Virus record (IMG/VR): IMGVR_UViG_3300044732_000293
Span: 1-64,000 of that record
Direction: 5' to 3' (one strand)
From: a virus
Length of the DNA: 64,000 nucleotides
Positions 1 to 64,000 of this stretch are shown here, piece by piece. The notes under the pieces are model-generated. The model searched no databases and had not been told where the DNA came from. It was given only the letters and a program-made list of their open reading frames with translations. The first letter of the stretch is position 1. Each line of letters starts with the position of its first letter. The translations under genes were made by a program, and so were the position numbers.

Positions 1-182
1 ACGATCAGGTGTTAATCTTGCACAATGTGCCTCGTTTTAACAACCCTTCTAGCACTTTTGATAATGATCAGTATTTGATCGTAGTTCACGTACCAGCTGG
101 TACTTCAACTAGCTCAATTACTAACTTCATTGCATCTAGTGCAAGTGCGGCTGGTAATGCAGTAACTTTAGAGACTGTATAA
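1..182 (+). CDS. C-terminal end of an upstream virion protein (partial)
   Basis: An open frame enters from the left edge, with its first complete codon at base 3, and stops at TAA 180-182. About 59 residues are visible. They are rich in Ser, Ala, Thr and Val, have no Cys or obvious motif, and end in Glu-Thr-Val. A strong terminator follows 19 nt later, so this is the last gene of an upstream transcription unit. In a crAss-like genome the genes before the fibre cassette are usually capsid or head genes, so a head protein is plausible. That is inference from position only, and the visible part does not identify a family. Confidence 0.7.
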   Translation, partial: DQVLILHNVPRFNNPSSTFDNDQYLIVVHVPAGTSTSSITNFIASSASAAGNAVTLETV

Positions 183-200
183 TCTATTTACTCTATAGAC

Positions 201-233
201 AAAAGGGAGGAACCAAAAGTTCTTCCCTTTTTT
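201..233 (+). terminator. Rho-independent terminator
   Basis: A 13-bp stem (201-213 with 219-231, one G-U pair) closes a 5-nt loop and runs into a T-rich tract, with more T residues at 235-238. It lies 19 nt after the stop codon of the upstream gene. It separates the upstream head-side unit from the fibre cassette. Confidence 0.9.
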
Positions 234-255
234 GTTTTGGAGAAGTCCAAAAAAA

Positions 256-285
256 TGTTTATATTATTTATGTAGACTAAGTCTA
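256..285 (+). promoter_or_regulatory. Promoter-like repeated motif, copy 1, with palindrome
   Basis: The stretch contains GTTTATATTATTTATGTAGA (257-276), one of four similar AT-rich motifs in the longest intergenic gaps of the window (others at 24775, 30880 and 44272). It overlaps a perfect 13-nt palindrome, TAGACT-A-AGTCTA (273-285), which could be an operator. A TTG lies 21 nt upstream (232-234), and the next start codon is 31 nt downstream of the palindrome. Promoter function is inferred from recurrence, from the position just after a terminator and from base composition. Confidence 0.5.
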
Positions 286-316
286 TTTCTATATTAAATT
301 TTTAAAGTTTATCATA

Positions 317-871
317 ATGGCTACCAAACATCAGCTAAGTTTAGAGCTACCAGAATCTAACAATATTAAGGTTTTCCGTGTATTTGACACCAGTATTTAT
401 GCTGAGGGTATGACTATTGATTGTGGTACACTACGTATAACTTCACCTGGTTTTAACTTGCCAGTATCTATAGAAACCCTACCTAACTTTAACTTAGTAC
501 TTTCTGCATGTAGCTTAGGATTACAAAGAAGTTTTTGTGGGGAAAATTTTCAGAATATTCCAGATGGTATTTATGTGATTAACTATTCAGTATCACCTAA
601 CTCATCTGTATTTGTTGAGTATAATCATTTAAGGACTGCTCAAACTATGAATCAGTATTATAATATTTTAGCTTCTTTAGAATTAGCTGCTTGTGATCCA
701 GAACCTGAGATCAAAGAAAAGCTTGCTGAGTTAAGAATGATAAAAAGTTTTATTGAAGCAGCTAAAGGTAAAGTGGAATACGCTCATGAGCCTGAAGCAG
801 GTATGGAATTATTTGGTTATGCTAAAAAAAGATTAAGTAAATTAGTAAGCAGTATGGCTTGCTATACTTAA
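317..871 (+). CDS. Conserved small phage protein, probably structural
   Basis: The product has 184 residues. The first 110 are predicted beta-rich, with three Cys around residues 65-75. The last 75 are helical and charged. The hallmark is a run around residues 95-120 (VFVEYNHLRTAQTMNQYYN) followed by a Cys-Asp-Pro-Glu-Pro turn and a helical hairpin ending in Lys/Arg-rich sequence. Proteins of this shape, paired with a tiny zinc-ribbon gene, are familiar to me from Bacteroidota phage late regions, but I know no proven function. It is the first gene after the terminator and promoter-like motif, and the zinc-ribbon gene follows 26 nt later. There is no signal peptide or membrane segment. The ATG lacks a Shine-Dalgarno sequence, as elsewhere in this window. 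Confidence 0.75.
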   Translation: MATKHQLSLELPESNNIKVFRVFDTSIYAEGMTIDCGTLRITSPGFNLPVSIETLPNFNLVLSACSLGLQRSFCGENFQNIPDGIYVINYSVSPNSSVFVEYNHLRTAQTMNQYYNILASLELAACDPEPEIKEKLAELRMIKSFIEAAKGKVEYAHEPEAGMELFGYAKKRLSKLVSSMACYT

Positions 872-897
872 CTTTGTAATTATAAAAACCAACATAT

Positions 898-1092
898 ATG
901 AGAACATGTACTAACTGTGGCTCTCAAATTACCTGTAGTTGTCAAGACAGAGTAGCCACTGATGGAAAAAAAGTTTGTGGTAGCTGTATTGTAAGCTATG
1001 AACAAAAATTAATTGCACAAAGAAACTTAGATAGTCAGCAAAATGGAGAGATCCAAGCTAGTCTTACTATGGATGAAAAATTTAACTCTTAA
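898..1092 (+). CDS. Small zinc-ribbon protein
   Basis: The 64-residue product has three closely spaced Cys pairs in its first 30 residues: CTNC near residue 4, CSC near 14 and CGSC near 27. This is the pattern of a small zinc ribbon. The remaining residues are hydrophilic and probably helical or disordered. It sits between the preceding structural protein and the first fibre-type gene, with 11 nt to the next start, so it should be co-transcribed with them. Zinc binding is inferred from the Cys spacing. Whether it binds nucleic acid, folds into the virion or assists assembly cannot be told from the sequence. Confidence 0.7.
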   Translation: MRTCTNCGSQITCSCQDRVATDGKKVCGSCIVSYEQKLIAQRNLDSQQNGEIQASLTMDEKFNS

Positions 1093-1103
1093 CTAAAAGA
1101 TAG

Positions 1104-1703
1104 ATGAAGAACTTCTTATTTCATAAAACAAAACATACTTTAAACTATGCTGATTCTGTTTACAGAAAGTTTAAAGAAATTAGATATGGTATAAGTTCTT
1201 GTAAGCCAGAATTAGAATCTGACTTAATATTTATGAGAAAAGAGTTAACTGATTGGCAAGCTTTTGATGATGCAGGTGCTTTAACAACATCTAATTTACA
1301 ACATCAAACTTGGTTACCAGTAGAGTATGATCACAATATATACTTACATGGTGGTCATGGTTATTATATGACTAATGAAAACATTGGTCCACAAAGATTG
1401 GCTATTAACTATCAAGTTAGCGGTGCACCTGACACAAGTGTTATTCAAGTAAATGCTCATGGAGCTATTACTAGAATTAATCTTAGTCCGGCTATCACAA
1501 TTAATAATAACATGTCTTATGTATACACTCAAGCTGCTCCTGCATTAGTATGGATGGTTGAGCATAAAATGGGCTTTAAACCTAGTGTATTTACAGAAGA
1601 TGCTTCAGGAACTGATATACAAGGTGTTATTGAATATGTTGATCTTAATAACTTAAGAATTACGTTTAATCAACCTGTTGCAGGAAAAGCATACTTATCA
1701 TAA
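1104..1703 (+). CDS. Small tail-fibre-associated protein with a C-terminal beta module
   Basis: The product has 199 residues. Residues 1-55 are basic and helical and could be an attachment region. Residues 60-145 are beta-rich. The last 50 residues form a module beginning with an aromatic-Val/Ile-His/Asn pattern (VWMVEHKMGFKPSVF) and ending in GKAYLS. The next gene ends in a clearly related module (WSITHNLNKYPSVSV to GKAFLN), so the two share a C-terminal domain, probably a receptor- or partner-binding tip. The stop codon overlaps the next start by one base (TAATG), which indicates translational coupling. Fibre function is inferred from the shared module and from the neighbouring genes. Confidence 0.65.
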   Translation: MKNFLFHKTKHTLNYADSVYRKFKEIRYGISSCKPELESDLIFMRKELTDWQAFDDAGALTTSNLQHQTWLPVEYDHNIYLHGGHGYYMTNENIGPQRLAINYQVSGAPDTSVIQVNAHGAITRINLSPAITINNNMSYVYTQAAPALVWMVEHKMGFKPSVFTEDASGTDIQGVIEYVDLNNLRITFNQPVAGKAYLS

Positions 1704-2230
1704 TGGCATTACAGAAGATATATATAGACTATGACTTTAATAAGAATAGTATTCTTAATGCTAAGTTACAACCTGTAACTACTGCAGAAAGAAATACGTT
1801 AGGGTCTGGTTATAATTCTAACGATGCTGGTATTATCGTATATGACACTACATTAAAAATGGTGTACTCATGGGACGGTAATGAATGGGATCAAGTAAGT
1901 TTATCCGATACTCAACTTGCTCAAATAGCTGAGGCTTTTAATAAAACAGTAGTTGATATTACTGTAACATCTGATAATGAGAATAGAACTATTATTCTTA
2001 CATATAGAGACACACTTTCTATACAAGAGACTTACAAGTTTTCTCATATTCATACTCAAACGGTTTCATCTTCTACATGGAGCATAACACATAATTTAAA
2101 TAAATACCCATCTGTTTCTGTAGTTGATTCAAGTAATGAAGAAGTTATTGGGGAAGTACAACATATTAATTCTAATTCATTAACAGTTAAATTTTCTGCA
2201 CCATTTAGTGGGAAAGCATTTTTAAACTAA
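1703..2230 (+). CDS. Short tail-fibre protein
   Basis: The product has 175 residues. The N-terminal half contains an attachment-like sequence (DFNKNSILNAKL, then IIVYDTTLKMVYSWDGNEW). This resembles the 'reported as value, WDG-x-W' segment seen at the start of many phage fibre proteins and also in the next gene (FDTTPSVLRMFFWDGTAW). A short helical stretch around residues 70-90 is followed by the C-terminal 50-residue beta module shared with the preceding gene and ending in GKAFLN. It starts within the stop codon of the preceding gene and is followed 16 nt later by another fibre gene. It is probably a minimal fibre made of a base-attachment part plus a binding tip. Confidence 0.7.
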   Translation: MALQKIYIDYDFNKNSILNAKLQPVTTAERNTLGSGYNSNDAGIIVYDTTLKMVYSWDGNEWDQVSLSDTQLAQIAEAFNKTVVDITVTSDNENRTIILTYRDTLSIQETYKFSHIHTQTVSSSTWSITHNLNKYPSVSVVDSSNEEVIGEVQHINSNSLTVKFSAPFSGKAFLN

Positions 2231-2246
2231 TTATAATACAAATACT

Positions 2247-3458
2247 ATGTCTAAAAAGTTTTTAACCAATCTGGACCTCACACAAAACCAGATTTTAAAC
2301 GTAGCGGTTCACAACAAAGTTGGTCCACCGTCTAGTCCAGTAGTTGGTCAAATCTATTTTGACACTACTCCTTCAGTTTTAAGAATGTTCTTCTGGGATG
2401 GCACCGCATGGGTGGATATGTCAGGAGATATTCAAGACGTTCTTGGTGGTGCTGGTCTTACAGCATCTACATCTGCTAATGGTGATGTAATTACATTAGA
2501 TGTAAATGTAGATAATGCCACTATTGAAATTGATTCTGATAGTCTTAGAGTTAAAGATCTTGGTATTGTTACTGGCAAGTTAGCTAACTCTGCAGTTACT
2601 ACTGTAAAGATTAATGCTAATGCTGTAACTTTTGATAAGTTACAACAAGTTGCTAATCTAACAGTAATTGGTAATGTATCTGGTGCTACAGCTAATCCAG
2701 CTGAAGTTAGCATTATCACAGATATGGCTAACTCTAGTTCTACTACACTTGCTACATCTACAGCAATCAAAACTTATATTGATGCTAACGTAGGTAGTCT
2801 AGGTAACTTAGAAGGAGCATGGGACGCATCTAGTGGTTCATTTCCTGTAGGATCAAGTCCAGTTGCTGGCACTAAAGCTGGTGATTACTGGTATGTATCT
2901 ACAGCAGGTACAACAGGTGGTGTTGCATTTAATGTTGGTGACGTAATTGTTGCTAAAAGTAATAATGCTTCTACATCTTCTGCTGCTGACTGGATTCAAT
3001 TAGAAGTTAATAGAGATCAAGCTACTACAACTGTATTAGGATTGGTATTTCTTGCTACAAATGCAGAAACACAAACTGGTACAGACACTGTAAAAGCAGT
3101 AACACCTTCTGCTTTATCTTCTAGAACAGCTACAGAAACTCGTACAGGTATTGCAGAAATTGCAACTGATGCTGAGTTAACAGCTGGTACAGATGATACT
3201 AGAATTGTTACTCCTTTAAAATTAAAGACTTATTTAGATAACAGAACTGGTGGTTATGCTGCAAACATTGGAGGTGCTGGCACTTCTTATGCTTTATCAC
3301 ATGGCTTAAACACTGTTGATGTAATCGTGATGGTTAAAGATAATACTACATTGGAAGAAGTTATTACAGATGTAGTTATTACAGATGCTGCTACAGTAAC
3401 TGTAAGTTTTGCTACAGCACCTTCTGCTAATGCGTATCGTGTAATCATCAAGAAATAA
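2247..3458 (+). CDS. Tail-fibre protein
   Basis: The product has 403 residues. The N-terminus (LTNLDLTQNQILN, then GQIYFDTTPSVLRMFFWDGTAW) matches the attachment region of the preceding short fibre. The centre is a low-complexity, Thr/Ala/Val-rich beta-fibre with fibre-type repeats such as KAVTPSAL and RIVTPLKLKTYLDN, which are common in phage fibre shafts. The C-terminal 55 residues (YALSHGLNTVDVIVMV onward) are a divergent version of the tip module of the two genes before. It has no signal peptide and no S74 chaperone. It is one of at least eight consecutive proteins with fibre features. Start and stop are unambiguous, with 10 nt to the next gene. Confidence 0.8.
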   Translation: MSKKFLTNLDLTQNQILNVAVHNKVGPPSSPVVGQIYFDTTPSVLRMFFWDGTAWVDMSGDIQDVLGGAGLTASTSANGDVITLDVNVDNATIEIDSDSLRVKDLGIVTGKLANSAVTTVKINANAVTFDKLQQVANLTVIGNVSGATANPAEVSIITDMANSSSTTLATSTAIKTYIDANVGSLGNLEGAWDASSGSFPVGSSPVAGTKAGDYWYVSTAGTTGGVAFNVGDVIVAKSNNASTSSAADWIQLEVNRDQATTTVLGLVFLATNAETQTGTDTVKAVTPSALSSRTATETRTGIAEIATDAELTAGTDDTRIVTPLKLKTYLDNRTGGYAANIGGAGTSYALSHGLNTVDVIVMVKDNTTLEEVITDVVITDAATVTVSFATAPSANAYRVIIKK

Positions 3459-3468
3459 TAAACTCTGA

Positions 3469-6400
3469 ATGAAATTTCTATCTGACATACTAGCTAAAGC
3501 TGGTCTGACAGTAGATGGTGTAGTTACACTTAACAATACTGCTACTGGTCAGACTCCTGATGCTAATGACAATTCTACTAAGTTAGCAACCACTGCGTGG
3601 GTTAGAACTTTCGTTCAACCTTATAGTCTACCTATTGCCTCAGCTAGTGTGCTTGGAGGAATTAAAGTAGGTGCAGGATTATCTATTAATCCTAGTACAG
3701 GTGTTTTATCAGCATCAGCAGCAGGAATTAGTACAAGAGATATTTGTACATTTATAGCAACTGCTGGTCAAACTACTTTTTCTTGTTCTTACACTGTAGA
3801 TCAAGTTGATGTTTTTTACAATGGTTCTAAACTAGGTGCTTCTGAATTTACAGCAAGTAATGGAACAACTGTAGTTTTAAACACAGCTTGTAAAGTTGGA
3901 GACTATCTAGAAATTGTTTCTTGGGTAGCTGGTGCAGGTTTATCTTCTAGTAGAACAATTACTATTAACGGGGTTACATACGATCTTACTGCAAATAGAT
4001 CTTGGTCTGCATTACCAGTTGGTGGTGTAGCTGGAGATATTTTAGCTAAAGTAGATGGTACTGATTATAATGCTACATGGATTCCTAATTATACAAGTCA
4101 GGTACAACATTATGTAAAACTTAGTGCTACAATGACTGCTGGTACAGCGGTTTATGTATCTGGTTCTACAGGAGGTTCAGGTACAAATATGATTGTATCC
4201 AAAGCATCCAATGCTTCAGAAGCAACTTCTTCTAAAACATTAGGTCTTCTTAAAACAGGTGGTGTTACAAATGATGAAGTGTTTGTTGTAACAGAAGGTT
4301 TACTTGCAGGTTTAGATACAAGTACAGCTAATGCTGGTGATCCAGTATGGTTAGGAACTAATGGAGGACTTATATTTGGTTTATTAAATAAACCTACAGC
4401 TCCAGCTCATTTAGTATTTATTGGTGTTGTTACACGTGTACAATCAAATAACGGTGAGATTTTTGTAAAAGTACAAAACGGTTTTGAGCTAGATGAGCTT
4501 CATAATTTATCTGTAGCTAGTCCATCTGATGGTGACATGATTAAATATGTAGCATCTACAGGTTTATGGACTAAGATTGCTGCATCAACTACTAATATTG
4601 TAGAAGGTACGAACCTTTATTATACTACTGCTAGAGCAAATACTGATTTTGATACAAGACTTGCTACTAAGTCTACTACTAACTTAGCTGAGGGCACTAA
4701 CTTATACTACACGGATACACGTGTAGGTACATATCTTACAAATAACTCTTACGCTACTCAAACTTATGTAAACACAGCAGTTTCTAATTTAGTAGATGCT
4801 GCTCCTGGTACATTAGATACATTAAATGAGTTAGCGGCTGCCCTTGGGGACGATCCTAACTTTGCTACTACAGTGGCAACAAGCATAGGTACAAAAGTTC
4901 CAAATACTAGAACGATAACTATTAACGGAACAGCATACGATTTATCTGCTGACCGTTCTTGGACTATAAACTCTATGGTATATCCTGGAGCAGGTATTGC
5001 GGTTTCTACAGGTTCTGCATGGGGTACAAGTATTACAAATAATTCTACAAATTGGAACACAGCTTATGGATGGGGTAACCATGCTTCTGCTGGTTATCTT
5101 ACAGGAATTACAAGTAGTCAAGTTACTACTGCATTAGGTTTTACACCTTATAATAATACAAATCCTTCTGGCTATATTAGTTCTTATACAGAGACTGATA
5201 CACTAGCAAGTGTTACTGCTAGAGGAGCTAGCACATCTACTAGAACGACATTTACTGAAGTAGGAGCAACAAGAGAAGGCTCTGATAGTGTTGCTGTAGG
5301 TCCTTGGTTTAGATGGACAAATGTTGCTGAAAGTAGACAAATGCTTACTCAGTTAAATGCAAGTTTTGGATTAACAACTTGGGCATATAACGGTTCTGCT
5401 TGGTTATCTGCAATGACATTAACACAAGGAGGTGTATTAAGTACATCAGCAAGTATTAATGCAGGAGATAGTATAACTTTACAGGGAGAATTATATTTTG
5501 GTAGTGCAAATTCAAATAGATATTTTAGATTAGTAAAATCAGGAACTGCAGAATCTGCAGGTGTTTTAAATTATCAATTTTATACTGGTTCAAGTTGGGT
5601 AACAAAATCTACATTAAACAATAGTGGTAATGTAACCTACGCAGGAACATTGACTACAAGTGGAACAATAACGAGTAATGGTGGGGCGGCTCATTCTATT
5701 GCAGCAACATCATCTCAAAGATATATTATACAAGCATTAAACACTTCAAATAGCATTAACTCTGTATATGGTTGGTGGTGGTTTCATAATACTAATGGTG
5801 ATATGGGATTCCATGCTGATGGAGTAGGAGACATATTAAATATTACAAGAGGAGGTGGAGCAACTATTAATGGTAATACTATTTTAACAGCAGGCAACTA
5901 TAGTTCTTATTCATTACCACTTAGTGGTGGTACTATGAGTGGTACACCTATATTTACTGCTGCTTGGAGCAATGCTAGTGGAGATTATACAGGAATAACA
6001 AATCCAGCTTATAAAGTTGATGTAACTTCTGGTTATTGGAGAGTTGTTTATAAAGGAGCCCATTCATCAGTTAGTGGTGTATATAATTTTGAAACTGGTA
6101 AGAATGTTTATTGGGGTGAGCCTACTGACACAGGAGATTATATATTTAGAGGTAGGACTATGAAATGGGCGGCTAGTAATGGATCAGAATATGTTCTTTT
6201 ACATGCTAACAACTATAATTCTTATTCTCCAACTTTAACGGGTGTTGGTGCATCTGGTACATGGAGTATTACTGCAACAGGTAACGTTGTATCAAGAGGT
6301 ACAAGTTGGAATGATGGAACAGTAATAGGAAACACTGTTGGAATGTTAGCATGGAAGAACTATGGTAACGGCCACGTTATTTTTGATGCTTCTCAAAGTA

Positions 6401-8064
6401 CTTCTCCTAGTGGAACTTCTGTAAATAATACAAATCCGCAAAATAACTGGACTGCTACATATCCTACATTAATGGGATGGAATGGGTCTGGTACATATGG
6501 TGTAAGAGTAGATTCAGCAAGAGTAGCTGATAGTTCTGGTTCAGCTAGCTCTGTTCCTTGGACAGGAGTGTCAGCAGGAAGAAGAACTAACTATGATCTT
6601 GAGTTTCAACCTGCCGTTAATAATTATGCAGGATTTGCTTTCTTTGGTACTAACAGTTCTAATGCAGGATATTTTCTTATAAGAGGTGGAGCAGATAATG
6701 ATGTTTATACTGAAAATGGAATTACTTTAGTAGCTGATCAAGGTTGGTTAACTTTAGCTCAAAGAACTACTGCTAGTAAGGGTGTTAGAATTATGACAGG
6801 TTCTAGCACTTCTGCTACAAGAATATCAATTACAGATTCTTATAGTACTTTTAGTAATAATATTAAATTTGCAGGGTCTACTAACAATGCTTACTTAGGT
6901 AGTAGTGATTGGGGTTTTAGAGTAACTAATGATAACGGATATATCCAATTTGGTCCTGCTAATAATTCTTGGTCTCATATATATTCAGATAAGTCTTTTT
7001 ACTTTAACCAAGAGTTATATGTAAATGGTCAACAAGTAATTCATTCAGGAAACATAGGTTCACAATCTGTAAGTAATGCAACTACTGTTGGTAGTGTAGG
7101 TATTGGAAATATTGTTAGAAAAGATACGACAGGTCAATATCTTAGAGCTTATTATCAATATGGTAGTTATTTAACTTCTGAAACTCCTCAGAATTTAGTA
7201 GATCAAGGTATACAAGGTGGAGGACTAAGAGTTGATTTTATGCACCCTAGTTATACAGGTAGTGGTGGTTGGAATCATGTTATAACATGGTCTGGTTATA
7301 ATGGTTATAATATGTATCAACTTGGAGGACATTATGACGGTGGTACTGGAACTGATCTTTGGGTAAGGTCTGAAGCAAATCATGGTCTAAGTTCTTGGAC
7401 ATCTTGGAGAAGACTATTAAATAGTTCAAATTATTCTTCCTATGCTTTACCTTTAAGTGGAGGTACTATGTCTGGACCTATAAGAAGAAGTGGTCATGCT
7501 TCTACTTTTTTTGAAGGTTCTTATAATAATGTTGGAGGAAACTCTGATAAAACTAATCCAATATATACTATTGGTAGTGCTTATAATCCATCAGATAGTT
7601 CATTAGGAAGTATGTATGGTATTGGTTATGCCCATCCTAATTTATGGGGATCTGGAAAAACTAATGGTTGGGGGATGTATGTTTGTAGTGCTGGTGTAAT
7701 AGATGTAACAATTGGTGGAGATGGTGGATCTACATCAATATGGGCTAAAACAGATATAGTAGCGTATTCAGATGCTAGAGTAAAAGAAAATGTAGAAGTA
7801 ATAGAAAATGCTTTAGAAAAAGTTCAGGCTATACGTGGTGTTACTTTTACCAGAAATGATGTAAAAGATAAAACAAAACGTAGTACAGGAGTAATAGCTC
7901 AGGAAGTATTAACTGTTTTACCAGAAGTGGTTAGTGGTACAGAAGAAGATATGTATTCTGTAGCTTATGGAAATATGGCAGGTTTATTCATTGAGGCTAT
8001 CAAAGAACTTAAAGCAGAGAACGATGCTTTAAAAGAAATATTAAAACGTAATAATATTATATAA
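3469..8064 (+). CDS. Long tail fibre with C-terminal S74 chaperone
   Basis: The 1531-residue product has a fibre N-terminus (GQTPDANDNSTKLATTAWVRTFV), a long Ser/Thr/Gly/Asn-rich shaft and fibre repeats (TNLYYTDTRVGTYL; APGTLDTLNELAAALGDDPN; WNTAYGWGNHASAGYL). Further on are tip-like repeats such as LPLSGGTMSG and WTSWRRLLNSSNY. The end is an intramolecular chaperone of the peptidase S74 family starting at Ser1434 (SDARVKEN) with the conserved GVIAQEVLTVLPEVV. In characterised S74 fibres the chaperone drives trimerisation and then cuts itself off before that Ser, which would leave a mature fibre of about 1433 residues. The stop overlaps the start of the next S74 fibre by one base. Confidence 0.92.
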   Translation: MKFLSDILAKAGLTVDGVVTLNNTATGQTPDANDNSTKLATTAWVRTFVQPYSLPIASASVLGGIKVGAGLSINPSTGVLSASAAGISTRDICTFIATAGQTTFSCSYTVDQVDVFYNGSKLGASEFTASNGTTVVLNTACKVGDYLEIVSWVAGAGLSSSRTITINGVTYDLTANRSWSALPVGGVAGDILAKVDGTDYNATWIPNYTSQVQHYVKLSATMTAGTAVYVSGSTGGSGTNMIVSKASNASEATSSKTLGLLKTGGVTNDEVFVVTEGLLAGLDTSTANAGDPVWLGTNGGLIFGLLNKPTAPAHLVFIGVVTRVQSNNGEIFVKVQNGFELDELHNLSVASPSDGDMIKYVASTGLWTKIAASTTNIVEGTNLYYTTARANTDFDTRLATKSTTNLAEGTNLYYTDTRVGTYLTNNSYATQTYVNTAVSNLVDAAPGTLDTLNELAAALGDDPNFATTVATSIGTKVPNTRTITINGTAYDLSADRSWTINSMVYPGAGIAVSTGSAWGTSITNNSTNWNTAYGWGNHASAGYLTGITSSQVTTALGFTPYNNTNPSGYISSYTETDTLASVTARGASTSTRTTFTEVGATREGSDSVAVGPWFRWTNVAESRQMLTQLNASFGLTTWAYNGSAWLSAMTLTQGGVLSTSASINAGDSITLQGELYFGSANSNRYFRLVKSGTAESAGVLNYQFYTGSSWVTKSTLNNSGNVTYAGTLTTSGTITSNGGAAHSIAATSSQRYIIQALNTSNSINSVYGWWWFHNTNGDMGFHADGVGDILNITRGGGATINGNTILTAGNYSSYSLPLSGGTMSGTPIFTAAWSNASGDYTGITNPAYKVDVTSGYWRVVYKGAHSSVSGVYNFETGKNVYWGEPTDTGDYIFRGRTMKWAASNGSEYVLLHANNYNSYSPTLTGVGASGTWSITATGNVVSRGTSWNDGTVIGNTVGMLAWKNYGNGHVIFDASQSTSPSGTSVNNTNPQNNWTATYPTLMGWNGSGTYGVRVDSARVADSSGSASSVPWTGVSAGRRTNYDLEFQPAVNNYAGFAFFGTNSSNAGYFLIRGGADNDVYTENGITLVADQGWLTLAQRTTASKGVRIMTGSSTSATRISITDSYSTFSNNIKFAGSTNNAYLGSSDWGFRVTNDNGYIQFGPANNSWSHIYSDKSFYFNQELYVNGQQVIHSGNIGSQSVSNATTVGSVGIGNIVRKDTTGQYLRAYYQYGSYLTSETPQNLVDQGIQGGGLRVDFMHPSYTGSGGWNHVITWSGYNGYNMYQLGGHYDGGTGTDLWVRSEANHGLSSWTSWRRLLNSSNYSSYALPLSGGTMSGPIRRSGHASTFFEGSYNNVGGNSDKTNPIYTIGSAYNPSDSSLGSMYGIGYAHPNLWGSGKTNGWGMYVCSAGVIDVTIGGDGGSTSIWAKTDIVAYSDARVKENVEVIENALEKVQAIRGVTFTRNDVKDKTKRSTGVIAQEVLTVLPEVVSGTEEDMYSVAYGNMAGLFIEAIKELKAENDALKEILKRNNII
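7768..8061 (+). other. S74 intramolecular chaperone domain (first copy)
   Basis: Codons for residues 1434-1531. The SDARVK start gives the predicted self-cleavage Ser, followed by the GVIAQEV core and a C-terminal helix (LFIEAIKELKAEND). Confidence 0.88.
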
Positions 8065-11000
8065 TGGGTAATACTAGAAATACAGGCTATTTACAGAACA
8101 TCGTATTATATGATGCAAATGATAATATAACATTACCTGCAAGACTTGCTGTTACTGGAACTGTTTCTGTTAATAACACTACTCCTTATGATACTACCCA
8201 GTTTTCATTAGATGTTAATGGTGGATTGATAGTAAAAAATATTAACAAGACTGCTCAGTTTGTTTTAATAAATTCTAATCCAGCTTCTGGTGGTAATAAC
8301 GCATTTGTTGTTCATACCGTTGGTGGAACATCAGCTTCTTCTTATGCAGATATTCAAGGATATTATGGTACATCTATAGCAGGCAGTACTGTTCTTAGAT
8401 TAAACCCACAAGGCGGTAATGTACTTGTAGGGAGTCTTGCCGGAACAGGAAGCAGAATGGTGGTAGCTAGTTCTACAGGAGTTTTATCAACACAAGCTAT
8501 AGTTACATTAGGTGACCTTAGTGGTGTTTCTACTGCTAGAACAATTACAATTAATGGCACTACTCAAGATCTAAGTGCAAATAGAACTTGGACTCTTTAT
8601 ACAGATGATATTTCTGAAGACGGTTCACCTGTAAATCTTTGGTTTACAAATGCTAGAGCTAGAGCTGCAATTAGTGTAACTGGTTCAGGATCATATGATT
8701 CTGCAACAGGTGTAATTACAGTTACAGGAGGTGTAACAGCTGTTAATACAAAAACAGGAGATGTAACATTAACTACTTCTGATATTACTGAAGGAACAAG
8801 ATTATACTATACCGACACAAGAGTTGGAACATATCTTACTAGTAATAGTTATGCAACTCAATCTTATGTAACTACACAGATAGCTAATTTGGTTGATTCA
8901 GCACCAGGAACTCTTGACACACTTAATGAACTTGCTGCAGCTTTAGGAGATGATCCTAACTTTGCTACAAGTGTTGCTACATCTATTGGGACGAAACAAG
9001 CTCAGCTTAATGGCACTGGTTTTGTAAAAATAAGCGGAACCACTATAAGTTATGATAACTCTACCTACTTAACCTCGTTTACTGAGACAGATCCTATATA
9101 TGTAGCTAGTTCATGGTATAGTACAACTAATAACGCCTCTAACTGGAATACTGCATACGGCTGGGGTAATCATGCTAGTGCAGGATATTTAACTACTAGT
9201 TCTGCAGCTAGTACTTATGCTTCTCTTACAGGAGCTTATGCTAATCCAGCTTTTGTAGCATCATTGGCTTATTCTAAATTAACTGGTGTACCAAGTACAT
9301 TTACTCCTTCTTCTCATACTCATGCAATATCTGAAGTCACAGGATTACAAACAGCGTTAGATGGTAAGCAAGCTTCTCTTGGTTTTACTCCTTACAATGC
9401 TACCAATCCTAGTGGTTATATAACCTCTTCATCATTAAGTTCTTATGTACCATACAATGGTGCAACATCCTTACTTAATTTAGGTGTATATGCTATATTT
9501 AGTGGAAATCATTATATAGATACACCTGCTGGTATTGTAATGTTTAAACATGGAGTTGGAACAACTTTAGCAAATTCAGGTTATTCAGGAATTGGTCCAT
9601 CAGGAACAGATGGTATGCAGTTGTCATTCAATGGTACAGCTAACACTATTATATTTAGAAACAATTTACTTTCTACAGGTAGAATTTATTCTTTACCTAA
9701 TGCTTCAGGAACATTAGCATTAACAAGCGATATTCCAACTAACTTAAATCAGTTGACAAATGGACCAGGATATATTACTTCTTATACTGAAACTGATACT
9801 TTAGCTTCTGTTACGGGAAGAGGAGCTTCTACATCAAGTAATGTTACTTTTTCAGGAATAACAAGATTAGGTAGCTCTGGTTATAATACATACATTAATG
9901 GTGGGTTAATGCTTAGAGATTATGGTAATAGCTCATTAACAAATGGTAGGTTTTATTATCAAGATGATGCATGGCATTTTAGAGGTGGTGGTGAAGGAGA
10001 AGCTGATGTAACGTCAGATACTGAAATGTATATTAGAAATGGAAATATTGAAAGATTAGTTATACATGCAGGAAATATTGGTTCTCAATCTGTAAACTAT
10101 GCAAACTCAGCTGGTTCTGCGGGTTCTGCTGGTACTGCAGATAATATAGATGGTTGGAGTTTTGTTAATACAGGAAGCAATAGTGGCACAAATGCTAATA
10201 CTATTGCAAGTAATGGTATTAGTTATGCAACATCAAATGTTAATTTATTTGGACAAACAGATGGAGCTCTTTATTCTCAGGCTTATAATTCAGATTGGCA
10301 ACATCAAATATATGGTGATTATAGAACTGGACAATTGGCGGTTCGTGGTAAGCAATCTGGATCTTGGACTGGATGGAGAACTATAATTGATTCTTCTACT
10401 ATTGGATCTCAGTCTGTATCTTATGCAACTACTGCAGGTTCTGCTGGTTCAGCATTTGGTATGGGTTATGATGGTAATGCTATATCTGGAATGGGGCCTA
10501 TATCAACATGGGATTCTAGACCTGGTGTTGGTATGGCTGGTTTTGGTATTAGCTGGCATACTGGTGTATCTATTTCAGGATATCCAGGATATGGTGGTGT
10601 AAGACTTTATTCAGCAGGGTATCCTACACATGCTTCTTCAGTATTAAGACTTGAGGCTTCTACAGCCGTTTATACATTTGGTGGGTTATACTCAGATGGT
10701 AATGCTGTTATACATGCTGGTAATATTAGTTCTCAACCAGTAGTTACAATTCAAGATGCTCCACCATCTGGTTCTGCAGGTAGATTATGGTGGGAAAGTG
10801 ATACTGGTAAATTAAAAGTTTACTATGGTAGTGCTTGGGTTGATGCTACTCCTATTCCAGATTCATCTCTTTTCTTTGCTAAAGCAGGAGGATCTATTAC
10901 TGGAGATGTATCAATTGGACAAACTCTTAACGTAGTAGGAAACACACTTGTTCAAGGTAACATTAATGCGTTTGGTGATATAACAGCTTATAGTAGTTCA

Positions 11001-11294
11001 GATGCTAGATTAAAAGATAACATTACTGTTATTGAATCACCACTTGAAAAATTATCTAAAATAAACGGTGTATCATTTAACTGGAATGATAAACAATCTG
11101 TATATGAAGTAGGTGCAAAAGACTATGGGGTTATTGCACAAGAAGTTGAAGAAGTATTACCTGAACTTGTAACTACAAGAGATAATGGATATAAAGCTGT
11201 ACGTTATGAAAAAATAGTATCTTTGTTAATAGAAGCAATTAAAGAGCAACAAACTCAGATTAATAACTTAACTGATAAACTTAACAAGTTATAA
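8064..11294 (+). CDS. Second long tail fibre with C-terminal S74 chaperone
   Basis: The 1076-residue product is a paralogue in design of the fibre before it. It shares the shaft repeats (TRLYYTDTRVGTYL; APGTLDTLNELAAALGDDPN; WNTAYGWGNHASAGYL) and later has SGYITSYTETDTLASVTGRGA, also found in its neighbour. Near residues 900-930 is a short AWVDA segment of the fibre attachment type (GRLWWESDTGKLKVYYGSAW). The C-terminus is an S74 chaperone starting at Ser979 (SDARLKDN) with GVIAQEVEEVLPELV. Self-cleavage before Ser979 would leave about 978 residues. The different middle regions of the two fibres suggest different receptors or different positions on the tail, which is inference. Confidence 0.92.
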   Translation: MGNTRNTGYLQNIVLYDANDNITLPARLAVTGTVSVNNTTPYDTTQFSLDVNGGLIVKNINKTAQFVLINSNPASGGNNAFVVHTVGGTSASSYADIQGYYGTSIAGSTVLRLNPQGGNVLVGSLAGTGSRMVVASSTGVLSTQAIVTLGDLSGVSTARTITINGTTQDLSANRTWTLYTDDISEDGSPVNLWFTNARARAAISVTGSGSYDSATGVITVTGGVTAVNTKTGDVTLTTSDITEGTRLYYTDTRVGTYLTSNSYATQSYVTTQIANLVDSAPGTLDTLNELAAALGDDPNFATSVATSIGTKQAQLNGTGFVKISGTTISYDNSTYLTSFTETDPIYVASSWYSTTNNASNWNTAYGWGNHASAGYLTTSSAASTYASLTGAYANPAFVASLAYSKLTGVPSTFTPSSHTHAISEVTGLQTALDGKQASLGFTPYNATNPSGYITSSSLSSYVPYNGATSLLNLGVYAIFSGNHYIDTPAGIVMFKHGVGTTLANSGYSGIGPSGTDGMQLSFNGTANTIIFRNNLLSTGRIYSLPNASGTLALTSDIPTNLNQLTNGPGYITSYTETDTLASVTGRGASTSSNVTFSGITRLGSSGYNTYINGGLMLRDYGNSSLTNGRFYYQDDAWHFRGGGEGEADVTSDTEMYIRNGNIERLVIHAGNIGSQSVNYANSAGSAGSAGTADNIDGWSFVNTGSNSGTNANTIASNGISYATSNVNLFGQTDGALYSQAYNSDWQHQIYGDYRTGQLAVRGKQSGSWTGWRTIIDSSTIGSQSVSYATTAGSAGSAFGMGYDGNAISGMGPISTWDSRPGVGMAGFGISWHTGVSISGYPGYGGVRLYSAGYPTHASSVLRLEASTAVYTFGGLYSDGNAVIHAGNISSQPVVTIQDAPPSGSAGRLWWESDTGKLKVYYGSAWVDATPIPDSSLFFAKAGGSITGDVSIGQTLNVVGNTLVQGNINAFGDITAYSSSDARLKDNITVIESPLEKLSKINGVSFNWNDKQSVYEVGAKDYGVIAQEVEEVLPELVTTRDNGYKAVRYEKIVSLLIEAIKEQQTQINNLTDKLNKL
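10998..11291 (+). other. S74 intramolecular chaperone domain (second copy)
   Basis: Codons for residues 979-1076. It has the SDARLKDN start, a GVIAQEVEEVLP core and a closing helix (LLIEAIKEQQTQINNL). Confidence 0.88.
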
Positions 11295-11295
11295 G

Positions 11296-12330
11296 ATGGC
11301 AATAAGTTTTCCTTCTTCTCCATCAACAGGTGATCAGTTTCCAGCATCAAACGGAAGAGTTTATCTTTGGGATGGTACTTGGACTACTAAAGCAGATACT
11401 ACAACACCTAATCCTTTTGCAGCTAAGCCGTTTAAGTTTAGATCTATTTACACAAGAGGATATATGGCAGGAGGTTATAAAAATGCATCTCCATGGAAAA
11501 ATCTTAATAGAACTGTACATTCTACAGATATTACAACAAACCTTGGAGATCAGATAGATTATGGTGGTGCATATGTAGATGCGGGTCATAGTGATTATAA
11601 CATGTTTATATATGGTCTTGATGATGCTTTTTCTGGAGCTAGTACACATACATCTTCTATTAGTATGCTTACAGAAGTTAAAAGAACACATGACTCTAGT
11701 TGGAATACTAAAACTACAAGAGATGATGTTGGATGTATAATGAACTCAACATTGACAATGGCTTACATTACAGCCGGGGGATCAACAGCTACAGATAAAC
11801 ATAATTATGTTACAGAAGTAATGTATAATGCTGGATCTGCTCCAGCTGGTCCTACAGCTGGAGATACGTATGGTAACGTAGCAGCGTGGCAAGGAGAGTT
11901 TAAAGGTTGGATTTGGAAAACGGGTCAAGGTGGAAACTTTACGTTTGCTACTGAAACCTGGAGTTCTGGTGGTACGACTGTAGCTACAGATGGATGGGGT
12001 AAAGGATTATCTACTAAGCATGGACATGCTTATGTAAAAAATGGGGGTAACATTGTAACAGGTGCTTATAAGTTAAATGATACTTCTGGTGCTCAAATAA
12101 GAACTGACTTAAACTTTGATAACTCTGGAGAGGAAAATTATCAAACTGGACAAAACTGGGGATACTGTGTTGGTCATTATAACGGTGCTCAAAATAATAA
12201 TACCTATAAGGTACATTCAATAACAGATGTTTATACAGTACTAGGATCTGATTCTCAACCAAAAGGACATGACGGTGCGTCATCCGGAGGGTGTGCGTCA
12301 GCTAGTGCGTTAATTTTAGGAGGACTATAA
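11296..12330 (+). CDS. Propeller-like fibre/adhesin protein, copy A
   Basis: The product has 344 residues. It begins with a fibre-type segment (FPSSPSTGDQFPASNG, then VYLWDGTWTT), which is common at the start of phage tail proteins. The rest is Gly/Thr/Tyr-rich with repeated blades of the type GYMAGGYKNASPWKN, ITAGGSTATDKHNY and GKGLSTKHGHAY, suggesting a kelch-like beta-propeller. The C-terminus has a conserved GSDSQPKGHDGASSGG signature. The next gene is a full-length paralogue with the same beginning and end. The gene starts one base after the stop of the long fibre. A role as receptor-binding or decoration protein is inferred. The His- and Gly-rich C-terminal motif may bind metal. Confidence 0.75.
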   Translation: MAISFPSSPSTGDQFPASNGRVYLWDGTWTTKADTTTPNPFAAKPFKFRSIYTRGYMAGGYKNASPWKNLNRTVHSTDITTNLGDQIDYGGAYVDAGHSDYNMFIYGLDDAFSGASTHTSSISMLTEVKRTHDSSWNTKTTRDDVGCIMNSTLTMAYITAGGSTATDKHNYVTEVMYNAGSAPAGPTAGDTYGNVAAWQGEFKGWIWKTGQGGNFTFATETWSSGGTTVATDGWGKGLSTKHGHAYVKNGGNIVTGAYKLNDTSGAQIRTDLNFDNSGEENYQTGQNWGYCVGHYNGAQNNNTYKVHSITDVYTVLGSDSQPKGHDGASSGGCASASALILGGL

Positions 12331-12331
12331 T

Positions 12332-13369
12332 ATGGCATTTTCATTTCCATCATCACCAAGTACAGGAACGTTATTTACAGCTCCTAGTGGTGTTATGTAT
12401 GTTTGGGACGGAAGTTGGACAACAATGGGAGACACTCAAGCGTCTAACCCATTCAGTAATAGTTTTTTATATAGATCTATTTATACAAAAGGATACATGA
12501 ATGGTGGATATAAAAATAGTTCTCCTTGGAGGAATGTTAATAAAACTATTCATTCTACAGATATGACAACTAACTTAGGAGATAAGTTAGTTTATAATAG
12601 TAGTTACGTTGGTGGAGGATTTAGTGATTATAATAGTTATATTTATCCTAGTACAGGAGCTGTTGGTGGTGCTGGTACAATTGTAGAATCTATGAACATG
12701 GCTAATGAAACAATGTTTGCATTAGACTCAGCTAGATATTTAAAAACTACACGTAGTGACTGTGAAGCTTTAATGACACCTGCTTTAACAGCTGCATATA
12801 TAGTTGGTGGTGGTACTACTGCAGTTGACAGACATAACTTTACTACAGATATTATGTTTTCTGCAGGAACAGCTCCAGCATCTCCATTAAGTGGAGGTAC
12901 AGGTGGAGGTCTTGGTTCTTTATTTGGTAGATTTAAAGCTTGGATTTCTCAAGGTGCAGGATCATCATTTACTTGGGCTACAGAAACATGGGCTACAGGA
13001 GGAATGAGCTGGGCAACAGATGGTCAACCTAAAGGTTTATCTAGTAAACATGGTCATGGTTATGGTGGAGTAGGTAGTTATCCCGGTTCTTCTTATGTTT
13101 ATAAGTTTAGTGAAGCAACAGGTTCAAATCTTGCTACAGTTAATAGAGCTAAAAATAATGGTGAAGAAAACTGGCAGATAGGTCAAAACTGGGGATATAT
13201 GCTTGGGGCATATGATTCATCACCTCTTGGTCAGAATAATGATGCTGAAAGAATTAATTATTTAACTGATACATACACACAATTAGGTAGTGACACTCAA
13301 CCAAAAGGTCATGATGGGGCATCCTCAGGATCTTGTGCTACAGGTTCAGCAGCATTTGTTGGTTACTAA
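12332..13369 (+). CDS. Propeller-like fibre/adhesin protein, copy B
   Basis: The 345-residue product aligns over its whole length with the preceding protein. Both have the FPSSPSTG start, the WDG-x-WTT segment, GYM-x-GGYKN-x-SPW, STDMTTNLGDKL and the closing GSDTQPKGHDGASSGS motif. The middle has diverged, especially the Gly-rich stretch at residues 185-205. This is a tandem gene duplication, with one base between the two genes. Paralogous pairs of this kind often differ in ligand specificity, so the two may give two binding types or a heteromeric tip, which is inference. It is the last gene before the accessory island, and a Bacteroidota-type promoter candidate overlaps its 3' end. Confidence 0.75.
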   Translation: MAFSFPSSPSTGTLFTAPSGVMYVWDGSWTTMGDTQASNPFSNSFLYRSIYTKGYMNGGYKNSSPWRNVNKTIHSTDMTTNLGDKLVYNSSYVGGGFSDYNSYIYPSTGAVGGAGTIVESMNMANETMFALDSARYLKTTRSDCEALMTPALTAAYIVGGGTTAVDRHNFTTDIMFSAGTAPASPLSGGTGGGLGSLFGRFKAWISQGAGSSFTWATETWATGGMSWATDGQPKGLSSKHGHGYGGVGSYPGSSYVYKFSEATGSNLATVNRAKNNGEENWQIGQNWGYMLGAYDSSPLGQNNDAERINYLTDTYTQLGSDTQPKGHDGASSGSCATGSAAFVGY

Positions 13370-13389
13370 TTAATATATTTGTACATTTG
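13359..13389 (+). promoter_or_regulatory. Bacteroidota-type promoter candidate for the accessory island
   Basis: TTG (13359-13361), a 20-nt spacer and TACATTTG (13382-13389) fit the TTG-N19-21-TAnnTTTG pattern of Bacteroidota housekeeping promoters. An overlapping TATATTTG lies at 13374-13381. The first island gene starts 26 nt downstream. Unlike the fibre genes, which are spaced by a few bases, there is a 46-nt gap here, which supports a separate transcription start. Confidence 0.5.
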
Positions 13390-13415
13390 TAAAAATGTAT
13401 TTAAACTAATATAGA

Positions 13416-13958
13416 ATGAAATATTTTATTGTAAGATTTTATAAAGAAGTTCCTCAAATTACAGGAATGACTTCTATTGGTTGGCTTGACTCATATGGTA
13501 TTTTTTCTGCTACTGCTGAAGCAGAAGCTGAATTACTTACTTTAAATCTTAGTATGGAAGAACTTACTGAAGATGAAGCTTTAATTGGATCTAAATTTTA
13601 TAGTATTTCAAGAGAGTTTCGTAAAGCTTATTCTGCAGTAGAAGGACTAGAGCCAGATGAAGAAGGTGGTTCTAAAACTAAGGTTTATCATACAGACCAT
13701 ACTAAAGCCGTTACTCTTAGCTTAATGAAGAAGATTGCTAAGCGTAGAGTTGTAGATGAGTTTAATCGTAGAGAAAATCAAACTGGTAAAGAAAGTATTC
13801 TTACTTCTATTGATGCTGCTGCTACTATTTGGGACTTAAATATTCTTAGAGAAGATTTATTAGGTGTAGAAATGCCTTTATATCAAGCTCAAGAAATGGG
13901 ATTGCTTAATGAAAATGGTATACGTATTGTACCTGTTGATTATAGTAAAGGATTTTAA
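13416..13958 (+). CDS. Unknown protein, first gene of the accessory island
   Basis: I do not recognise this 180-residue product. It begins with a beta strand (MKYFIVRFYKEVP), continues with an acidic helical segment (residues 40-60) and has a basic helical part around residues 105-125 (MKKIAKRRVVDEFNRREN). It ends with mixed helix and strand. It has no Cys, signal peptide or membrane segment, so it is probably cytoplasmic or a virion component. It lies 26 nt downstream of a Bacteroidota-type promoter candidate and 21 nt before a gene for an exported outer-membrane protein. The composition is unlike the low-complexity fibres on its left. Confidence 0.65.
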   Translation: MKYFIVRFYKEVPQITGMTSIGWLDSYGIFSATAEAEAELLTLNLSMEELTEDEALIGSKFYSISREFRKAYSAVEGLEPDEEGGSKTKVYHTDHTKAVTLSLMKKIAKRRVVDEFNRRENQTGKESILTSIDAAATIWDLNILREDLLGVEMPLYQAQEMGLLNENGIRIVPVDYSKGF

Positions 13959-13979
13959 TTAATAACAAAAAACCAATTT

Positions 13980-14849
13980 ATGAGAAAAGTGAAGATGCTA
14001 CTAGCAGCTTTATTTGTTACTGTATTGTCATTTGGTCAATATAGTAACAGTGCAATTAGACAAGGAACTGAAGAAGCTCTTAAGTCTCAGGATACAACTA
14101 AAAATGAGTTACAAGCTATAGTTGTAATTGCAAAGAAGGTACCGTTGATGACTAAGGTGGGTCCTTACAATCAACCTCTTTGGACAACAATTAGAATGTT
14201 TCCATCTACTAGAGTTTATGTAATGAACCCTCCAGGTACTGCAATGTATGAGAAGTGGTTTGATGTTAGACAGAGAAGAAATGGTGCAGCTCAAATTAGA
14301 ATGAGAGATGAATTTACATTTGGTTTAGGTAAAAGACTTCAATTAGATCTTTATTCTCATACAGTGTATGATGGTTTAAATGGAGATAAGACTTTTAAAT
14401 GGAGAGGATTTTCTTGGGAGTTTAGATATGCTTTAGCTGACTGGGGTAAGATTTGGGGTAACCCAACTCTTTACTATGAGATGAAAATGTTAGATGGTCG
14501 TTGGGGCATTGAACCTAAATTATTACTAGGTGATAAGATTGGTAAAAAAGGAGTATGGGGATTTAATGCTATTTATGAAGGTAATTTAGCTAGCACTAAA
14601 GAAGAGCAGGAAAGAGAATATGCTTATACAGCATCTTATGCTAATATAATTAATAATGATTTGTCTCTTGGTGTATCACATATGTTTAGATATAATGACT
14701 ATGAGGGTGGTTCAGAAGAGTGGTATGTTGGTCCGTTAGTTCAATATCGTTTTAGTAACAAAGGTTATTTAAACATTGAGCATATGCCAGGTCTTAACCA
14801 AGATGCAAAACAATCAAGAACTTTAATTATTTTTGGCTGGAGATTTTAA
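13980..14849 (+). CDS. Exported outer-membrane beta-barrel protein, phage-encoded
   Basis: The product has 289 residues. Residues 1-20 are a clear signal peptide (MRKVKMLLAALFVTVLSFGQ) of flavobacterial style. Residues 43-53 (ELQAIVVIAKK) resemble the short conserved segment at the N-terminus of TonB-dependent receptors. The rest alternates aromatic and polar residues typical of transmembrane strands (for example LQLDLYSHTVYD and WGFNAIYEGNLA) and ends in FGWRF. A terminal aromatic residue is the usual signal for the BAM insertion machinery. It is far shorter than a TonB receptor (600-1000 residues), so a barrel of about 8-12 strands is likelier. Possible roles, all inferred, are masking of the receptor against superinfection or nutrient entry. 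A virion role seems unlikely because of the signal peptide. Confidence 0.75.
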   Translation: MRKVKMLLAALFVTVLSFGQYSNSAIRQGTEEALKSQDTTKNELQAIVVIAKKVPLMTKVGPYNQPLWTTIRMFPSTRVYVMNPPGTAMYEKWFDVRQRRNGAAQIRMRDEFTFGLGKRLQLDLYSHTVYDGLNGDKTFKWRGFSWEFRYALADWGKIWGNPTLYYEMKMLDGRWGIEPKLLLGDKIGKKGVWGFNAIYEGNLASTKEEQEREYAYTASYANIINNDLSLGVSHMFRYNDYEGGSEEWYVGPLVQYRFSNKGYLNIEHMPGLNQDAKQSRTLIIFGWRF

Positions 14850-14860
14850 ATAAAACAACA

Positions 14861-15574
14861 ATGGAAAAACAAGACGTTATAAAACTAGCAGAAAGTCATG
14901 GTGGATGGAGTATGAGTGATTTTCAAAGTAGATACTTTGTAGTTAATTCACAAGTAACTGATTATCGTAGAGTTAGACAAGCTTTACTAGAAATTGAAAC
15001 ACGTATTGCTGCTAAGAAACAAATTATCCGTGATACTAAAAGATCACAGGTTAAACTAAAGATTAAAGAAAAAGAGCTTGTAGCTCAATTAGATGATCTT
15101 GAAAAAGAACTTATTCTTTTAGACATAGATCAACTTCAGTATGATATTTCTGTATATGAAAAGAAGTTAAGAATTGTAGAAGAAGAGCTTGACGAGTTTG
15201 CAAAACTTGTTGTTGAGATTGTTCCTACTATAGAAGAGTTAGAGACATATAAAGAACATAATGATGAGCTTGAAAGAGAGTATTGGATTTCCCGTATGGC
15301 AAAACAAGCTAGTGTAGATATGATAACCACTGGAAGAATTGGTGCTGGTAATTTAGACTCAATTGCTATGATGGCATCACAAGATCAAGTTTTAACTATT
15401 GGTTCTGCTTTGTTAAACTCAAAGAAGCTTACTGCAGGTATTAATAAGATTGAACAAGCTCTTGATACTAATACCAGTCTTCTTGAAAGTAGTTTTTCTG
15501 GATTGTTTGAGAAGAGTGATTTTGTTAAACTGTTATCTGAAAAAAAGGAAAAAACGGATGGCCAAGATATTTAG
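14861..15574 (+). CDS. Coiled-coil protein of the accessory island
   Basis: The product has 237 residues. Residues 1-35 are a small N-terminal part (KLAESHGGWSMSDFQSRYFV). Residues 38-135 form a long, highly charged coiled coil rich in Glu, Lys and Leu, and the C-terminal third is shorter amphipathic helix. I know no family for it. It has no signal peptide or membrane segment. The gene overlaps the start of the iron-sulfur/methyltransferase gene by 17 nt, so the two are probably translated in a coupled way and may work together. A scaffold or tail-measure-like role cannot be excluded, but the length is short for the latter. It ends in TAG, one of only two such stops in the window. Confidence 0.65.
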   Translation: MEKQDVIKLAESHGGWSMSDFQSRYFVVNSQVTDYRRVRQALLEIETRIAAKKQIIRDTKRSQVKLKIKEKELVAQLDDLEKELILLDIDQLQYDISVYEKKLRIVEEELDEFAKLVVEIVPTIEELETYKEHNDELEREYWISRMAKQASVDMITTGRIGAGNLDSIAMMASQDQVLTIGSALLNSKKLTAGINKIEQALDTNTSLLESSFSGLFEKSDFVKLLSEKKEKTDGQDI

Positions 15575-17168
15575 TCTACCAATCAATCCTAAGTTATCTG
15601 AAAAACAGTTTATAGAGTTTGTAGAGTTTTGTGACAAGTATAAAGACTATATTTCAGATCTATACTTTACATGTAGAGTTCCTCCATTTACACAAGATGC
15701 TATGGGTGATCTTTTTACTTCTAAGGATGATCCTCAGTATATGATTGATGTAGCACTTTATATTCAAGAAAGAACAGGAATAACAGCTTCTGCTACTTTT
15801 AATAATATATCGGTTAGACCAACACAGGAAAATTTAGATCTTTGGATTGAATCTTTTAAACCTATATATACTAAAGGAGTTAGATTATGTACACTACCTT
15901 TTAATCATTGGTTGTTAACTGGTCAGATTCAAAAAGAGTTTCCAGAGTTAGAAGTTAGAGCTTCTATATTGATGGATACAAAGACAGCCACAGATGCTTA
16001 TAATGTAGTGACAAGTGGTTTTCATTCTGTATGTATTGATAGAGCTCTAATGAGAGATCAAGATACTATAAAGAAGATAGTTAAGATAAAACGTAAAAAA
16101 CCTTTTAAACTTGTATTATTAGCTAATGAAGGTTGTTTAGGTAAATGTCCAGTGATGTCTGAGCATTACCATTATAATAATACTAGAACAACTGATAGTC
16201 AGTATTTTAACAATCCTATTAGTAGAGTGTCATGTCCAATGTGGGATGTTACTAATAAAGCGGTTGTATTAAAAACTGCAGATATCCCAGCTTGGAAAGA
16301 AGACTGGGATGAGTTTCTTGATATGGGAGTAGATATCTTTAAGATGCATGGTAGAGAAAACGTTAAGAAGATATATGATTCCATGAATATTGTCAGAAAC
16401 TACGCAGAGAATAAGACTATGTTATATGACATAAATCTTAAGATTAGTGAAGACAATGCTGCTAAGTGGAGGAAGATTATTAAAACCTGTCAGTTTGAAT
16501 GTTGGAGTTGTAACTTCTGTGATAGAATAGCTGGTGGTGAGTTAGATAAAAAAGCAGTTAGTGTTGCAAATATTCTAGTTGATAGCGTTAACTCAGATTT
16601 TGAAACAACAGTTCCAGGATTATCTAGTCCTAGAATTGATAAGCTTTTAAATGAACTTGGTAAAATATCAACAGGCTATTTAGAAATTGGTTGTCTTGGT
16701 GGTAGAACTTTTTCTAGTACTATTGCTGGTAATAAGTTAAATGCGTATGCTGTAGATAACTGGAAAGAAGGAGTAGCTGCAGAGAATAACTCTATTGATA
16801 TAACTGTTACCAAAGAAGACTTTGTTAAGAATATTCTACCATATAAAGGAGAGAATAAAATCAAAGTGTTTAACTGTGACTATATTGATGTAGATAAAAC
16901 CAATATTAAAGATATAGATTTATTTCTATATGATGGAGATCACTCACATAATAGTACAAGACTTGCAGTAGAGTATTTTGCAGACACATTTGCAGAAGAA
17001 TGTATTTTAGTTTTTGATGATGCTAATTGGGAAGGTGTAGTAAGTGGTGCTCTTGCAGGTATAGAAAAAGCTGGTTTAACTATTCAGTATGAGAAAAAAC
17101 TATTGAATAGTATAGAGGATAAAGATATGTGGTGGAATGGATTGTATATAGTGGTTGTTAAAAAGTAA
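15558..17168 (+). CDS. Fusion of U32-like iron-sulfur barrel and class I methyltransferase
   Basis: I start at ATG 15558 (536 residues) and not at the in-frame ATG 108 nt upstream. The upstream extension lies wholly inside the previous gene, and an AAGGA sequence sits 8 nt before 15558. Residues 1-330 look like a TIM-barrel of the U32 type with Cys clusters that could hold an Fe-S cluster: C193 and C197 (NEGCLGKCP), C226 (SCPMW) and C311-C315-C318-C321 (C-x3-C-x2-C-x2-C). Residues 370-536 are a SAM-dependent methyltransferase: E376 and the Gly-rich motif I (EIGCLGG), acidic D459-G-D461-H and FDDANW, most like the Methyltransf_24/CmcI group. U32 enzymes modify RNA, ubiquinone or proteins; the substrate here is unknown. 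A radical-SAM-like fold is the alternative for the first half. Confidence 0.72.
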   Translation: MAKIFSLPINPKLSEKQFIEFVEFCDKYKDYISDLYFTCRVPPFTQDAMGDLFTSKDDPQYMIDVALYIQERTGITASATFNNISVRPTQENLDLWIESFKPIYTKGVRLCTLPFNHWLLTGQIQKEFPELEVRASILMDTKTATDAYNVVTSGFHSVCIDRALMRDQDTIKKIVKIKRKKPFKLVLLANEGCLGKCPVMSEHYHYNNTRTTDSQYFNNPISRVSCPMWDVTNKAVVLKTADIPAWKEDWDEFLDMGVDIFKMHGRENVKKIYDSMNIVRNYAENKTMLYDINLKISEDNAAKWRKIIKTCQFECWSCNFCDRIAGGELDKKAVSVANILVDSVNSDFETTVPGLSSPRIDKLLNELGKISTGYLEIGCLGGRTFSSTIAGNKLNAYAVDNWKEGVAAENNSIDITVTKEDFVKNILPYKGENKIKVFNCDYIDVDKTNIKDIDLFLYDGDHSHNSTRLAVEYFADTFAEECILVFDDANWEGVVSGALAGIEKAGLTIQYEKKLLNSIEDKDMWWNGLYIVVVKK

Positions 17169-17170
17169 TT

Positions 17171-18043
17171 ATGGAAGTATTAATTAAATTATTAGATGGT
17201 ATATGGTTTGTCCCTTTTGTGGCAGGTATTATGTTTTTAACTAATATAATTAATGCCAAGGGATACTTTGTACCGTTTTATAAGTTTTTGGAAAAGAAGA
17301 TAAAGTCTAAAAGATTACTGATTGCTTTAATTAGTGCAGTGTCTGGAGTACTTCCAGTTCCAGGTAGAGTTATAATTAGTGCAGGGGCACTTGATACGTT
17401 AGCACCAAATGATGATAGAAAAAAGAAGTATGGTATAATAAACTATCTATCTACTCATCATTATTATCTCTGGTCTCCATTGGAAGCTACGGTATTAATT
17501 CCACTTTCTGTATTAGGTATAAGTTACTTTTACTTATTATCTATAGTTGCTCCTTTGCTAATAACTATTATTGGGATTACACTATATTACATATTTTATG
17601 TTCTTAAAGAAGATGATATTGTAATAAGTAAAATAGAGCATAAAAAAGATAAGACTATAAAAAATATAAAGTGGGATGTGGTAATGCTGACAGCTTTGGT
17701 TATTATTCTAGGCAATGGAATAAAGATGTACTCAGATACTATTGTAAACTTTCTTATGTCTTTTAATAGTGGTGTGTTTTTTGCATCTATTATAGCTTTT
17801 ATAAGCAGTTTTGTTTTAGGATCTAGTAGTAAGTTTGCAGGAATAACTACATTGTTAGTTACAGTTTTTGGTCTGAATTACTTACCACTATTTTTTGCAT
17901 TAGGTTATTCTGGTTATTTAGTAAGTCCAATGCACAAATGTTTGGTAATTACAAAAAGTTACTTTAACTTAAGTATAGAGCTATATAAGATCCTACTTCT
18001 TATAGGGGCAGTTTTAGTTACAGTAGGATATTTGTTAGTATAA
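17171..18043 (+). CDS. Multi-pass membrane protein resembling DUF401 transporters
   Basis: The product has 290 residues with about eight or nine hydrophobic segments and no cleavable signal. Conserved-looking loops include GVLPVPGRVIISAGAL (near residues 57-72), an ST-HHYYLWSPLEA segment and, near the C-terminus, GSSSKFAGITTLL and GYLVSPMHKCLVITKSYF. These half-buried Pro/Gly/Ser motifs recall the DUF401 family of putative inner-membrane ion transporters. That placement comes from memory of the motifs and is not proven. The gene follows the iron-sulfur/methyltransferase gene by 2 nt and closes the island. It would act in the host inner membrane. Full-length transporter-like genes are rare in a phage late region, so it is probably an acquired host gene. 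Confidence 0.7.
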   Translation: MEVLIKLLDGIWFVPFVAGIMFLTNIINAKGYFVPFYKFLEKKIKSKRLLIALISAVSGVLPVPGRVIISAGALDTLAPNDDRKKKYGIINYLSTHHYYLWSPLEATVLIPLSVLGISYFYLLSIVAPLLITIIGITLYYIFYVLKEDDIVISKIEHKKDKTIKNIKWDVVMLTALVIILGNGIKMYSDTIVNFLMSFNSGVFFASIIAFISSFVLGSSSKFAGITTLLVTVFGLNYLPLFFALGYSGYLVSPMHKCLVITKSYFNLSIELYKILLLIGAVLVTVGYLLV

Positions 18044-18054
18044 AATTTTAATTA

Positions 18055-18900
18055 ATGCCATTACAATCATCAGGTGCTATAAGCATCAGTCAAATAAGAA
18101 CAGAACTAGGATCTAGTTCATATAGTCTTAGAACACTATCTGCGGCTGCTGGTAAATCTACACCAGATGCTATGAGTGAGTTTTATGGGTATAGTAATGT
18201 ATCATGGCCTAGTGGTATGACAGCTAGATATGATGTTGCTAACTATACAGGTAGTACAATACCTGACTCAACAGGCAATGGATATACTATGTCAGTATCA
18301 GGAGTAACTTATGTTTCAAACGGTGGTAATCCGTATATACAAACAGCTATTGGTTCTTCTAATCAATCTATTACTGGTAACTCTTCTTTATATGGATCTG
18401 ATTTTACTTGGTGTACAGCATTAGCTATAACAGGATCAAACGGTGACTGGGGTAGTTTCTGGTGGTCAGAAGCTGGATCTAAAAACTTTTTATCTGCTCA
18501 CTATGCTCCAAACTGGAACCAAACAAGTTCATGGTTTCCAAGATTTGACACAGCAAGTGCGTCATACGTTCCTTGGAACAGTGGTATGGGTACAACTAAC
18601 AACGGTACTAGTCCAGTTAGTGCATCTGCAGATTATATATCAACAAGTCCTATGCATTTGTTAACTATTAGAAAAAGTGGTAATACTCTTACATGGTGGG
18701 ATAACACTACTTGTATTTGGACTTTTACAGGGTTTAGTACATTTAGTATTGGTGCACCTAATCAGGAGGTAGGATTTTTAAACAGAAATGGCGGTGGTTA
18801 TGTAACTCCAGCTAAATGGAGATTTATGGGAATGTTTAATAGAGCATTATCTGATGCTGAAATCGGTACTGTACAAACTTTAATGACATCTTATTCTTAA
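18055..18900 (+). CDS. Fibre protein with lectin-like (LamG/concanavalin) domain
   Basis: The product has 281 residues. Residues 1-48 match a phage virion attachment segment (SSGAISISQIRTELG, then LSAAAGKS-PDAMSEFYGYS) found at the N-termini of many marine phage tail proteins. Residues 55-281 look like a concanavalin-A-like jelly-roll. They have a start typical of LamG domains (MTARYDVANYTG-x-x-IPDSTGNGYTM) and the closing signature FNRALSDAEIGTVQTLM. Such domains bind glycans, so this is probably a receptor-binding tip. The fibre cassette resumes here after the accessory island, 11 nt from the last island gene. The attribution of the C-terminal domain rests on the motif and overall length. 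Confidence 0.8.
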   Translation: MPLQSSGAISISQIRTELGSSSYSLRTLSAAAGKSTPDAMSEFYGYSNVSWPSGMTARYDVANYTGSTIPDSTGNGYTMSVSGVTYVSNGGNPYIQTAIGSSNQSITGNSSLYGSDFTWCTALAITGSNGDWGSFWWSEAGSKNFLSAHYAPNWNQTSSWFPRFDTASASYVPWNSGMGTTNNGTSPVSASADYISTSPMHLLTIRKSGNTLTWWDNTTCIWTFTGFSTFSIGAPNQEVGFLNRNGGGYVTPAKWRFMGMFNRALSDAEIGTVQTLMTSYS

Positions 18901-18918
18901 CTATAACATTATATTATT

Positions 18919-19080
18919 ATGACTTACTCTTTTAATTTTAATTTAAAACTATTTATTAAGTATATCTTAGTTGTTTTATTTTCTTTAATGATAGTAAAAT
19001 TATTAACTTTTACTCCTGGTAAAATGATTATTACTAATCCAATTCACAGGATCTCAGCTGATTCTGTAAACGCATTCTAA
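18919..19080 (+). CDS. 53-residue single-pass membrane peptide
   Basis: A short frame runs from ATG 18919 to TAA 19080, between two fibre genes and 20 nt before the next start. The product has a polar N-terminus, a hydrophobic segment at about residues 10-32 (LFIKYILVVLFSLMIVKLLTF) and a polar tail of about 20 residues. The gap would otherwise be 200 nt without a gene, and the frame is open across most of it. It may be a small membrane protein for lysis or envelope binding, or a piece of the island left behind. There is no homology evidence, and the function is unknown. Confidence 0.5.
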   Translation: MTYSFNFNLKLFIKYILVVLFSLMIVKLLTFTPGKMIITNPIHRISADSVNAF

Positions 19081-19100
19081 TATAATATAAATACTTTTTA

Positions 19101-22100
19101 ATGGCAGCTCTACTAAATGTAAAACAATTTGTAAGATTTGATGAACATGGTAATTTGAATGTTCCCAATAAGCTATTGGTAGCTTGTCAAGCTCATGTAC
19201 AAACTCCGCTGCTTGGTGATAATTCTAATAGAGTAGCTACAACAGAATGGGTAAGAGCACAATTAACAAATGTAACAGGAGTTTCTTTTTCTGAAACTGA
19301 TCCTATTTGGGCATCTGATAAAACTTATTATTATACTAAGTTACAATCTGATGCTAGATATTTACAATCATTTACAGAAACAGACCCTACTGTACCAGCT
19401 TGGGCTAAGACAAGTGTTAAGCCTACATATACTTTTGCTGAACTATTATCTAAGCCTACAACAATTGCAGGATATGGTATAACAGATATACCTACAACAC
19501 TTCCAGCATCTGATGTGTATGCTTGGGCTAAAGCTGCTACTAAGCCTAGTTATGCTTATAGTGAGATAACAGGACTACCTACATTATTTTCAGGTAGCTA
19601 TGCTGATTTAACAAATAAGCCTACATTATTTAGTGGTGCTTATACTGATTTGACTGGTAAGCCAACTTTGTTTAGTGGTGCATATGCAGACCTTACAGGT
19701 AAACCTACTATACCTACTAATAATAATGAGCTTACTAACGGTGCTGGTTACCTAACAAGTTATACAGAGACTGATCCAATTTGGACATCTGAAAAAGCTA
19801 ATTATGCTTTAAAGACTTATGTTGATACTAGCATTTCTAACTTAGTTGCTTCTGCACCTGCAACATTAAATACTCTTAATGAGTTAGCTTTAGCTCTCGG
19901 TAGTGATGCTAATTTTGCTACTACAGTATCTACTAGTATAGGAAATAGAGTACCTTATACAGGTGCAACTGGAAATGTTAATTTAGGAAACAATAGTTTA
20001 TCACTAGGTACAGCTGGCACAGCAGGATCAACGATTTCATTGCTAGGTACACTTAATGACTACATATCTGTGGGCACAGTAGGTTGTCAAGTTCAAATAT
20101 TGCCTGCTAGCATTAAACTTATTGACAATCAGGCTGGTGGCAGTTTAACATTATTTTTAAGGGCTGCTGGTTTGACTACAGGTGTAAATAGAACAATTTC
20201 ATTTCCAAATGCAGACGGCACAGTAGCATTGACATCAAACCTTAGTAATTATGTTACTTTAGATACTGCACAAGTTATAACAGGCTCAAAGATATTTGGC
20301 AGTAGTGTAAGTATTATTACAAGTGGTCAAGCATCTTTATCGGTATTATCATCAACAGGAAATAGTGCATTAATACTTGGCTATGTAAACAATGTATTAA
20401 AAGGTACAATAGATATTAGTGCAACAGAGTTTAAGTTAATTAGTGCTATTGATAATATCTTAAAATTCCAATCAAGTACAAATTTTAGAGCATCTTTGAT
20501 ATTTAGTAATTCGGCTGATTACAATTACACATTCCCTGCTGCAAGTGGAACTTTAGCTTTAACAAGTCAAATACCTTCTACTACAGGTTTTGTTCCATAC
20601 ACAGGTGCAACTGGTAGTTTATATTTAGGCAATAATGATGTAGAAACAAGGTTTGTGATGATAGAGGGTGATGGTACGCAAGGTGGTATTTTAAGTTTTA
20701 AACAATATGCATCTTCATGGCAATCAACAACAAATCATACAAACATTTATGCTACAGGTACAAATAAATTAAATTTTTCATTTTTTCAGACAGGCGGTGG
20801 AGGTAAATTTTTTAATTTTGATGTTTCATCTTTAAGTAGCACAGGTAGAACATATACAATGCCTGATGCTAGTGGTACAATAGCATTGATATCTGATATT
20901 ACTACATATAGTTTACCTATAGCAAGTGCTAGTGTTTTTGGTGGTATAAAAGTGGGTACTAATCTTTCTATAGATGTTAATGGTGTTTTATCATCAACAG
21001 ATACAAATACATGGAATGCTAATACTAAAGATGTAGCTGGTTATGTTTCCGCTCCAGGAGCAGTAGCAAACAAAGTATGGAAAACAGACGGAAGTGGAAA
21101 TCCTGCTTGGCGTGATGATGCTGATACTATTGTTACATCATTAGCTTGGACTAGTATTACTAGTAGACCAACTGCATTATCTCAGTTTACAAATGACTTA
21201 GGAAACTATGGTAGTTGGATTACATCTTCTGGGACGGCAGCTGCTGTAAGTCAAACTGTTGCAGCCAACGTAGAGGGTAATTTAGTATATGGAAATATGG
21301 CTGACAATGACCAGTTTAGAATAAGAATTGGCGGAGCATCAAATGCAGGATGGGTAGAATTAGCTACAGCTGATGATGGAACTGAGCCTATTTATGTCAG
21401 ACAATATACAGGAGTATTTACAACAGTTGCTAGAACAGCTACTTTGTTAGATGGATCTGGTAATACATCATTTCCTGGCTCAGTAACTGCAAATAATTTT
21501 ATAGGTTATTTAACTGGAAATATTAGTGGTAGTGCAGATTCTGCAACATATGGAAGATATGCTTATGATTCTGGGTTAAATGGTGGAAGTGTTGGATATA
21601 AAGAACCAGCTGCTTTACATGTAAATTATGCTACTGATTCTCTTAGGACTACATATGCCCAGATTGGATTTTATGTAAGAAACTATACTGCTCTTGGTGC
21701 AAGAAACGCAGAGATGACGTTTTATTGGTCTGGACAATCAGGTCAACCTACATGGTTATGGGGTAGTAATAATGGTACAGACATATATGTATGGAATCCA
21801 GCAAACTTTTCTGTAAATTATGCTACTACTGCTGGTAGTGCTACTGATGCTACTAAACTTCCACTAGCTGGGGGAACATTAACAGGTGATTTAGGTATTA
21901 ATGGGGGAGCTGGGAATGTTCCTTTGTCTATGAATAGTACAGAGCCTTATATGCACATTATTGCAAATGGTGCAAGTAATACAGCTGGTATTAGACTTTA
22001 TCCTACAAATGGTTACAATGCGTTGATAGGTAACTTTAGAGCTTCTGGTGAATTAGTACTTGTAGCTTCTAACACAGAAGCTGTATTTATTAATAGTAAT

Positions 22101-22553
22101 AGTATACGTGTAAATAAGTATAGATTTAATGGGAATGGTACATTGTCTGGTAATGGATTAGTTGAAATTGTTGATATGGCTGAGGTTGGGATGGCAACAC
22201 AAGCAAATTCATATAGATGGTATAGTGCTAATGCTGCTTCTATATTAATGTCATTAAATACATCAGGGGATCTTACTGCTAATGCATTCTTTGAATCTTC
22301 AGATATTAGATATAAAGATGTAATTGAAACTAATCCTAACTTAACTCTTGAAGGACTTGATGTTATTAAGTTTACACGAAGAGGTAGTAAACTTATTAGA
22401 TATGGTTACTCAGCTCAACAAGTTAAATCTTTATCAGAAGATTTAGTAGGTGGTACTAAAGATGATTTAACTGTAAATTATTCTGATGTACACACTCTTA
22501 AAATAGCGGCTTTAGAAAAACGTATTGCAGAACTTGAAGCTAAATTAAAATAA
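19101..22553 (+). CDS. Third long tail fibre with C-terminal S74 chaperone
   Basis: The 1150-residue product starts with a fibre attachment region (NSNRVATTEWVRAQL). It continues with three 14-residue tandem repeats (PTLFSG-x-Y-x-DLT-x-K) and the same APATLNTLNELALALG repeat as the other two long fibres. The shaft includes repeats ending GTLALTSQIPS and GTIALISDI. The S74 chaperone starts at Ser1067 (SDIRYKD), with a GYSAQQVKSL core and a coiled-coil end (IAALEKRIAELEAKLK). It is shorter (84 residues) and more divergent than the first two chaperones. Self-cleavage before Ser1067 would give about 1066 residues. It is followed one base later by the Asp-box protein. Confidence 0.9.
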   Translation: MAALLNVKQFVRFDEHGNLNVPNKLLVACQAHVQTPLLGDNSNRVATTEWVRAQLTNVTGVSFSETDPIWASDKTYYYTKLQSDARYLQSFTETDPTVPAWAKTSVKPTYTFAELLSKPTTIAGYGITDIPTTLPASDVYAWAKAATKPSYAYSEITGLPTLFSGSYADLTNKPTLFSGAYTDLTGKPTLFSGAYADLTGKPTIPTNNNELTNGAGYLTSYTETDPIWTSEKANYALKTYVDTSISNLVASAPATLNTLNELALALGSDANFATTVSTSIGNRVPYTGATGNVNLGNNSLSLGTAGTAGSTISLLGTLNDYISVGTVGCQVQILPASIKLIDNQAGGSLTLFLRAAGLTTGVNRTISFPNADGTVALTSNLSNYVTLDTAQVITGSKIFGSSVSIITSGQASLSVLSSTGNSALILGYVNNVLKGTIDISATEFKLISAIDNILKFQSSTNFRASLIFSNSADYNYTFPAASGTLALTSQIPSTTGFVPYTGATGSLYLGNNDVETRFVMIEGDGTQGGILSFKQYASSWQSTTNHTNIYATGTNKLNFSFFQTGGGGKFFNFDVSSLSSTGRTYTMPDASGTIALISDITTYSLPIASASVFGGIKVGTNLSIDVNGVLSSTDTNTWNANTKDVAGYVSAPGAVANKVWKTDGSGNPAWRDDADTIVTSLAWTSITSRPTALSQFTNDLGNYGSWITSSGTAAAVSQTVAANVEGNLVYGNMADNDQFRIRIGGASNAGWVELATADDGTEPIYVRQYTGVFTTVARTATLLDGSGNTSFPGSVTANNFIGYLTGNISGSADSATYGRYAYDSGLNGGSVGYKEPAALHVNYATDSLRTTYAQIGFYVRNYTALGARNAEMTFYWSGQSGQPTWLWGSNNGTDIYVWNPANFSVNYATTAGSATDATKLPLAGGTLTGDLGINGGAGNVPLSMNSTEPYMHIIANGASNTAGIRLYPTNGYNALIGNFRASGELVLVASNTEAVFINSNSIRVNKYRFNGNGTLSGNGLVEIVDMAEVGMATQANSYRWYSANAASILMSLNTSGDLTANAFFESSDIRYKDVIETNPNLTLEGLDVIKFTRRGSKLIRYGYSAQQVKSLSEDLVGGTKDDLTVNYSDVHTLKIAALEKRIAELEAKLK
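19581..19706 (+). repeat. Three 42-bp tandem repeats in the fibre shaft
   Basis: Three consecutive 42-nt units (19581, 19623, 19665) encode 14-residue copies of TLFSG-[SA]-Y-[AT]-DLT-[NG]-KP. The unit is a known type in phage fibre shafts. It could change shaft length through slippage or recombination. Confidence 0.85.
22299..22550 (+). other. S74 intramolecular chaperone domain (third copy, divergent)
   Basis: Codons for residues 1067-1150. It has the SDIRYKD start and the GYSAQQV core in place of GVIAQEV, and ends in a coiled coil. Confidence 0.75.
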
Positions 22554-22554
22554 C

Positions 22555-24087
22555 ATGGCGTATAATGATTTAGAAAATAATCAAACTGTTAGTTTTACTA
22601 ATTTACAAAGTGGAGTTTCACAAGGTATATTTACTGCTAAAGCTACAATACCAACTAGTAATAGACAGGTAACAAAAGCTCAAGTTGATTCTTATATAAA
22701 TATTAATACAGCACTTCCATCATATATTGCAAAACCATCAAATAAATTAATTACTAAAGGAGATCTATCAGGAATTACTTCTACTTCTTCCTATATATTA
22801 TATGGTGTGGCAGGTAACACTGCTTATAAATCTATAGATGGAGGAACCACTTTTACAGCTTTACCAGGTTTAACAACAGCTTATAGTTGGACAGGAATAG
22901 CAGGAGATAGTTCAGGAAATTATATAGCTGTTATATCCAATTCATTAAATCTTGGAGTTTACATATCTACTGATGGAGGTGCTACATTTTCAGCAAGATC
23001 AATAAGTGGAGTTTTTGCTAATTTTTATCCAACAGGTGTAGCTATGTCTAATAATGGACAGTATATAGGTATATCAGGTTTAACAAACCTTTTAAATGCA
23101 GAAGGTGATAAGCAAGCGTTACTTGTAGCTTCATCAAATTACGGTAGTTCATTTGGCACTATTTATACAGATTCTATGAATGTTAATATGTATAAAAATT
23201 ATCCATTTAAAATATCTGTATCAGGTAATGGTCAATATATGACTGCTATTTATTCTTATGAAGTACAACCACCTCTGCCATGGCTTAACAACCCACGTCC
23301 TTGGTCATTTAGAATTTATTCAACTAATTACGGAGATACATGGACTAGAAGTTCAGGTAGTGAGTTTACAAGGTTTCTTGATATTGCATTAGATGGAACA
23401 GGTCAGAATCAGTTTTTAACCGCTGATTGGTGTAGGCCTGGGATATTTGGATTAGAAGGTATAAAAGCTTTTGTTACAAATAATTTTGGTGCTGGTTGGA
23501 GTGAAAGATATTCATTCATTGTTGATTATTATGGTGGTGATCTTCGTAAACAACAAGGTTTTGTTTCTGCAACTATATCAGATAACGGACAAGTTATGGT
23601 AGGAGCTACAAATCAAGCTGTATCAACTCCTAATTATGTAAACATGCCATCAACTCCTCCTTTGGTAATAAGATCATTTAATTCAGGTAATTCTTTTACA
23701 CCTAGTTTTGGATGGTACAATTGTGTACAAATAGCTGGTGGTACAGCTGTCACTACAGGTATTACAAATAACTATATTGCAATGATGCTAAATAATATAG
23801 GACAGTTTAATTATAGTAAAACAGGTGGAGAAAATTTTATACCTAAAGCTACAACAGCTCGTGCTTGGAATCAAATTTATAGAAAAGCTCTTATATATAA
23901 TCCAAATAATTATCCTGCTGCTGGAACGTTTATTAATAGTGTATGTGTAAATTGTGATTTATACGCTATAAGAGCAGATGGTAATGGAGGAACCTATCAG
24001 GCAGAAGTACTTCAGTATAATACAGAAGCATGTTGCACTATTGGTCCAGGTGGTGGAGGCGGTGGGGGTGATGGAGATATTGTATAA
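22555..24087 (+). CDS. Asp-box (BNR) propeller tail protein
   Basis: The product has 510 residues. The N-terminus (FTNLQSGVSQGIFTAKATIP, about residues 14-33) looks like a virion attachment part. From residue 80 on it carries spaced Asp-box motifs: SIDGGTTF, STDGGATF, STNYGDTW and a weaker SFNSGNSF. Between them are strand segments such as MSNNGQYIGISG, VSGNGQYMTAIY and ISDNGQVMVGAT. This spacing is typical of the sialidase-like beta-propeller. The C-terminus has two Cys pairs (VCVNCD, EACC) and a Gly-rich tail. The domain could be a glycan-binding adhesin or an enzyme. I see no clear sialidase catalytic Arg triad or FRIP motif, so binding is likelier. It closes the second fibre block. Confidence 0.78.
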   Translation: MAYNDLENNQTVSFTNLQSGVSQGIFTAKATIPTSNRQVTKAQVDSYININTALPSYIAKPSNKLITKGDLSGITSTSSYILYGVAGNTAYKSIDGGTTFTALPGLTTAYSWTGIAGDSSGNYIAVISNSLNLGVYISTDGGATFSARSISGVFANFYPTGVAMSNNGQYIGISGLTNLLNAEGDKQALLVASSNYGSSFGTIYTDSMNVNMYKNYPFKISVSGNGQYMTAIYSYEVQPPLPWLNNPRPWSFRIYSTNYGDTWTRSSGSEFTRFLDIALDGTGQNQFLTADWCRPGIFGLEGIKAFVTNNFGAGWSERYSFIVDYYGGDLRKQQGFVSATISDNGQVMVGATNQAVSTPNYVNMPSTPPLVIRSFNSGNSFTPSFGWYNCVQIAGGTAVTTGITNNYIAMMLNNIGQFNYSKTGGENFIPKATTARAWNQIYRKALIYNPNNYPAAGTFINSVCVNCDLYAIRADGNGGTYQAEVLQYNTEACCTIGPGGGGGGGDGDIV

Positions 24088-24108
24088 TCCACATATGTTA
24101 ATATGTCA

Positions 24109-24155
24109 TTGGCATAGTTATTGATTAATCTATATAACTTTGTATTGATTAATCT
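24109..24155 (+). promoter_or_regulatory. Promoter candidate between two 11-bp direct repeats
   Basis: TAACTTTG (24135-24142) fits the Bacteroidota TAnnTTTG -7 element. A TTG lies 23 nt upstream (24109-24111), slightly wide for the usual spacing. It is flanked by two exact copies of TTGATTAATCT (24121-24131 and 24145-24155), a possible regulator-binding arrangement. The next gene starts at 24170. Confidence 0.4.
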
Positions 24156-24169
24156 TTTAAAACCCATTT

Positions 24170-24685
24170 ATGGAAAAAATTACATTAAAACTTTATGAGT
24201 TCTACAATCTAGAAGCTGAACTCAATGGCTTAACCAACCAACAAACTGGTGAAAAAACTAGCTCTGGTTTATTACAAGAAAAGTTACCTTTAGTAACTAA
24301 GTACTGGTTATCTGACCTAGGTAAGAAAGTAGCAGCTGAAAAGGCTGCAGTGGAAGAACTTAAAAATGACTTGATCAAGAAGTATGGTAAAGAGGACGAC
24401 AAAGGTGGTATCTCTATCCCTATGGTAATTGATGAAGTGGATGCTGAAGGAAATGTAGTGTATACTACTCCTGATGCTGAAGGTAAGTCTTCTCCTAAAA
24501 AAGTGTTAAACCCAGACTTTCAGCAGTTTGAAAAAGAGTTCAATGAGCTTTTACAGACTGAGAAAGAATTAGAATATAGCACTATTAAATTAGCAGATTT
24601 TGCTAATGTAGAAACCTCTGAAAACTATAGTACTTTCTTTAAGCTTGTAAAAGTGGAAGAAGCTAAGGTAGTTCCTATGAATTAG
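24170..24685 (+). CDS. Helical phage protein resembling DUF1617-type tail proteins
   Basis: The product has 171 residues, almost all charged helix, with a short strand region around residues 85-115 (ISIPMVIDEVDAEGNVVY). The order is an N-terminal helix, a LQEKLPLVTKYWLSDLGKK segment, a long Lys/Glu helix, a beta insert with a Lys-Val-Leu-Asn-Pro-Asp-Phe turn, and a C-terminal helix pair. This recalls the small DUF1617-type phage structural proteins, a resemblance in architecture only. It ends in a double stop (TAGTAG) and is followed by a terminator, so it forms a one-gene unit with its own promoter candidate. That arrangement suggests separate control of its level. Confidence 0.65.
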   Translation: MEKITLKLYEFYNLEAELNGLTNQQTGEKTSSGLLQEKLPLVTKYWLSDLGKKVAAEKAAVEELKNDLIKKYGKEDDKGGISIPMVIDEVDAEGNVVYTTPDAEGKSSPKKVLNPDFQQFEKEFNELLQTEKELEYSTIKLADFANVETSENYSTFFKLVKVEEAKVVPMN

Positions 24686-24722
24686 TAGTAGCGGGGCTGC
24701 TGTCCTATCCATTATACGTAAT

Positions 24723-24754
24723 AAACCATCTAGAGAAATCTAGGTGGTTTTTTT
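24723..24754 (+). terminator. Rho-independent terminator with GAAA loop
   Basis: A 12-bp stem (24723-24734 with 24739-24750, one U-G pair) closes a GAAA tetraloop and runs into seven T residues. It terminates the one-gene unit just before it. Confidence 0.9.
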
Positions 24755-24774
24755 GTTATTATACTCAATTTTCC

Positions 24775-24795
24775 GTATATTATATTGTAGACTTA
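24775..24795 (+). promoter_or_regulatory. Promoter-like repeated motif, copy 2
   Basis: GTATATTATATTGTAGACT matches the motif before 317 and two later copies. It follows a terminator, as copy 1 does, with a TTG 19 nt upstream (24753-24755). The next start codon is 25 nt downstream. It probably drives the operon starting at 24821. Confidence 0.5.
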
Positions 24796-24820
24796 TACAA
24801 AACTTTAAACTTTTAATATT

Positions 24821-25324
24821 ATGGCACTAAAAATTACTAGCCAAATTGGAACAGATCGTGGAATTACTTCTGAAGCTTATGTAAGAATTGCTGACTATCA
24901 AGTTAGTAAATACGGATCTGCTAACTTTAGAATTGAATTATATCAATCTCAAGATGATGTAGTTTTTCCTGGTACATACCCTGGACCTAATATGTCTGGT
25001 ACTGGACCAGCTCGTAACCAACAAATTGGTGAAAGTTTATATGTAGCTATGACTAAGCAAGTTACTGAAACTGTTACAGTTAGACGTATGGTTCCTGTTG
25101 AAGTTACAGAAGAAGTACCTGGTGCCCCAGATGCTGATGGAAACTCTACAACCACTACTACAATTCGTACAGAAATGCAAGAGCAAGATGTAGAAGAAAC
25201 TGTTACTAAAACTGTACCTGATATGTCAGGAGCAGAAGGTGTAGATATTTTTGCTTTTGGATATGGTAAATTAAAAGCTAAACTTCAAGATTTATTTGGA
25301 GAAGCAAACGTTGTTGATTGTTAA
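24821..25324 (+). CDS. Conserved phage structural protein of unknown role
   Basis: The product has 167 residues. The N-terminal third (MALKITSQIGTDRGITSEAY, then VRIADYQVSKYGSANFRIELY) is of a kind I recall from Bacteroidota phage late operons. The middle has a Thr/Val/Glu repeat region (residues 80-130), probably disordered or an extended strand. The last 30 residues are Gly/Phe-rich followed by a helix. There is no signal peptide or membrane segment. It is the first gene of the unit that follows the terminator and promoter-like motif, and the Cys-rich genes come next. I do not know its function and call it structural from position alone. Confidence 0.65.
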   Translation: MALKITSQIGTDRGITSEAYVRIADYQVSKYGSANFRIELYQSQDDVVFPGTYPGPNMSGTGPARNQQIGESLYVAMTKQVTETVTVRRMVPVEVTEEVPGAPDADGNSTTTTTIRTEMQEQDVEETVTKTVPDMSGAEGVDIFAFGYGKLKAKLQDLFGEANVVDC

Positions 25325-25348
25325 TAACTCATTGATATATAAGTACTT

Positions 25349-26575
25349 ATGCTACCTACAAAATCTAATACTGCTGATAAGGGTTGTGCTCCAGTCTCTT
25401 CCAATTGCGTAATTTGGCAGGGTCCTAACCTGTCATGTATCAACCTTTGCAACGGTGATACCGTATCAGATGTAGTCTACAAACTTGCCGTAGAACTATG
25501 TGATTTACAAGCCCAGTTAGATCTTTCTGATCTTGACTTATCTTGTGTAGTGCAAGCTTGTCAAACTTGCCCAGAGCCAGTAAAAACCCTATCAGCCGTA
25601 TTGGATCTTATTATCACAAAGACATGTGATATAGAGCAAATTATTACTGATTTACAAAATGGTACTAGTGATTATGTAGAACCAAATTTAACTCTTCCTG
25701 CTTGTTTACAGTATGTAAATGCTCAGGGTCAGAATGTTACTTCAGTTCCTCACACTACATTTAGTAGCACAATGGCTACTAAGGTTTGTGCTCTTAATAC
25801 TTTAGTAAATACTCATACTAGCCAGATTACTGGTCATGAAAATAGAATTGTAGTTCTTGAAAACAAAACTGCAGACTTACTTCCTACAATTGTTCCAAAC
25901 TGTATATATGGATCTGACACTTCTGCTAAAACTCTTAACCAAGCTTTAGATACTTTAGAAGATCAGTTTTGTGTTCTTAGAGGAACTTTAGGAACTACTA
26001 CTGCTATTACAGCTGCAGCTGCTCAACAATGTGCGGGTTTAGCTCAAGCTACAGCATTTTCTCAAAATGGTACTTTAGGAAACATTCCAGGATGGAAACC
26101 TACTGTAACTACTCTTGCTGATTCTTTCCATAATCTATGGTTGACAGTATGTGACATGAGATCTGCTATGAAAGATGTTCTTACATCAGGTTCTGGTGGA
26201 GGTGCATGTTCTGGCTTTATTCTTAAGTTTGCTGCTTATGCTGATAACAATCGTCAAAATGTTACTTTAAGATTTGATACTTATACAACTATTCCTTCAG
26301 GGTTTACAGATTGTGATGGGGCAGGTGCTACTGTTACAATTAAAGATAATACTGGTAAAACTTATACAGGACGTGTAGTATTATCAACTGCAGTAAGTAA
26401 TACATCAGGTGTAACATTTGCTCTTGCATCATCAGGTTTGAATTTTTCTTCACCATATACTATTACAGTAGATGGTTGTGTAATCAAAGATGGTGTTTCT
26501 TGTAACAAAACTTATACTGAAACTATTACTGTTCCTTGTCCTACTGTAACAGGTGTAACAGCAACATTAGCTTAA
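25349..26575 (+). CDS. Cys-rich virion or adhesin protein
   Basis: The product has 408 residues. The first 80 contain many Cys in short spacing (CAPVSSNC, CINLC, CVVQACQTCP), followed by helical stretches that look like coiled coils (ITKTCDIEQIITDLQN, TLVNTHTSQITGHENRIVVLENK). The last 120 residues are beta-rich with further Cys, like a small binding domain (GFILKFAAYADNNRQNVTL). The overall plan, a Cys-rich base followed by a trimeric coil and a tip, fits a small fibre or spike. The next gene begins with a related Cys-rich segment. Function is inferred from design and position, and no family is assigned. Confidence 0.65.
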   Translation: MLPTKSNTADKGCAPVSSNCVIWQGPNLSCINLCNGDTVSDVVYKLAVELCDLQAQLDLSDLDLSCVVQACQTCPEPVKTLSAVLDLIITKTCDIEQIITDLQNGTSDYVEPNLTLPACLQYVNAQGQNVTSVPHTTFSSTMATKVCALNTLVNTHTSQITGHENRIVVLENKTADLLPTIVPNCIYGSDTSAKTLNQALDTLEDQFCVLRGTLGTTTAITAAAAQQCAGLAQATAFSQNGTLGNIPGWKPTVTTLADSFHNLWLTVCDMRSAMKDVLTSGSGGGACSGFILKFAAYADNNRQNVTLRFDTYTTIPSGFTDCDGAGATVTIKDNTGKTYTGRVVLSTAVSNTSGVTFALASSGLNFSSPYTITVDGCVIKDGVSCNKTYTETITVPCPTVTGVTATLA

Positions 26576-26594
26576 TATTTAAAATAATTATACT

Positions 26595-27041
26595 ATGGCT
26601 TGTCAAGGTTGTAATGATACTGCTCTTCCACTGACCAACTGCAATGATGGTTGTGCAGATTGTAGTCCTACAAATGCAGTAGGATTACCTGATTGCCCTC
26701 CATCTAGTGAACCTTGTGAAGATTTATTATATAGTGAGTGTTTAAAATACACTGGTCCTAATTTACCTACTCTGGGTATTACTAACGGCATGCGTTTAAA
26801 GACTGCATTAGCAGCTTTGAATGTTGTACTATTAGGAGCTAATCCACCAGCAAAAAATCATGTAATCACTGTAACTGCTGTACAAAAGAAAGCTACTGTT
26901 GAATACTTAAATAAACTTGGAGTAATTACTTCAATCACTGTTACTAATACAACTAGTCCTCAAACTATTTGTGCTTTGGTAAATACACCAGCTGTTGTAT
27001 CTGGTAGCGGTAGTATTTCACTTACTACTACAACTTGCTAA
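26595..27041 (+). CDS. Small Cys-rich protein
   Basis: The product has 148 residues. The first 55 contain ten Cys (MACQGCND, NCNDGCADC, DCPPSSEPCEDLLYSEC). Residues 60-90 form a helix with the sequence GMRLKTALAALNVVLL. The rest is beta, ending in TTTTC. The beginning resembles the start of the gene before it, so the two may share a Cys-stabilised base domain that could bind metal or form disulfides outside the cell. It is followed 9 nt later by the first of three FN3-like proteins. It is probably part of the same virion substructure. No family is recognised. Confidence 0.6.
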   Translation: MACQGCNDTALPLTNCNDGCADCSPTNAVGLPDCPPSSEPCEDLLYSECLKYTGPNLPTLGITNGMRLKTALAALNVVLLGANPPAKNHVITVTAVQKKATVEYLNKLGVITSITVTNTTSPQTICALVNTPAVVSGSGSISLTTTTC

Positions 27042-27050
27042 AACTAATAT

Positions 27051-27482
27051 ATGTTACCTGAATGTGATAAATATAGAGTGCTAAGTTTAAGCTTTGCTAA
27101 TCCTGAAGTAGAACCAGCTAATGGTTATAATGTTCAATGGAGAGCTGTAGGAAATACTGAATGGAATACTGTAGTGGGAGTACTTAATAATCCTATTCTT
27201 ATTCCAAATGTTCCGGCTTGTTATAATATTGAAGGAACTATACAAGCAAATTGTGGGGATGGCAACTTAGGTAAGACTAGCTACTTTGCTGTATCTGGTT
27301 CTGTTAAAACTTGTTTTTTATATTCATTAGCTACAAACGGTACTACATATACTTATACATCTTGTAGTACAAATCAACCTACTTCTGTAACGGTAGGATC
27401 AAGTGGTGCTGTTACGATTTCAGCTTATGAAGGTAGTATTAGTCCTATGACAGGAGTATCACGTTTAGATGTAATTGCATAA
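27051..27482 (+). CDS. FN3-like virion protein, copy 1
   Basis: The product has 143 residues. Residues 10-90 have the pattern of a fibronectin type III sandwich: NGYNVQWRAVGNTEW, then IPNVPACYNIEGTIQANCGDG. The rest is a short beta segment with a Cys near residue 85 and another near residue 103. The next two genes have the same domain (GGYVVKYWPVGRP, then NVPAGVYDGTIQAACGGG; and YRVKYWPTSSPTN, then YSGTIEAKCGTN). The three therefore form a tandem family. FN3-type domains on phage virions commonly mediate weak surface binding. Confidence 0.68.
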   Translation: MLPECDKYRVLSLSFANPEVEPANGYNVQWRAVGNTEWNTVVGVLNNPILIPNVPACYNIEGTIQANCGDGNLGKTSYFAVSGSVKTCFLYSLATNGTTYTYTSCSTNQPTSVTVGSSGAVTISAYEGSISPMTGVSRLDVIA

Positions 27483-27485
27483 TAA

Positions 27486-28043
27486 ATGGCAACACTAACT
27501 ATAAATTTTACTGGTACAACACCTGCTCCAATTGGAGGTTACGTAGTTAAATACTGGCCTGTTGGAAGACCTAATGATGGTGATGGAAAAACTGTTACAG
27601 CAAGTCCTGCTGTTTTTAATAATGTTCCTGCCGGTGTATATGATGGAACAATTCAAGCTGCCTGTGGCGGTGGAGTTTTAAGTACTCCTGTTACATTTAA
27701 TGTAAACCTTGTTGAAACAGTTCCTTATTCAATTACTGGAGGCACACCTAGTGCAAGTTGTGGAAACTCAGCATCAGGTGTTCTTGTAGTTAACACTGCA
27801 GGTTATAAAGCTAGAGTTACTACAGTATATTATAGCGGAACTGGATCAAGACCAGGAGCTACTCTTACTATTAAACAAGGACAAAATGTAATAGCTACAG
27901 TAAGTTCTCCAGTAACTGTAAACAACACTCCTCTCACTGTAGCATCTGCTAATATTCCTATTGGAAATTATACATGGATTCTTACAGAAGTTAATTGTAG
28001 TAATGGTAGTGGAGTATCTTCATTTTCAATGTCTAATTCATAA
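27486..28043 (+). CDS. FN3-like virion protein, copy 2
   Basis: The product has 185 residues. Residues 1-80 are an FN3-like domain closely related to the neighbours, with the GTIQAACGGG end. The second half (PYSITGGTPSASCGNSASG onward) is an additional beta domain with two Cys, about 100 residues long. It lies 3 nt after copy 1 and 3 nt before copy 3. The presence of a second domain distinguishes it from copy 1. A binding role at the virion surface is inferred from the domain type and the neighbouring genes. Confidence 0.68.
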   Translation: MATLTINFTGTTPAPIGGYVVKYWPVGRPNDGDGKTVTASPAVFNNVPAGVYDGTIQAACGGGVLSTPVTFNVNLVETVPYSITGGTPSASCGNSASGVLVVNTAGYKARVTTVYYSGTGSRPGATLTIKQGQNVIATVSSPVTVNNTPLTVASANIPIGNYTWILTEVNCSNGSGVSSFSMSNS

Positions 28044-28046
28044 TAG

Positions 28047-29360
28047 ATGCCATATAGTTTAACCATAAATTTTACACCTCCAACTGGAAATGGTTATCAG
28101 TTTGTAACTGAGTACCGAGTTAAATATTGGCCAACAAGTAGTCCTACTAATGTTAGTACAGTATTTACTACTGCATTTCCATTAGTACTTACTGATTTAA
28201 ATCTTAGTAGCTATTCTGGGACAATAGAAGCTAAATGTGGAACTAACTATGGAACTCCAAGATCTTTTGGTCCAATAGTTATTGCAGGTGGCGGTGGTGG
28301 TACACCAAGTACTCCAGCATGTCCTTATAGAGTTGTGCTTTATGAAGATGAATCCGTAAGTTATCCTACTGGAGCATCTGGTAATACAACAGGTTGCCCT
28401 AAACCTGGTTATAGAATTAAACTTACTACTGAAGGTGGGGCTCTTGTAACTACATCTACAGCGTTAACTGTAGGTGTTACTTATACTGTTGAAACAGGAG
28501 ATTGTGCTAATCCTATAAGTGTTGAAACTTTTTCTACTACCCTTACTATCCCTGCAGGTTCTTCTATATCTTCTGGTGCAGCAGGAACAAGTTCAAGTTG
28601 TTATAATTATCATGTAGTTGGTAATAATGGTACAAATGATAGAGAATCAATTGATTGGTCATATGTTAGTTGTGCAGGTCTTACAATTAATCGTAGTATT
28701 GTAAATACTGCTGATACTGATGTATGTGCAAGACAAGGTAGTATTAGCGGTTCTGTTGACGAAACTGAGGGTACAGCTTGTGGTACTGTTACTACATCTG
28801 GTGCATATTTACAAGTAACTCAAGCTAATCAAAGAATTAGTAGTGTTAGTTTTTCAGCAGGAAATCCTACTACATTAGTAAACGGAACTCTTACTTGCAA
28901 TTTAACTTACGTTGGTGGTTCTGCAACTTTGCCTACTCAAAATATTTATTTAAATGTAACAGAAACTACAGCAGGATCAAGTAAGACAATAACATGGTAT
29001 TTTTCAAATAGTGCAAGTGGTCCTATAAATGCTAGTCTTCCTTTTGATGTAAAACTATCATATGAAGCTAGTGGATATGGTGTATCAGGAGGTTCACAAA
29101 ATGTATTGTCTACAATAGATGTAACTAGTTTAGAGATAGCTTCTAGTGAAACCATGCAAGGTCAAGGTACTACTGCTTATAACTGGGTTAGTGTGTTTAA
29201 TTTAGAAGTATCATTTAGATCAAGTATTTCTGGTAATTATACTACACCTATTACAATGCTTAACTCATCAGGAGGCTACCAAAATAATCCTGTTAGTTAT
29301 ACATATAATGGTACTATTTATAAAATTAATTTATATAGAAATCCTACTACAGCTTATTAA
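28047..29360 (+). CDS. FN3-like virion protein, copy 3 (long)
   Basis: The product has 437 residues. Residues 1-80 are the FN3-like domain shared with the two genes before. A Gly-rich hinge (AGGGGGTPSTP) follows, then a Cys-containing beta region (about residues 90-180) and a long beta-rich C-terminal part with an RYNNPVSYTYNGTIY-like end. It is the last gene before two hairpins and a terminator, so it closes the unit begun at 24821. The step-wise increase in length over the three copies (143, 185 and 437 residues) suggests duplication followed by acquisition of different tips. Confidence 0.68.
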   Translation: MPYSLTINFTPPTGNGYQFVTEYRVKYWPTSSPTNVSTVFTTAFPLVLTDLNLSSYSGTIEAKCGTNYGTPRSFGPIVIAGGGGGTPSTPACPYRVVLYEDESVSYPTGASGNTTGCPKPGYRIKLTTEGGALVTTSTALTVGVTYTVETGDCANPISVETFSTTLTIPAGSSISSGAAGTSSSCYNYHVVGNNGTNDRESIDWSYVSCAGLTINRSIVNTADTDVCARQGSISGSVDETEGTACGTVTTSGAYLQVTQANQRISSVSFSAGNPTTLVNGTLTCNLTYVGGSATLPTQNIYLNVTETTAGSSKTITWYFSNSASGPINASLPFDVKLSYEASGYGVSGGSQNVLSTIDVTSLEIASSETMQGQGTTAYNWVSVFNLEVSFRSSISGNYTTPITMLNSSGGYQNNPVSYTYNGTIYKINLYRNPTTAY

Positions 29361-29372
29361 AATAATAAAAAA

Positions 29373-29401
29373 GTCAGTGGTTTTGTTGGTTTCCACCTGA
29401 C
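29373..29401 (+). terminator. Imperfect hairpin upstream of terminator
   Basis: GTCAGTGG (29373-29380) pairs with CCACCTGAC (29393-29401), leaving one bulged base and a 12-nt loop. It lies immediately before a stronger terminator, so the two hairpins may act in tandem. Confidence 0.5.
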
Positions 29402-29407
29402 AAACAA

Positions 29408-29441
29408 AGCCCTGCCATTTCTATGGTGGGGCTATATTTTT
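29408..29441 (+). terminator. Rho-independent terminator
   Basis: An 11-bp stem (29408-29418 with 29423-29433, two G-U pairs) closes a 4-nt loop, followed by ATATTTTT. It ends the unit of FN3-like genes. Confidence 0.85.
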
Positions 29442-29474
29442 AAACCAATGTGGATATTATGTGTATAATAAAAG

Positions 29475-29503
29475 TTGTAAGTAATAATTTTACTCTAACT
29501 TTA
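29475..29503 (+). promoter_or_regulatory. Bacteroidota-type promoter candidate
   Basis: TTG (29475-29477), an 18-nt spacer and TAACTTTA (29496-29503) approximate the TTG-N19-TAnnTTTG pattern with one mismatch. It lies between the terminator and the phosphoesterase gene, whose start is 24 nt downstream. Confidence 0.45.
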
Positions 29504-29527
29504 TACACCATATACTAAACTCTACTT

Positions 29528-30841
29528 ATGAATTTAATTAATCAGGTCTATGGGTCTCTTCGTTGGAAGAAAACAGATGAAGTCTGTGCAGCTAAATTAG
29601 GTATTTCTCTTCAAAAATACCAAGAAATTAAAAAACAAATTTATCAAACTAAGGAGCTTTTGCAAACTGAACTTGACAGTAGTCTTGTAGACATTGTTGG
29701 TAAAAGAATGTTAGAGCTTATTGATGATGAAACTATTAAGAATCAATATATCTTAGACCTTGAGAATCAATTAGTTGATGCTATTAATCAAAATAAAGAA
29801 AAGGTTGTTGAATTTAAAGAAAACCTAGAAGATGGTACAGCTGAGATTAAAGGTATAGCTTTTGCTGAACCTAAAAGTCCTGAAGAAATTATTAGAATTC
29901 TTAAGATAGATACTGAAAAGTGGAAGCTTAGTTCTTATTGGAATAAGCAACATAAAGATTACTGGTTGGTTTCAGCCATGGTTACCCAAAAGAAACCAGA
30001 GGCTCAGGATTTCTTAGCTGAGACTCTTAAAAATTTCAAGCCTAAATATACACCCGTTGCAAAGGTACTGGTAAATGACAAGTTTTCTGAATCCACTGTG
30101 GGGGTTTTGAGTATTCAAGACCTTCACTTTGGTAAAGAGAACAATGAGACTATTGTAGAAGATTTTAAAAAAGCTATAGAAAGTCTTGTTTTAAGATCTT
30201 ACCAATCACATCAAGTAGACAAGATTGTTTATGTTATAGGAGGAGACTTATTAAACATGGATACATTTCATGGTAGTACTACTTCTGGAACATTAGTTGA
30301 CTCAGACCAAAGAGCTCAGGATGCCTATAATGATGCATTTGAAGCTATGTACTGGTCTATTAACTATATTAAGCAATTCTGTAACACTTTGGATGTAGTG
30401 TACCTTCCTGGCAATCATGATAGATTATCTTCTTATCATCTAGTACATGCTTTATCTAAATGCTTTAATGACCTTAGTGTTAGATTTGATGCTGGGTATG
30501 CTGAAAGAAAAGTTGTAGTTTATGGTCAAAACTTTTTAGCTTTTGAACATGGCGATGTGACTAAGAAGATGACAGCTTTAGTTTATGCAACAGAGTTTCC
30601 AATTGAATGGGGACAAACTATGTATCGTACATGTTACACAGGACACTTTCATACTAAAAAAGTAACAGAGTTTGTAACAGATAATGAGATACATGGTTTC
30701 TCTATTAAACATCTACCTAGTCTTTGTAAATCAGATTACTGGCATTATCATAATAAGTTTACAGGTTCTAAGCGTCAAGCTGTTATGGAAATACATAGTA
30801 TTACTAAAGGTAAAATTTCTGAGTTTACCTATACAGCTTAA
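29528..30841 (+). CDS. Calcineurin-like metallophosphoesterase
   Basis: The product has 437 residues. The C-terminal 250 carry the full metal-binding motif set of the family: D198-x-H200, GGD240, GNHD (295-298), EHGD with H341, and GHFH (H373 and H375). These bind two metal ions and support a nuclease or phosphodiesterase. The N-terminal 190 residues are helical, and the start (DEVCAAKLGISLQKYQEIKK) looks like a helix-turn-helix, which hints at DNA binding. Relatives include SbcD/Mre11-type nucleases. A gene of this type among late genes could trim DNA ends or degrade host DNA, both inferred. It is the first gene after a terminator and a promoter candidate. Confidence 0.85.
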   Translation: MNLINQVYGSLRWKKTDEVCAAKLGISLQKYQEIKKQIYQTKELLQTELDSSLVDIVGKRMLELIDDETIKNQYILDLENQLVDAINQNKEKVVEFKENLEDGTAEIKGIAFAEPKSPEEIIRILKIDTEKWKLSSYWNKQHKDYWLVSAMVTQKKPEAQDFLAETLKNFKPKYTPVAKVLVNDKFSESTVGVLSIQDLHFGKENNETIVEDFKKAIESLVLRSYQSHQVDKIVYVIGGDLLNMDTFHGSTTSGTLVDSDQRAQDAYNDAFEAMYWSINYIKQFCNTLDVVYLPGNHDRLSSYHLVHALSKCFNDLSVRFDAGYAERKVVVYGQNFLAFEHGDVTKKMTALVYATEFPIEWGQTMYRTCYTGHFHTKKVTEFVTDNEIHGFSIKHLPSLCKSDYWHYHNKFTGSKRQAVMEIHSITKGKISEFTYTA

Positions 30842-30879
30842 ACTTTAAAAGTTTAGCTAGGAAACTTCATAGATTTTTC

Positions 30880-30903
30880 GTAAATTATTAATGTAGAACT
30901 ATA
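30880..30903 (+). promoter_or_regulatory. Promoter-like repeated motif, copy 3
   Basis: GTAAATTATTAATGTAGAAC matches the other three copies. It touches the GTG start at 30904. The region before it (AGATTTTTCGTA) also matches that before copy 4 (AGATTTTATAGTA), extending the similarity upstream. If this is a promoter, the transcript would be nearly leaderless. Confidence 0.42.
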
Positions 30904-31488
30904 GTGAAAATATACCAAAAGCCAGATTTAAACGCTCCTAGATACAGACCTAAAAAGTTAAACCTAACAAACACAGATTTTTATAACAGGTTTGTTGAGG
31001 AAAATCCTAAATATGCTTCTATAACTTATGATAAGTTTAAAGAGGTTATTAAAACTTTTAATGGTAAGATTTGGGAAACTGCAGTTAATGAAAGAGATGG
31101 TGTAGAATTACCTGAACAGCTTGGGTATATTTTTATTGGTACTTGTCCTAGATCTAAAAAGAAGAACACAGATTTTAAAAAGTCAGAACATTACGGGAAG
31201 ACTGTACAGAATCAAAATTGGGAATCAGATCAGTGTATTGCTAAAATATTCTATACCAATTTTGAAACTAAATATAGGTTTAAGCATAATGATATGTGGG
31301 GCTTTTCTGCTGTTAGAGATTTTAAAAGAACAGTGGCTAAAACATATCCTATAGAATGGAAAAAGTATGTGGTAGTAGATAACCTAGTAAGAGTGAGTCG
31401 GATTTTTAGAAAAGAGAAGTTTAAGGACTTTAAGAGAAATGAAACTATAGATTTATTAAAAGATTATGATGAGTTTAATTTAGACTAA
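30904..31488 (+). CDS. Unknown conserved phage protein with GTG start
   Basis: The product has 194 residues. It starts at GTG because an in-frame stop lies 15 nt upstream and no ATG is near. It is basic and rich in Lys, Phe, Tyr and Asn. The segment LPEQLGYIFIGTCPRSKKKN (residues 64-83) followed by a Trp/Phe-rich second half (MWGFSAVRDFKRTVAK) suggests a nucleic-acid- or tail-associated protein. It has no signal peptide or membrane segment. It precedes the ring-protein candidates by one base and so belongs to the neck/tail unit. I do not recognise a family. Confidence 0.65.
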   Translation: MKIYQKPDLNAPRYRPKKLNLTNTDFYNRFVEENPKYASITYDKFKEVIKTFNGKIWETAVNERDGVELPEQLGYIFIGTCPRSKKKNTDFKKSEHYGKTVQNQNWESDQCIAKIFYTNFETKYRFKHNDMWGFSAVRDFKRTVAKTYPIEWKKYVVVDNLVRVSRIFRKEKFKDFKRNETIDLLKDYDEFNLD

Positions 31489-31489
31489 T

Positions 31490-32164
31490 ATGTCAAAGAA
31501 TACAGTGGGAGATATCATCTCAAGAATACGTAGCCAAGTAAAAGCTGTGAGACAAGACTCTATGCTTACTGACCGTCTTATATATAGTTTTGTACTTAAG
31601 CATTCTAAATGGTTAATGAAACGTGAAGACAGTAAGAATAAGCTTATGGCTTTTTCTGGGGTTATGCAAACTATGGACCATGTTGAACTTGTAGAAGTTG
31701 ACAAGGTTCAAGCTATGTGTACTGGTTTAAGTTCTGATTGTACAATTAAAAGAACTAAAGCTAAGCTTCCAGTTTTCTTACAGGGTTATTACGGTCCTTT
31801 AGTAAGAACTGTAGCTTCTTTAGATGGTTCTGAGGAATTACAACCTATTCTTCCTACAACTTACTTAGCATTAAGTAAGAGTAAGAATTTTAAATATAAC
31901 AAGACTAAATACTACTGGTTCTTAGATAACTATATGTACTTTCCTAATCTTGATTGGGATGGTATACGTGTAGAAGGAATCTTTGAAGATGATATTAGTG
32001 CATATACATGTGCAGCTGATTCTTGTATTACAAGAACAGATTTGCAGTTTAATGTACCAGACTATCTTCACGGAGAAGTAGAAGCAGCTGTATTAAAAGA
32101 TCTTATTTCTATGTACCAATTACCTTCAGATATTTCTGCTGATAAACAAAATCCTTTAAGATAA
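31490..32164 (+). CDS. Neck/tail ring protein candidate
   Basis: The product has 224 residues. The N-terminus (IISRIRSQVKAV-x-QDSMLTDRLIYSF, then LMKREDSKNKLM) follows a pattern I recall in crAss-like and other Bacteroidota phage proteins that form part of the tail barrel. The middle contains Cys and beta segments. The C-terminus (DYLHGEVEAAVLKDLISMY) is a helix pair like those of tail adaptor proteins. It is followed by a second such gene and then by the muzzle-like protein, the usual order for a podovirus-type tail. The role is inferred from pattern and gene order. No structural homology could be checked. Confidence 0.6.
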   Translation: MSKNTVGDIISRIRSQVKAVRQDSMLTDRLIYSFVLKHSKWLMKREDSKNKLMAFSGVMQTMDHVELVEVDKVQAMCTGLSSDCTIKRTKAKLPVFLQGYYGPLVRTVASLDGSEELQPILPTTYLALSKSKNFKYNKTKYYWFLDNYMYFPNLDWDGIRVEGIFEDDISAYTCAADSCITRTDLQFNVPDYLHGEVEAAVLKDLISMYQLPSDISADKQNPLR

Positions 32165-32165
32165 A

Positions 32166-32405
32166 ATGGCAAAAGCTTATAAAAAGTATATTCTTATTGA
32201 CCATGGTAATAATAGACATGTGTTTATTAATAGCCTTGGTGAACTAACTGCATGGTTTGCTGGTCAGACTCCTGCTGTAGATATTAGTACATTACCTGTA
32301 GATGGTACTGGTCTATTTACTACATTAAAACTTATCAGAACAGACAATGGGGTTATAGTACCAATTAAGAAAGTAGTTAACAACGCATCAGTTTGTTTTC
32401 AATAA
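32166..32405 (+). CDS. Small protein between ring-protein candidates
   Basis: The product has 79 residues and is predicted to be mainly beta. It starts with a basic segment (MAKAYKKYILIDHGNNRHVF) and continues with short strands (LTAWFAGQTPAVDI, LKLIRTDNGVIVPIKKVV). There is one Cys near the C-terminus and no membrane segment. It lies one base after the preceding ring-protein candidate and 7 nt before the next, so it is translated with them. A small connector or decoration protein is possible, but there is no direct evidence. Confidence 0.6.
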   Translation: MAKAYKKYILIDHGNNRHVFINSLGELTAWFAGQTPAVDISTLPVDGTGLFTTLKLIRTDNGVIVPIKKVVNNASVCFQ

Positions 32406-32412
32406 TTAAGAA

Positions 32413-33294
32413 ATGAATACAGAATTAAAATATAGAACCTTTGATGAACTCTTAGATGAGGTATCTGTAGACTTTAAAGTTTATAGTAATGAAGGTATGA
32501 TTGAACCTGGAGAACTTATCAAGGTGGCTCAAAGAGTTACTTATGATCTTGGTTTACGTATCCACAAAACAAAGGAAGTTATTTTAGATGTTGAAAAAAG
32601 AAGGGCTAAATTACCTGATGATTTTTATGTGGTAAATTATGCAATGCTAATTGGTAGATATAAAATTAGTACTCCAGCTATTCAAGGTGATCAAAGAGAA
32701 TCCGTATGTGTAGCATCTGTATGTAGAAAATGTCATGGTAATTCTAATGAATGTGGCTGTGATGATCTTTATTCTGTAGCTGTAGATGTACATGGTGATG
32801 ACTCAGGAAGTTTAGTACTAGTACAAAAGATTAAGTCAGAAACTAGAGTGTATGATCATTTTGAAAGAATTCATTTAGGTGGAGGTAAGTATTTACAAAA
32901 TGATGAGTTACATGGTGATAGACCGTGTCCTAATAATGGAGAAATAAAAAATGGATATATTTATACTAATTTACAAGAGGGTAAAATATATCTTTCCTAT
33001 GAAGGAGCATTAGAAGATGATGAAGGTAATTTACTTGTGTTAGATCATCCAATGATTAATGAGTATTATGAGTATGCGTTAAAACAACGTATTCTAGAAA
33101 ACTTATTTATGTCAGGTGAAGAAGTTTCTCAAAAGATGCAACTAATTGAAACTAGATTAAGAGCTGCAAGAAATTATGCACTTACTATTGTTAATACTCC
33201 AAACTTCTCAGAAATGAAAAAGTTATGGGAAATGAATCGTAGAGCTCAGTATAATAAATATTATGATATGTTCAAGTCTGGACCACAATTTTAA
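32413..33294 (+). CDS. Neck/tail adaptor protein candidate
   Basis: The product has 293 residues. The first 75 residues (FDELLDEVSVDFKVYSNEGM, then IKVAQRVTYDLGLRIHKTKEV and RRAKLPDDFYVVNYAML) are of the tail-tubular or adaptor type seen before the muzzle protein in crAss-like phages. A central Cys cluster (CVASVCRKCHGNSNECGCDD, near residues 98-117) may bind zinc. The C-terminal third is helical (YEYALKQRILENLF). It lies directly before the small metallopeptidase gene. The assignment comes from the sequence pattern and order and is moderately sure. Confidence 0.62.
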   Translation: MNTELKYRTFDELLDEVSVDFKVYSNEGMIEPGELIKVAQRVTYDLGLRIHKTKEVILDVEKRRAKLPDDFYVVNYAMLIGRYKISTPAIQGDQRESVCVASVCRKCHGNSNECGCDDLYSVAVDVHGDDSGSLVLVQKIKSETRVYDHFERIHLGGGKYLQNDELHGDRPCPNNGEIKNGYIYTNLQEGKIYLSYEGALEDDEGNLLVLDHPMINEYYEYALKQRILENLFMSGEEVSQKMQLIETRLRAARNYALTIVNTPNFSEMKKLWEMNRRAQYNKYYDMFKSGPQF

Positions 33295-33299
33295 TTTTT

Positions 33300-33662
33300 A
33301 TGAAAGTAACTACTACTATTAAACTACCTACATACAGTTGTGAACTTGTTGTACTTATAGTAGATAGTGTAGCTGAAGAAGCTGAAAAGCTTTACAAGAA
33401 ATATAAGTTAAAAGAAGACTTTGGAGATGAAGCAGAGGGAGCTGTAATTATGTTAGATATAGATAAATATTATCTTTTAATAGGTAACAAGTTTTTATCT
33501 CATAATACATTAGCTCATGAAATATACCATGCTGTAGTTAGAGTAACAGAAGATAGAGGAATTTTAGAAGAAGAAGCTCAAGCGTGGTTAGCCGGTCATG
33601 TAACTGGCGTTATTTATAAATTTTTACATAAGAAGAATCTTGTTATAACTCATGGCAGATAA
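33300..33662 (+). CDS. Small HExxH metallopeptidase-like protein
   Basis: The product has 120 residues. HEIYH at residues 73-77 gives the two His and the catalytic Glu of a zincin. Downstream is E90-E-E92-A-Q-A, which could provide the third zinc ligand, as in ImmA/IrrE-like proteins. The N-terminal half is a beta sheet with a helix. It overlaps the muzzle-like gene by 11 nt, so production is coupled. A role in processing virion or tail proteins, or in cleaving a host protein after injection, is possible and unproven. It is the first of three HExxH proteins in this window. Confidence 0.72.
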   Translation: MKVTTTIKLPTYSCELVVLIVDSVAEEAEKLYKKYKLKEDFGDEAEGAVIMLDIDKYYLLIGNKFLSHNTLAHEIYHAVVRVTEDRGILEEEAQAWLAGHVTGVIYKFLHKKNLVITHGR

Positions 33663-36600
33663 CACACAACAGAATCCGGGAGCTACTACCAATACCTTTA
33701 ATAAAGGGATGGTAAAAGATTATAACGAGACTTTCGTAGGAGAAGGTTTATGGACGCATGCTCGTAATGCTGTGAACAATTCTCATGACGGTCAAGTTGG
33801 AGTTCTTGGTAATGAGCCAGGTAATACATTGTGTGCTCAACTTCCTTATACACTCATAGGGTCTATACATCTTAATGATGATCAATGGGCTGTCTTTACA
33901 ACTGATGATGTTAACTCAGAGATAGGAATCTTTGATGAATCTGAATGTTCTTATAGAAAGGTAGTTAATGATCCAGGTCTTAATTTTAATAGAGCTAATT
34001 TAATTACAGGAGCTTATCGTAAAAGATATGACTGTGAAAGATTAATCTATTGGGATGATGGTATTAATCCATCAAGGGTTATGGATATTGATAATCCTCC
34101 ATACATGTTTGTTCCTGAAAGAGCTGGAGATTCTGTATCAAGACATTATAAATTAGTAGCTGGAGCCTGTGGAGATGGAACAGGTGTTACAGTAGTTACT
34201 TATAAAGATACTAATGGAGCTAAAAAAGTTGTTAGAGTTCCAGCTAATCAAACATATCAATTTGCTACATGGGATAAAGGATCGGTTTCTGTAAAACAAG
34301 AAACATGTAAACCTCTTCCATGTTATAATACTACGGTTACTCAGAAATTACTTGATGGACGTAAGAGTGAATACAGAACTTGTATGTCTATAAAAGAAGC
34401 TAGGGAGATTCAGTTTCCTGGAGGTAAGTTAGATCCTAATATTAAAGTTGTACAAAAGACTGATGAAGGATGTGAGTGTAGTTTTTATGATGACAATGAT
34501 ATAACTGTTTACAGTTTAACTGATATTACTAGTCAGTTTTTAACAGACGTTGGAGAAAATTGTATACTTAAAAAATATACAGATCAGCTTGATACTGAGA
34601 GACTTAGACTAGTTCCTTTTTTAACACATCCTTGTTTGTCTTTACAAAAAGGAAAGGTGGCAGGTACATTACCTAATGGTTCTTACCAAGTGGTAATGGC
34701 TTACACAATTAATCAGAATAAGATATCTGATTATATTGGATTCTCTGATATACAATCATTATTTTCTCATGAGAATTTAAACGGATCTCTTGAGTTAACT
34801 ATATCTAGTATAGACGTAGATTTTGATGAATTTGAATTAGTAATACTTTCTACAGTTAATGGTCAAACAACTGCTAAGAAGTTAGGAATATACTATACTA
34901 CTCAGAAGACTATTTATATTGATCAGATTCCAGCAGATGCTATTAGTATTCCCATTAGTAACATCCCATTAAGATCTGAACCTATAGATAAGACTGATGC
35001 TATGTACACTGTAAATAACTACTTGTTAAGAGTAGGTACTTATAGTAAGTTTCAATTTAACTATCAGTTACAAGCTAATAAGATTAAAACTTCTTGGGTT
35101 GCTGTAAAGTATCCAGAAGATTATTATAGAAAAGGTGGTAATAATACTACCTATATGAGAGATGAACAATATGCTTTCTTCATTCGTTGGATTTACAACA
35201 CAGGAGAACGTAGTGCGTCTTTTCATATTCCAGGTAGATTTTCAGATCCTAGTGATTTACAAACAGCTATTGGTCAAGATGCTTTTGAAACAAGAGATGG
35301 AGTACCTAGACTTAATTGGCAAGTTAAAAACACAGCTAGCGTAACAGCACTATCTAACACTCCTTTAGGAGATGGTGGTACTATTATTGCAAAAGGACTT
35401 ATGGGTTATTGGGAATCTAATGAGATTTATCCAGCTGATAAACCAGAACTTTGGGGACCATTATGTGGTGCTCAGATTAGACACCATAAATTTCCTGATG
35501 TAACAACGCATCCTGCTCTTAATCATGTAGTAGATAATGGATCTAATATCGTAGTGCTAGGTGTACAATTTGAAAACATTACTCATCCTGTAGACAACTA
35601 TGGTAATGATATACCAGAAATAGTAGGATACGAAATACTTCGTGGATCTAGAGAAGGACAGAAATCTATTGTGGCTAAAGGTATGTTTTCTAATATGAGA
35701 GAGTATGCTATTCCAGGTAATAGTTCTATAAAAGGTTTATATCAAAATTATCCTTATAATGATTTAAGAGCTGATTCTCTTTTAACTTCTGATAGAAATA
35801 TATTTGAAAAAGGAAGTGCTGATATTAATTTAGGATATCCTTTAACAGGATATAAGAAAGATCACTTTTCTTTTCATAGTCCAGATACTACATTCTCAAA
35901 ACCTTTTTTATCTTTTAATGAAGCTAAAATTGAAACTGAAATATATGGTCAAGTAGAAGGAACTTTTTCAACTCCTTATAAGCATCCTAAGTTTAAATTG
36001 CTTACTAACTTTAGTTCTAGTTTAGCTAGTATTGTTGGTACTATTGCTTCTTTAGGGAACTACTTAGGAGCTATTGCTAATGATAGTAATATTGCTTTAC
36101 AAGGAACAAATGAATTACCATATACTAAAAAACTTACTCTTCAAAAAGTTACTAACCATGCTCTTACTTTTGGTGGTGGTGGAAGCTTTTTAGGAACAGG
36201 TGGTAGTGCTACAGTATCTGTACCTAACCCTGTAATTGTTGCTTATAATACTGCTATTGGAATTTATAATGCTGCTGTAGCTATTGCAATGACTTACATT
36301 GAAGCTCAAACTACTGGTGAACAGTTATTTAGAATTATGTATGCTCTTGTACCAAGAAGACAGTTTGCTCTTCAGTATGATAGTCATGCGTATTTTAATA
36401 ATTTCAAACCTGTTTACGTAGGTAACCAAAGACGTAAAGTAGAAAATGCGGTTTATGTAAGTCCTGATATTCAGGGATTTGATGCTAACTATCAAATTAA
36501 TAACTTACATAGAAGTAATTATGTAGCTATTAAATTAGGTCAAGATATTTCTGATCCTACTACACAAGATACTTCTAGATTTAGAATTGGTGAAAAAGGT

Positions 36601-38676
36601 GGTAAATTAGATACTCCTGTAACTTCTACGGCATCAGCATTTTATGGTTCTCTTAAAGTGAGTATACCATCTCAGTATGGTCAACTTGAAAGTATTAAAC
36701 AAATACCTATTTCTAACTGTATTCGTGAAGTGGTTGCAGGTACTCAAGCTAAGTATAAAACAGATGTTCTATTTGGTGGAGATGTGTACATTAATAGATT
36801 TACAGAAAAGAATCCTTTCTTTTTCTTTAACTCATGGTTAATGGGTGAACCAGATGAAATGGAATATGATTATAGAAACTATGGTAACGTAGCATACCCT
36901 AGATTCTGGGTAGATAGTAATAAAACTACATTTAGATTATTTAATGCTGCTAGTAATAATAGACATTTAGATGAAAGAGAAAGTGATCTTTTCTATGTAA
37001 AGAAAGGATATTTCTATTTATTCTTTAACGGGGTAAAAGATTTCTTCTGTGAGTCTGAGGTTAATACAGCTAATAGAGATTGGGAAGATGTAATGAACAA
37101 GCGTCATTATGATCCGCATAGATTTACAGATTATAGAGCTTTATTTAGATCCGACTTTATTAAAGATGGTAACTATTATAAGTATGACTATTCTTTAAGT
37201 GTATCTAAATTATACTCTAACTATATTTCTTGGGGTAATATATTACCAAGAGACTATGATCCTAAAGTGGCTGAGACATGTTATGTGTACAGACCTAATA
37301 GAGTTATTTATTCTTTACCACAGGAATCAGAACTTAAAAAAGATAATTGGAGAATATTCTTAGCTAATAACTATAAATCATTCCAATCTAAAGTTACAGC
37401 TATTAAACCTATAAATAAAACAGGTGCTTTGTTCATGATGAACTACATGAGTCCTATGCAGTTTGTAGGTGTAGATACGGTACAGACAGATGTTGGTACT
37501 AAACTTACTGTAGGAGATGGTGGTTTATTTAATCAAGCTCTTCAAAATTTAGTTAACACAGATGACTCTTATGAGTATGGTTCTAACCAAAGTAAGTTTT
37601 CATCTGTATCAACTCCTTACGGTGTAACATGGGTTAGTCAGAATCAAGGAAAGATATTTAACTATGCTGGCGGACTAGAAGAGATTTCTAAGAATGGGAT
37701 GAAATGGTGGTTTGCTAAATACTTACCTAGTGATTTATTAAAGGTGTATCCAAATTATCCTTTACATGATAATCCTGTAAAAGGTGTAGGTGTTCAAGTG
37801 ATCTATGATAATACTAATGAGATTATATACATTACTAAAAAAGACTTTAAGCCTAAACGTAGTGATTACGTATATGATAGCGATGGTTGTTTTTATATAT
37901 CATCTAATAATGTAAAGACTGAAATACATCTTACAAATAAGGAATACTTTGAAGATGCTAGCTGGACTATATCATATGATCCTAAAGCTAAGAGTTGGTT
38001 AAGTTTCCATGACTGGGAACCCACTTTTATGTTACCAGGTAAGTCTCATTTCATGTCTGTTAACAAGGATACTATATGGAAGCATAATATGAAAACAGAT
38101 GAATTCTGTAACTTCTACGATATAGACTATCCATTTGAGGTTGAGTTTATTTCTGCAACAGGTCAGCAGGTTAATAGCCTTAGAAGTGTTGAATATATGT
38201 TAGAGGCTTATAAGTATTCTAATGATGGTAAAGATAAGTTCCATGTATTAGATGAAAACTTTGATCAGGCTATTATATATAATTCTGAGCAAGTATCTGG
38301 TCTTCTTGAATTAGAAATTAAACCTAAAGGAAATCCTTTCTTAGCATTAAGCTATCCTATAGTTAATAGTGATTATATTAAGATCTTATTTGCTAAAGAA
38401 GAAAATAAATATAGATTTAACCAATTTTTTGATATTACAAAAGACCGTGGTGAATTTGATACATCTGGTTTAGTTCATCCTTCTATGTTTAATACAAAGG
38501 CTAATGGTTATGAATTTAATATTAATCCTGCATATGTAAACTATAAGAAGGCTGTAACAGAACGTAAGAAATTCCGTCATAATGTAAACAGAGTGTTTTT
38601 AAAGAAACATGTGAGTGGTGATGTTAAATTACTATTTAAATTATCTAATCAGAAATTACAAAGTTCTTTACGATGA
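33652..38676 (+). CDS. Muzzle/stabilization-type tail protein, crAss-like
   Basis: The product has 1674 residues. The start (GATTNTFNKGMVKDYNETFV, then LWTHARNAVNNSHDGQVGVL) and the segment YRKRYDCERLIYWDDGINPS match, as I remember them, the large tail protein of crAss-like phages (muzzle/stabilization protein). FN3-like parts occur around residues 340-430 (NGSYQVVMAYTINQNKISDY). A hydrophobic stretch near residues 790-880 (SSLASIVGTIASLGNYLGAI; AVAIAMTYIEAQ) could form a membrane-active plug. The rest is beta-rich with many Tyr and Asn. It should lie at the distal end of the tail barrel. It follows the metallopeptidase (11-nt overlap) and is coupled to the next gene by an ATGA overlap. Confidence 0.72.
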   Translation: MADNTQQNPGATTNTFNKGMVKDYNETFVGEGLWTHARNAVNNSHDGQVGVLGNEPGNTLCAQLPYTLIGSIHLNDDQWAVFTTDDVNSEIGIFDESECSYRKVVNDPGLNFNRANLITGAYRKRYDCERLIYWDDGINPSRVMDIDNPPYMFVPERAGDSVSRHYKLVAGACGDGTGVTVVTYKDTNGAKKVVRVPANQTYQFATWDKGSVSVKQETCKPLPCYNTTVTQKLLDGRKSEYRTCMSIKEAREIQFPGGKLDPNIKVVQKTDEGCECSFYDDNDITVYSLTDITSQFLTDVGENCILKKYTDQLDTERLRLVPFLTHPCLSLQKGKVAGTLPNGSYQVVMAYTINQNKISDYIGFSDIQSLFSHENLNGSLELTISSIDVDFDEFELVILSTVNGQTTAKKLGIYYTTQKTIYIDQIPADAISIPISNIPLRSEPIDKTDAMYTVNNYLLRVGTYSKFQFNYQLQANKIKTSWVAVKYPEDYYRKGGNNTTYMRDEQYAFFIRWIYNTGERSASFHIPGRFSDPSDLQTAIGQDAFETRDGVPRLNWQVKNTASVTALSNTPLGDGGTIIAKGLMGYWESNEIYPADKPELWGPLCGAQIRHHKFPDVTTHPALNHVVDNGSNIVVLGVQFENITHPVDNYGNDIPEIVGYEILRGSREGQKSIVAKGMFSNMREYAIPGNSSIKGLYQNYPYNDLRADSLLTSDRNIFEKGSADINLGYPLTGYKKDHFSFHSPDTTFSKPFLSFNEAKIETEIYGQVEGTFSTPYKHPKFKLLTNFSSSLASIVGTIASLGNYLGAIANDSNIALQGTNELPYTKKLTLQKVTNHALTFGGGGSFLGTGGSATVSVPNPVIVAYNTAIGIYNAAVAIAMTYIEAQTTGEQLFRIMYALVPRRQFALQYDSHAYFNNFKPVYVGNQRRKVENAVYVSPDIQGFDANYQINNLHRSNYVAIKLGQDISDPTTQDTSRFRIGEKGGKLDTPVTSTASAFYGSLKVSIPSQYGQLESIKQIPISNCIREVVAGTQAKYKTDVLFGGDVYINRFTEKNPFFFFNSWLMGEPDEMEYDYRNYGNVAYPRFWVDSNKTTFRLFNAASNNRHLDERESDLFYVKKGYFYLFFNGVKDFFCESEVNTANRDWEDVMNKRHYDPHRFTDYRALFRSDFIKDGNYYKYDYSLSVSKLYSNYISWGNILPRDYDPKVAETCYVYRPNRVIYSLPQESELKKDNWRIFLANNYKSFQSKVTAIKPINKTGALFMMNYMSPMQFVGVDTVQTDVGTKLTVGDGGLFNQALQNLVNTDDSYEYGSNQSKFSSVSTPYGVTWVSQNQGKIFNYAGGLEEISKNGMKWWFAKYLPSDLLKVYPNYPLHDNPVKGVGVQVIYDNTNEIIYITKKDFKPKRSDYVYDSDGCFYISSNNVKTEIHLTNKEYFEDASWTISYDPKAKSWLSFHDWEPTFMLPGKSHFMSVNKDTIWKHNMKTDEFCNFYDIDYPFEVEFISATGQQVNSLRSVEYMLEAYKYSNDGKDKFHVLDENFDQAIIYNSEQVSGLLELEIKPKGNPFLALSYPIVNSDYIKILFAKEENKYRFNQFFDITKDRGEFDTSGLVHPSMFNTKANGYEFNINPAYVNYKKAVTERKKFRHNVNRVFLKKHVSGDVKLLFKLSNQKLQSSLR

Positions 38677-41177
38677 CCTATAATAAAACATTATTAAATA
38701 GTATACATAAACCTTTGAAAAAATCTCAGGGTGGTGGTACTTTTAATGGTAAACCTACTGTTAAACAAATCATGCAGATGCCTGATAAAAGGTATGCACC
38801 TAGTCCTGCAGTTATGAATACTAAAGCAGGTTTAGCAGCCGCTAGTATAATGAGTGGTCCTTTTTCATTTATACCTGGTACAGCATCTGCTGTATACGAT
38901 CTTGGTACTTCAGCTCGTTATGCAATGGATGGTCAATGGGATAATGCAAAAGAAGATTTAATATCTGCAGGTTTAAATGCAATTCCTACTGCTGGTGTAT
39001 ATGCTGCTTTAGCAGGTATGGGAAAGTTACAAAAAGCTGCTAGAGCCAGAGCTGCTATAAGAAGTGCAAAAGGTGCTATGAATGCAAAAGACATTGCAGG
39101 ATCAAGTACTATCAGAAACAATATTACAGGTCTTGTCCAAGAGTTTGATAAAACTGGTAAAGAAATTAGTTCTATGAGACCTAGGTCAGCAGCTGAGGTT
39201 AAAGCTTATAATCAAAATTTAAAGAGTCAGTATAGAACAGGAGCTACTCCTGAAGGACCTGCTGAGCTTATGCCTTTTAGATCTCCTGATTTTGCAGGTG
39301 GCGGAATGATTGTAGATCCTATGGGACAGTGGGCTCATCCTGGAAAAAACACTCGTATACCTGGTGATGATGAAAATAATAAAACTAATATAACTATGAA
39401 AGGCGTTAACTATCCTGTACTTGGTATAGGTTCTAATGGTAAAAGTATGATGATGTATCCTGAACAAGATTATGAATTTGGTGGTGCCTCTTATGTAGAT
39501 GAATATCCTATGATGGGTAAAGGTGGAGAAATGATACGTAGAGCTGATGGTTCATATTCTAAAAGAGGTTTATGGGATAATATTCGTGCCAATAAGGGTA
39601 GTGGTAAAAAGCCTACTAAACAAATGTTAGAACAAGAAAAGAAAATTAAAGCTAAAAATATGGCAAACGGTGGTACCAACAATCCTGGTTTTGAAGCCCT
39701 GCCTGAATATGTACAGGCTAAAATATTAAGTCAAATGGGTTACGGTGGTTATTATAATCCTTATATGGAAGAGGGTGGTGAACCAAATGGTGGTATGGCA
39801 TTAGGTCAGATTATGGCTGTAGCTGATAAGATGAATAAGTTACGTGAGTTTGTTTCTCCTGAAGAAAACTTAGATCCATGGATTGCTTCTAAGTTAGCTG
39901 TAATGGATGATAGTGCAGCTGCTATTGCTGACTATATGATGTATAATCCTGAAGCTCAAGGAGAGGGTACTGAAGAAGAAATGGGAGAAGAGTATGAACA
40001 AGAGGGTGAAGAAGAAACAATGGCTAATGGTGGATACGTTGTAACTAGAAGTAATGATAGAAAAGGTAAGACACATAAAGTGACAGGTCCTGATGGAACT
40101 GTTAAATACTTTGGGGATTCTAAATTAGGACAACACCCTAAAGATCCTGAACGTAAAAAAGCTTTCTATGCTCGTCATAAAAAGAACTTAGAAAATAATC
40201 CTTTCTTTAGAGCATTTGCTAGAAAGACTTGGAAAGAAGGTGGTTCTACATTTAGTGGTAATGCATGGTATGGTAATGGCGGAACTAATAATGCAGGTTT
40301 TAAAGCTCTTCCTGATTATGTACAACATCAAATCTTATCTAATATGGCCTACGGTGGACAACCTTGCTACGAATGTGGTGGTATGTACGCTGATGGCGGA
40401 TACTACGATTGTCCTGATCAAGAAAAAGATCCTGTAACAGGTAAGTGTAGTGCTGAAGTAGCTCGTGGTAAACAAGCAGCGGCTGCTAATAAAGCAGCTA
40501 ATGCTGATATGAATGCATGGGCTAAACAAGTAGCTGCTATAGATAAAGAAAATGCTAGACAAGATGCTGCTCAGTATGCTGGACAATTAGGATTTGATTA
40601 TGATTGGATGCAGTCTCCTGTAGATAAAGCAGAGAAAAAAGCTGCTATGGCTCAATATAAACAATTCTTTCAGCAGAATCCTAAAACATTTGTAGCTGAT
40701 GATACATCTGGATTTAGTCCTGAACAGAAATATATTATTGCTAGTAAGTTAAAACAGAAATCATCAACTCCTATGGGATCTAAAGCTTTTCAACAAAAGT
40801 TTAATCAAGATCCTAGGTTTATGGATTTAGGACGTTTACAGTCTGATATTGTACCAATGATGGGCGGATGGGATGCTACTAGAAATTATTTATTTGGTAA
40901 TAAAGAATATGGTGGTATTCATATTAACCCAGCTAATAAAGGTAAGTTTACTGCATCAGCTAAAAGAGCAGGCATGGGTGTACAGGAATTTGCATCTCAA
41001 GTGCTAGCTAATAAGGAAGATTATTCTTCTACTCAAGTAAAAAGAGCTAACTTTGCACGTAATGCTGCAGGTTGGAATAAGGCTGATGGTGGTCCGATAG
41101 CTGGACAAGAAATGGATGTCACTCCAGAAGAGTTAGAAATGCTTCGTCAACAAGGTTATCAATTTGAAATATTATAA
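38673..41177 (+). CDS. Gly-rich virion or cargo protein with an internal repeat
   Basis: The product has 834 residues. A hydrophobic N-terminal stretch (LAAASIMSGPFSFIPGTASA, about residues 53-72) precedes an Ala-rich helical region. Scattered GG-rich loops follow (FAGGGMIVDP, MANGGTNNPGF, AYGGQPCYECGG). A 29-residue sequence occurs twice, from residue 331 and again near residue 534, with the pattern NGGTNN-x-GF-x-ALP-x-YVQ. The C-terminus ends with a short acidic helix (TPEELEMLRQQGYQFEIL). This kind of GG-rich protein is common next to crAss-like muzzle and polymerase genes. It is coupled to the muzzle gene by an ATGA overlap. A virion role is likely; the exact role is unknown. Confidence 0.65.
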   Translation: MTYNKTLLNSIHKPLKKSQGGGTFNGKPTVKQIMQMPDKRYAPSPAVMNTKAGLAAASIMSGPFSFIPGTASAVYDLGTSARYAMDGQWDNAKEDLISAGLNAIPTAGVYAALAGMGKLQKAARARAAIRSAKGAMNAKDIAGSSTIRNNITGLVQEFDKTGKEISSMRPRSAAEVKAYNQNLKSQYRTGATPEGPAELMPFRSPDFAGGGMIVDPMGQWAHPGKNTRIPGDDENNKTNITMKGVNYPVLGIGSNGKSMMMYPEQDYEFGGASYVDEYPMMGKGGEMIRRADGSYSKRGLWDNIRANKGSGKKPTKQMLEQEKKIKAKNMANGGTNNPGFEALPEYVQAKILSQMGYGGYYNPYMEEGGEPNGGMALGQIMAVADKMNKLREFVSPEENLDPWIASKLAVMDDSAAAIADYMMYNPEAQGEGTEEEMGEEYEQEGEEETMANGGYVVTRSNDRKGKTHKVTGPDGTVKYFGDSKLGQHPKDPERKKAFYARHKKNLENNPFFRAFARKTWKEGGSTFSGNAWYGNGGTNNAGFKALPDYVQHQILSNMAYGGQPCYECGGMYADGGYYDCPDQEKDPVTGKCSAEVARGKQAAAANKAANADMNAWAKQVAAIDKENARQDAAQYAGQLGFDYDWMQSPVDKAEKKAAMAQYKQFFQQNPKTFVADDTSGFSPEQKYIIASKLKQKSSTPMGSKAFQQKFNQDPRFMDLGRLQSDIVPMMGGWDATRNYLFGNKEYGGIHINPANKGKFTASAKRAGMGVQEFASQVLANKEDYSSTQVKRANFARNAAGWNKADGGPIAGQEMDVTPEELEMLRQQGYQFEIL
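39660..40358 (+). repeat. Two diverged copies of a 29-residue coding repeat
   Basis: The first copy lies at about 39667-39750 and the second at about 40274-40356. Both encode NGGTNN-[PA]-GF-[EK]-ALP-[ED]-YVQ followed by ILS-x-M-x-YGG. They are about 600 nt apart in the same gene. Confidence 0.8.
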
Positions 41178-41182
41178 GCATA

Positions 41183-44100
41183 ATGAAAATACGTATTACA
41201 GGAAAATCTTTACCTAAAGCTCAAAATGGAAAACCAATTAATTATAAAAATTGGGTTGAGATTAATGGGACAAAAGTTTATGAGGGTGAAGCAGGATATG
41301 AAGAAGCTAGTAAAAAAGCTCAAGATGAATTTGCTCCAGCAAGAGCTCAGATAGCTGCGTGGAAAGCTAGTAAAGGTAAACCACCTGCTACAGTTACTGC
41401 ACAAAGCAATCCACAAGCTGCAGGAACTTCTACACTTCAGAATAATAATCCTTTTCAGGGAGTTACTAACTTTTTTAATAAGTCTGTTAAACCGTTATTC
41501 CAAAGAAATTCACAACAACCTACTGCTCCAGTTCAACAAAATGTAAATACTGGTTTTAGTTTAGGTAATCCTGGTAACCAGACTTTTTTTACTCCAACGG
41601 GTAATAGTAGTAATCCTTATACATGGATGCCAACTGGTCAAAGTTTAGCTGCTCAACCTACACCACAAGCTTCACAGCCTGCTGCTCCTAGCAATCCATT
41701 ACTAACCTGGAACAATCTTGGTTTACCTACAGATCCTGCTTATATTAACAATGGTCTTATAGATAGTAAAAAAGGTTATGTAACAAAACAAGATACAGAG
41801 AAGTTGTTTAATGACATGAGATCACAAGGAAAGAATCTTCAGAACACTTTTGATACTGGATCTGCTAAAGATGTTAGACAAGCTATTGCTAATTATAATT
41901 CTCAATTTGGTACAGAGTTAAAAGATCCTAGATTGATTAAACTAGGAGCTAAAGGTAGAAAAACTGTAGGACTTCTTGGAAAAGGAGCAGATGCTCTTCA
42001 ACAAGGTATAGCTGTAACTAGTGCTCTTACTGACTTTATTGATAATAAGAATCAGCAGAATAGATTTAACTCTTATATGAGAGATCAACAGATGTCTGAT
42101 AATTTATATCCTGCTGTGCAAGGTTCTCGTGGAGATTATGTTCAGACAGGTACATCTTATGGTGCATTTAGACCAGATCAAATGGTTGTTAACAAAGGTA
42201 TGTTTGCTCAAATGGGTGGAGAATTAAATATAGATAATATGAAAATACGTATAACATCTGGACCAAACAAAATGGAATATGGTGGTCAAGCTAAAAATGG
42301 CTATGGATTAGATCTAGGAAGTGGTCGTATCTATGAAGATATGAATCAAAGTTCTTTTGATAATGCTAGCAATACTATGTCAGAAATTAAGAATCCTAAT
42401 GAGCCGTATGTATTAGAAACAGAAGGTGATGAGGAAGTACTTCGTCCTGATGGAACTAAGTTTAGACTTAAAGGAAAGAGTCATGCTGAAGGTGGTATTA
42501 AAAATACTGCATCTCAGATACCAACAGGATCTTTTGTATATTCTAAAAAACTTAAAGAAACTAATCCAGAAATCTTAGGAGCGTTTAATAAAACTTATAA
42601 GCGTGGTGGAGTATCTTATTCAGATATATCTAAGCAGTATGATTTAAATAAGTTTAAAGCAATCTTAGATGATCCTAACGCAGATCCTTTAGCTAAGTCT
42701 ACAGCTCAAATGATGAGTGATAATTATAAGAAGAAACTTGGTCAGTTAGCTTTAGCTCAAGAAAGTAAAAAAGGTTTTAAAGATGGTGTACCACAAGTGT
42801 ATACAAACTCAGTTGAACAAGCTGCTTATGGTGGTTATATAGATACATTTGCATTAGGAGGTGCTTCTTATTTATTAGGAGCAGAACAAATAAATCCATA
42901 TGCTGGTGGTAAAGAAAAAACTCCAACAGGAAAAAGTAATAAGTATGATCGTGGTAAAGAATATTTAGAAAACTGGGAGAAGTTTATTCCTGGTGTTAGT
43001 AAGTTATCTAATAAAGAAGCTCAGAGTAAAATCTATGATCTTATTTATGAACAGAATCCAGATGCTATTAATGAGATGTGGACAAAGTATGGTTTAACTA
43101 ATGAGGGTAAGAAATATAAAGATTTAAGTGGTTTAACTAAAAATGGTAGATTTACTAAGCAACTTAGTGCAGATCAGTTAAAAAGTTTAAAGAAAGCTTA
43201 TGTAGATGGATACTTTGGAGCTCGTCAATTAGATCCTAGTGCTATTCCACCTCCACCACCTCCTCCTCCGCCACCCCCTCCACCGCCTCCTCCACCACCA
43301 CCGCCCCCTCCTCCTCCTCCATTGATTCCTCCTCCAATAGAGAGAGGTAAGATTCCTCCTGTTCCTTATGATTTTCTTGCTCCTGATAAGATGAGTATGT
43401 TGGCGGCTGGATTAAATCCTCCTAAGAAATACTTACCTTATTATGCAAATTATAAGGCTAATTTACCTACTCCTACATTCTATAGTCCAGAACGTGAGCT
43501 AGCGGCTAATGCTGAACAAGCTAATATTATGACTCAGAGTCTTGCAAATTTTGCAAATCCTCAAGCATTTATGAGCAATGCATCTGCTGTACAAGGTAAG
43601 GCTGCTGAACAAGCTGCTAACACATTAGGTAAGTATAATAACTTAAATGTTGGTGTAGCTAATCAGTTTTCTCCAATGATAGCTGAGACTTTGAATAAAC
43701 AAGCTATGTATGCTGCTGAAAGAGCTAATGAGTTGTTTAAAGGTAATGTTATTGCTAATCAACAATATGATAACTCTAAACGAGCTTATGTTAATAATCT
43801 TGCTAAATCTTATGCTAATGCATGGAACAATCGTATGAACTTAGGAGATATTAATGATAGCATGGCTTATTATTATAAAGATCCTGCTACAGGAAGAAAT
43901 GTATTTAAAGGTCCTGTTGGAAGTATAAAAGATTTAGGAATGTATGGAAGTTCTTCAAACATGATGGGTATGAATCAACCAGCTCCTGTAGGTAATTTAG
44001 GTAATGCTTATAATAGTTTATATAAAGACTATTTAGCTCAGTTACAAGATTCTGACATGACTGCTGAGGAAAAAAAGAAACAAGCATCTAAATTAGCTAA

Positions 44101-44233
44101 TTTAGGTATACAAAGTATGAGATCAACCAGAACAGTTAATTCAAGAAACCCTTTTCAATTTAATCAAAGAAACACACAGTATACTGGTTTAGAAAACTTC
44201 TCTGATGAAGATTTCATGGATGACCAAGAATAA
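41183..44233 (+). CDS. Cargo-type virion protein with a 25-residue poly-proline tract
   Basis: The product has 1016 residues. It starts with MKIRITGKSLPKAQNG, and a related MKIRITSGPNKMEYGG occurs near residue 353. A Gln/Pro/Thr-rich disordered part (residues 55-190) follows. A conserved-looking region (GDEEVLRPDGTKFRLKGKSH, then AEGGIKNTASQIPTGSFVYS) lies around residues 413-455. Residues 689-713 are 25 consecutive prolines, followed by LIPPP. The remainder is helical and Ala/Asn-rich. Proteins with this start and the DGT-x-F-x-LKGKSHAEGGI region are, as I recall, typical of crAss-like cargo genes. The poly-proline rod separates two halves. Confidence 0.68.
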   Translation: MKIRITGKSLPKAQNGKPINYKNWVEINGTKVYEGEAGYEEASKKAQDEFAPARAQIAAWKASKGKPPATVTAQSNPQAAGTSTLQNNNPFQGVTNFFNKSVKPLFQRNSQQPTAPVQQNVNTGFSLGNPGNQTFFTPTGNSSNPYTWMPTGQSLAAQPTPQASQPAAPSNPLLTWNNLGLPTDPAYINNGLIDSKKGYVTKQDTEKLFNDMRSQGKNLQNTFDTGSAKDVRQAIANYNSQFGTELKDPRLIKLGAKGRKTVGLLGKGADALQQGIAVTSALTDFIDNKNQQNRFNSYMRDQQMSDNLYPAVQGSRGDYVQTGTSYGAFRPDQMVVNKGMFAQMGGELNIDNMKIRITSGPNKMEYGGQAKNGYGLDLGSGRIYEDMNQSSFDNASNTMSEIKNPNEPYVLETEGDEEVLRPDGTKFRLKGKSHAEGGIKNTASQIPTGSFVYSKKLKETNPEILGAFNKTYKRGGVSYSDISKQYDLNKFKAILDDPNADPLAKSTAQMMSDNYKKKLGQLALAQESKKGFKDGVPQVYTNSVEQAAYGGYIDTFALGGASYLLGAEQINPYAGGKEKTPTGKSNKYDRGKEYLENWEKFIPGVSKLSNKEAQSKIYDLIYEQNPDAINEMWTKYGLTNEGKKYKDLSGLTKNGRFTKQLSADQLKSLKKAYVDGYFGARQLDPSAIPPPPPPPPPPPPPPPPPPPPPPPPPLIPPPIERGKIPPVPYDFLAPDKMSMLAAGLNPPKKYLPYYANYKANLPTPTFYSPERELAANAEQANIMTQSLANFANPQAFMSNASAVQGKAAEQAANTLGKYNNLNVGVANQFSPMIAETLNKQAMYAAERANELFKGNVIANQQYDNSKRAYVNNLAKSYANAWNNRMNLGDINDSMAYYYKDPATGRNVFKGPVGSIKDLGMYGSSSNMMGMNQPAPVGNLGNAYNSLYKDYLAQLQDSDMTAEEKKKQASKLANLGIQSMRSTRTVNSRNPFQFNQRNTQYTGLENFSDEDFMDDQE
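43247..43321 (+). repeat. Poly-proline codon tract (75 nt, 25 Pro)
   Basis: A 75-nt run of CCN codons (mixed CCA, CCT, CCG and CCC) encodes 25 consecutive prolines in a strongly AT-rich genome. The + strand here is nearly all C and T with some A, a sharp strand asymmetry. Mixed codons argue against a simple sequencing error. Confidence 0.9.
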
Positions 44234-44271
44234 ACCTATTAAGTTTAGTTTTAAACTTTAAAGATTTTATA

Positions 44272-44292
44272 GTATATTATTATGTAAACAAT
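44272..44292 (+). promoter_or_regulatory. Promoter-like repeated motif, copy 4
   Basis: GTATATTATTATGTAAAC matches the other three copies and, like copy 3, abuts the start codon (44293). The 59-nt gap before the gene is unusually long for this part of the window. It may start a transcript for the cargo and polymerase genes. Confidence 0.45.
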
Positions 44293-45672
44293 ATGGCAAG
44301 TTATATCCCAAATATTACAGACGTCTTTCCAGAACCAGTGCTTTACAGTCCTGATTTTAATAGGATTGAAAGAATGCTGCAGCAGAGAGAAGGTATGTAC
44401 AAGCAAGGAGCTCAACGAGTAAAAAACTTGTATGAGTCAGTTTTTAATTCCAGTATGTTAAGAAGTGATAACATCCAAAGAAGAGATGCTTATCTTAAAG
44501 CAATTGATGAAGGTCTTAAAACTGTCTCTGCTCTTGACTTATCTCTTCCTCAAAATCAGGAAATAGCTAGTAAGTTATTTGAACCTGTTACTACAGATCA
44601 AAGTATAGTAAAAGATATTCAATTTACTAAACAGTATCAGAGTGAATCAGCTAAAGCTGAACAACTTAGATCTTCTCAAGATCCTGCTATTAGAAAACAA
44701 TACTGGGATACAGGTATGAAAGCTTTGCAATATCAAGCAGAAGAGTTTAAGAATGCAAATAGTAATGAAGCATTAAGTATGGGTAGTCCTAGTTATACAC
44801 CTAACGTAGATCTATTTGAGCTATCTCAGAAAATGTATAAAGATGCAGGTATTAGTATAACTCAGGATAGTGTAAATGGTGGTTATATAATTACTCAAAA
44901 GAATGGAGATAATGCTATGCCTCTTACTCAATCCATGGTTAACATGATGTTTGATCAAGATCCAGCTATTAAGTCTATGATTCAAACTCAAGCTTATGTA
45001 AATCGTAAAGATGAGATAGGTGCTAGAGCTCCTAAGTATAAAGGTAATACTGCTTTAGCAGAACAAGAATATACTAATGAAATAATAACTGACCTAGCTT
45101 CTCAACAAAATGCTCAATTAGATATTGATACAGCTTCTTTAGGTATACTTAGATCTAATGTAGAAAAGTGGGAAAAAATGATTAAGTCTAAAGGTATTGT
45201 TCCAGGAAGTAAAGATCATGAAGAGTATATGATGGCAGTGGGCAAATTAGATATGATGGAGAAGACCGTTACTCATGGTAGAAATAATTTATTACAGATG
45301 CAGAATATTGATAAAACTAACTTAGCTGATTTAAGAACAGCTGCTGATGGTGCAATATCTTCTGTATTATATCAAAAGTTAACAGGTCAACTTTCTAAAT
45401 TCTTGGCATTTAAAGATGCAAGTGTAAAAATAAAAGCTGATCCTTTTGCTTTATCTAGTCATAATTCTAACTTATCTTTGGGAAGAGCTCAAATAATGGA
45501 ATCTATTAGACAAGGTAATAGAATTAAAACATTAGAAAAGAGAAAAGAATTAGGACTTGGTAGTGGTAGTGGTGGTTCTGGTAAAACTGGACCTATTGTT
45601 ATAGATGAAAAAGGAAATTCTACTGGACCTATTAATCCACAAGATATAATAGACGGACTAAAAAAAGATTAA
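44293..45672 (+). CDS. Helical cargo-type virion protein
   Basis: The product has 459 residues and is predicted to be almost entirely helical. The first 40 residues (SYIPNITDVFPEPVLYSPDF, then RIERMLQQREGMYKQGAQRV) have the pattern of short conserved cargo proteins in crAss-like phages, ending in a helical bundle. The C-terminus is a flexible Gly/Ser tail (LGSGSGGSGKTGPIVIDEKG). There is no signal peptide or membrane segment. It is the first gene after the promoter-like motif and lies 4 nt before the next cargo gene. It is probably packaged in the virion and ejected with the polymerase, by analogy. Confidence 0.62.
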   Translation: MASYIPNITDVFPEPVLYSPDFNRIERMLQQREGMYKQGAQRVKNLYESVFNSSMLRSDNIQRRDAYLKAIDEGLKTVSALDLSLPQNQEIASKLFEPVTTDQSIVKDIQFTKQYQSESAKAEQLRSSQDPAIRKQYWDTGMKALQYQAEEFKNANSNEALSMGSPSYTPNVDLFELSQKMYKDAGISITQDSVNGGYIITQKNGDNAMPLTQSMVNMMFDQDPAIKSMIQTQAYVNRKDEIGARAPKYKGNTALAEQEYTNEIITDLASQQNAQLDIDTASLGILRSNVEKWEKMIKSKGIVPGSKDHEEYMMAVGKLDMMEKTVTHGRNNLLQMQNIDKTNLADLRTAADGAISSVLYQKLTGQLSKFLAFKDASVKIKADPFALSSHNSNLSLGRAQIMESIRQGNRIKTLEKRKELGLGSGSGGSGKTGPIVIDEKGNSTGPINPQDIIDGLKKD

Positions 45673-45676
45673 TATT

Positions 45677-47539
45677 ATGGCTGATATTATAGAAAACAAT
45701 AGTTTTATGGAAACACCTCCATTGGAAAATCTTGATGAAACAATGATTGACCAACCTACTATTGAAACAGAGGGTGGGGAAGGTGATCCTATCAAGAAAG
45801 GTGCTACTTCTGTAAAGAAGAATACCACTCCAAAGTATGATAATGATTTTGGTCAATTAAATACCACTGCAGCTGAAACTAGTAAAAAACTAGCTGAGTT
45901 TGCTCAGATGGTGTTTAAAACTGCAGGAGTAACTCCTACACATAAAGGTAAACCTATTACAGATTTATCTACAATCTCTACTGTAGTATCAGATAGTAAA
46001 GCTGCTCAAGAATTATATACACAAGCCTTAAGTGCTTTAGAGTCTCCAGATTTAGATGAAGATTCTATAGCTAAATTCTATACACAAGTATTTGAAATAG
46101 AAAGTGGATTTAATCGTTCTGCTGCTATTAAGCAACAGATTAATAAAAATCAAAAGCTTGTTGCTAGTTCTTTAGATGCAAAACGTAAAAATGCAAGTCC
46201 TTATTATTCTTTACTTCTTGATGCTAATGGTGATTTTGTATCTAAAGAACAATATAAGCGTAATGTAAGAAAGTATTATGAGGATGACCAAGCTCAGTTT
46301 CTTAAAAATAATCCTAGAGAAGCCACTTTTGATTATCGTGGAAATCCTACACAATGGATGAGAACTGATATGCCTAACCCAATGGCAGGTAAAATGTATA
46401 AAGATAAGTCTGGTAGATGGATACAACTAGATTCAAGACCTAAATTGCAAGGAACTACTGAAGGTTGGGATTTAACTTTCCAAGCCCGTATGATGAATAA
46501 TGCTAAAGCAATGAGAGAAAGGATTGAAAGTTATGATGATGCTATACAGCAGATTAAAGATGATTATAATGTAAATAATCAAATTACTACAGTAAAAACT
46601 ACAGAGGAAGGTGTATTTAAAGAGGGAGGTTCTGATGCTACAACATCATTAAGTTCATCATTTAGTTTTGATGGTGATGATTTTTTAAATAGAGATGCTA
46701 AAGGAAATATTCTTAAAGTAGAAGATGCAAGTTCTAAAAGTAAAGAAGCTAATATATTTAAACCTGAATTTAAAAACTTATACAATCTAGTAGATAGAAC
46801 TAAATCTATGGAAGGAGCTATTATTGTATCGGGATCTCCTGAAGATTATGCTAGTGGTGTACCTGATAAGACAGATGATAAAGTAAAAGCAAGTTTAAAT
46901 CAGTTTAATATTGATTTAGATGAACATATTAAAACCTTTTTTTCTCATAGTAAGAAATTAACTGCTACTAAGTTAAAAGGAAGACCAGCTGGAAATGTAA
47001 GTTTTCAACCAATTGCTTCTGGAAATGAAAACTATCAAGCATATCATATTACATTTGGTTCAGGTTATGCTGAAAAACATGCGGGTAGTGAAAAGAAAAA
47101 GAAGGAACATCCTGAGTATCAAAAAGGTATTACAATATTTGTTCCTAAAGATAAGGCAGGAGCAACTAGAATTGGTGCTGCATCTTTAAGAGGAAGTACT
47201 ATTTCTAATACAGAAGCTGCTATAAACATGAGTAGTGATAATACTTATAGATTTACTATACCTGGAGCAGGAACTATTGAAGCTTCTAAAATAGGTGATA
47301 GTGCATATACAGTTAGTGGTAATTTTGTAAACTACAATAGAAATACTGGTAAGTATGATACTATTGCCATTAATCCTAAAAAATTTGAAATAGGTGCAAG
47401 TATGGCACTTGATATGGACGGTCATATAAAAGAAAATGTAGATAGTCTTATAAGTAATCTAATAAAAAATAGAACTATAAAAAACTTTCATAATTCTCAG
47501 AAAGGTGTTACTGATCCTAACTTATTAAAACGTAACTAA
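45677..47539 (+). CDS. Cargo-type virion protein of unknown fold
   Basis: The product has 620 residues. The first 60 are acidic and disordered (ETPPLENLDETMIDQPTIET). A helical part at residues 60-330 includes an RKYYEDDQAQFLKNNPREAT segment, and the last 200 residues are beta-rich (SVSGNFVNYNRNTGKYDTI). It has no Cys, membrane segment or catalytic motif. It lies 3 nt before the next giant cargo gene. Placement between cargo proteins and the polymerase suggests it is packaged with them. I do not recognise a specific family. Confidence 0.6.
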   Translation: MADIIENNSFMETPPLENLDETMIDQPTIETEGGEGDPIKKGATSVKKNTTPKYDNDFGQLNTTAAETSKKLAEFAQMVFKTAGVTPTHKGKPITDLSTISTVVSDSKAAQELYTQALSALESPDLDEDSIAKFYTQVFEIESGFNRSAAIKQQINKNQKLVASSLDAKRKNASPYYSLLLDANGDFVSKEQYKRNVRKYYEDDQAQFLKNNPREATFDYRGNPTQWMRTDMPNPMAGKMYKDKSGRWIQLDSRPKLQGTTEGWDLTFQARMMNNAKAMRERIESYDDAIQQIKDDYNVNNQITTVKTTEEGVFKEGGSDATTSLSSSFSFDGDDFLNRDAKGNILKVEDASSKSKEANIFKPEFKNLYNLVDRTKSMEGAIIVSGSPEDYASGVPDKTDDKVKASLNQFNIDLDEHIKTFFSHSKKLTATKLKGRPAGNVSFQPIASGNENYQAYHITFGSGYAEKHAGSEKKKKEHPEYQKGITIFVPKDKAGATRIGAASLRGSTISNTEAAINMSSDNTYRFTIPGAGTIEASKIGDSAYTVSGNFVNYNRNTGKYDTIAINPKKFEIGASMALDMDGHIKENVDSLISNLIKNRTIKNFHNSQKGVTDPNLLKRN

Positions 47540-47542
47540 TTT

Positions 47543-50500
47543 ATGGCAGCATTAGAAAATAATAACTTAGGAATGTCTAGTTCTGAAGATCAAGCTGTCA
47601 CAGAAAATCAAGTGGATCTATCATTAGATTTATCTACAGCTGATAGTCCTATTGATCCTTTGAATGATTATAATTTAGATAACATTCAAGCTCAGAATAA
47701 TAGTGTAGAGCAAGGAACTCCTGCTGTTAATAATACTCCTCAAGATCCTCCTACTAAAAAGAAAGTATATACAGAAGCTGACATTGTAGCTTTAGAAAAT
47801 CAACAGAGAAAGTCTACTAAAGAGTGGGCTGAGTATGGTTCAATGATGGCTACAAAAAAATATGTAGATCCTAATCAGGCTGCTAGAAAGATATCATTTG
47901 ATTCTAAAAAAACAAGATTAGATAGATATTTAGGATATGGTACAGAAACTTTTAACAAAGTAGGCTTTAGTCCATTTGCTAATAATGAAGAAGTATTTAA
48001 TAAGAATACTACAATGTGGCAGGACTATAAAAGAATGTCAGGCAACGCTGCTGCTTTAACATGGTTAGGGTTTAAACAGAACTTTGCTTTTGGTGCATTA
48101 GATTTTAATACTGAAGAAGAAAATACTAGAAAATATCAAGAGCTTAGTGATATAGGTATGTCTAGTAAAGGTGGTGTAGGTGCCTTTGGTAATAATTTAA
48201 TTCTTAATGGTGGATATGGTATTGGTGTTGGGTATAGCATATTAACAGAAGAACTTCTTATGTTAGGAGCAGAAGGTTTAACTTTTGGTGGAGCAACTCC
48301 ATTGGTTGCCGCTCGTACTGCTCAAAACTTAACTAAACTTGGAAAGCTTCGTGCAATGTTTAGTGGTGCTGCTAGTAGTGGTTTTAAAAGTGTTGAACTA
48401 GCTAGAACCGGTCTTAATGTATTTAAGTCATTGAAAGGTGCAGATAAAGCTAAAGATTTTTATACATCAATAAAAACTTTTGGTAAAGCTACAGGTAACT
48501 TTCTTAATCCTTTAGCTAGAGTTACTGATGATATTATGACAGGAAGTAATGTTGTTAGAAATGCTAGCAATATGGCTAAAATGTCTAAAACATTTGGTTC
48601 TTTCTATAGAGACGTAAGAGATATTAATGTAGCTCTTGGAGAATCTAAATTAGAAGGAGGTACTAAGAAACAAGAAGTTATTGACTTTGAAATTAATAAG
48701 TATAAGGAAGCTAATGGTAAAATGCCAGAGGGCAAAGACTTACAAAACATATATGCTAAAGCTGAAGATGTATATCAAGGTGTTGTAGGTTTAAACTTAC
48801 CTATTATATATTATACAAACCGTATTACGTTTGATGGTCTATTTAAATTTAGAGGTTTTAAAACTTTAGAACAAGCTGGTAAAACTGTAGATCTTTCTAG
48901 CAAAGGTATTAAGTTTACAGCTGGTAAAGGATTTAGTGTTGAAGCAGCTAAGAAATGGTCACAAGTTAGTCTTAGAAAGTATCCAGGTATGATGTGGAAC
49001 TATTCTAAACGTAATATATCTGAAGGTTTACAGGAGAACTTACAGAATGTAATCTCTGACGGTGTTGGGGATTATTATGATGCTGTATATAAAGATCCTA
49101 CATTAGGTGGATTTAACTTTGCAGCAGCAACTGCAGCTACCAATCTTAAAAAAGAATTTACTTCTGCTCGTGGTGCTGAAACTTTTCTTACAGGTTTCTT
49201 AATGGGAGCTGTAGCAGGTCCAGCACAAAGTGTATTCCTTACTGAAACTCCAGGACTTTACTATAGAGGTAAAGATCTTGTAATGAAGACTAATGACTTT
49301 AAAGCTTATAAAGCTAAGAAGGCTGAACAAATTAAAGAGAAGGTAACTACACTTAATGAATTATACAAGAACCCATTAGATTTCTTTAGTGCTACTCAAG
49401 AGAATGCTGCTTCTCAGAATGCTGCATACACTACAATGATGCAGGCTGAGGATAATGGTGATGCTAAAACATACCAAGATACTAAAGATATTAGTTTATT
49501 TAATCATGTATTTACATCTATTAATAATGGAACATTTGATGATCTTATAGATGGTTATAAGCAAATGGCTAAGTTAGATCCTAAGGAGCTAGCTGACTAT
49601 CTTAAAGTGGAAGATGTAACTAAAGCTAAAGATAAGATACAAGAGGTTATTACAAGAGCTGAGCAGATTCAATCTACTTATAATAAGGTTAACTCTAAGT
49701 TTCAAAATCCATTTAATCCTTCTCAGTACAAGCCTGGTGACCCAGAGCATGAAAGAGAAGCTATTGCTTATACAGCTTTTGAAAGAGCTAAAAGAAGTTT
49801 AGCTGTAGCTGAGCATGGCTTTGAACGTAGTATAGAAAGAATGGAAAGTCTTTACCAAGATATTTCTACTAATCGTCCTATAGAGAAATCTAGTAATTCT
49901 GATTATAGTATATTGCTAAATGCTGAGTCTATTAAGAATGAGATATATACTCTTAGAAAAGAGATTGCATCATTTGGTCCGGAGTCTCAACAGAATCCTG
50001 AACAAAAGAAGTTAGCTAAACAAAAGCTTCAAAAGTTAGAAGACCTTCAAGAGTACAGAGATAATCTTGATAGTCATTTGGCAGCTATTAAAAGCCAAGA
50101 AAGCATTCAGAATGGTGAGTTTGTAATTCAACCTATTGCTGAATCATATGAGTCTTTAAGAAATAGTTATAAGAAGTATTTAAAAAATATTGCTAAGTTA
50201 TCTGGTGATTATGTATTTGATAATAAAATAGATGATTCATTTGATAAGCTTGCAGATTACTATTCTTTAAATAATGATGCTAAGAATCTTAGTAATGTTA
50301 TTAATACATTGTTAGATCCAACTAACTTATATGCTCATGCCGAGACTATAAATGACAAGCTTAATAAAATTTTTGAGGATAGAGGAAGAAGCTTTGAAGA
50401 GCAAATGGAAAGCTATTCTAGAATGGCAGAGATGAATGCTTTAATAGAAGAGTTGGCTAAAGCAGGAGTGGTAATTGATCAAGATGAATTTGTAGAATAT

Positions 50501-52129
50501 ATTAAAAGTGGTAAGCGTCCTACTAAGTTTTTAGATAAGGATACAGGTAAACCTGTAGACCCAGAATCTGAAAAAGCTAAAGATGCTCAGCATGCATTTG
50601 ATGTAGATGACCAAATCAAGAATAGACCTAGTCCTACTACTCCTAATGTAACTACAGAAGCTGCGGCTACTCCAACAGAAGCAGAACCTACTATAGAAGA
50701 AGAGTTAGTAGCTGCAGGAGTGTCAGAAGAAGAACAAGCTTTGCGTAAGGCTTACCGTGATTACTTATCTGAAAATCCAGATGCTGACGTTAGTTATGAA
50801 GACTTTGTAACTCAATCTGCTAAAGCTGCTAGAATTAAGAAAGACTTTGCTCAAAAGAAAGTTGAGCCAGTTGCTGTTGAACCAATAGAAGAAGCTCCAG
50901 CTGAACCTACTTCTGTAGCAGAAGCTCCGGTTGTAAAAGAAGAAGTTGCAGAAGCCGCTTCTGTAGTAGACTTAAATGCAGAACTAGAAAAACAGTTTAC
51001 TGAAGAAAGAGATCAAAAGCTTTCAGATTTGATGCCTCTCTACGCTACAGCTAGAAAGACTATGATGCAATTAGGGGATGAAGCGTTAGATCCAGAAGAC
51101 CGTAATATTTTAGCAGATCCTGTTAAGTATTTAGAAGGTCGCATTGCACAAGGGGAATATAGTTTACAGCTAGATATAGATAAGTTAAAAGCACTTGATA
51201 CTAATAATCCTGATAATGCTAAGAAAGCTGAAAACTTACAACGTGATATTGATACAGAAAAAATTGTTTTAGAAAAGACAAACGTTAAACTTGAGCAGAT
51301 AAAGGCTGTAATAGCTGAGTATAATGATAAGATGAGTAGAATAGGAGAAACTGTTGTTACGTCTGCTCCAGATACGTTTAATTTAGATATTCGTACAACT
51401 GTTGCAGAGAATCTATACAAACAATTGCTAGCTGGTAAAGCTTATGCAGACTTTACTCCTAATGAGTTAAATCTTATAAATACTTTATCATTTGAAAGAA
51501 GAGAAGAAATTAAATCGGAGTATGAAGAAACGCAGAGATCGGCAGAAAAAACCGGTACCCAAAAAGCTCAGGATCTAATAAATTCCGTATCTTCTATTAG
51601 GGACTTGCCTAATCTTAACTCTAGTGTAGCTAATGGGGTAACTGTCAAGATTATAGCTCTTATGAGAGATAATCCAGATATCAAAGCTTCAGATGTTACT
51701 ACTATGATAGATGTTAAACGCAAGGAATTTATAGAAAATCTACAAACTTCTGACTTAAAACCAGGGGATATTATTACCTTTGCTGATGGTAAAAAGGGTA
51801 TGGTTAAAAAGTCATCTAACCAAGAGGTAAGTATTAAACTACCTAGGGTTGCAGATGTTTTAGTCTTAAACCAAGAAGACCTATCAAAAAGAATAACTAT
51901 GGTAGAAGCAGGAACAGTAGCAAAAGCTAAAGCAGAACCTCCAGTAGAGATTGCTGAAAGTGATAAGAAAGAAGTAGAAGCATCTAGAGATGCTGTAGAT
52001 GGGTTTACGTCTAATGCTGCTAAAGTACAAGAGCTTAATAAAGAAATACTTGCTAACACTGGTAAGGATAATAGTGCTAATGTAAATAACTTAATTGACA
52101 AACTTGGTTGTAAGACCAATGCTAAATAA
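47543..52129 (+). CDS. Giant cargo protein with hydrophobic segments
   Basis: The product has 1528 residues. The first 75 are acidic and disordered. Residues 126-165 (RYLGYGTETFNKVGFSPFAN, then EVFNKNTTMWQDYKRMSGNA) are a pattern I recall from giant crAss-like cargo proteins. Two hydrophobic regions follow, at about residues 216-262 (GGYGIGVGYSILTEELLMLG) and 545-567 (FLTGFLMGAVAGPAQSVF), which could insert into the host membrane during ejection. Long coiled-coil helices fill residues 580-1000. An Ala/Pro/Glu-rich linker lies near residues 1020-1140, and the rest is helical with a small KOW-like beta part (LKPGDIITFADGKKGMVKKS). It lies just before the polymerase gene. Confidence 0.68.
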   Translation: MAALENNNLGMSSSEDQAVTENQVDLSLDLSTADSPIDPLNDYNLDNIQAQNNSVEQGTPAVNNTPQDPPTKKKVYTEADIVALENQQRKSTKEWAEYGSMMATKKYVDPNQAARKISFDSKKTRLDRYLGYGTETFNKVGFSPFANNEEVFNKNTTMWQDYKRMSGNAAALTWLGFKQNFAFGALDFNTEEENTRKYQELSDIGMSSKGGVGAFGNNLILNGGYGIGVGYSILTEELLMLGAEGLTFGGATPLVAARTAQNLTKLGKLRAMFSGAASSGFKSVELARTGLNVFKSLKGADKAKDFYTSIKTFGKATGNFLNPLARVTDDIMTGSNVVRNASNMAKMSKTFGSFYRDVRDINVALGESKLEGGTKKQEVIDFEINKYKEANGKMPEGKDLQNIYAKAEDVYQGVVGLNLPIIYYTNRITFDGLFKFRGFKTLEQAGKTVDLSSKGIKFTAGKGFSVEAAKKWSQVSLRKYPGMMWNYSKRNISEGLQENLQNVISDGVGDYYDAVYKDPTLGGFNFAAATAATNLKKEFTSARGAETFLTGFLMGAVAGPAQSVFLTETPGLYYRGKDLVMKTNDFKAYKAKKAEQIKEKVTTLNELYKNPLDFFSATQENAASQNAAYTTMMQAEDNGDAKTYQDTKDISLFNHVFTSINNGTFDDLIDGYKQMAKLDPKELADYLKVEDVTKAKDKIQEVITRAEQIQSTYNKVNSKFQNPFNPSQYKPGDPEHEREAIAYTAFERAKRSLAVAEHGFERSIERMESLYQDISTNRPIEKSSNSDYSILLNAESIKNEIYTLRKEIASFGPESQQNPEQKKLAKQKLQKLEDLQEYRDNLDSHLAAIKSQESIQNGEFVIQPIAESYESLRNSYKKYLKNIAKLSGDYVFDNKIDDSFDKLADYYSLNNDAKNLSNVINTLLDPTNLYAHAETINDKLNKIFEDRGRSFEEQMESYSRMAEMNALIEELAKAGVVIDQDEFVEYIKSGKRPTKFLDKDTGKPVDPESEKAKDAQHAFDVDDQIKNRPSPTTPNVTTEAAATPTEAEPTIEEELVAAGVSEEEQALRKAYRDYLSENPDADVSYEDFVTQSAKAARIKKDFAQKKVEPVAVEPIEEAPAEPTSVAEAPVVKEEVAEAASVVDLNAELEKQFTEERDQKLSDLMPLYATARKTMMQLGDEALDPEDRNILADPVKYLEGRIAQGEYSLQLDIDKLKALDTNNPDNAKKAENLQRDIDTEKIVLEKTNVKLEQIKAVIAEYNDKMSRIGETVVTSAPDTFNLDIRTTVAENLYKQLLAGKAYADFTPNELNLINTLSFERREEIKSEYEETQRSAEKTGTQKAQDLINSVSSIRDLPNLNSSVANGVTVKIIALMRDNPDIKASDVTTMIDVKRKEFIENLQTSDLKPGDIITFADGKKGMVKKSSNQEVSIKLPRVADVLVLNQEDLSKRITMVEAGTVAKAKAEPPVEIAESDKKEVEASRDAVDGFTSNAAKVQELNKEILANTGKDNSANVNNLIDKLGCKTNAK

Positions 52130-52134
52130 TAATT

Positions 52135-55100
52135 ATGGCTTGTAGATTATCAGATGAACAGGTAGAAGCGTTATATACAACAGTTCTTGGTGATATAGTT
52201 GCTACTAAGAATAGTGGTGGAATATATAATCCAGATACTGCTATACGTACATTATATCAAACTTTAATGGCAGCGGGTGCTGACCAGACAAATGCTCTTG
52301 ACTATATTCAGCATGTTCCAAGAATGATCAATGCTGCTTATGGTAGTTTAGAAGAGATAGCTGATTACTTACAGGATAGTAATGTAAGTATTGATAATCT
52401 AAATAAAATGAGAAGAGACTTTAAGGACATTAATAATGTTATGTCTTTTCTTGATTTAAATAATAACACTATAGAGATTATAGAAGAGATTGTAGAAGAT
52501 AGCAATCCTTCCACTCCTGTAGTTCCTACTGATGTATACACTGAGATTGAGAACTCAGATGTTGAAAAGAAACAGAAGTTATATAATAATCGTTCCTTTA
52601 TAGCTGCTCCTGAAACGGCATTAGCTGTTTTTAATCAGGAAGCTCAAGACTACGATGGTGCTGTAGCAGAAGATAACATTGCAGATCCTGATCCTAAGAA
52701 GAAAACTTACTATGCTGTAGTAAGAAAGATCAATGCTTTAATGAACTTATTAAATGCTAGTACTGCTAACAATCTTAAAATGGGTACCACAACTGGTATC
52801 TTTATGAATTTAGTAAAGGCTTCATCTATTGATGAGGCTGACTTATATGTTTCAGACACAAAATTTATTAACCAGAGTGAAGAAAACAGAGCATATCATA
52901 ATGATTCTGCTTTGGCACTCGTATATACAGACAAAAATGGTAAAGTATTATATTTTGATGAAGAAGGTAATATCACAAGTAAAGAAGCTGGCGGTAAACT
53001 TGTTTACGGCAAAATAAGAAATGTTTACTCTGATGCTAGAACAGGAAACAAGTATGTGCCTAGAGTACAAACTGTAGAGAGAAAGGTTGAGAAAGGTATG
53101 GGAACTCAAGAAGAGTTACAAGCTGAAAGACAAAAAGAGATTGATGTTTTAGAAGGTGCTCGTAAATTTCTTAAAGAAAATCCTACAGGATCTTTAATGT
53201 TTTCTATTACTCCTGGTAGAAATGGATATGTTAATGAAGACTTTAGTACTATTAATACTATTGGTTCTATACAATTACCTGATGGATTTAAACCTACAGT
53301 GGCTAAAGAAGATACTGGTATCTATAAGTCTGGTGGTGTATACTTTCATGTTCCAGGTTATTCTCTTCCTATTCTTGTACGTAGACCTAAGTTTAGCCAA
53401 TTAAATAATAATCTAGCTGAGAACTTAGCTGACTTGTTATTTGATAATACTAATAATAAACAGTCTAATGCTGAAAAGATTGCTATTGTAAAACAGTTTA
53501 CATATAGTAATGACACTAAAGTATTTGACCGTGACGGTAAGATTTTTGTAAAGCAAGGAGAGCAAGAGTTAGATACCACTGTTGCTGCTAATCGTGAAGC
53601 ATTCTTACAGAACTTAAATGGTCAAGTAGTAAACATTAATAAAGACTTAGTTAATGGTTACGTAGATATGCCTGTAAATCTAGATGGTAGTGTACAAGTT
53701 CAAAAGGAGTTATACAATAACTTTTTAACTAGTAACTTCTATACTCACTTAGCTAAAAATGCTGAGGGTAAGGTGGTAAGCATGAATGCTTATAACAATA
53801 TCTTTCCTACAGTAGAATCTCAAACTAAGTTATTTGGAGAAACTAAGACTACTAAAACTGCTCCTGTTAGTTTAACGGAAGCTACTCCTACAGATAATAA
53901 GATTAGTCCTTTAGCTGAATTGCTAAAGAATACTGACTTCTCTTTAAAGAAATCTATATTAGAGAACAGTGATGCTACAGAAGAGCAGATTGAAAAAGCA
54001 AGAGCTTGGTATACTAGTAGCCCATTAGCTAAAGTGGTTCCTTTTGAAACTATGTTTCATGTAGTGAACTCAAATGCATTAGCTACATTTACTTTATCTG
54101 GTATTACTCTATTCCAAGGATCTAACTACACTGACTTATACCATGAGGGATGGCATGCTTTCTCTCAATTGTTTTTAACTAGAGATCAGAAAGTTGATTT
54201 ATATAATGAAACTAGAAAGCTTACAGGATCTTTTAAAACTGCTGATGGTAGAACTATAAAGTTCAGTGCAGCTAGTGATATTCAATTAGAAGAATTCTTA
54301 GCAGAAGACTACCGTAAATACGGTATGGCTGATGGTAAGTATATAGTTGCTGGTAGAGGAACTCGTAATACATTATTTAGACGTATACTAAACTTCTTAA
54401 AGGCTGTATTTAAAGGATACAGTATTAAAGATGCTATTAGTGAAGCTACAGCTATTCCTAAGATAGGAGAGCTTTATGAAAAGCTTTACATAGGAAATAT
54501 TAATGACTATAGTGCATCATTAAACAATGTACAGTTTAAGATATTAAACAAAGGTGCTCAACCTTTAGATGATAAGAATATTGACGGTGGATTAAACTAC
54601 CAAGATTCTATGACTCTTGTAGAAACTATTGATTCATTGATGGCTTCTACATTACAAGACTATGGAGTTAATCTTGGTGTACTATTTACTAATCCAGAAT
54701 TTACTGCTCCATTATATGCAGAGATTAAGAATAAATTAGAGAACATGTTAAATGCTCCTGATCTTTCTGAAAGCTCTAAAAGAATATTAAACTTTGCTTT
54801 AAATGAGTGGGGTGATTATACAGCTGTTAGCAAAGGAGAACAGGAGTTAGGTGTTATTGCATTTCATAAGAAGAGATCTTCTTATTTAACTTTTGATGAA
54901 AAGTATTCAGATCTAACTGGAGCTGAACAAGATATTAATGAAAATGCAGCTGATGTAGTTAAAGATGAAGACAACCAATTATCTATTACAGAAAATGAAG
55001 CTCGTGAAAGTTTTGGAGCTAATGCTTTTGAACGCAAGGGTAATGAGTTATCAGTTAGAGAACTAGCTAGTAACCAAACTGTATATTTAATTAAGAGTCT

Positions 55101-58100
55101 TCCAGCTTTAGATAAGAACGGTAAGGTGGAAATGAATGCTTTAGGTGTTCCTAAATTAACTGACTTTAATAGAACCTGGGGAGTTGTTATAAATACTGTA
55201 CAGGGAGCTATTGATGAGGTGGATATGTATAGAAAGCTTAGTGAAGCATCTACTAGATTTCCTGAATTAAAGGCTTTAGTTGAACGTCTAGGTGATCCTA
55301 TGGAAAAGACTCAGACTTCAGACTGGCCGGCTATGAACATGTGGATTAACTTCCATCGTGATTTTAGTGTGTACCGTGTACCTGTTAGAGAAGTTCGTAT
55401 AGTTAAAAGTGAAATTCCAGGAGAAGAAGGATCTACATTTAGTGTAGAGTTCACTGAAACTAACCCTACATTTAAGCAAGTTGAGAATACCTTTAAGTCT
55501 CAGTTTGATGCTGTAAGAAACAATAAGTATGTACGAAATACTCCTCAAGGTAATCAATTAAATATAGAGTCTATACTTAATGATTTTCCTAAGAGCACTC
55601 TTATGAGTGGTACATCTAAACTTAACTCTGAGCAAGCTATTAAGTTTTTAAAAGCTATTGGTTTATACATGACTGATAACCAAGCAGTTAGAGAAAGTTT
55701 AAATGAAAATTATACAGCAGTTACTTATTTACATTCTGCTCTATCTAGAATTAACTATTTTAATTCTTCTAAAGAGGCTGGTAGTAAAATAACTATCAAT
55801 AGTCCAATAGACTTTTTACGTAATGAATTAAAGAACGTTACTACTAAAGATAGTAAGGGTAACACTACTCTTTTACATAAAGGGGAGTCTTCTAATATAG
55901 AAAAGCTTCTTAATATAGAAGGAACTAACTCTGGTAAGTATAGTAATAATTCTGTAGAAAACGTTAATGGAGATTCTATATTTGATCTATCATTAAACAA
56001 TACAGTTACTAAACAGTTTGCTGAGTTGAATGCTGCAGGAAAGAACTATAATGATGTAGTTGGAAAGCCTCACATGGCTCATTTAAATTTTAGAAATAAT
56101 CCAGCTGCTAAATACAGCATTTGGATGAACAGTATGTTCCATATTCCTACAGGTAACTTTGAGACAGCTAACATGAATCAAAGAAGAGTGGGTAAGACTA
56201 ATGCTGAAACTGTTACTATTGATATAGTAAACTTAGATGGTATTAAAGAAGTGGTTAGCAATGAGGCTAAAGCTCAATTTAGAGTGAATGGTATTAAGAC
56301 TACTTCTGCTGACCCAGCTACTAAGTTTATAATGGACTTACATACTATGTTGATGAGAGGTGTGATTGAAGCCCCTAGACATGCTTCTAAATCTACAGCA
56401 TATGGTTACTCAGTATCTTTACTCAATACACCATTTAATGCCAAATCTCGTCACTTATACATCAGTAGTGAGTACTTTGCAGATGATGCTGTAGCTAACA
56501 ATGCTACGGTAGCTATGCTTAAGCCAAAGATTGCTGCTGAGATGGAACGTATAGCTATGCTTAGGGCAGGTATGCTTCCTAATATTCCTGGGTTTAATGA
56601 AAGAGGTCAAACCTTTACAATGTTTGATGACATTCTTTCTGATGGATTAAAGGCAGACTTAATAGAAATGGCTAATGCTGATGACTCATTAGTGCTTCTA
56701 GAAGATGCTGAGTTATCAAAAAGAATATCTAATGATATATCTAAGTATATAAATAGATTAACTCAAGAGAATCTAGATGTGTTTGGTGAAATGCCATTCA
56801 TTTCTAAAGATATCTTAAGAGGTGGAGCTAGAGGATCTGCTAAAAGTATTGTGAGTTTAATAGGTGCCGGGGCTAATTTAACTGATGCTCAACTTAAGAC
56901 AATAGCTCTTAAGTCATTCACTGTAAATGCTCTTATCCATAATATGGAAAGCATGGCTATGGTCTATGGAGACTTAGCTATGTATAATCATAATAAAGAA
57001 GAGTTTCATAAGCGTAATGCTTCTATAGGATCTACTGGTAGAATTTTTGCTTCTGGTCAAGCTACTACTAACTTTGTAAATAACCTTGGTAGAGCCTATG
57101 CTAAAAAGATAGGAGCTACTGAAAGAACCTTTGATGGCAGTATTAACTCAGTGATATTTAAAGATAATAACGTTGAATCAGTATATTATAATGAATATCT
57201 TGATGCTCTTGTTGCTAAAGGATATACTAAAGAACAAGCTGCTTCTGTATTAAAACCTTATTCAGAAATGAATGAAGGTGATGCTCAAGGATGGGTAACT
57301 TTTGATTCTTACCGTATGTTCTCTATTTTAGAAGGAGCATGGTCTGAGAAGCAGAATGATCTTTATAACAAGATTATTAATGAAGAAGAGGTTGATCCTA
57401 AAGAAATTAGTGAATTCTTCCCTACAAAGAAGTTTCAGTATGCTGGTCCTGTTAAGAGTGACAAGTTACATTTACAAGCTTTTCATAAGTTCTCATTAGT
57501 ACCGTTAATCCCTAGTTTAATTAAAGGGACTAATATGCAAACCGTGCATGATAACTTAGTTAAACAACAAGTGGATTATGCTCTATTTGAATCTGGAAGT
57601 AAGTTAGCTACTATTACTAAAGATGGTCAGTATGATGATCTATATGATAATAAAGAAGAGAGAACTACTAAGCCTTGGAATCAAGGAGATGCTGAGTACA
57701 CTACTAATAAAGTGTTTATTCAGTATTTAAAAGATCAAGTGGATATTCAATCTACTTGGAAAAACAAAACTGTATTCTCCACTCAGCTTAGAAAGTTGAT
57801 TATCAATGACTTATTTAAACAAGGTATAGCTACATCTAAAGACTTTAACAAGTTAGTAACTGACTTTGAGGGTTTACTTGATGATCTTCAGACTAAAAAG
57901 AAGAATGAGTTACTTGCTGAAGCTGGTTGGACACAAGATAAAAAAGGAAACTATAACGGTAGTGTAAAAAGTCTAATGGACTTTGTTGAAAGAGAGTTAG
58001 CTCGTCAAGAACTACCTGAGCATGATGTAGACTTTGTAAGAGAGAGTTCTGATATTAATAGTATTAAGAGAGACTTAAGCTTTAGCCTTAACGCTGAGAA

Positions 58101-61100
58101 GATTGAAAAGTTGTTAAACTCTATCGTAATTAAACGATTAGTTCGTCAGAAGATGAACGGTGAGCAGTTAGTACAAGTTTCTGGAGCTGGCTTTGAGTCT
58201 AGTACTAAGTTAACTAACCCTACAGAAGAAGATATTAAGAACTATCGTGGTACTAATGACTTACCTACATACCGTCCTGGTAAAGGAAAGAACGGTAAGA
58301 CTAGTGCAATGAAAGTTAAGATTGCAATGAAAGGGGACTATTATAAGTTACTTGAGCTTAAACATACTGACGGAGAAAAGATTGGTACAAGAGAGCGTTT
58401 GAATGAAGTGCTTAAAAATGATGAGTGGTTAGATAAAAACGATAACCGTAAGCTTATTACTATGGTAGGTGTACGTATTCCTGTGCAAGGATTAAACTCT
58501 ATGGAGTTTATGGAAGTGTATGAGTTCCTTCCTGAAGAAGCAGGGTCTATTGTTATACCTCCAGCTGAGATTGTGGCTAAATCTGGATCTGACTTTGATA
58601 TTGATAAGTTAACTATATTCCAACCTAACTATTCTAAGAATAGCAAGCAGGCTAAGTATAGTACAAATGATAATGTTAAAGGTACAGAGAATAAGATTAT
58701 TGAAAAGATCCGTGAGATTTTAGAGCATCCTGATAACTTTGAAGCTCTTATTCGTCCAAACAATACTGATATTGTTAAAGGAGTAGCAGATAACTTAGCT
58801 AGTAAGAATGTTCAAGGATACAATCCTTTGGCTAATAAAACTAGAGAAACTGCTAATAAGATTAGTCCTACTCGTACTTTAGAACCTAGATATAATCTAT
58901 ATAAGCATGAGTCTAATAACATTGGGAAAAAGACTTTAGGTATTGGTGCTGTAGATAATGCCTACTCATCTATCTTTAAAAGAATAGGTGCTAGATTAGA
59001 GACTCAGTATACTCATTATCCAATTGATTTTGAAACTGGAGAATATAAGAGAGATAAAAAAACCGGTAAGATTGTACAACAAGTTCGTCCTATTAACATT
59101 AGAATGAAGCATAACAGTATGACTGTAGGTGGTAAATCTTATATTTCTTTATCTGATATTAATACAGTTAGTGGTGAAAAGATTTCTGACTTAATCTCTC
59201 AATTGATGAACGGTTGGGTGGATATTGAAAAAGATGCTTGGATCTTTAATATCAATGGTAACAATGTAGCTGGTCCAGTATTGTTATTCATGATTGAATC
59301 AGGTGTTGATTTTAAGACAGCTGCTCATTTTATATCTCAACCTTTAATTGTTGATTATATCAAACAAAGAGCTGCTTCCAATAGTCCTTTCTTTGAAGCA
59401 AGTGGCAAAGGAGAGAATAAGGGTAAAGGACTTAATAAATTTAATATTAAGAAGCAGTTTATACTAGACAACTTTGAGGATGATTTACCTATTAATAAAA
59501 GTACAGGAGAACCTATTGTAAGCAATGATGGTATATATAAAATCATTAATAAGTACAATGAGGGTGTTGAATATACTAGTGATAATCTATTAGGTGTTAT
59601 TGAGAATAAAGACACTACTTCTTCTATGGCTAAAGCGGCTTTATTACATTTCTTTGAATTAGAAGACTTAATGAGTCAATTGACCAATATTAAACTAACG
59701 GTTAACTTAGATACAGCTCCTTCTAAATCATTGTTTTCTGCTCAAGAAAGACTTAGTAAAATATCTAAGTTAAATATTGTAGATGCTGTGCCAGCTGACA
59801 TGGTTAGAAAGATATTGAATGAGTCTCCTATTAAGTCATTCCTTGTACAAGACTTTCAGTTAAAACTATGGGAGCCTTTAATGAAGCTTAGAGGAGATGC
59901 TAACATAAATAGCTTCTTAATAAATAAGATTGCTACTAAGTCTTATACAAATAGTTTTGATGATGCTGAGAAATATGTAGCTACATTTAAAAATGACCTT
60001 CCTTTATATCTTTTACAGAATCATTTAAAGGGGATGGACATTACTAAGATTACTGAATACAAAGGCTTACTTATAGATAACGCTATTCCTGTACAAAATG
60101 TTCAGATTAAGAACGGTGCTTATGTAAAAGAAGGCGTAATGTATGTAGATATAGATCAGATAAAGTCTGACTTTGCAAGCATGGCTTATACAGATAAGGG
60201 TACTTATAAAGAATCAGGATTGGCTACTCTTCCTGCTCAAGCTTTTAAGATGGGTGAGACAAGTGCTAACTTCCAAGAGTATTCTAACTATGTACTAGAG
60301 CGTGAGTATTTAAGATCTATCCTTCCAGTAAGAGATAAAGAAAGCAGAGAAAGCTATGAGAATAGACTTAGAGATAGAGCTTTGGAAAGAACATTTAACT
60401 TCTATACTATGCTTAAGTCTGATAATAGTATTGCAGATGAGTTTAATAGAATTAAATCTAAGTATCCTGAGTTAGAAAAAGACTACATGATCTTTGATCA
60501 ATTAGGTTATAGTCCAGGTAGCAAGTTTGATATGAACAAACTTAAGACTCTTAAGTTAAAGTCAAGTAAGCTTGATGCTGATATGGCTAATGTTCTTCAT
60601 GAAAATCTTCAGAGACTTGCTGACCCAGCAACAATTAAAGTAACTAATCCTGTAGCTAACGCTGAGATATCTAAGTTCTTTAGTAGAATGATTATATCAG
60701 AATACTTGAGAGCAGGTATTAGCAAGACTAATGATAGTATTGCAATGATTTTACCTTCAGAATCTTTAATGAAGCTTTTGGAAGAGCCTATGAGTAAGTT
60801 GACTAAAGAAGGATTGACTGATGAGTTTTTAGAAAAGTATTCTAATTTGTTTGATTCAAACTGGTCTAAGTCTGCTACAGCAGTTCGTAATAGATTCAGA
60901 AACTATATCCAAACTACTAAACCTACAATACAAGAACCTATTACAGAAGCTACTGCGGTAACTCCTATCACTCCTTCTATAGCTAGTTTTAAAAATAAGT
61001 TTGCAAAGAGTGAGCTTGAGCCTATATTAAACGCTAATAAAAACACTATATTTGTATACCCTGTAAATGAAAACGGTACAGGTGATAACATTGCTAAAGT

Positions 61101-61494
61101 GTACAGTGACGCTGGAAATAGTGCGGGTGTAGTTTTAAAAGCTGTAGGAAAGAACTGGACAGATGCCACTTATGATTCTAACATTAGTTTTATAAACCAA
61201 TCATTAGATGTTATTGGTGCTCATTTAAGTAATGGTTTCCAAGTAGCATTCCCTGAGTTTGGTTTAAACTTAACTAAGGTTAAAGAGGAATCAGTAGATT
61301 TTTTAACTAAGTCTGCTCCTAAAACGTTTGACTATTTGGCTACAGAGTTATATAAAAGATTTGGATACGTTCATCCTGGAGCTGAGCAAATGCTAGGCTT
61401 TAGAAAAGAGTTCCAATCCAATCAACCTATATCAGACCAAGAGATTGATGCTGCTATTAATAAGAAATTTGAAGATTCTAAAAACTGTAATTAA
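52135..61494 (+). CDS. Virion-packaged single-subunit RNA polymerase with zincin domain, crAss-like
   Basis: The product has 3119 residues. SGSDFDIDK at residues 2150-2158 is the active-site loop that binds the catalytic Mg in the crAss-like phage phi14:2 polymerase gp66. RIPVQG at 2114-2119 and the FLPEEAGSIVIPPAEIV stretch lead into it, as in two-barrel RNA polymerases. HEGWH at residues 670-674, with LEEFLAE at 718-724 as the likely third ligand, marks an HExxH zinc-protease-like domain in the N-terminal third. The phi14:2 protein, as I recall, has about 2180 residues, so this one is some 900 longer, consistent with a fusion. It should be packaged in the capsid, injected and used to transcribe early phage genes. 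The zincin may release it by cleavage. Confidence 0.88.
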   Translation: MACRLSDEQVEALYTTVLGDIVATKNSGGIYNPDTAIRTLYQTLMAAGADQTNALDYIQHVPRMINAAYGSLEEIADYLQDSNVSIDNLNKMRRDFKDINNVMSFLDLNNNTIEIIEEIVEDSNPSTPVVPTDVYTEIENSDVEKKQKLYNNRSFIAAPETALAVFNQEAQDYDGAVAEDNIADPDPKKKTYYAVVRKINALMNLLNASTANNLKMGTTTGIFMNLVKASSIDEADLYVSDTKFINQSEENRAYHNDSALALVYTDKNGKVLYFDEEGNITSKEAGGKLVYGKIRNVYSDARTGNKYVPRVQTVERKVEKGMGTQEELQAERQKEIDVLEGARKFLKENPTGSLMFSITPGRNGYVNEDFSTINTIGSIQLPDGFKPTVAKEDTGIYKSGGVYFHVPGYSLPILVRRPKFSQLNNNLAENLADLLFDNTNNKQSNAEKIAIVKQFTYSNDTKVFDRDGKIFVKQGEQELDTTVAANREAFLQNLNGQVVNINKDLVNGYVDMPVNLDGSVQVQKELYNNFLTSNFYTHLAKNAEGKVVSMNAYNNIFPTVESQTKLFGETKTTKTAPVSLTEATPTDNKISPLAELLKNTDFSLKKSILENSDATEEQIEKARAWYTSSPLAKVVPFETMFHVVNSNALATFTLSGITLFQGSNYTDLYHEGWHAFSQLFLTRDQKVDLYNETRKLTGSFKTADGRTIKFSAASDIQLEEFLAEDYRKYGMADGKYIVAGRGTRNTLFRRILNFLKAVFKGYSIKDAISEATAIPKIGELYEKLYIGNINDYSASLNNVQFKILNKGAQPLDDKNIDGGLNYQDSMTLVETIDSLMASTLQDYGVNLGVLFTNPEFTAPLYAEIKNKLENMLNAPDLSESSKRILNFALNEWGDYTAVSKGEQELGVIAFHKKRSSYLTFDEKYSDLTGAEQDINENAADVVKDEDNQLSITENEARESFGANAFERKGNELSVRELASNQTVYLIKSLPALDKNGKVEMNALGVPKLTDFNRTWGVVINTVQGAIDEVDMYRKLSEASTRFPELKALVERLGDPMEKTQTSDWPAMNMWINFHRDFSVYRVPVREVRIVKSEIPGEEGSTFSVEFTETNPTFKQVENTFKSQFDAVRNNKYVRNTPQGNQLNIESILNDFPKSTLMSGTSKLNSEQAIKFLKAIGLYMTDNQAVRESLNENYTAVTYLHSALSRINYFNSSKEAGSKITINSPIDFLRNELKNVTTKDSKGNTTLLHKGESSNIEKLLNIEGTNSGKYSNNSVENVNGDSIFDLSLNNTVTKQFAELNAAGKNYNDVVGKPHMAHLNFRNNPAAKYSIWMNSMFHIPTGNFETANMNQRRVGKTNAETVTIDIVNLDGIKEVVSNEAKAQFRVNGIKTTSADPATKFIMDLHTMLMRGVIEAPRHASKSTAYGYSVSLLNTPFNAKSRHLYISSEYFADDAVANNATVAMLKPKIAAEMERIAMLRAGMLPNIPGFNERGQTFTMFDDILSDGLKADLIEMANADDSLVLLEDAELSKRISNDISKYINRLTQENLDVFGEMPFISKDILRGGARGSAKSIVSLIGAGANLTDAQLKTIALKSFTVNALIHNMESMAMVYGDLAMYNHNKEEFHKRNASIGSTGRIFASGQATTNFVNNLGRAYAKKIGATERTFDGSINSVIFKDNNVESVYYNEYLDALVAKGYTKEQAASVLKPYSEMNEGDAQGWVTFDSYRMFSILEGAWSEKQNDLYNKIINEEEVDPKEISEFFPTKKFQYAGPVKSDKLHLQAFHKFSLVPLIPSLIKGTNMQTVHDNLVKQQVDYALFESGSKLATITKDGQYDDLYDNKEERTTKPWNQGDAEYTTNKVFIQYLKDQVDIQSTWKNKTVFSTQLRKLIINDLFKQGIATSKDFNKLVTDFEGLLDDLQTKKKNELLAEAGWTQDKKGNYNGSVKSLMDFVERELARQELPEHDVDFVRESSDINSIKRDLSFSLNAEKIEKLLNSIVIKRLVRQKMNGEQLVQVSGAGFESSTKLTNPTEEDIKNYRGTNDLPTYRPGKGKNGKTSAMKVKIAMKGDYYKLLELKHTDGEKIGTRERLNEVLKNDEWLDKNDNRKLITMVGVRIPVQGLNSMEFMEVYEFLPEEAGSIVIPPAEIVAKSGSDFDIDKLTIFQPNYSKNSKQAKYSTNDNVKGTENKIIEKIREILEHPDNFEALIRPNNTDIVKGVADNLASKNVQGYNPLANKTRETANKISPTRTLEPRYNLYKHESNNIGKKTLGIGAVDNAYSSIFKRIGARLETQYTHYPIDFETGEYKRDKKTGKIVQQVRPINIRMKHNSMTVGGKSYISLSDINTVSGEKISDLISQLMNGWVDIEKDAWIFNINGNNVAGPVLLFMIESGVDFKTAAHFISQPLIVDYIKQRAASNSPFFEASGKGENKGKGLNKFNIKKQFILDNFEDDLPINKSTGEPIVSNDGIYKIINKYNEGVEYTSDNLLGVIENKDTTSSMAKAALLHFFELEDLMSQLTNIKLTVNLDTAPSKSLFSAQERLSKISKLNIVDAVPADMVRKILNESPIKSFLVQDFQLKLWEPLMKLRGDANINSFLINKIATKSYTNSFDDAEKYVATFKNDLPLYLLQNHLKGMDITKITEYKGLLIDNAIPVQNVQIKNGAYVKEGVMYVDIDQIKSDFASMAYTDKGTYKESGLATLPAQAFKMGETSANFQEYSNYVLEREYLRSILPVRDKESRESYENRLRDRALERTFNFYTMLKSDNSIADEFNRIKSKYPELEKDYMIFDQLGYSPGSKFDMNKLKTLKLKSSKLDADMANVLHENLQRLADPATIKVTNPVANAEISKFFSRMIISEYLRAGISKTNDSIAMILPSESLMKLLEEPMSKLTKEGLTDEFLEKYSNLFDSNWSKSATAVRNRFRNYIQTTKPTIQEPITEATAVTPITPSIASFKNKFAKSELEPILNANKNTIFVYPVNENGTGDNIAKVYSDAGNSAGVVLKAVGKNWTDATYDSNISFINQSLDVIGAHLSNGFQVAFPEFGLNLTKVKEESVDFLTKSAPKTFDYLATELYKRFGYVHPGAEQMLGFRKEFQSNQPISDQEIDAAINKKFEDSKNCN
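58582..58608 (+). other. Catalytic DFDID loop of the virion RNA polymerase
   Basis: Codons for SGSDFDIDK (residues 2150-2158). The three Asp at 2153, 2155 and 2157 are the predicted metal ligands. The motif corresponds to the DFDGD/DbDGD loops of cellular and RNA-silencing polymerases. Confidence 0.88.
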
Positions 61495-61500
61495 TAAAAT

Positions 61501-64000
61501 ATGGCTTGTAGTATAATCCGTAATAAAGAAACTAATCAACTTGAACAAGTATTGGCTCCTAATGGTAAGGAGTCTTTACTATTTAACGGTATTTTAGATA
61601 TTCAATATGATCCTGAGCAATCTTTAAGATTGTGGGCTCAAGTGTATACTGATTCTTTTAAGAAAGAAAAAGGTGATTGGGAAACAAACAAGGAAGAGTC
61701 AGGTGTACAGTTAGATCAAAATGGTGAACCTCTTATCCAATATATCACTGGACTAAATGAGGTGCCCCCTACAGATACAGAAGATTTTAATAAAGCTCCA
61801 AGTATTGAGAGTCAAAAGAAGACCATTGGTAATAACATTGCAGCTGAACTTGCCTTTACAATATCTAATAACTTAAATATTCCTTATAGTAATATTACTG
61901 CTAATGAAGCACGTGAAATAACTGAAGCTGCTAAAAACCCATGGAATGGTGAACCAGCTTTCTTCTTTGGAGGTAAAGTGTTCTTTGTACAAGATGGCTT
62001 TACAACTGATAGTGTATTACATGAATTCTCTCACCCACTAATAGCTGCAGTGTTTACTCAGAATAAAGACTTGTTTAATAAGTTATATTCTGACATCTTA
62101 ATGACTGAAGAGGGTAAAGCTATTTTAGAACAAGTTAAAGCTCTATATCCTGAGCTAGTAGAAGACGATACTCACTTTCAGCAAGAGATTCTTACTAGAG
62201 GATTGGCTAAAGAAGCTGAGAATGAAACTAATCAGATCAAGAACTCTAAGTCTTTTACAGACTTTATCAATAAGATGATCTTTGCTTTTAAACAAGCTTT
62301 ACGTAAGATCTTTGGAAAAGATGTAAAGATTGAAAAGCTTTCTACCAAAACCAATCTTTCTGAGTTAGCAGATATGCTAAGAAATGATCAGTTCAATATA
62401 AACACTGAGATATTTACAGAAGAAGATATGGTGGACTACCTGCGTGATATCTCTAACTTTACTAAAGAGTTGATGGCCGTAGAACAAAGTGAAATGGCTA
62501 TGGCTTCTAAAAGATTCTATAGCGTAGTTAGTAGTCAGATAAGACGTATTAGAGAAAATGGCAACTATAGTGAAGCCCGCAAGTTTTTAGTAGATGAGTA
62601 CACTAAACGTGGTGATCTTCAAGAACTTAAAGACACTCTTTCTAGTGCAGATATTGATAAATTACTAGATGAAATGTATGAAGATGTGCAAGCTCGTGAA
62701 AAAGCTGTACAAAGTTTTGTACATGCAACTCATCAATTAGATAAAGTTGCAAATAAAATTTATAGTCATATACAAGAGTTAGCTACTAAAGGTGATTCTC
62801 AAGAAGTTATTAAAGATATTTTTTATTATGACTTGTTAATGAGAAACTGGAGTACATTTATAGATCAAACTATAGATGGTCTTAGTGATGCTGGACTTCC
62901 TCCTAGTTCTGACTTTTCAAAATTAGCTTCAAGTATTAAAAATACAATTGATCAAAGTAGTAGAGCTATTAGTAAGATCTATGCTAATGCTCTTGATGGT
63001 GTAATGCTTGAGCACTTAAAACCGCTAGCTGAGGAAATAGATAGATACTATTCAGATATTATTAAACAGCTTACCGATACTAATCAGAAACAATCTGAGA
63101 TTGATAGAGTCCAAAAGAAGTGGGATGCTCATAAGTTAACTAAAGAAAGAGTTAATGATTTACTTACAGGTAATGCTAAAGATACTAATATTTTTTCCGC
63201 TTTTCTTGAATCATATACTAATAGTCCTGACCCTATAGTTGGTGGATTTGCTATGTTCTTAAAATCTTCTTACAATGATGTGGATGCTGAAATGCTTCGT
63301 TTAAGTAATGAAATGTCTACGGAGTTAGGTCCTTTATTAGATGCTGCTGGTTATAGTAATACAAACTTTGCTAAACTAATGAAAGAATTAGTTTATGAAG
63401 AAAATAAACCTTATCTAGATTCAAAAGATGGTTTAATGAAGACTAGAAAAGTTTTTGCTTTTAAGTCTCAATTTAAAGATCATTTAGTACAAGTTGCTAA
63501 TTTGCAACATGATTATAATTTAGCAGTAGCATCTGGTGATCAAGCTTTAGCTGATCAAAAGATTAAAGAAATTAGACAGCATAAAAGAGATTACTTCCAC
63601 CAAGAATACCTTGATGAGTATTATAACCGTGAGCAAATATATGATTCTGAAGAAGGTAAAGAAGCTTATAGAAGAAAACATGAGCTTTTAAATGAGATTA
63701 AAAATCTTACAGACCAAGAATATGACGTTGAGCATCTTCAAGAAATCTTATCTCAGAAGAAAATTTTATGGAGACAGTATTCTCAATTAGCTTCTTTAAC
63801 AGATGAGAACGGTAATCCTAAAGTTGGACGTGATCTTGAGATAGCTAAAATAGAACGTCAATATAGAAAAGAATCTAAAAAGTTCTTTGAATGGCTTCCT
63901 ACTAATAAGTTTGAATCCACATTAAGAAGAATGGAACAAGACTTGGTAGACCAAGGTATTGCTCCAGATAGTCAAGAGTTTAAGATAGCTAGAGATAAAT
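61501..64000 (+). CDS. Giant HExxH-containing cargo protein (5' part, runs off the window)
   Basis: The frame opens at ATG 61501 and is still open at the right edge, so about 833 residues are visible. It begins MACSII, like the MACRLS start of the polymerase. HEFSH at residues 174-178 is an HExxH zinc-protease-like motif, followed by an acidic helix (EDDTHFQQEILTRGLAKEAE) that could supply the third ligand. From residue 210 on the protein is long charged helix with coiled-coil character. It lies 6 nt after the polymerase gene. Because the 3' part is missing, other domains may lie beyond the window. It is probably another ejected cargo protein, perhaps a processing protease. Confidence 0.72.
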   Translation, partial: MACSIIRNKETNQLEQVLAPNGKESLLFNGILDIQYDPEQSLRLWAQVYTDSFKKEKGDWETNKEESGVQLDQNGEPLIQYITGLNEVPPTDTEDFNKAPSIESQKKTIGNNIAAELAFTISNNLNIPYSNITANEAREITEAAKNPWNGEPAFFFGGKVFFVQDGFTTDSVLHEFSHPLIAAVFTQNKDLFNKLYSDILMTEEGKAILEQVKALYPELVEDDTHFQQEILTRGLAKEAENETNQIKNSKSFTDFINKMIFAFKQALRKIFGKDVKIEKLSTKTNLSELADMLRNDQFNINTEIFTEEDMVDYLRDISNFTKELMAVEQSEMAMASKRFYSVVSSQIRRIRENGNYSEARKFLVDEYTKRGDLQELKDTLSSADIDKLLDEMYEDVQAREKAVQSFVHATHQLDKVANKIYSHIQELATKGDSQEVIKDIFYYDLLMRNWSTFIDQTIDGLSDAGLPPSSDFSKLASSIKNTIDQSSRAISKIYANALDGVMLEHLKPLAEEIDRYYSDIIKQLTDTNQKQSEIDRVQKKWDAHKLTKERVNDLLTGNAKDTNIFSAFLESYTNSPDPIVGGFAMFLKSSYNDVDAEMLRLSNEMSTELGPLLDAAGYSNTNFAKLMKELVYEENKPYLDSKDGLMKTRKVFAFKSQFKDHLVQVANLQHDYNLAVASGDQALADQKIKEIRQHKRDYFHQEYLDEYYNREQIYDSEEGKEAYRRKHELLNEIKNLTDQEYDVEHLQEILSQKKILWRQYSQLASLTDENGNPKVGRDLEIAKIERQYRKESKKFFEWLPTNKFESTLRRMEQDLVDQGIAPDSQEFKIARDK

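Follow-up and report, generated by a model that had tools for sequence, protein, structure and literature searches.

A tail fibre or adhesin of family phrog_1417, a small protein (g1, phrog_1604 family), a coiled-coil protein (CC, phrog_1409) and a tailoring enzyme form a conserved unit in cyanophages and in other, apparently unrelated tailed phages, and this unit is present at positions 11,296-17,168 of the viral DNA analysed here (the window; IMG/VR record IMGVR_UViG_3300044732_000293, 64,000 nucleotides). The enzyme slot of the unit is variable, being taken by a U32-fold protein with an O-methyltransferase, a flavin halogenase, 2OG-Fe(II) oxygenases or a radical SAM protein, and the whole fibre, g1, CC and enzyme unit is sometimes duplicated. 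Judging from the sequences, we conclude that the module, with corrected boundaries, is real and conserved and that it probably functions in fibre finishing. That the five genes at 13,416-18,043 represent the distal part of a module which makes and chemically finishes the phrog_1417 adhesin has, in our estimation, about an even chance. The features of the locus are summarized in Table 1.

Table 1. Features of the fibre module and its surroundings in the window
Feature	Position	Strand	Evidence or remark
Putative fibre/adhesin, phrog_1417 copy 1	11296..12330	+	phrog_1417, E = 3.9e-88; T4-GC 351-like in cyanophages
Putative fibre/adhesin, phrog_1417 copy 2	12332..13369	+	phrog_1417, E = 3.4e-61
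Candidate Bacteroidota-type promoter, TTTG-N23-TANNTTTG	13355..13389	+	before g1
g1, 180 aa, phrog_1604 family	13416..13958	+	phrog_1604, E = 4.4e-14
OMB (outer-membrane barrel), 289 aa	13980..14849	+	AF2 model, Foldseek
CC, 237 aa, phrog_1409 coiled-coil protein	14861..15574	+	phrog_1409, E = 1.6e-57
U32-MT enzyme, ATG 15558	15558..17168	+	phrog_1458, E = 4.5e-133; PF13578
DUF401 inner-membrane permease-like protein, 290 aa	17171..18043	+	PF04165, TIGR00529, phrog_14035
Next fibre-like gene	18055..18900	+	starts 11 nt past DUF401

An earlier note on this DNA had described the five genes from g1 to DUF401 as a tightly spaced accessory island inside the tail-fibre cassette. The five reading frames and the gaps between them (21, 11, -17 and 2 nucleotides, with the enzyme starting at its ATG) were confirmed exactly, and the 46 nucleotides before g1 are the widest gap nearby, but the boundaries had to be redrawn. 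Since a fibre gene follows DUF401 so closely, the block has no right-hand boundary, and because the families of g1 and CC are fixed partners of phrog_1417, the conserved unit takes in the fibre genes and begins with them upstream of g1. A self-contained, unique five-gene island was therefore ruled out, as the unit covers the upstream fibres and is widespread. The proposed comparison of GC content and codon use with the flanks showed no difference that would mark out the island (its GC is 0.29-0.34, that of the flanks 0.31-0.38), and a foreign composition was ruled out except for DUF401, whose GC content (0.293) and codon fit are the lowest. The promoter motif noted before g1 is present and showed no clear conservation in two relatives (L010 and L011); since promoter-like matches in the window do not clearly exceed chance (5, against 3.55 expected from shuffled sequences), it was dropped as evidence for the island.

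In L010, which is closely related to the window phage, an unrelated gene for a 239-residue protein with a cysteine-rich start and hydrophobic segments lies between phrog_1417 and g1 (positions 6014-6733). Searches of the window for Crassvirales hallmark genes (those for the major capsid protein, the portal and RNA polymerase) gave no match and so did not confirm membership of this order; giant proteins and separate gene blocks on opposite strands were seen, and a protein of 1821 residues had a single, weak match, to Dulem virus 41.

To map the locus in other phages, viral contigs were searched with the enzyme, DUF401 and the barrel, which gave 131 loci on 129 distinct contigs, and gene maps were drawn from profiles built on them. 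This sampling is biased to loci bearing the enzyme or the barrel, and the linkage of fibre, g1 and CC was not selected for. The recurring order begins with one or more phrog_1417 fibres; g1 and CC come next, in either order, ahead of the tailoring enzymes, and in many lineages these are followed by a barrel and DUF401. The g1 and CC genes are adjacent in 112 of 113 loci, a phrog_1417 fibre lies directly upstream of them in 109 of 110, and the gene immediately downstream encodes a tailoring enzyme in 103 of 116; in the other 13, that place is taken by one unassigned small ORF of 86-95 residues. The window has the order phrog_1417, g1, CC and phrog_1458 enzyme, with OMB intervening between g1 and CC. 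When we looked for the block in relatives, as the earlier note had suggested, one locus (L013) was found to have exactly the same five-gene order at 73-88% identity, and the joining of the enzyme with outer- and inner-membrane proteins in a conserved block was likewise upheld. Occurrence of the genes at unrelated positions, which would have spoken against a block, was not seen for g1, CC and the enzyme, but it was seen in part for OMB (L135) and DUF401 (cyanophage S-CAM4). Among 50,697 phage records, the fibre, CC and U32-MT were each found in 123, all from cyanophages and with an identical breakdown by organism name; the module genes are mostly annotated there as hypothetical or as 'sericin 1 precursor-like'. 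The statement that no such system had been described holds for the literature searched, in which we found none, but the supposed uniqueness does not, since the core of fibre, CC and enzyme is present in these 123 records.

Besides the fused U32-MT, the enzyme slot is seen with U32 and methyltransferase as separate genes accompanied by a radical SAM protein, with a flavin halogenase of the PF04820 family, and with 2OG-Fe(II) oxygenases (PF13759/PF13640) in tandem arrays of up to 6-7 copies. In three loci (L105, L106 and L134; PF04820 at E = 2e-109 in the last), the halogenase replaces the radical SAM, U32 and methyltransferase genes of other lineages among the same neighbours. In two others (L073 and L075), the module is present as a tandem duplicate with a separate g1, CC and diverged enzyme for each fibre, and the copies are 28-54% identical (fibre 44-45%, CC 37-38%, U32-MT 54%). 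Forty loci are of the type phrog_1417, g1, CC, U32-MT and 2OG oxygenase, without DUF401 or a barrel. In the window phage no halogenase was found, and this block contains no 2OG oxygenase. Similar enzyme clusters follow other fibre genes in cyanophages that do not have phrog_1417 and CC (syn9, Syn10, S-RIM44 and S-SM1), and that of S-SM1 holds a 'leprecan' gene (a prolyl-hydroxylase-type annotation). Syn10, the source of VirX1, has two halogenase genes in such a fibre-adjacent cluster, so that the natural substrate of VirX1 becomes testable. A constant position of halogenases beside fibres was ruled out, because S-B64, S-MbCM6 and P-SSM2 have them at a distance from fibre genes. Ferrochelatase-annotated genes were seen more than once within clusters of 2OG oxygenases next to fibres (L149, from S-SM1, and L143, from Sf-CH11).

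The enzyme of the window consists of a U32-fold, TIM-barrel-like domain fused to a class I O-methyltransferase-like domain (Methyltransf_24). When its AF2 model (mean pLDDT 86.8) was searched with Foldseek, the top match of the N-terminal part was the U32 peptidase Mk0906 (5d88; E = 3.6e-7, prob 1.00, TMt 0.68), and the C-terminal part matched O-methyltransferases; the PF13578 profile scored 32.7 bits (E = 1.5e-7) against a curated cut-off of 26.3. There was no Pfam U32 match, and a profile search against the PDB gave no match. Because a profile alignment to UbiU, UbiV and TrhP from E. coli was also not significant (hhalign, prob 1.8%), membership of the U32 family at the sequence level was left unsupported, and the kinship is indicated by the fold. 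Seven cysteines (Cys193, 197, 226, 311, 315, 318 and 321) are all invariant in 33 distant members. The methyltransferase part of the iron-sulfur/methyltransferase fusion proposed earlier was thus borne out by PF13578, while iron-sulfur binding is plausible from the fold and the invariant cysteines.

The profile of the second phrog_1417 copy weakly matched a designed kelch propeller (8pjx, E = 0.026) and KLHDC10 (E = 0.046) in the PDB, suggesting a kelch-like beta-propeller. The g1 product is a putative fibre-assembly accessory protein, and its longer relatives, as read from an alignment, appear similar to C-terminal parts of tail-fibre assembly proteins. For CC, the profile search against the PDB gave no match. 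In one relative (L027, 17178-17609), a second, shorter phrog_1409-like gene is located after a different large fibre gene, which suggests that proteins of the CC family work with several kinds of fibre.

The earlier reading of the second gene as an exported barrel was supported. OMB has a signal-peptide-like start (MRKVKMLLAALFVTVLSFG) and a C-terminal WRF, and its AlphaFold2 model (mean pLDDT 73.7) is a barrel of 12 strands, for which the best solved Foldseek matches were the channels FapF (E = 3e-10, TM about 0.6), COG4313 and NanC. The PF13557 profile (Phenol_MetA_deg) gave 16.5 bits, below the curated cut-off of 22, no PHROG was assigned, and a profile search against the PDB gave chance-level matches only. 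OMB is both the most conserved and the most movable gene of the set; its identity across phages is 53-91%, its dN/dS is about 0.04-0.08 in comparisons with L093, L013 and L102, and in relatives it is found between g1 and CC, before DUF401 or after DUF401. Between the window and L093, the protein identity of 91% with dS of 1.26 and dN of 0.05 indicates strong constraint, whereas CC is about 30% and DUF401 38-48% identical, which points to separate exchange. OMB is also present in a virus (L135) without a phrog_1417, CC or DUF401 match, although this record may be incomplete, so OMB need not serve the fibre. Copies outside the fibre module, 64-69% identical, were seen at about 8001-8849 in L135, 4965-5813 in L136 and 7968-8816 in L137; by reading, an acyl-CoA thioesterase-like gene lies close upstream in L135 and L137. 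When OMB was considered as a common host gene, a pattern scan of a genome collection, which was too insensitive to exclude others, gave a single distant homologue (36%) in Verrucomicrobia and so pointed to no host. This chromosomal gene (L144, 7893-8801) adjoins a two-component regulator on the opposite strand and possibly marks the cellular origin of the OMB family.

The last gene, described previously as a transporter-like membrane protein, indeed matched the DUF401 profile (PF04165, E = 4.8e-10, 39.8 bits against a curated cut-off of 24; also TIGR00529). The protein is of a short form in the window, L010 and L013 (289-290 residues, against 334-359 in other phage homologues), without roughly 45-70 internal residues that probably correspond to two membrane helices. 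DUF401 adjoins an exported barrel in many lineages. The barrel is of the OMB family in most of them, and barrels unrelated to OMB flank DUF401 in L015, L019, L022 and L091; in the window OMB is located three genes before it, and cyanophages with DUF401 have no adjacent barrel. Among the DUF401 loci, 56 of 59 have phrog_1417, g1 or CC, and all nine DUF401-bearing phage records have the fibre module, with a distance of about 56 kb between the two in S-CAM4. Since DUF401 occurs without a barrel in cyanophages and OMB occurs alone in L135, we regard the two as a pair that can in part be separated; our leading guess is that they mask the receptor or exclude superinfecting phages, and the alternative is transport. 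In L102-L133, a glycosyltransferase-like gene was noticed by eye on the minus strand 3' of DUF401, beside the module (e.g. L102, 10405-12593), and some large relatives among them also have a UDP-galactopyranose-mutase-like gene there.

From the gene neighbourhood and the folds, the substrate of the enzyme would be the phrog_1417 adhesin, presented by g1 and CC during assembly. The U32 domain may hydroxylate a residue and the fused methyltransferase may then methylate the new hydroxyl, with methoxylation as the net result; we propose this sequence of hydroxylation and O-methylation because of the analogy with the characterised operon of U32 proteins and TrmR. The halogenases or 2OG oxygenases of relatives would introduce comparable polar changes, tuning receptor binding or stability. 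OMB and DUF401, for which the proposal is weaker, may be produced late and work in the envelope of the host, where the likeliest effect would be to hide or change the receptor and thereby keep progeny or sister phages from re-adsorbing. In a more general form, to which we give somewhat less than an even chance, many aquatic tailed phages would have a dedicated and exchangeable set of tailoring enzymes (U32-O-methyltransferase, flavin halogenase, 2OG-Fe(II) oxygenases and radical SAM) that diversify the adhesin chemically, through hydroxylation, methoxylation or halogenation of the phage's own receptor-binding fibre, and the 'auxiliary metabolic' halogenases and oxygenases of cyanophages would be misread fibre modifiers. 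The module connects abundant but unexplained phage enzymes with a single physical partner, one specific tail fibre, so that the substrates of several families, such as the VirX1-type halogenases and the cyanophage 2OG-Fe(II) oxygenases, become testable; if the enzymes act on the adhesin, they would provide a chemical route to altered receptor binding beyond sequence variation.

The duplication of the module with its own enzymes and the exchange with a halogenase favour a fibre-linked substrate over a tRNA or a metabolite. Among systems in which a U32 protein works with a catechol-type O-methyltransferase, the synthesis of mo5U34 in B. subtilis (PMC6599085) was the only close precedent that we found, and the methyltransferase fold of U32-MT does match O-methyltransferases, so that U32-MT could be a tRNA wobble modification enzyme (of the ho5U/mo5U type, as TrhP with TrmR) which came to be in a fibre operon by chance. 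We consider this improbable, because the module is duplicated together with its fibre and each copy has an enzyme of its own, a halogenase substitutes in the same slot, and the linkage is to fibre genes and not to tRNAs, no tRNA gene having been found in the window. The earlier note had favoured a host-envelope or metabolite-modification system. In its metabolite form, the enzymes would tailor a small molecule of the host or phage, for which the barrel and DUF401 would provide an import or export route across both membranes. Halogenases, 2OG oxygenases, methyltransferases and radical SAM proteins are indeed families of natural-product tailoring, OMB resembles channels (FapF, COG4313 and NanC), and several lineages have the permease-like DUF401 flanked by exported barrels that are not related in sequence. 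This reading is nevertheless unlikely as well, since it leaves the fixed partners, the fibre, g1 and CC, unexplained, the enzymes are present in many loci without DUF401 or a barrel (such as the 40 loci mentioned above), and there is no scaffold-making enzyme or precursor gene. As the enzymes follow the fibre and share its duplication, and as a scaffold-making enzyme is absent, an envelope or metabolite target of the enzyme is less likely than the fibre, and we retain the envelope idea only for the barrel and DUF401.

For these two genes, a further explanation is that they are independent cargo, serving in superinfection exclusion or host takeover, which gathers at a fibre locus prone to recombination, and that their presence there reflects tolerance of insertion and not a joint function with the fibre enzymes; this is possible, though we hold it to be somewhat doubtful. 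The varying position of OMB, its occurrence without the module in L135 and its high identity to L093 beside the low values of CC and DUF401 are all as expected for cargo, but the constant company of DUF401 with module genes in nearly all loci and in every phage record argues against it. The cargo explanation is compatible with fibre modification by the other genes.

The closest known counterpart of the module is the T4-GC 351-354 block of marine T4-like cyanophages (Kyanoviridae; for example Syn33, S-H25, metaG-MbCM1 and P-HM2), which shares phrog_1417, phrog_1604-like, phrog_1409 and phrog_1458 genes in the same order, with 25-41% identity to the window proteins. In S-H25 and metaG-MbCM1, DUF401 is located close behind the block, as in the window; in contrast to the window, the cyanophage block is followed by a 2OG oxygenase or a denV-annotated gene and has no outer-membrane barrel. 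Flavin-dependent halogenases (VirX1 from Syn10; prnA) and 2OG-Fe(II) oxygenases of cyanophages belong to families found in or near the same slot behind fibre genes, and the window phage has U32-MT in this slot. The cyanophage 2OG oxygenases and halogenases have been given roles in nitrogen metabolism, in the repair of DNA or in protection from antibiotics (PMC3037559, PMC2984593), and they have also been counted among auxiliary metabolic genes (PMC10452541). In the literature searched, with most subscription journals outside its scope, we found no hydroxylation or other modification of fibres by phage enzymes. Glycosylation of virion proteins by phage-encoded enzymes is known from mycobacteriophages, and glycosylation of the capsid has been suggested (PMC11256854); the idea of a phage enzyme acting on the phage's own structural protein is the same, whereas the fibre module would employ other chemistry and have a fibre as its dedicated partner.

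The U32 proteins characterised so far function in hydroxylation, and TrhP requires prephenate; in B. subtilis, the U32 pair YrrN/YrrO and the O-methyltransferase YrrM/TrmR are encoded in one operon and convert U34 to mo5U34 (PMC6599085). As a group, the U32 enzymes TrhP, RlhA and UbiU-UbiV and the YrrN-YrrO-TrmR operon have in common with U32-MT the combination of a U32 fold and a catechol-type O-methyltransferase, and they set a precedent for O-methylation after hydroxylation. The phage enzyme differs from this group in being a single fused protein with a CxxxCxxCxxC tail and another cysteine spacing, which is unlike that of the essential residues of TrhP, and it is linked to fibre genes and not to RNA genes.

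Follow-up and report, generated by a model that had tools for sequence, protein, structure and literature searches.

To our knowledge, TonB energizes a single outer-membrane fold, the plugged barrel of 22 strands, and no 12-strand barrel is known to draw energy from TonB. A TonB box mostly signals uptake. Outer-membrane barrels encoded by phages are represented by Lom of lambda and the PA-2 porin. In Bacteroides thetaiotaomicron, deletion or replacement of the box VDEVVV of a SusC protein impaired growth on levan much as the loss of SusD does (PMC7782687). For the activity of TonB boxes, local secondary structure is described as mattering more than side chains, and the same source gives Tsx as a 12-strand barrel without a TonB box (PMC11658791). 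FapF is a 12-strand barrel closed by an N-terminal stretch; it is trimeric, has a coiled coil in the periplasm and acts as a secretion pore in amyloid export (PMC5557850). The COG4313 channel Pput2725 is likewise a 12-strand barrel whose lumen is closed by an N-terminal segment, and channels of this group are thought to carry hydrophobic solutes (PMC4493636).

The window (the whole stretch of 64,000 nucleotides that was analysed, positions 1 to 64,000 of IMG/VR record IMGVR_UViG_3300044732_000293) contains on its plus strand an ORF at 13980-14849, which starts with ATG at 13980, has a stop codon ending at 14849 and encodes a product of 289 aa. Two scans of viral sequences returned 48 and 52 loci with 47 contigs in common, which gave 53 distinct loci (the 48 of the first scan and 5 further contigs of the second) with proteins 62-91% identical to the window protein; at one of them (L047), only part of the gene is present. 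Because 53 distinct viral loci encode it, the ORF is a conserved, real gene and not a chance frame. These loci are non-independent samples, and the 47 full-length copies from the first scan correspond to 35 distinct proteins. Between the window and L001, the barrel gene has a dN of 0.052 and a dS of 1.28, the latter being near saturation, and strong purifying selection on the barrel was shown. A promoter scan of the sequence found 20 elements against 25.5 expected; terminator-like elements numbered 5 against 1.2 expected, and one of them lies on the plus strand within the barrel ORF.

The first-pass annotation had described the product as an exported outer-membrane barrel with a terminal Phe, too short to be a TonB-dependent receptor, and each of these points is supported, the outer-membrane barrel as a prediction. 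A non-barrel fold, which by that annotation would have counted against it, was not what structure prediction gave. The protein begins with MRKVKMLLAALFVTVLSFG followed by Q20. The signal peptide, assigned by eye and by the conservation of Q20, covers residues 1-19 (13980-14036, plus strand) and ends in SFG. Since Gln is expected after the cleavage site in signal peptidase I substrates of Bacteroidota (PMC5837995) and none of the 36 aligned rows of the family departs from Q20, the mature protein is expected to begin at Q20. The C-terminus reads ...WRF. In an AlphaFold2 model computed from the 36 rows (mean pLDDT 72.4, pTM 0.66), 12 strands were predicted over residues 88-288; as a feature, the barrel was assigned to residues 88-289 (14241-14846, plus strand). 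The N-terminus of the model is disordered, and residues 39-44 and 48-79 are below pLDDT 50. The protein is thus predicted to be exported and to sit in the outer membrane.

The solved structure most similar to the model was FapF (5o65; Z 18.8 over 219 residues, rmsd 3.2, 16% identity), followed by Pput2725 (4rl8; Z 17.4 over 211 residues, rmsd 3.1, 9% identity), and further barrels matched at Z 11-16. A weak echo of the second match was found at the sequence level: the window protein scored 16.5 bits (E 0.0089) against Phenol_MetA_deg (PF13557), below the cut-off of 22, and 10 of the 36 family rows matched the profile with E values of 1 or less, the lowest being 0.0014. We take the COG4313 channels to be members of this Pfam family. 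A PDB sequence search with the barrel protein returned nothing convincing and no match to FapF; no homologue was found at E up to 0.1 in 50,697 records of named phages, nor any PHROGs match at E up to 1, and all NCBIfam matches were sub-threshold (best E 0.031). Scanning genome contigs with the barrel alignment gave 20 pattern matches, none of which was confirmed, by a scan that relies on conserved short peptides and would miss distant host relatives.

Residues 44-53 (14109-14138, plus strand) form a TonB-box-like segment, assigned from the family alignment, pattern counts and comparison with Bacteroidota receptors. It reads LQAIVVIAKK in the window versus LQEIVVTAKK in the family consensus, and distant family rows keep the same type of box (FDEVLVEATK, MNEVIVTAKK, LKEVIVSES). 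The looser of two patterns, both devised with knowledge of the rows, matched 38 of 39 rows, the sole miss being the window copy. Across the window record and 20 loci, with 488 ORFs and 144,912 aa in all, the strict pattern occurred 20 times, of which 17 lie in the barrel family and 3 elsewhere; here too the window copy failed, with Glu changed to Ala and Thr to Ile relative to the consensus. The earlier reading of this segment as TonB-receptor-like holds for the family and is weakest for the window copy, which fits neither pattern. For comparison, the sequence upstream of PF07715 plugs was collected from five plasmid records of Bacteroidota, giving 14 matches, or 11 distinct receptors after near-identical Hymenobacter copies were set aside. 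The same box wording was present in five of the 11 (LLNEVVITASR, LEQVVITATR, QLNEVVVTALN, LDQVVVTGT and LSEVTVTGA); six did not show it, including one (L125) whose match begins at profile position 45, so that its box is hardly readable. When the 34-aa leader of L010, a short query of little power, was compared with the PDB, no TonB receptor was among the two matches. As far as alignment can tell, the resemblance to a TonB box is sound for the barrel family, and the window copy is its weakest row. Among the open-literature matches listed, no title or opening of an abstract describes a phage-encoded TonB-box or TonB-dependent outer-membrane protein like this one.

Between the box and the first strand lies a highly conserved stretch, residues 54-87 (14139-14240, plus strand). 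Its mean column identity is 0.96, compared with 0.78 for the linker at residues 27-43 and 0.90 for the barrel. On the strength of this conservation, and because N-terminal segments close the barrels of FapF and COG4313 channels, we infer that it may form a plug in the barrel lumen; in the model this stretch is of low confidence, and a plug is not displayed with confidence. With an E limit of 1, the window protein did not match the PF07715 plug domain, which was also not among the families listed for the 36 rows. Identity as a TonB-dependent transporter was rejected, as the protein has 12 strands instead of 22 and no PF07715 plug was found, but the barrel may still work like such a transporter.

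The usual partner of the barrel gene encodes a DUF401 membrane protein. In the window, it is a gene for 290 aa at 17171-18043 on the plus strand (PF04165, 39.8 bits, cut-off 24). At 45 of the 53 loci, the DUF401 ORF begins 13 nt inside the end of the barrel gene, and the same overlapping start was found at L017, L033, L034 and L048, so that the start of DUF401 overlaps the barrel stop by 13 nt at 49 of 53 loci. Three of these four (L017, L033 and L048) end 113-723 nt past the barrel. In the fourth, the DUF401 frame breaks soon after the overlapping start (L034:8910-9040), and at L036:8716-9277 the frame has just 186 aa; assembly error or decay may account for each. At L005, DUF401 lies 2.3 kb downstream of the barrel without overlap. 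The window resembles L005, with DUF401 at 2.3 kb and two genes between, and in both the protein lacks about 45 internal residues relative to the T4-like and cyanophage copies. No DUF401 was found near the barrel at L043, L044, where just 195 nt are left, or L045, and no match was found on the whole L043 record (119 kb, perhaps a fragment). Because DUF401 is missing from the L043 record and none adjoins the barrel at L045, the barrel can do without it. At L045, where DUF401 is missing, the next gene (10691-11116) encodes a further exported product, a small one of 141 aa, that matched no Pfam family.

PF04165 exceeded its cut-off in 13 of 16 records tested, among which W01-W03 are named cyanophages. 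The DUF401 model of L025 (pLDDT 76) matched a chloroplast dicarboxylate transporter (Z 22.7), NaS1 (22.5), NaDC3 (21.2) and ArsB (20.6), and further SiaQM (20.5), Pho90 (20.5) and VcINDY (20.4). Judged by this fold, the partner is predicted to be an anion carrier of the IT superfamily. An adjoining barrel was sought beside DUF401 in three cyanophage records (S-H25, metaG-MbCM1 and S-CAM4) and was found in none; DUF401 is preceded by a gene that matches phrog_274 (labelled endonuclease V) in S-H25 and metaG-MbCM1 and by one for a Phd-like protein in S-CAM4. Two of ten pattern matches on genome contigs were DUF401 relatives (L110:5332-6378 and L111:6591-7637), each beside a gene that looks MFS-like by eye. 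Between barrel and DUF401 in the window, a protein with a methyltransferase domain (PF13578) is encoded at 15450-17168; it is 39-41% identical to T4-like cyanophage proteins in the matches listed, and the 123 phage records that match it are all cyanophages.

The record of the window's phage has 100,841 bases and carries both crAss tail ring proteins, whose genes were located by profile matches at 31490-32164 and 32413-33294 (31490-33294 in all, plus strand; CrAss_Ring_2 77.3 bits and CrAss_Ring_1 46.8 bits, cut-offs 27). Judged by these proteins, the phage is crAss-like. Elsewhere on the phage's own record, an exported 701-aa protein (L103:5664-7769, record positions 88663-90768) showed a sub-threshold cohesin match (23.2 versus 24.1 bits) and, by eye, dockerin-like DxNxD repeats. 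A second exported protein, of 418 aa (L103:10151-11407, record positions 93150-94406), contains a long Ser/Lys-rich stretch and a C-terminal half that appears barrel-like by eye; no family exceeded its cut-off.

Lineage markers were compared across 35 records: the window's own and 34 belonging to loci among the 53. CrAss_Ring_2 was found in the window's record (G000) and in those of L005 (G003) and L043 (G029). The T4-type protein gp23 (PF07068) matched 9 of the 35 records at E up to 0.001, 4 of them over the cut-off, of which 3 were stretches of 46 positions, and gp20 (PF07230) matched one, G017. This contig (L021, 251 kb) carries T4-type gp20 and gp23 together with the barrel. Two other records, G020 (199 kb) and G021 (176 kb), gave no gp20 match, and for gp23 no match and a sub-threshold match, respectively. 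The tail-sheath domain PF17481 was unsuitable as a T4 marker, as it matched none of the 35 records, the gp20/gp23 contig included. By these markers, G017 is T4-like; for the others, the case for T4-like identity comes from synteny.

L001 and L021 have 12 flanking genes in common, which are 72-88% identical in 11 cases and 29% in the remaining one, and their barrels, at 86%, are no more conserved than most flanks. Between the window and L001, the barrel is 91% identical, whereas homologous neighbours are 30-43% identical. A slowly evolving barrel is not enough to account for this contrast, since barrel and flanks diverged similarly between L001 and L021. In the tree, the window and L005 fall with L001, L003, L004, L006 and L009 in a clade of seven rows (support 100/98), nested inside rows with the gene order of L021; L043 is placed elsewhere, with L044 and L045. 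A test with 5 of 39 rows labelled was compatible with a single change between crAss and T4 labels. These comparisons make at least one transfer of the barrel between T4-like and crAss-like phages probable.

Of 38 phage records that match Ring_2, 29 are Flavobacterium phages, 7 Cellulophaga phages, 1 is csAss and 1 is a Leptolyngbya phage, the last having the highest bit score among the best 15 of the 38 matches. The DNA polymerase of the window's phage matches phages of many hosts, and the top matches of the G017 gp23 include Rhodothermus, Microcystis and Flavobacterium phages. The host of the window's phage is probably a member of Bacteroidota.

The reading preferred here, to which a probability of roughly 45% was assigned, is that of a phage-borne outer-membrane channel, docked to TonB in most relatives, that feeds an inner-membrane carrier. 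The barrel protein would be exported by Sec and signal peptidase I, insert into the host outer membrane as a predicted 12-strand barrel and be closed from the periplasmic side by residues 54-87, as FapF and COG4313 channels suggest. The TonB box just ahead of the plug would, in most relatives, be pulled by host TonB-ExbB-ExbD. The periplasmic solute may then be taken on by the DUF401 carrier, the gene overlap being observed and the flow presumed, and the infected cell would gain an uptake route specified by the phage, perhaps for a small anion, with a presumable benefit to infection. This reading is supported by the fold matches to plugged barrels, the box pattern in 38 of 39 rows, a stretch 54-87 as conserved as any part, the 13-nt overlap at 49 of 53 loci, the IT-carrier fold, the probable exchange of the barrel and purifying selection on it, the box wording in 5 of 11 Bacteroidota receptors and the need for the SusC box on levan. 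It is weakened by the window box, which fails the patterns; by the barrel without DUF401 at L043 and with none adjacent at L045; by the cyanophages checked, which have DUF401 without an adjoining barrel; by the short DUF401 of the window and L005; by the arrival of the barrel in these two without its neighbours; by a model confidence mostly below 50 in residues 39-79; and by the hydrophobic solutes of COG4313 channels, which fit an anion carrier poorly. The window's phage has these same parts, but it is the case in which TonB dependence and coupling are least certain, because the box has drifted and DUF401 is 2.3 kb away and shortened.

It had been suggested earlier that the barrel might serve superinfection exclusion, with a link between fibres and receptor. 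The barrel would then occupy, mask or replace a surface receptor so that later phages could not adsorb or inject, and its exchange would reflect competitors shared by crAss-like and T4-like phages. This explanation was considered improbable, though more probable than either of the two that follow. The predicted surface location, the occurrence of the barrel in unrelated phages and its presence without DUF401 at L043 and L045 agree with exclusion, as does a gene near the window barrel with a Peptidase_S74 domain, which is usual in fibres. The neighbourhood varies, however, and by eye the different small genes that surround the barrel at L043 and L045 do not look like fibre genes. A transporter gene overlapping the barrel at 49 of 53 loci would not be expected and points to transport, and the outward parts show no unusual diversity (the barrel mean of 0.90 does not separate the loops), so the earlier suggestion is now less supported.

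It is less probable still that the barrel is only an anchor for a box that occupies host TonB and so shuts TonB-dependent receptors or the entry of competitors. Such a decoy would account for the lack of a TonB-receptor plug match in a family whose box pattern recurs in 38 of 39 rows, but it would need neither the strongly conserved plug-like stretch (0.96) and barrel (0.90) nor a transporter partner, and the window copy has a drifted box. Quite unlikely, finally, is an aid to export or lysis, in which the barrel releases a polypeptide, as FapF does, or an unwanted ion pumped in the manner of ArsB, or makes the outer membrane less stable at a late stage of infection. In its favour, FapF, the structure closest in fold, is a secretion pore, ArsB is among the DUF401 matches (Z 20.6), and Oar, a TonB-dependent transporter, is reported to be necessary for secretion in Myxococcus (PMC6434023), but a TonB box speaks mainly for uptake.

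The uptake reading also has a stronger form, which is only tentatively put forward and is less probable than the general one: a TonB-gated 12-strand transporter, translationally coupled to an anion carrier, would constitute a two-membrane uptake system that unrelated Bacteroidota phages exchange. If this is true, the way TonB opens a plug could be tested on a minimal object, a short barrel of 12 strands that bears a TonB box, and infection would rewire how nutrients cross the two membranes of environmental Bacteroidota.

Set against known systems, the DUF401 partner is similar in fold to the IT/DASS transporters NaS1, NaDC3, Pho90, VcINDY and ArsB (Z 20.4-22.5) but only 10-14% identical to them, the window copy being about 45 residues shorter. 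With Pput2725 the window protein shares the 12-strand barrel, an N-terminal segment ahead of the first strand and a weak sequence echo, whereas it stays below the PF13557 cut-off, and its family's TonB-box-like segment and phage context are absent from the part of the Pput2725 description used here. FapF is its best fold match, as a plugged 12-strand barrel in which the plug part of the match is weak; however, FapF assembles as a trimer with a coiled coil and serves amyloid export, whereas the window family has a TonB-box-like segment and DUF401 as its usual neighbour. The TonB-dependent transporters of Bacteroidota, SusC among them, have a similarly short periplasmic leader with the same box wording, but theirs are the 22 strands and the PF07715 plug, as opposed to 12 strands and no plug match in the window family. 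BFVD returned several phage barrels, some labelled porin or outer-membrane protein, which resemble the window protein as phage-encoded barrels of outer-membrane type; compared by these labels, the TonB-box-like segment and the overlapping gene of an inner-membrane carrier are the marks of the window family. Phage-borne outer-membrane barrels as such are therefore already known, and the window protein belongs to a variant whose members mostly carry a TonB-box pattern.

Follow-up and report, generated by a model that had tools for sequence, protein, structure and literature searches.

A U32-like barrel fused to an O-methyltransferase is linked to a predicted Kelch propeller in the tail-gene region of cyanophages

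The fusion gene and its domains

The window analyzed here is a 64,000-nucleotide stretch of viral DNA, and it carries, next to a group of linked tail-region genes, a long ORF that joins a U32-like barrel to a methyltransferase (Table 1). The frame is free of stops over all 536 codons, while the minus strand opposite it contains many. An alternative TTG start at 15450 would lengthen the ORF; the ATG at 15558 overlaps the 3' end of the upstream gene by 17 bases, and an ATG stands at the equivalent residue in all four of the closest relatives, 3 of which have an additional in-frame ATG slightly upstream. The ORF is real, and the motifs reported for it by a first-pass annotation are confirmed: seven Cys residues (193, 197, 226, 311, 315, 318, and 321) and the segments EIGCLGG (376–382), DGDH (459–462), and FDDANW (486–491) are present where that annotation placed them.

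Table 1. Features of the cassette and of the fusion ORF in the window.
Feature	Coordinates	Strand	Evidence
Predicted six-bladed Kelch propeller, copy A (phrog_1417, T4-GC 351 family), candidate substrate	11296–12330	+	phrog/T4-GC match, model
Kelch paralogue, copy B	12332–13369	+	phrog_1417, E 3.4e-61
Cassette gene phrog_1604 (T4-GC 352 family)	13416–13958	+	phrog match, linkage
Cassette gene phrog_1409 (T4-GC 353), coiled-coil-like, overlaps fusion gene	14861–15574	+	phrog match, linkage
U32-like barrel/O-methyltransferase fusion (phrog_1458, T4-GC 354), 536 aa	15558–17168	+	ORF call, relatives, alignment
Predicted (beta/alpha)8 barrel, residues 1–283	15558–16406	+	AlphaFold2 model; 5D88 match
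C193-x3-C197, within NEGCxxxC motif immediately after strand 7	16134–16148	+	alignments
C226, third barrel Cys	16233–16235	+	invariant 37/37
KMHGR (262–266), counterpart of U32 KxxGR element after strand 8	16341–16355	+	alignments, PF01136
C311-x3-C315-x2-C318-x2-C321, after barrel	16488–16520	+	invariant in 37- and 14-sequence alignments
Predicted class I O-methyltransferase domain, residues 345–536	16590–17165	+	PF13578; fold search
SAM motif I, EIGCLGG (376–382)	16683–16703	+	G378 and G382 invariant, E376 nearly (37-sequence alignment)
DGDH (459–462)	16932–16943	+	D459 invariant; aligns with TrmR residue 133 (HMMER)
DDAN (487–490), putative metal site	17016–17027	+	D487/D488 align with TrmR 159/160 (HMMER)

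In an alignment of 37 sequences with identity down to 41%, these seven Cys are invariant and the remaining seven (25, 39, 111, 159, 379, 440, and 482) are variable, a pattern that exceeds chance. K262, H264, G265, and R266 are likewise invariant in this alignment, and C193, C197, K262, and R266 are also retained throughout a 14-sequence alignment that includes distant bacterial relatives. The barrel is the better conserved half, with a mean column identity of 68% vs. 46% for the methyltransferase.

The TIM barrel proposed for the first domain is predicted by an AlphaFold2 model of the whole protein, in which eight strands (5–8, 32–38, 76–80, 110–113, 132–135, 157–160, 184–189, and 260–263) follow in order between residue 1 and about residue 283; pLDDT falls below 50 at residues 214–225. 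A fold search with the whole fusion model retrieves, as the best solved counterpart of this half, the U32 protein 5D88 (Z 16.6, rmsd 3.4, 226 residues aligned over residues 1–272), which is the sole barrel among the 50 structural matches listed. Direct sequence comparison recognizes the family poorly. Specifically, the PF01136 score of the window protein is 11.5 bits, short of the cut-off of 22.4, with the weak match spanning about residues 236–311; PF01136 is absent from its Pfam scan at E up to 5, and of the 37 family members only 2 match it within an E limit of 10, the better at 0.012. Profile–profile comparisons, whose targets were four E. coli U32 proteins and a 29-sequence U32 alignment with its subsets, are weak as well, with E of 0.001 to 0.06, or of 0.16 to 0.83 when L135, another U32 protein, is the target. 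PDB sequence searches with the full fusion protein or the barrel profile return chance-level matches only. Yet a profile of 18 barrels retrieves a series of bacterial proteins (L146–L156; E 1e-14 to 5e-7), and of the 8 that were scanned, 5 exceed the PF01136 threshold, with E down to 6.8e-14. The U32 assignment is settled by these intermediates rather than by direct recognition: transitive homology and the fold match make the first domain a predicted, distant U32-type barrel.

The second domain matches PF13578 (Methyltransf_24) at E 1.3e-7 (32.9 bits vs. a cut-off of 26.3); within an E limit of 10, so do 36 of the 37 family members, the best at 2.4e-11. The model and fold search give this half a COMT/SafC/TomG/TrmR-type Rossmann fold, and residues 345–536 are thus predicted to be a class I, COMT/TrmR-like methyltransferase. 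In a PDB sequence search with the methyltransferase profile, TrmR ranks first, though weakly (E 0.0075), and its structure (5zw3) matches the fusion model with a Z of 15.6. D459, D487, D488, and N490 are invariant among the 37 sequences and may correspond to the Asp/Asp/Asn-or-Asp metal site of COMT/TrmR-type enzymes; the TrmR counterparts of the three Asp residues are, we presume, metal-binding. The 5D88 fold match, the chain of bacterial PF01136 proteins, and the PF13578 score together bear out the earlier proposal that a U32-like barrel and a class I methyltransferase are fused here.

Distribution and linkage to a Kelch gene

The fusion is not a singleton and belongs to a family widespread in cyanophages. 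Its phrog_1458 match covers residues 49–536 (E 3.6e-133), and cyanophage relatives found by tblastn align with it over nearly the full length. This same family, T4-GC 354 of cyanomyoviruses, is labeled hypothetical or unknown, with neither function nor fold, in the records and library rows examined. The fusion was not found in open-licence literature on U32 proteins, Kelch proteins, and cyanophages, including the accessible portions of PMC3037559, PMC9238414, PMC10665884, PMC6599085, PMC6747719, and PMC11574389.

The first gene of the cassette is predicted to encode a six-bladed Kelch propeller. Its model (pLDDT 83.9) matches 7onc (Z 29.6, rmsd 2.4, 263 residues aligned) and the Keap1 Kelch domain (Z 28.6). 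Tyr residues 61, 93, and 295 are conserved in it. Pfam, at E up to 1, assigns no family to either window copy or to the Syn33 and L101 copies, and gives the P-HM2 copy merely a chance-level OB-domain match; PHROGs holds no family for the L101 copy.

We find the Kelch gene upstream of the fusion in 26 of 26 nonredundant loci with enough flank, and phrog_1409 with the fusion in 31 of 32, from 36 loci in total. Each of the three proteins (fusion, phrog_1409, and Kelch) matches 123 of 50,697 phage records, with an identical name breakdown (77/38/8); the three sets were compared by count and name breakdown, and Syn33, P-HM2, P-SSM4, and S-ShM2 were read individually. A longer Syn33 GC351 query returns 158 records, and the weakest among the matches listed cover only its first 112 residues. 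In S-ShM2 the fusion lies about 6 kb from phrog_1409, with all three genes still present.

In a second phage lineage, gene order is reshuffled, yet profiles recover the gene set at 4 of 5 loci. The window Kelch sequences reach this lineage by tblastn in L137 alone (E 5e-5 and 5e-4). A Kelch profile built without the L101 copies matches L101, L137, L138, and L139 (E 2e-17 to 2e-21) and gives no match in the fifth locus, L136, where the only sign of a Kelch relative is a sequence 46% identical to the copy in L101. In one phage lineage barrel and methyltransferase are encoded by separate genes, and L136 retains the barrel with no methyltransferase found, so methylation is not obligatory.

The cassette also distinguishes P-HM1 from P-HM2, two phages from the same water and host with about 40 unshared genes each (PMC3037559, available part). 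At one site P-HM2 carries the cassette, where P-HM1 encodes a 2OG-Fe(II) oxygenase together with other, unrelated proteins. The same text already lists a protein with Kelch repeats as specific to P-HM2, and the Kelch assignment may therefore have a precedent for this phage.

Within up to 8 kb downstream of the fusion, 2OG-Fe(II) oxygenases occur in 10 of 19 representatives and tryptophan halogenases in 7 of 19 (17 of 36 representatives, with <4 kb, were dropped). We give this tie no weight, because it has no background control and cyanophages are generally rich in such genes (PMC3037559, available part).

Outside phages, the closest bacterial barrels (L089, L090, and L091) stand alone, i.e. 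with no methyltransferase. By eye, the L089 barrel is flanked by an RTX-like ORF on one side and an ABC transporter ORF on the other. A GLUG-repeat ORF lies about 3.7 kb from the L091 barrel; the 7.4 kb of L090 hold no gene of this kind. No relative of the bacterial barrel was found on plasmids. A TrhP query matches 44 phage records, 28 of them simply named "Bacteriophage" and none bearing a cyanophage name.

Candidate chemistry and substrates

The cassette linkage suggests that ocean phages chemically decorate part of their own tail. Our proposal, to which we give slightly less than an even chance, is that a phage branch of the U32 superfamily, fused to a metal-dependent O-methyltransferase, tailors a tail-region protein. 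The barrel would carry at least one [4Fe-4S] cluster (it has three Cys of its own, and the four-Cys site behind it may be a second cluster) and would, independently of O2, hydroxylate a side chain that is aromatic or of a comparable kind; the new hydroxyl would then be methylated, with SAM, by the C-terminal domain. The likeliest target would be the predicted Kelch propeller of the cassette, or a neighboring fiber protein. We infer the chemistry—i.e. the cluster, the hydroxylation, and the order of steps—from homology, and a tail-region protein as the target from gene linkage; an enzyme–substrate pairing does not follow from co-inheritance of the cassette. The first-pass annotation had suggested two-step modification of RNA, a virion protein, or a surface sugar. 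The two steps are plausible on mechanism, given the TrmR match and the precedent of TrhP1/TrhP2 plus TrmR (PMC6599085, available part), and among the three substrates linkage favors the tail-region protein.

A narrower version of this proposal is possible and remains doubtful. In it, an O2-independent hydroxylase of U32 type would act on aromatic residues of a Kelch receptor-binding protein (e.g. tyrosine to DOPA), the COMT-like domain would cap the hydroxyl as methoxy to yield, after translation, an adhesive or protected tail tip, and the cassette would be swapped from phage to phage together with its adhesin.

Modification of RNA is unlikely: the fusion would be TrhP plus TrmR in one chain, making mo5U-like bases in RNA of the host or phage, at the wobble position or in rRNA, and tuning decoding during infection. 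The published U32 and O-methyltransferase pair does act on tRNA U34 (PMC6599085, available part), the TrmR match fits, and one distant bacterial relative (L154, within L162) adjoins a TrhP-like U32 gene near a queuine-transferase-like gene, as read by eye. Against this, a Kelch gene accompanies the fusion in the tail-fiber region in all 26 nonredundant loci with flank, the fusion is exchanged en bloc with other tail-region genes, the window has no tRNA gene, and no RNA-binding family is prominent among the best 25 of 30 families for the 37 members (NYN, best E 0.0054, in 2 of 37).

It is similarly improbable that the substrate is a metabolite or sugar, joined after its hydroxylation and methylation to the tail or to the surface of the host. 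The methyltransferase fold includes sugar and antibiotic O-methyltransferases (TomG, SpnH, and Macrocin O-methyltransferase), and UbiU/UbiV act on a quinone precursor (PMC6747719, available part). The neighbors of four distant bacterial relatives, read by eye, are molybdenum-hydroxylase-like (in two), CoA-ligase-like, radical-SAM-like, or TrhP-like genes, which suit small molecules or RNA; none of the four adjoins an adhesin-like gene. In searches with window genes, by contrast, the genes that constantly accompany the fusion are Kelch, phrog_1604, and phrog_1409, which argues weakly against such tailoring.

We consider it very unlikely that the seven Cys bind structural zinc, leaving a redox-dead barrel as a substrate-binding or chaperone module while the methyltransferase alone modifies the tail protein. 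CX3CX2CX2C is also a zinc-compatible spacing, three Cys rather than four are kept in the barrel itself, and the model is cofactor-free. A helper role is opposed by the barrel being the more conserved half and by its occurrence without a methyltransferase in L136 and the three bacterial loci. The noted resemblance of C311-x3-C315-x2-C318 to a radical-SAM cluster holds for the spacing, but radical SAM identity is ruled out and its probability negligible, because this sole CX3CX2C motif follows the eighth strand of the model, whereas in radical SAM barrels the Cys motif follows the first, and no such family is matched by the window protein at E up to 5 or found among the best 25 of 30 families for the 37 members; SAM is, moreover, already accounted for by the second domain.

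Implications and comparison with known U32 systems

The U32 oxidases described in the available parts of PMC11574389, PMC6599085, and PMC6747719 have RNA and quinone precursors as substrates. If our proposal of tail-protein tailoring is true, a phage branch linked to a tail-region propeller would bring virion proteins within the range of O2-independent hydroxylation, and a protein called hypothetical in the cyanophage records examined would gain a function. This compact, seven-Cys U32-type protein may also house a pair of clusters in a single chain, a point relevant to the apparent need of U32 oxidases for more than one (PMC11574389, available part). The P-HM1/P-HM2 pair, differing by the cassette, makes a comparison of virions possible.

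With the U32 oxidases TrhP, RlhA, and UbiU/UbiV the window protein shares a predicted barrel, two Cys behind strand 7 with another farther along, a KxxGR element following strand 8, and an extra Cys-rich part. It differs in falling below the PF01136 cut-off, in its fused methyltransferase, in its phage tail-gene neighborhood, and in Cys spacing: the four-Cys motif given for U32 oxidases, CX6CX15CX3/4C (PMC6747719, available part), is absent from the window protein, which has CX3CX28C plus CX3CX2CX2C. The latter site is possibly a second metal or Fe-S site.

The bacterial "NEGC" U32 branch (L146–L156, from the phylum of G001) shares the 3 + 4 Cys layout in 11 of 11 proteins, with C-terminal Cys spaced CX3CX2CX2C in 9 and CX4CX2CX2C in 2, and KxxGR in 9 of 11. 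These proteins are 18–22% identical to the window barrel (8 aligned) and, at 353–427 aa as extracted, shorter than the 536 aa fusion; unlike it, none of the 8 scanned has a methyltransferase family, and the neighbors differ from the phage cassette in the 4 loci read.

In B. subtilis, two U32 proteins, TrhP1 and TrhP2, make ho5U and TrmR methylates it (PMC6599085, available part). As proposed for the fusion, hydroxylation by U32 proteins there precedes the action of a class I O-methyltransferase, one that shares the fold of the window domain; unlike the window fusion, that system uses separate genes and a tRNA substrate.

A cyanophage gene family joining a barrel to a methyltransferase

The fusion frame encodes a 536-residue protein, and its first 17 bases are shared with the end of the upstream gene. 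The window sits within a 100,841-base virus record (G+C 32–36%), and tail-fibre-type genes flank the fusion on both sides. Each motif named by the first-pass annotation is found in the translation at the residue it had assigned. Using hmmscan, residues 49–536 match phrog_1458 (E 3.6e-133), whose function is unassigned, and the barrel alone matches phrog_36869, likewise of unassigned function. The family is present in 123 of 50,697 phage records searched with tblastn, at one place per record with at least 80% coverage, and all 123 bear Synechococcus, Prochlorococcus or cyanophage names. Among the best 40 of these 123 matches, the underlying features are hypothetical proteins or evident neighbours, for example denV or a tail fibre. 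The Syn33 counterpart is T4-GC 354.

From the 116 relatives that a scan of viral contigs returned, 80 were retained, and 36 representatives of these 80 at 92% identity were aligned with the window protein. Seven Cys (193, 197, 226, 311, 315, 318, and 321), making up the clusters that the first-pass annotation had singled out, are invariant in all 37 sequences, whereas the protein's other seven Cys vary. Mean column identity is 68% in the barrel half vs 46% in the methyltransferase half.

The two domains are fused in the window, the matched cyanophage records, and the 80 viral loci. In a second phage lineage, they are separate adjoining ORFs in three loci (L101, L137, and L139), a frame change splits the separate methyltransferase gene of L138 (through an error in sequencing or through gene decay), and no methyltransferase was found within 17 kb in L136. 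The barrel also occurs without a methyltransferase partner in loci from Syntrophaceae- and Desulfocapsa-titled MAGs. The fused, split, and solo arrangements therefore make the barrel the constant part.

Coordinates of the fusion, its neighbours, and related loci
Feature	Sequence	Coordinates	Strand	Observation
phrog_1417 gene	Window	11296-12330	+	Predicted Kelch propeller
phrog_1604 gene	Window	13416-13958	+	
Cassette ORF	Window	13980-14849		Signal-peptide-like start (by eye); weak outer-membrane-type PF13557 match (E 0.0089); relatives in L002, L003, L004
phrog_1409 gene	Window	14861-15574	+	
Fusion gene	Window	15558-17168	+	
DUF401 / TIGR00529 gene	Window	17171-18043		Directly 3' of fusion; membrane protein; PF04165 E 4.8e-10 in two separate stretches
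P-HM2 island	L103	12289-18182		Cassette (Kelch, U32 fusion) and two more genes
P-HM1 island	L144	14133-16178		Two other proteins and a 2OG-Fe(II) oxygenase
Downstream genes	L097	9670-14037		Immediately downstream of fusion; tryptophan-halogenase-family ORFs and 2OG-Fe(II) oxygenases, two of each
Split methyltransferase gene	L138	9011-9609		
Bacterial barrel locus	L091	3958-13804		Syntrophaceae-titled
Tandem locus	L162	3016-5366		Seven-Cys barrel gene immediately 3' of TrhP-like U32 gene (by eye)

Relationship of the barrel to U32 proteins

The AlphaFold2 model of the fusion, built on the 37-sequence alignment (pLDDT 86.5, pTM 0.77), has eight strands alternating with helices in residues 1–283. 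C193 and C197 lie directly after strand 7 and C311–C321 after strand 8, and model quality is low just N-terminal of C226. In a second-look structural alignment with the whole-protein model, the U32 protein 5D88 ranks second (Z 16.6, rmsd 3.4, 226 residues) and is the sole barrel among the best 50 matches listed, the others being class I methyltransferases (Z 14.7–16.7; including TomG, SafC, COMT, and TrmR). With plain Foldseek, 5D88 ranks 49th (TM 0.63 by target length), and some pyruvate kinase barrels stand above it by E-value, yet with rmsd >20. A further structural match of the barrel (TMt 0.68, 19% identity) is BFVD A0A3G3MCS7, named "Peptidase" in Escherichia phage OLB35, a hint that more phage proteins may be of U32 type.

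Against Pfam U32 (PF01136), the window protein gives E 0.0068 and 11.5 bits, under the cut-off of 22.4. Comparing profiles with those of U32 proteins gives weak matches that keep register across the mid-barrel. A bridging search with a profile of 18 barrels against 395 genomes of one phylum, that of genome G001, which carries the Desulfocapsa-titled locus L089, matched 15 genomes, G001 included, and a search centred on G003 returned the same genomes except the centre. Another U32 protein from G003 (L135; PF01136 E 1.8e-25) differs in its C-terminal Cys cluster. All eleven matching proteins extracted (L146–L156) carry N-[EN]-x-C-x3-C; KxxGR is present in 9 and KxxER in 2, and the C-terminal motif is CX3CX2CX2C in 9 and CX4CX2CX2C in 2. 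The PF01136 cut-off is passed by 5 of the 8 scanned (best E 6.8e-14), and in NCBIfam three have weak matches to TrhP or UbiU. In a 14-sequence alignment spanning the phage and bacterial groups, C193, C197, C311, C315, C318, C321, K262, and R266 are invariant; the C226 column is unclean because the preceding loop is variable, and every sequence, when read, has a Cys near that position.

These bacterial intermediates close the gap to U32, which argues for the barrel being a distant seven-Cys branch of that superfamily. The U32-like barrel proposed in the first-pass annotation is thus upheld by the predicted fold, with its 5D88 match, and by the chain through bacterial PF01136 proteins, but not by the direct PF01136 cut-off. 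The protein is very probably a fusion of a U32-type barrel and an O-methyltransferase, and from its homology the barrel may work like a U32 oxidase. It differs from U32 oxidases in lacking their CX6CX15CX3/4C spacing, as given in excerpts of PMC6747719. A review points out that these oxidases are found paired or with additional Cys-rich segments and proposes more than one cluster (PMC11574389, in excerpt); a 3 + 4 Cys layout in one chain would fit this. The tandem in L162 resembles the UbiU/UbiV and TrhP1/TrhP2 pairs.

A cassette with a predicted Kelch-type partner

The genes of phrog_1417, phrog_1604, and phrog_1409 lie upstream of the fusion. Among the 36 representatives, phrog_1409 is present in 31 of 32 with >1.5 kb upstream (69 of 71 across all 80 loci), and a phrog_1417-type gene in 26 of 26 with >4 kb upstream (58 of 58 across all 80). 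A reverse search with the window phrog_1417 protein returned 4 loci, all carrying the fusion and three already among the fusion loci. In the phage collection, the window's phrog_1417 protein finds 123 records, as do its phrog_1409 protein and the fusion, with equal name breakdown. In S-ShM2, ~6 kb including petE and gnd separates the fusion from phrog_1409, and all three genes are retained. The set also persists in the second lineage, with changed gene order in L101, L137, L138, and L139; in L136 its Kelch relative is recognisable only via L101. P-HM1 and P-HM2, which were isolated together on a single host (PMC3037559, in excerpt), differ at one shared site by islands with no homology to each other, and their flanks are 74–87% identical where aligned.

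The phrog_1417 model (38-sequence alignment, pLDDT 83.9) matches six-bladed Kelch propellers over residues 53–336 (Z 28–29.6, ~263 residues), and the Pfam Kelch motif is absent from the phrog_1417-type proteins searched. The most conserved residues include G60, Y61, W67, N71, Y93, GEE 278–280, G293, Y295, and G327.

The DUF401 gene recurs in 15 of the 80 related loci. The phage cassette also occurs on contigs filed under Euryarchaeota and Dehalococcoidia MAGs (L087 and L088), which are therefore apparent virus contigs, binned with their host or wrongly.

Proposed modification and its precedents

The first-pass annotation's class I methyltransferase agrees with the structural matches and with a PF13578 match above the family cut-off; PF13578 is found in 36 of 37 family members at E up to 10. 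The top PDB sequence match of the methyltransferase profile, a weak one (E 0.0075), is B. subtilis YrrM (TrmR), and the same weak alignment places D459, D487, and D488 over TrmR residues 133, 159, and 160, which we take to be its metal site.

In the published work consulted, U32 oxidases add hydroxyl groups to bases and to a quinone precursor, and the oxygen probably comes from prephenate. The barrel would likewise hydroxylate a substrate, the methyltransferase domain would then cap the new hydroxyl, and linkage points to a tail-region protein as the possible target, the predicted Kelch propeller foremost. As a whole, this chain is tentative, slightly more doubtful than probable. An RTX-like ORF adjoins the barrel in L089 (read by eye) and a GLUG-repeat ORF lies ~3.7 kb from it in L091, such that large repeat-type ORFs are within reach in 2 of the 3 loci with the nearest bacterial barrels, which agrees with a tail-region target. 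The metabolic or RNA-type neighbours of four more distant bacterial barrels do not. L090, also Syntrophaceae-titled, and L091 further pair the barrel gene with a second, shorter barrel-like ORF (258–259 aa) and a GNAT, along with permease-like and sulfate-activation-like genes (by eye), and L091 has a sulfotransferase.

U32 enzymes and O-methyltransferases are already known; no description of the seven-Cys branch, its fusion, phage setting or partnership was found in searchable open-licence literature. TrmR methylates the hydroxyl placed on tRNA U34 by the U32 proteins TrhP1 and TrhP2 (PMC6599085, in excerpt), and this trio is the nearest precedent for the order of steps proposed in the fusion.
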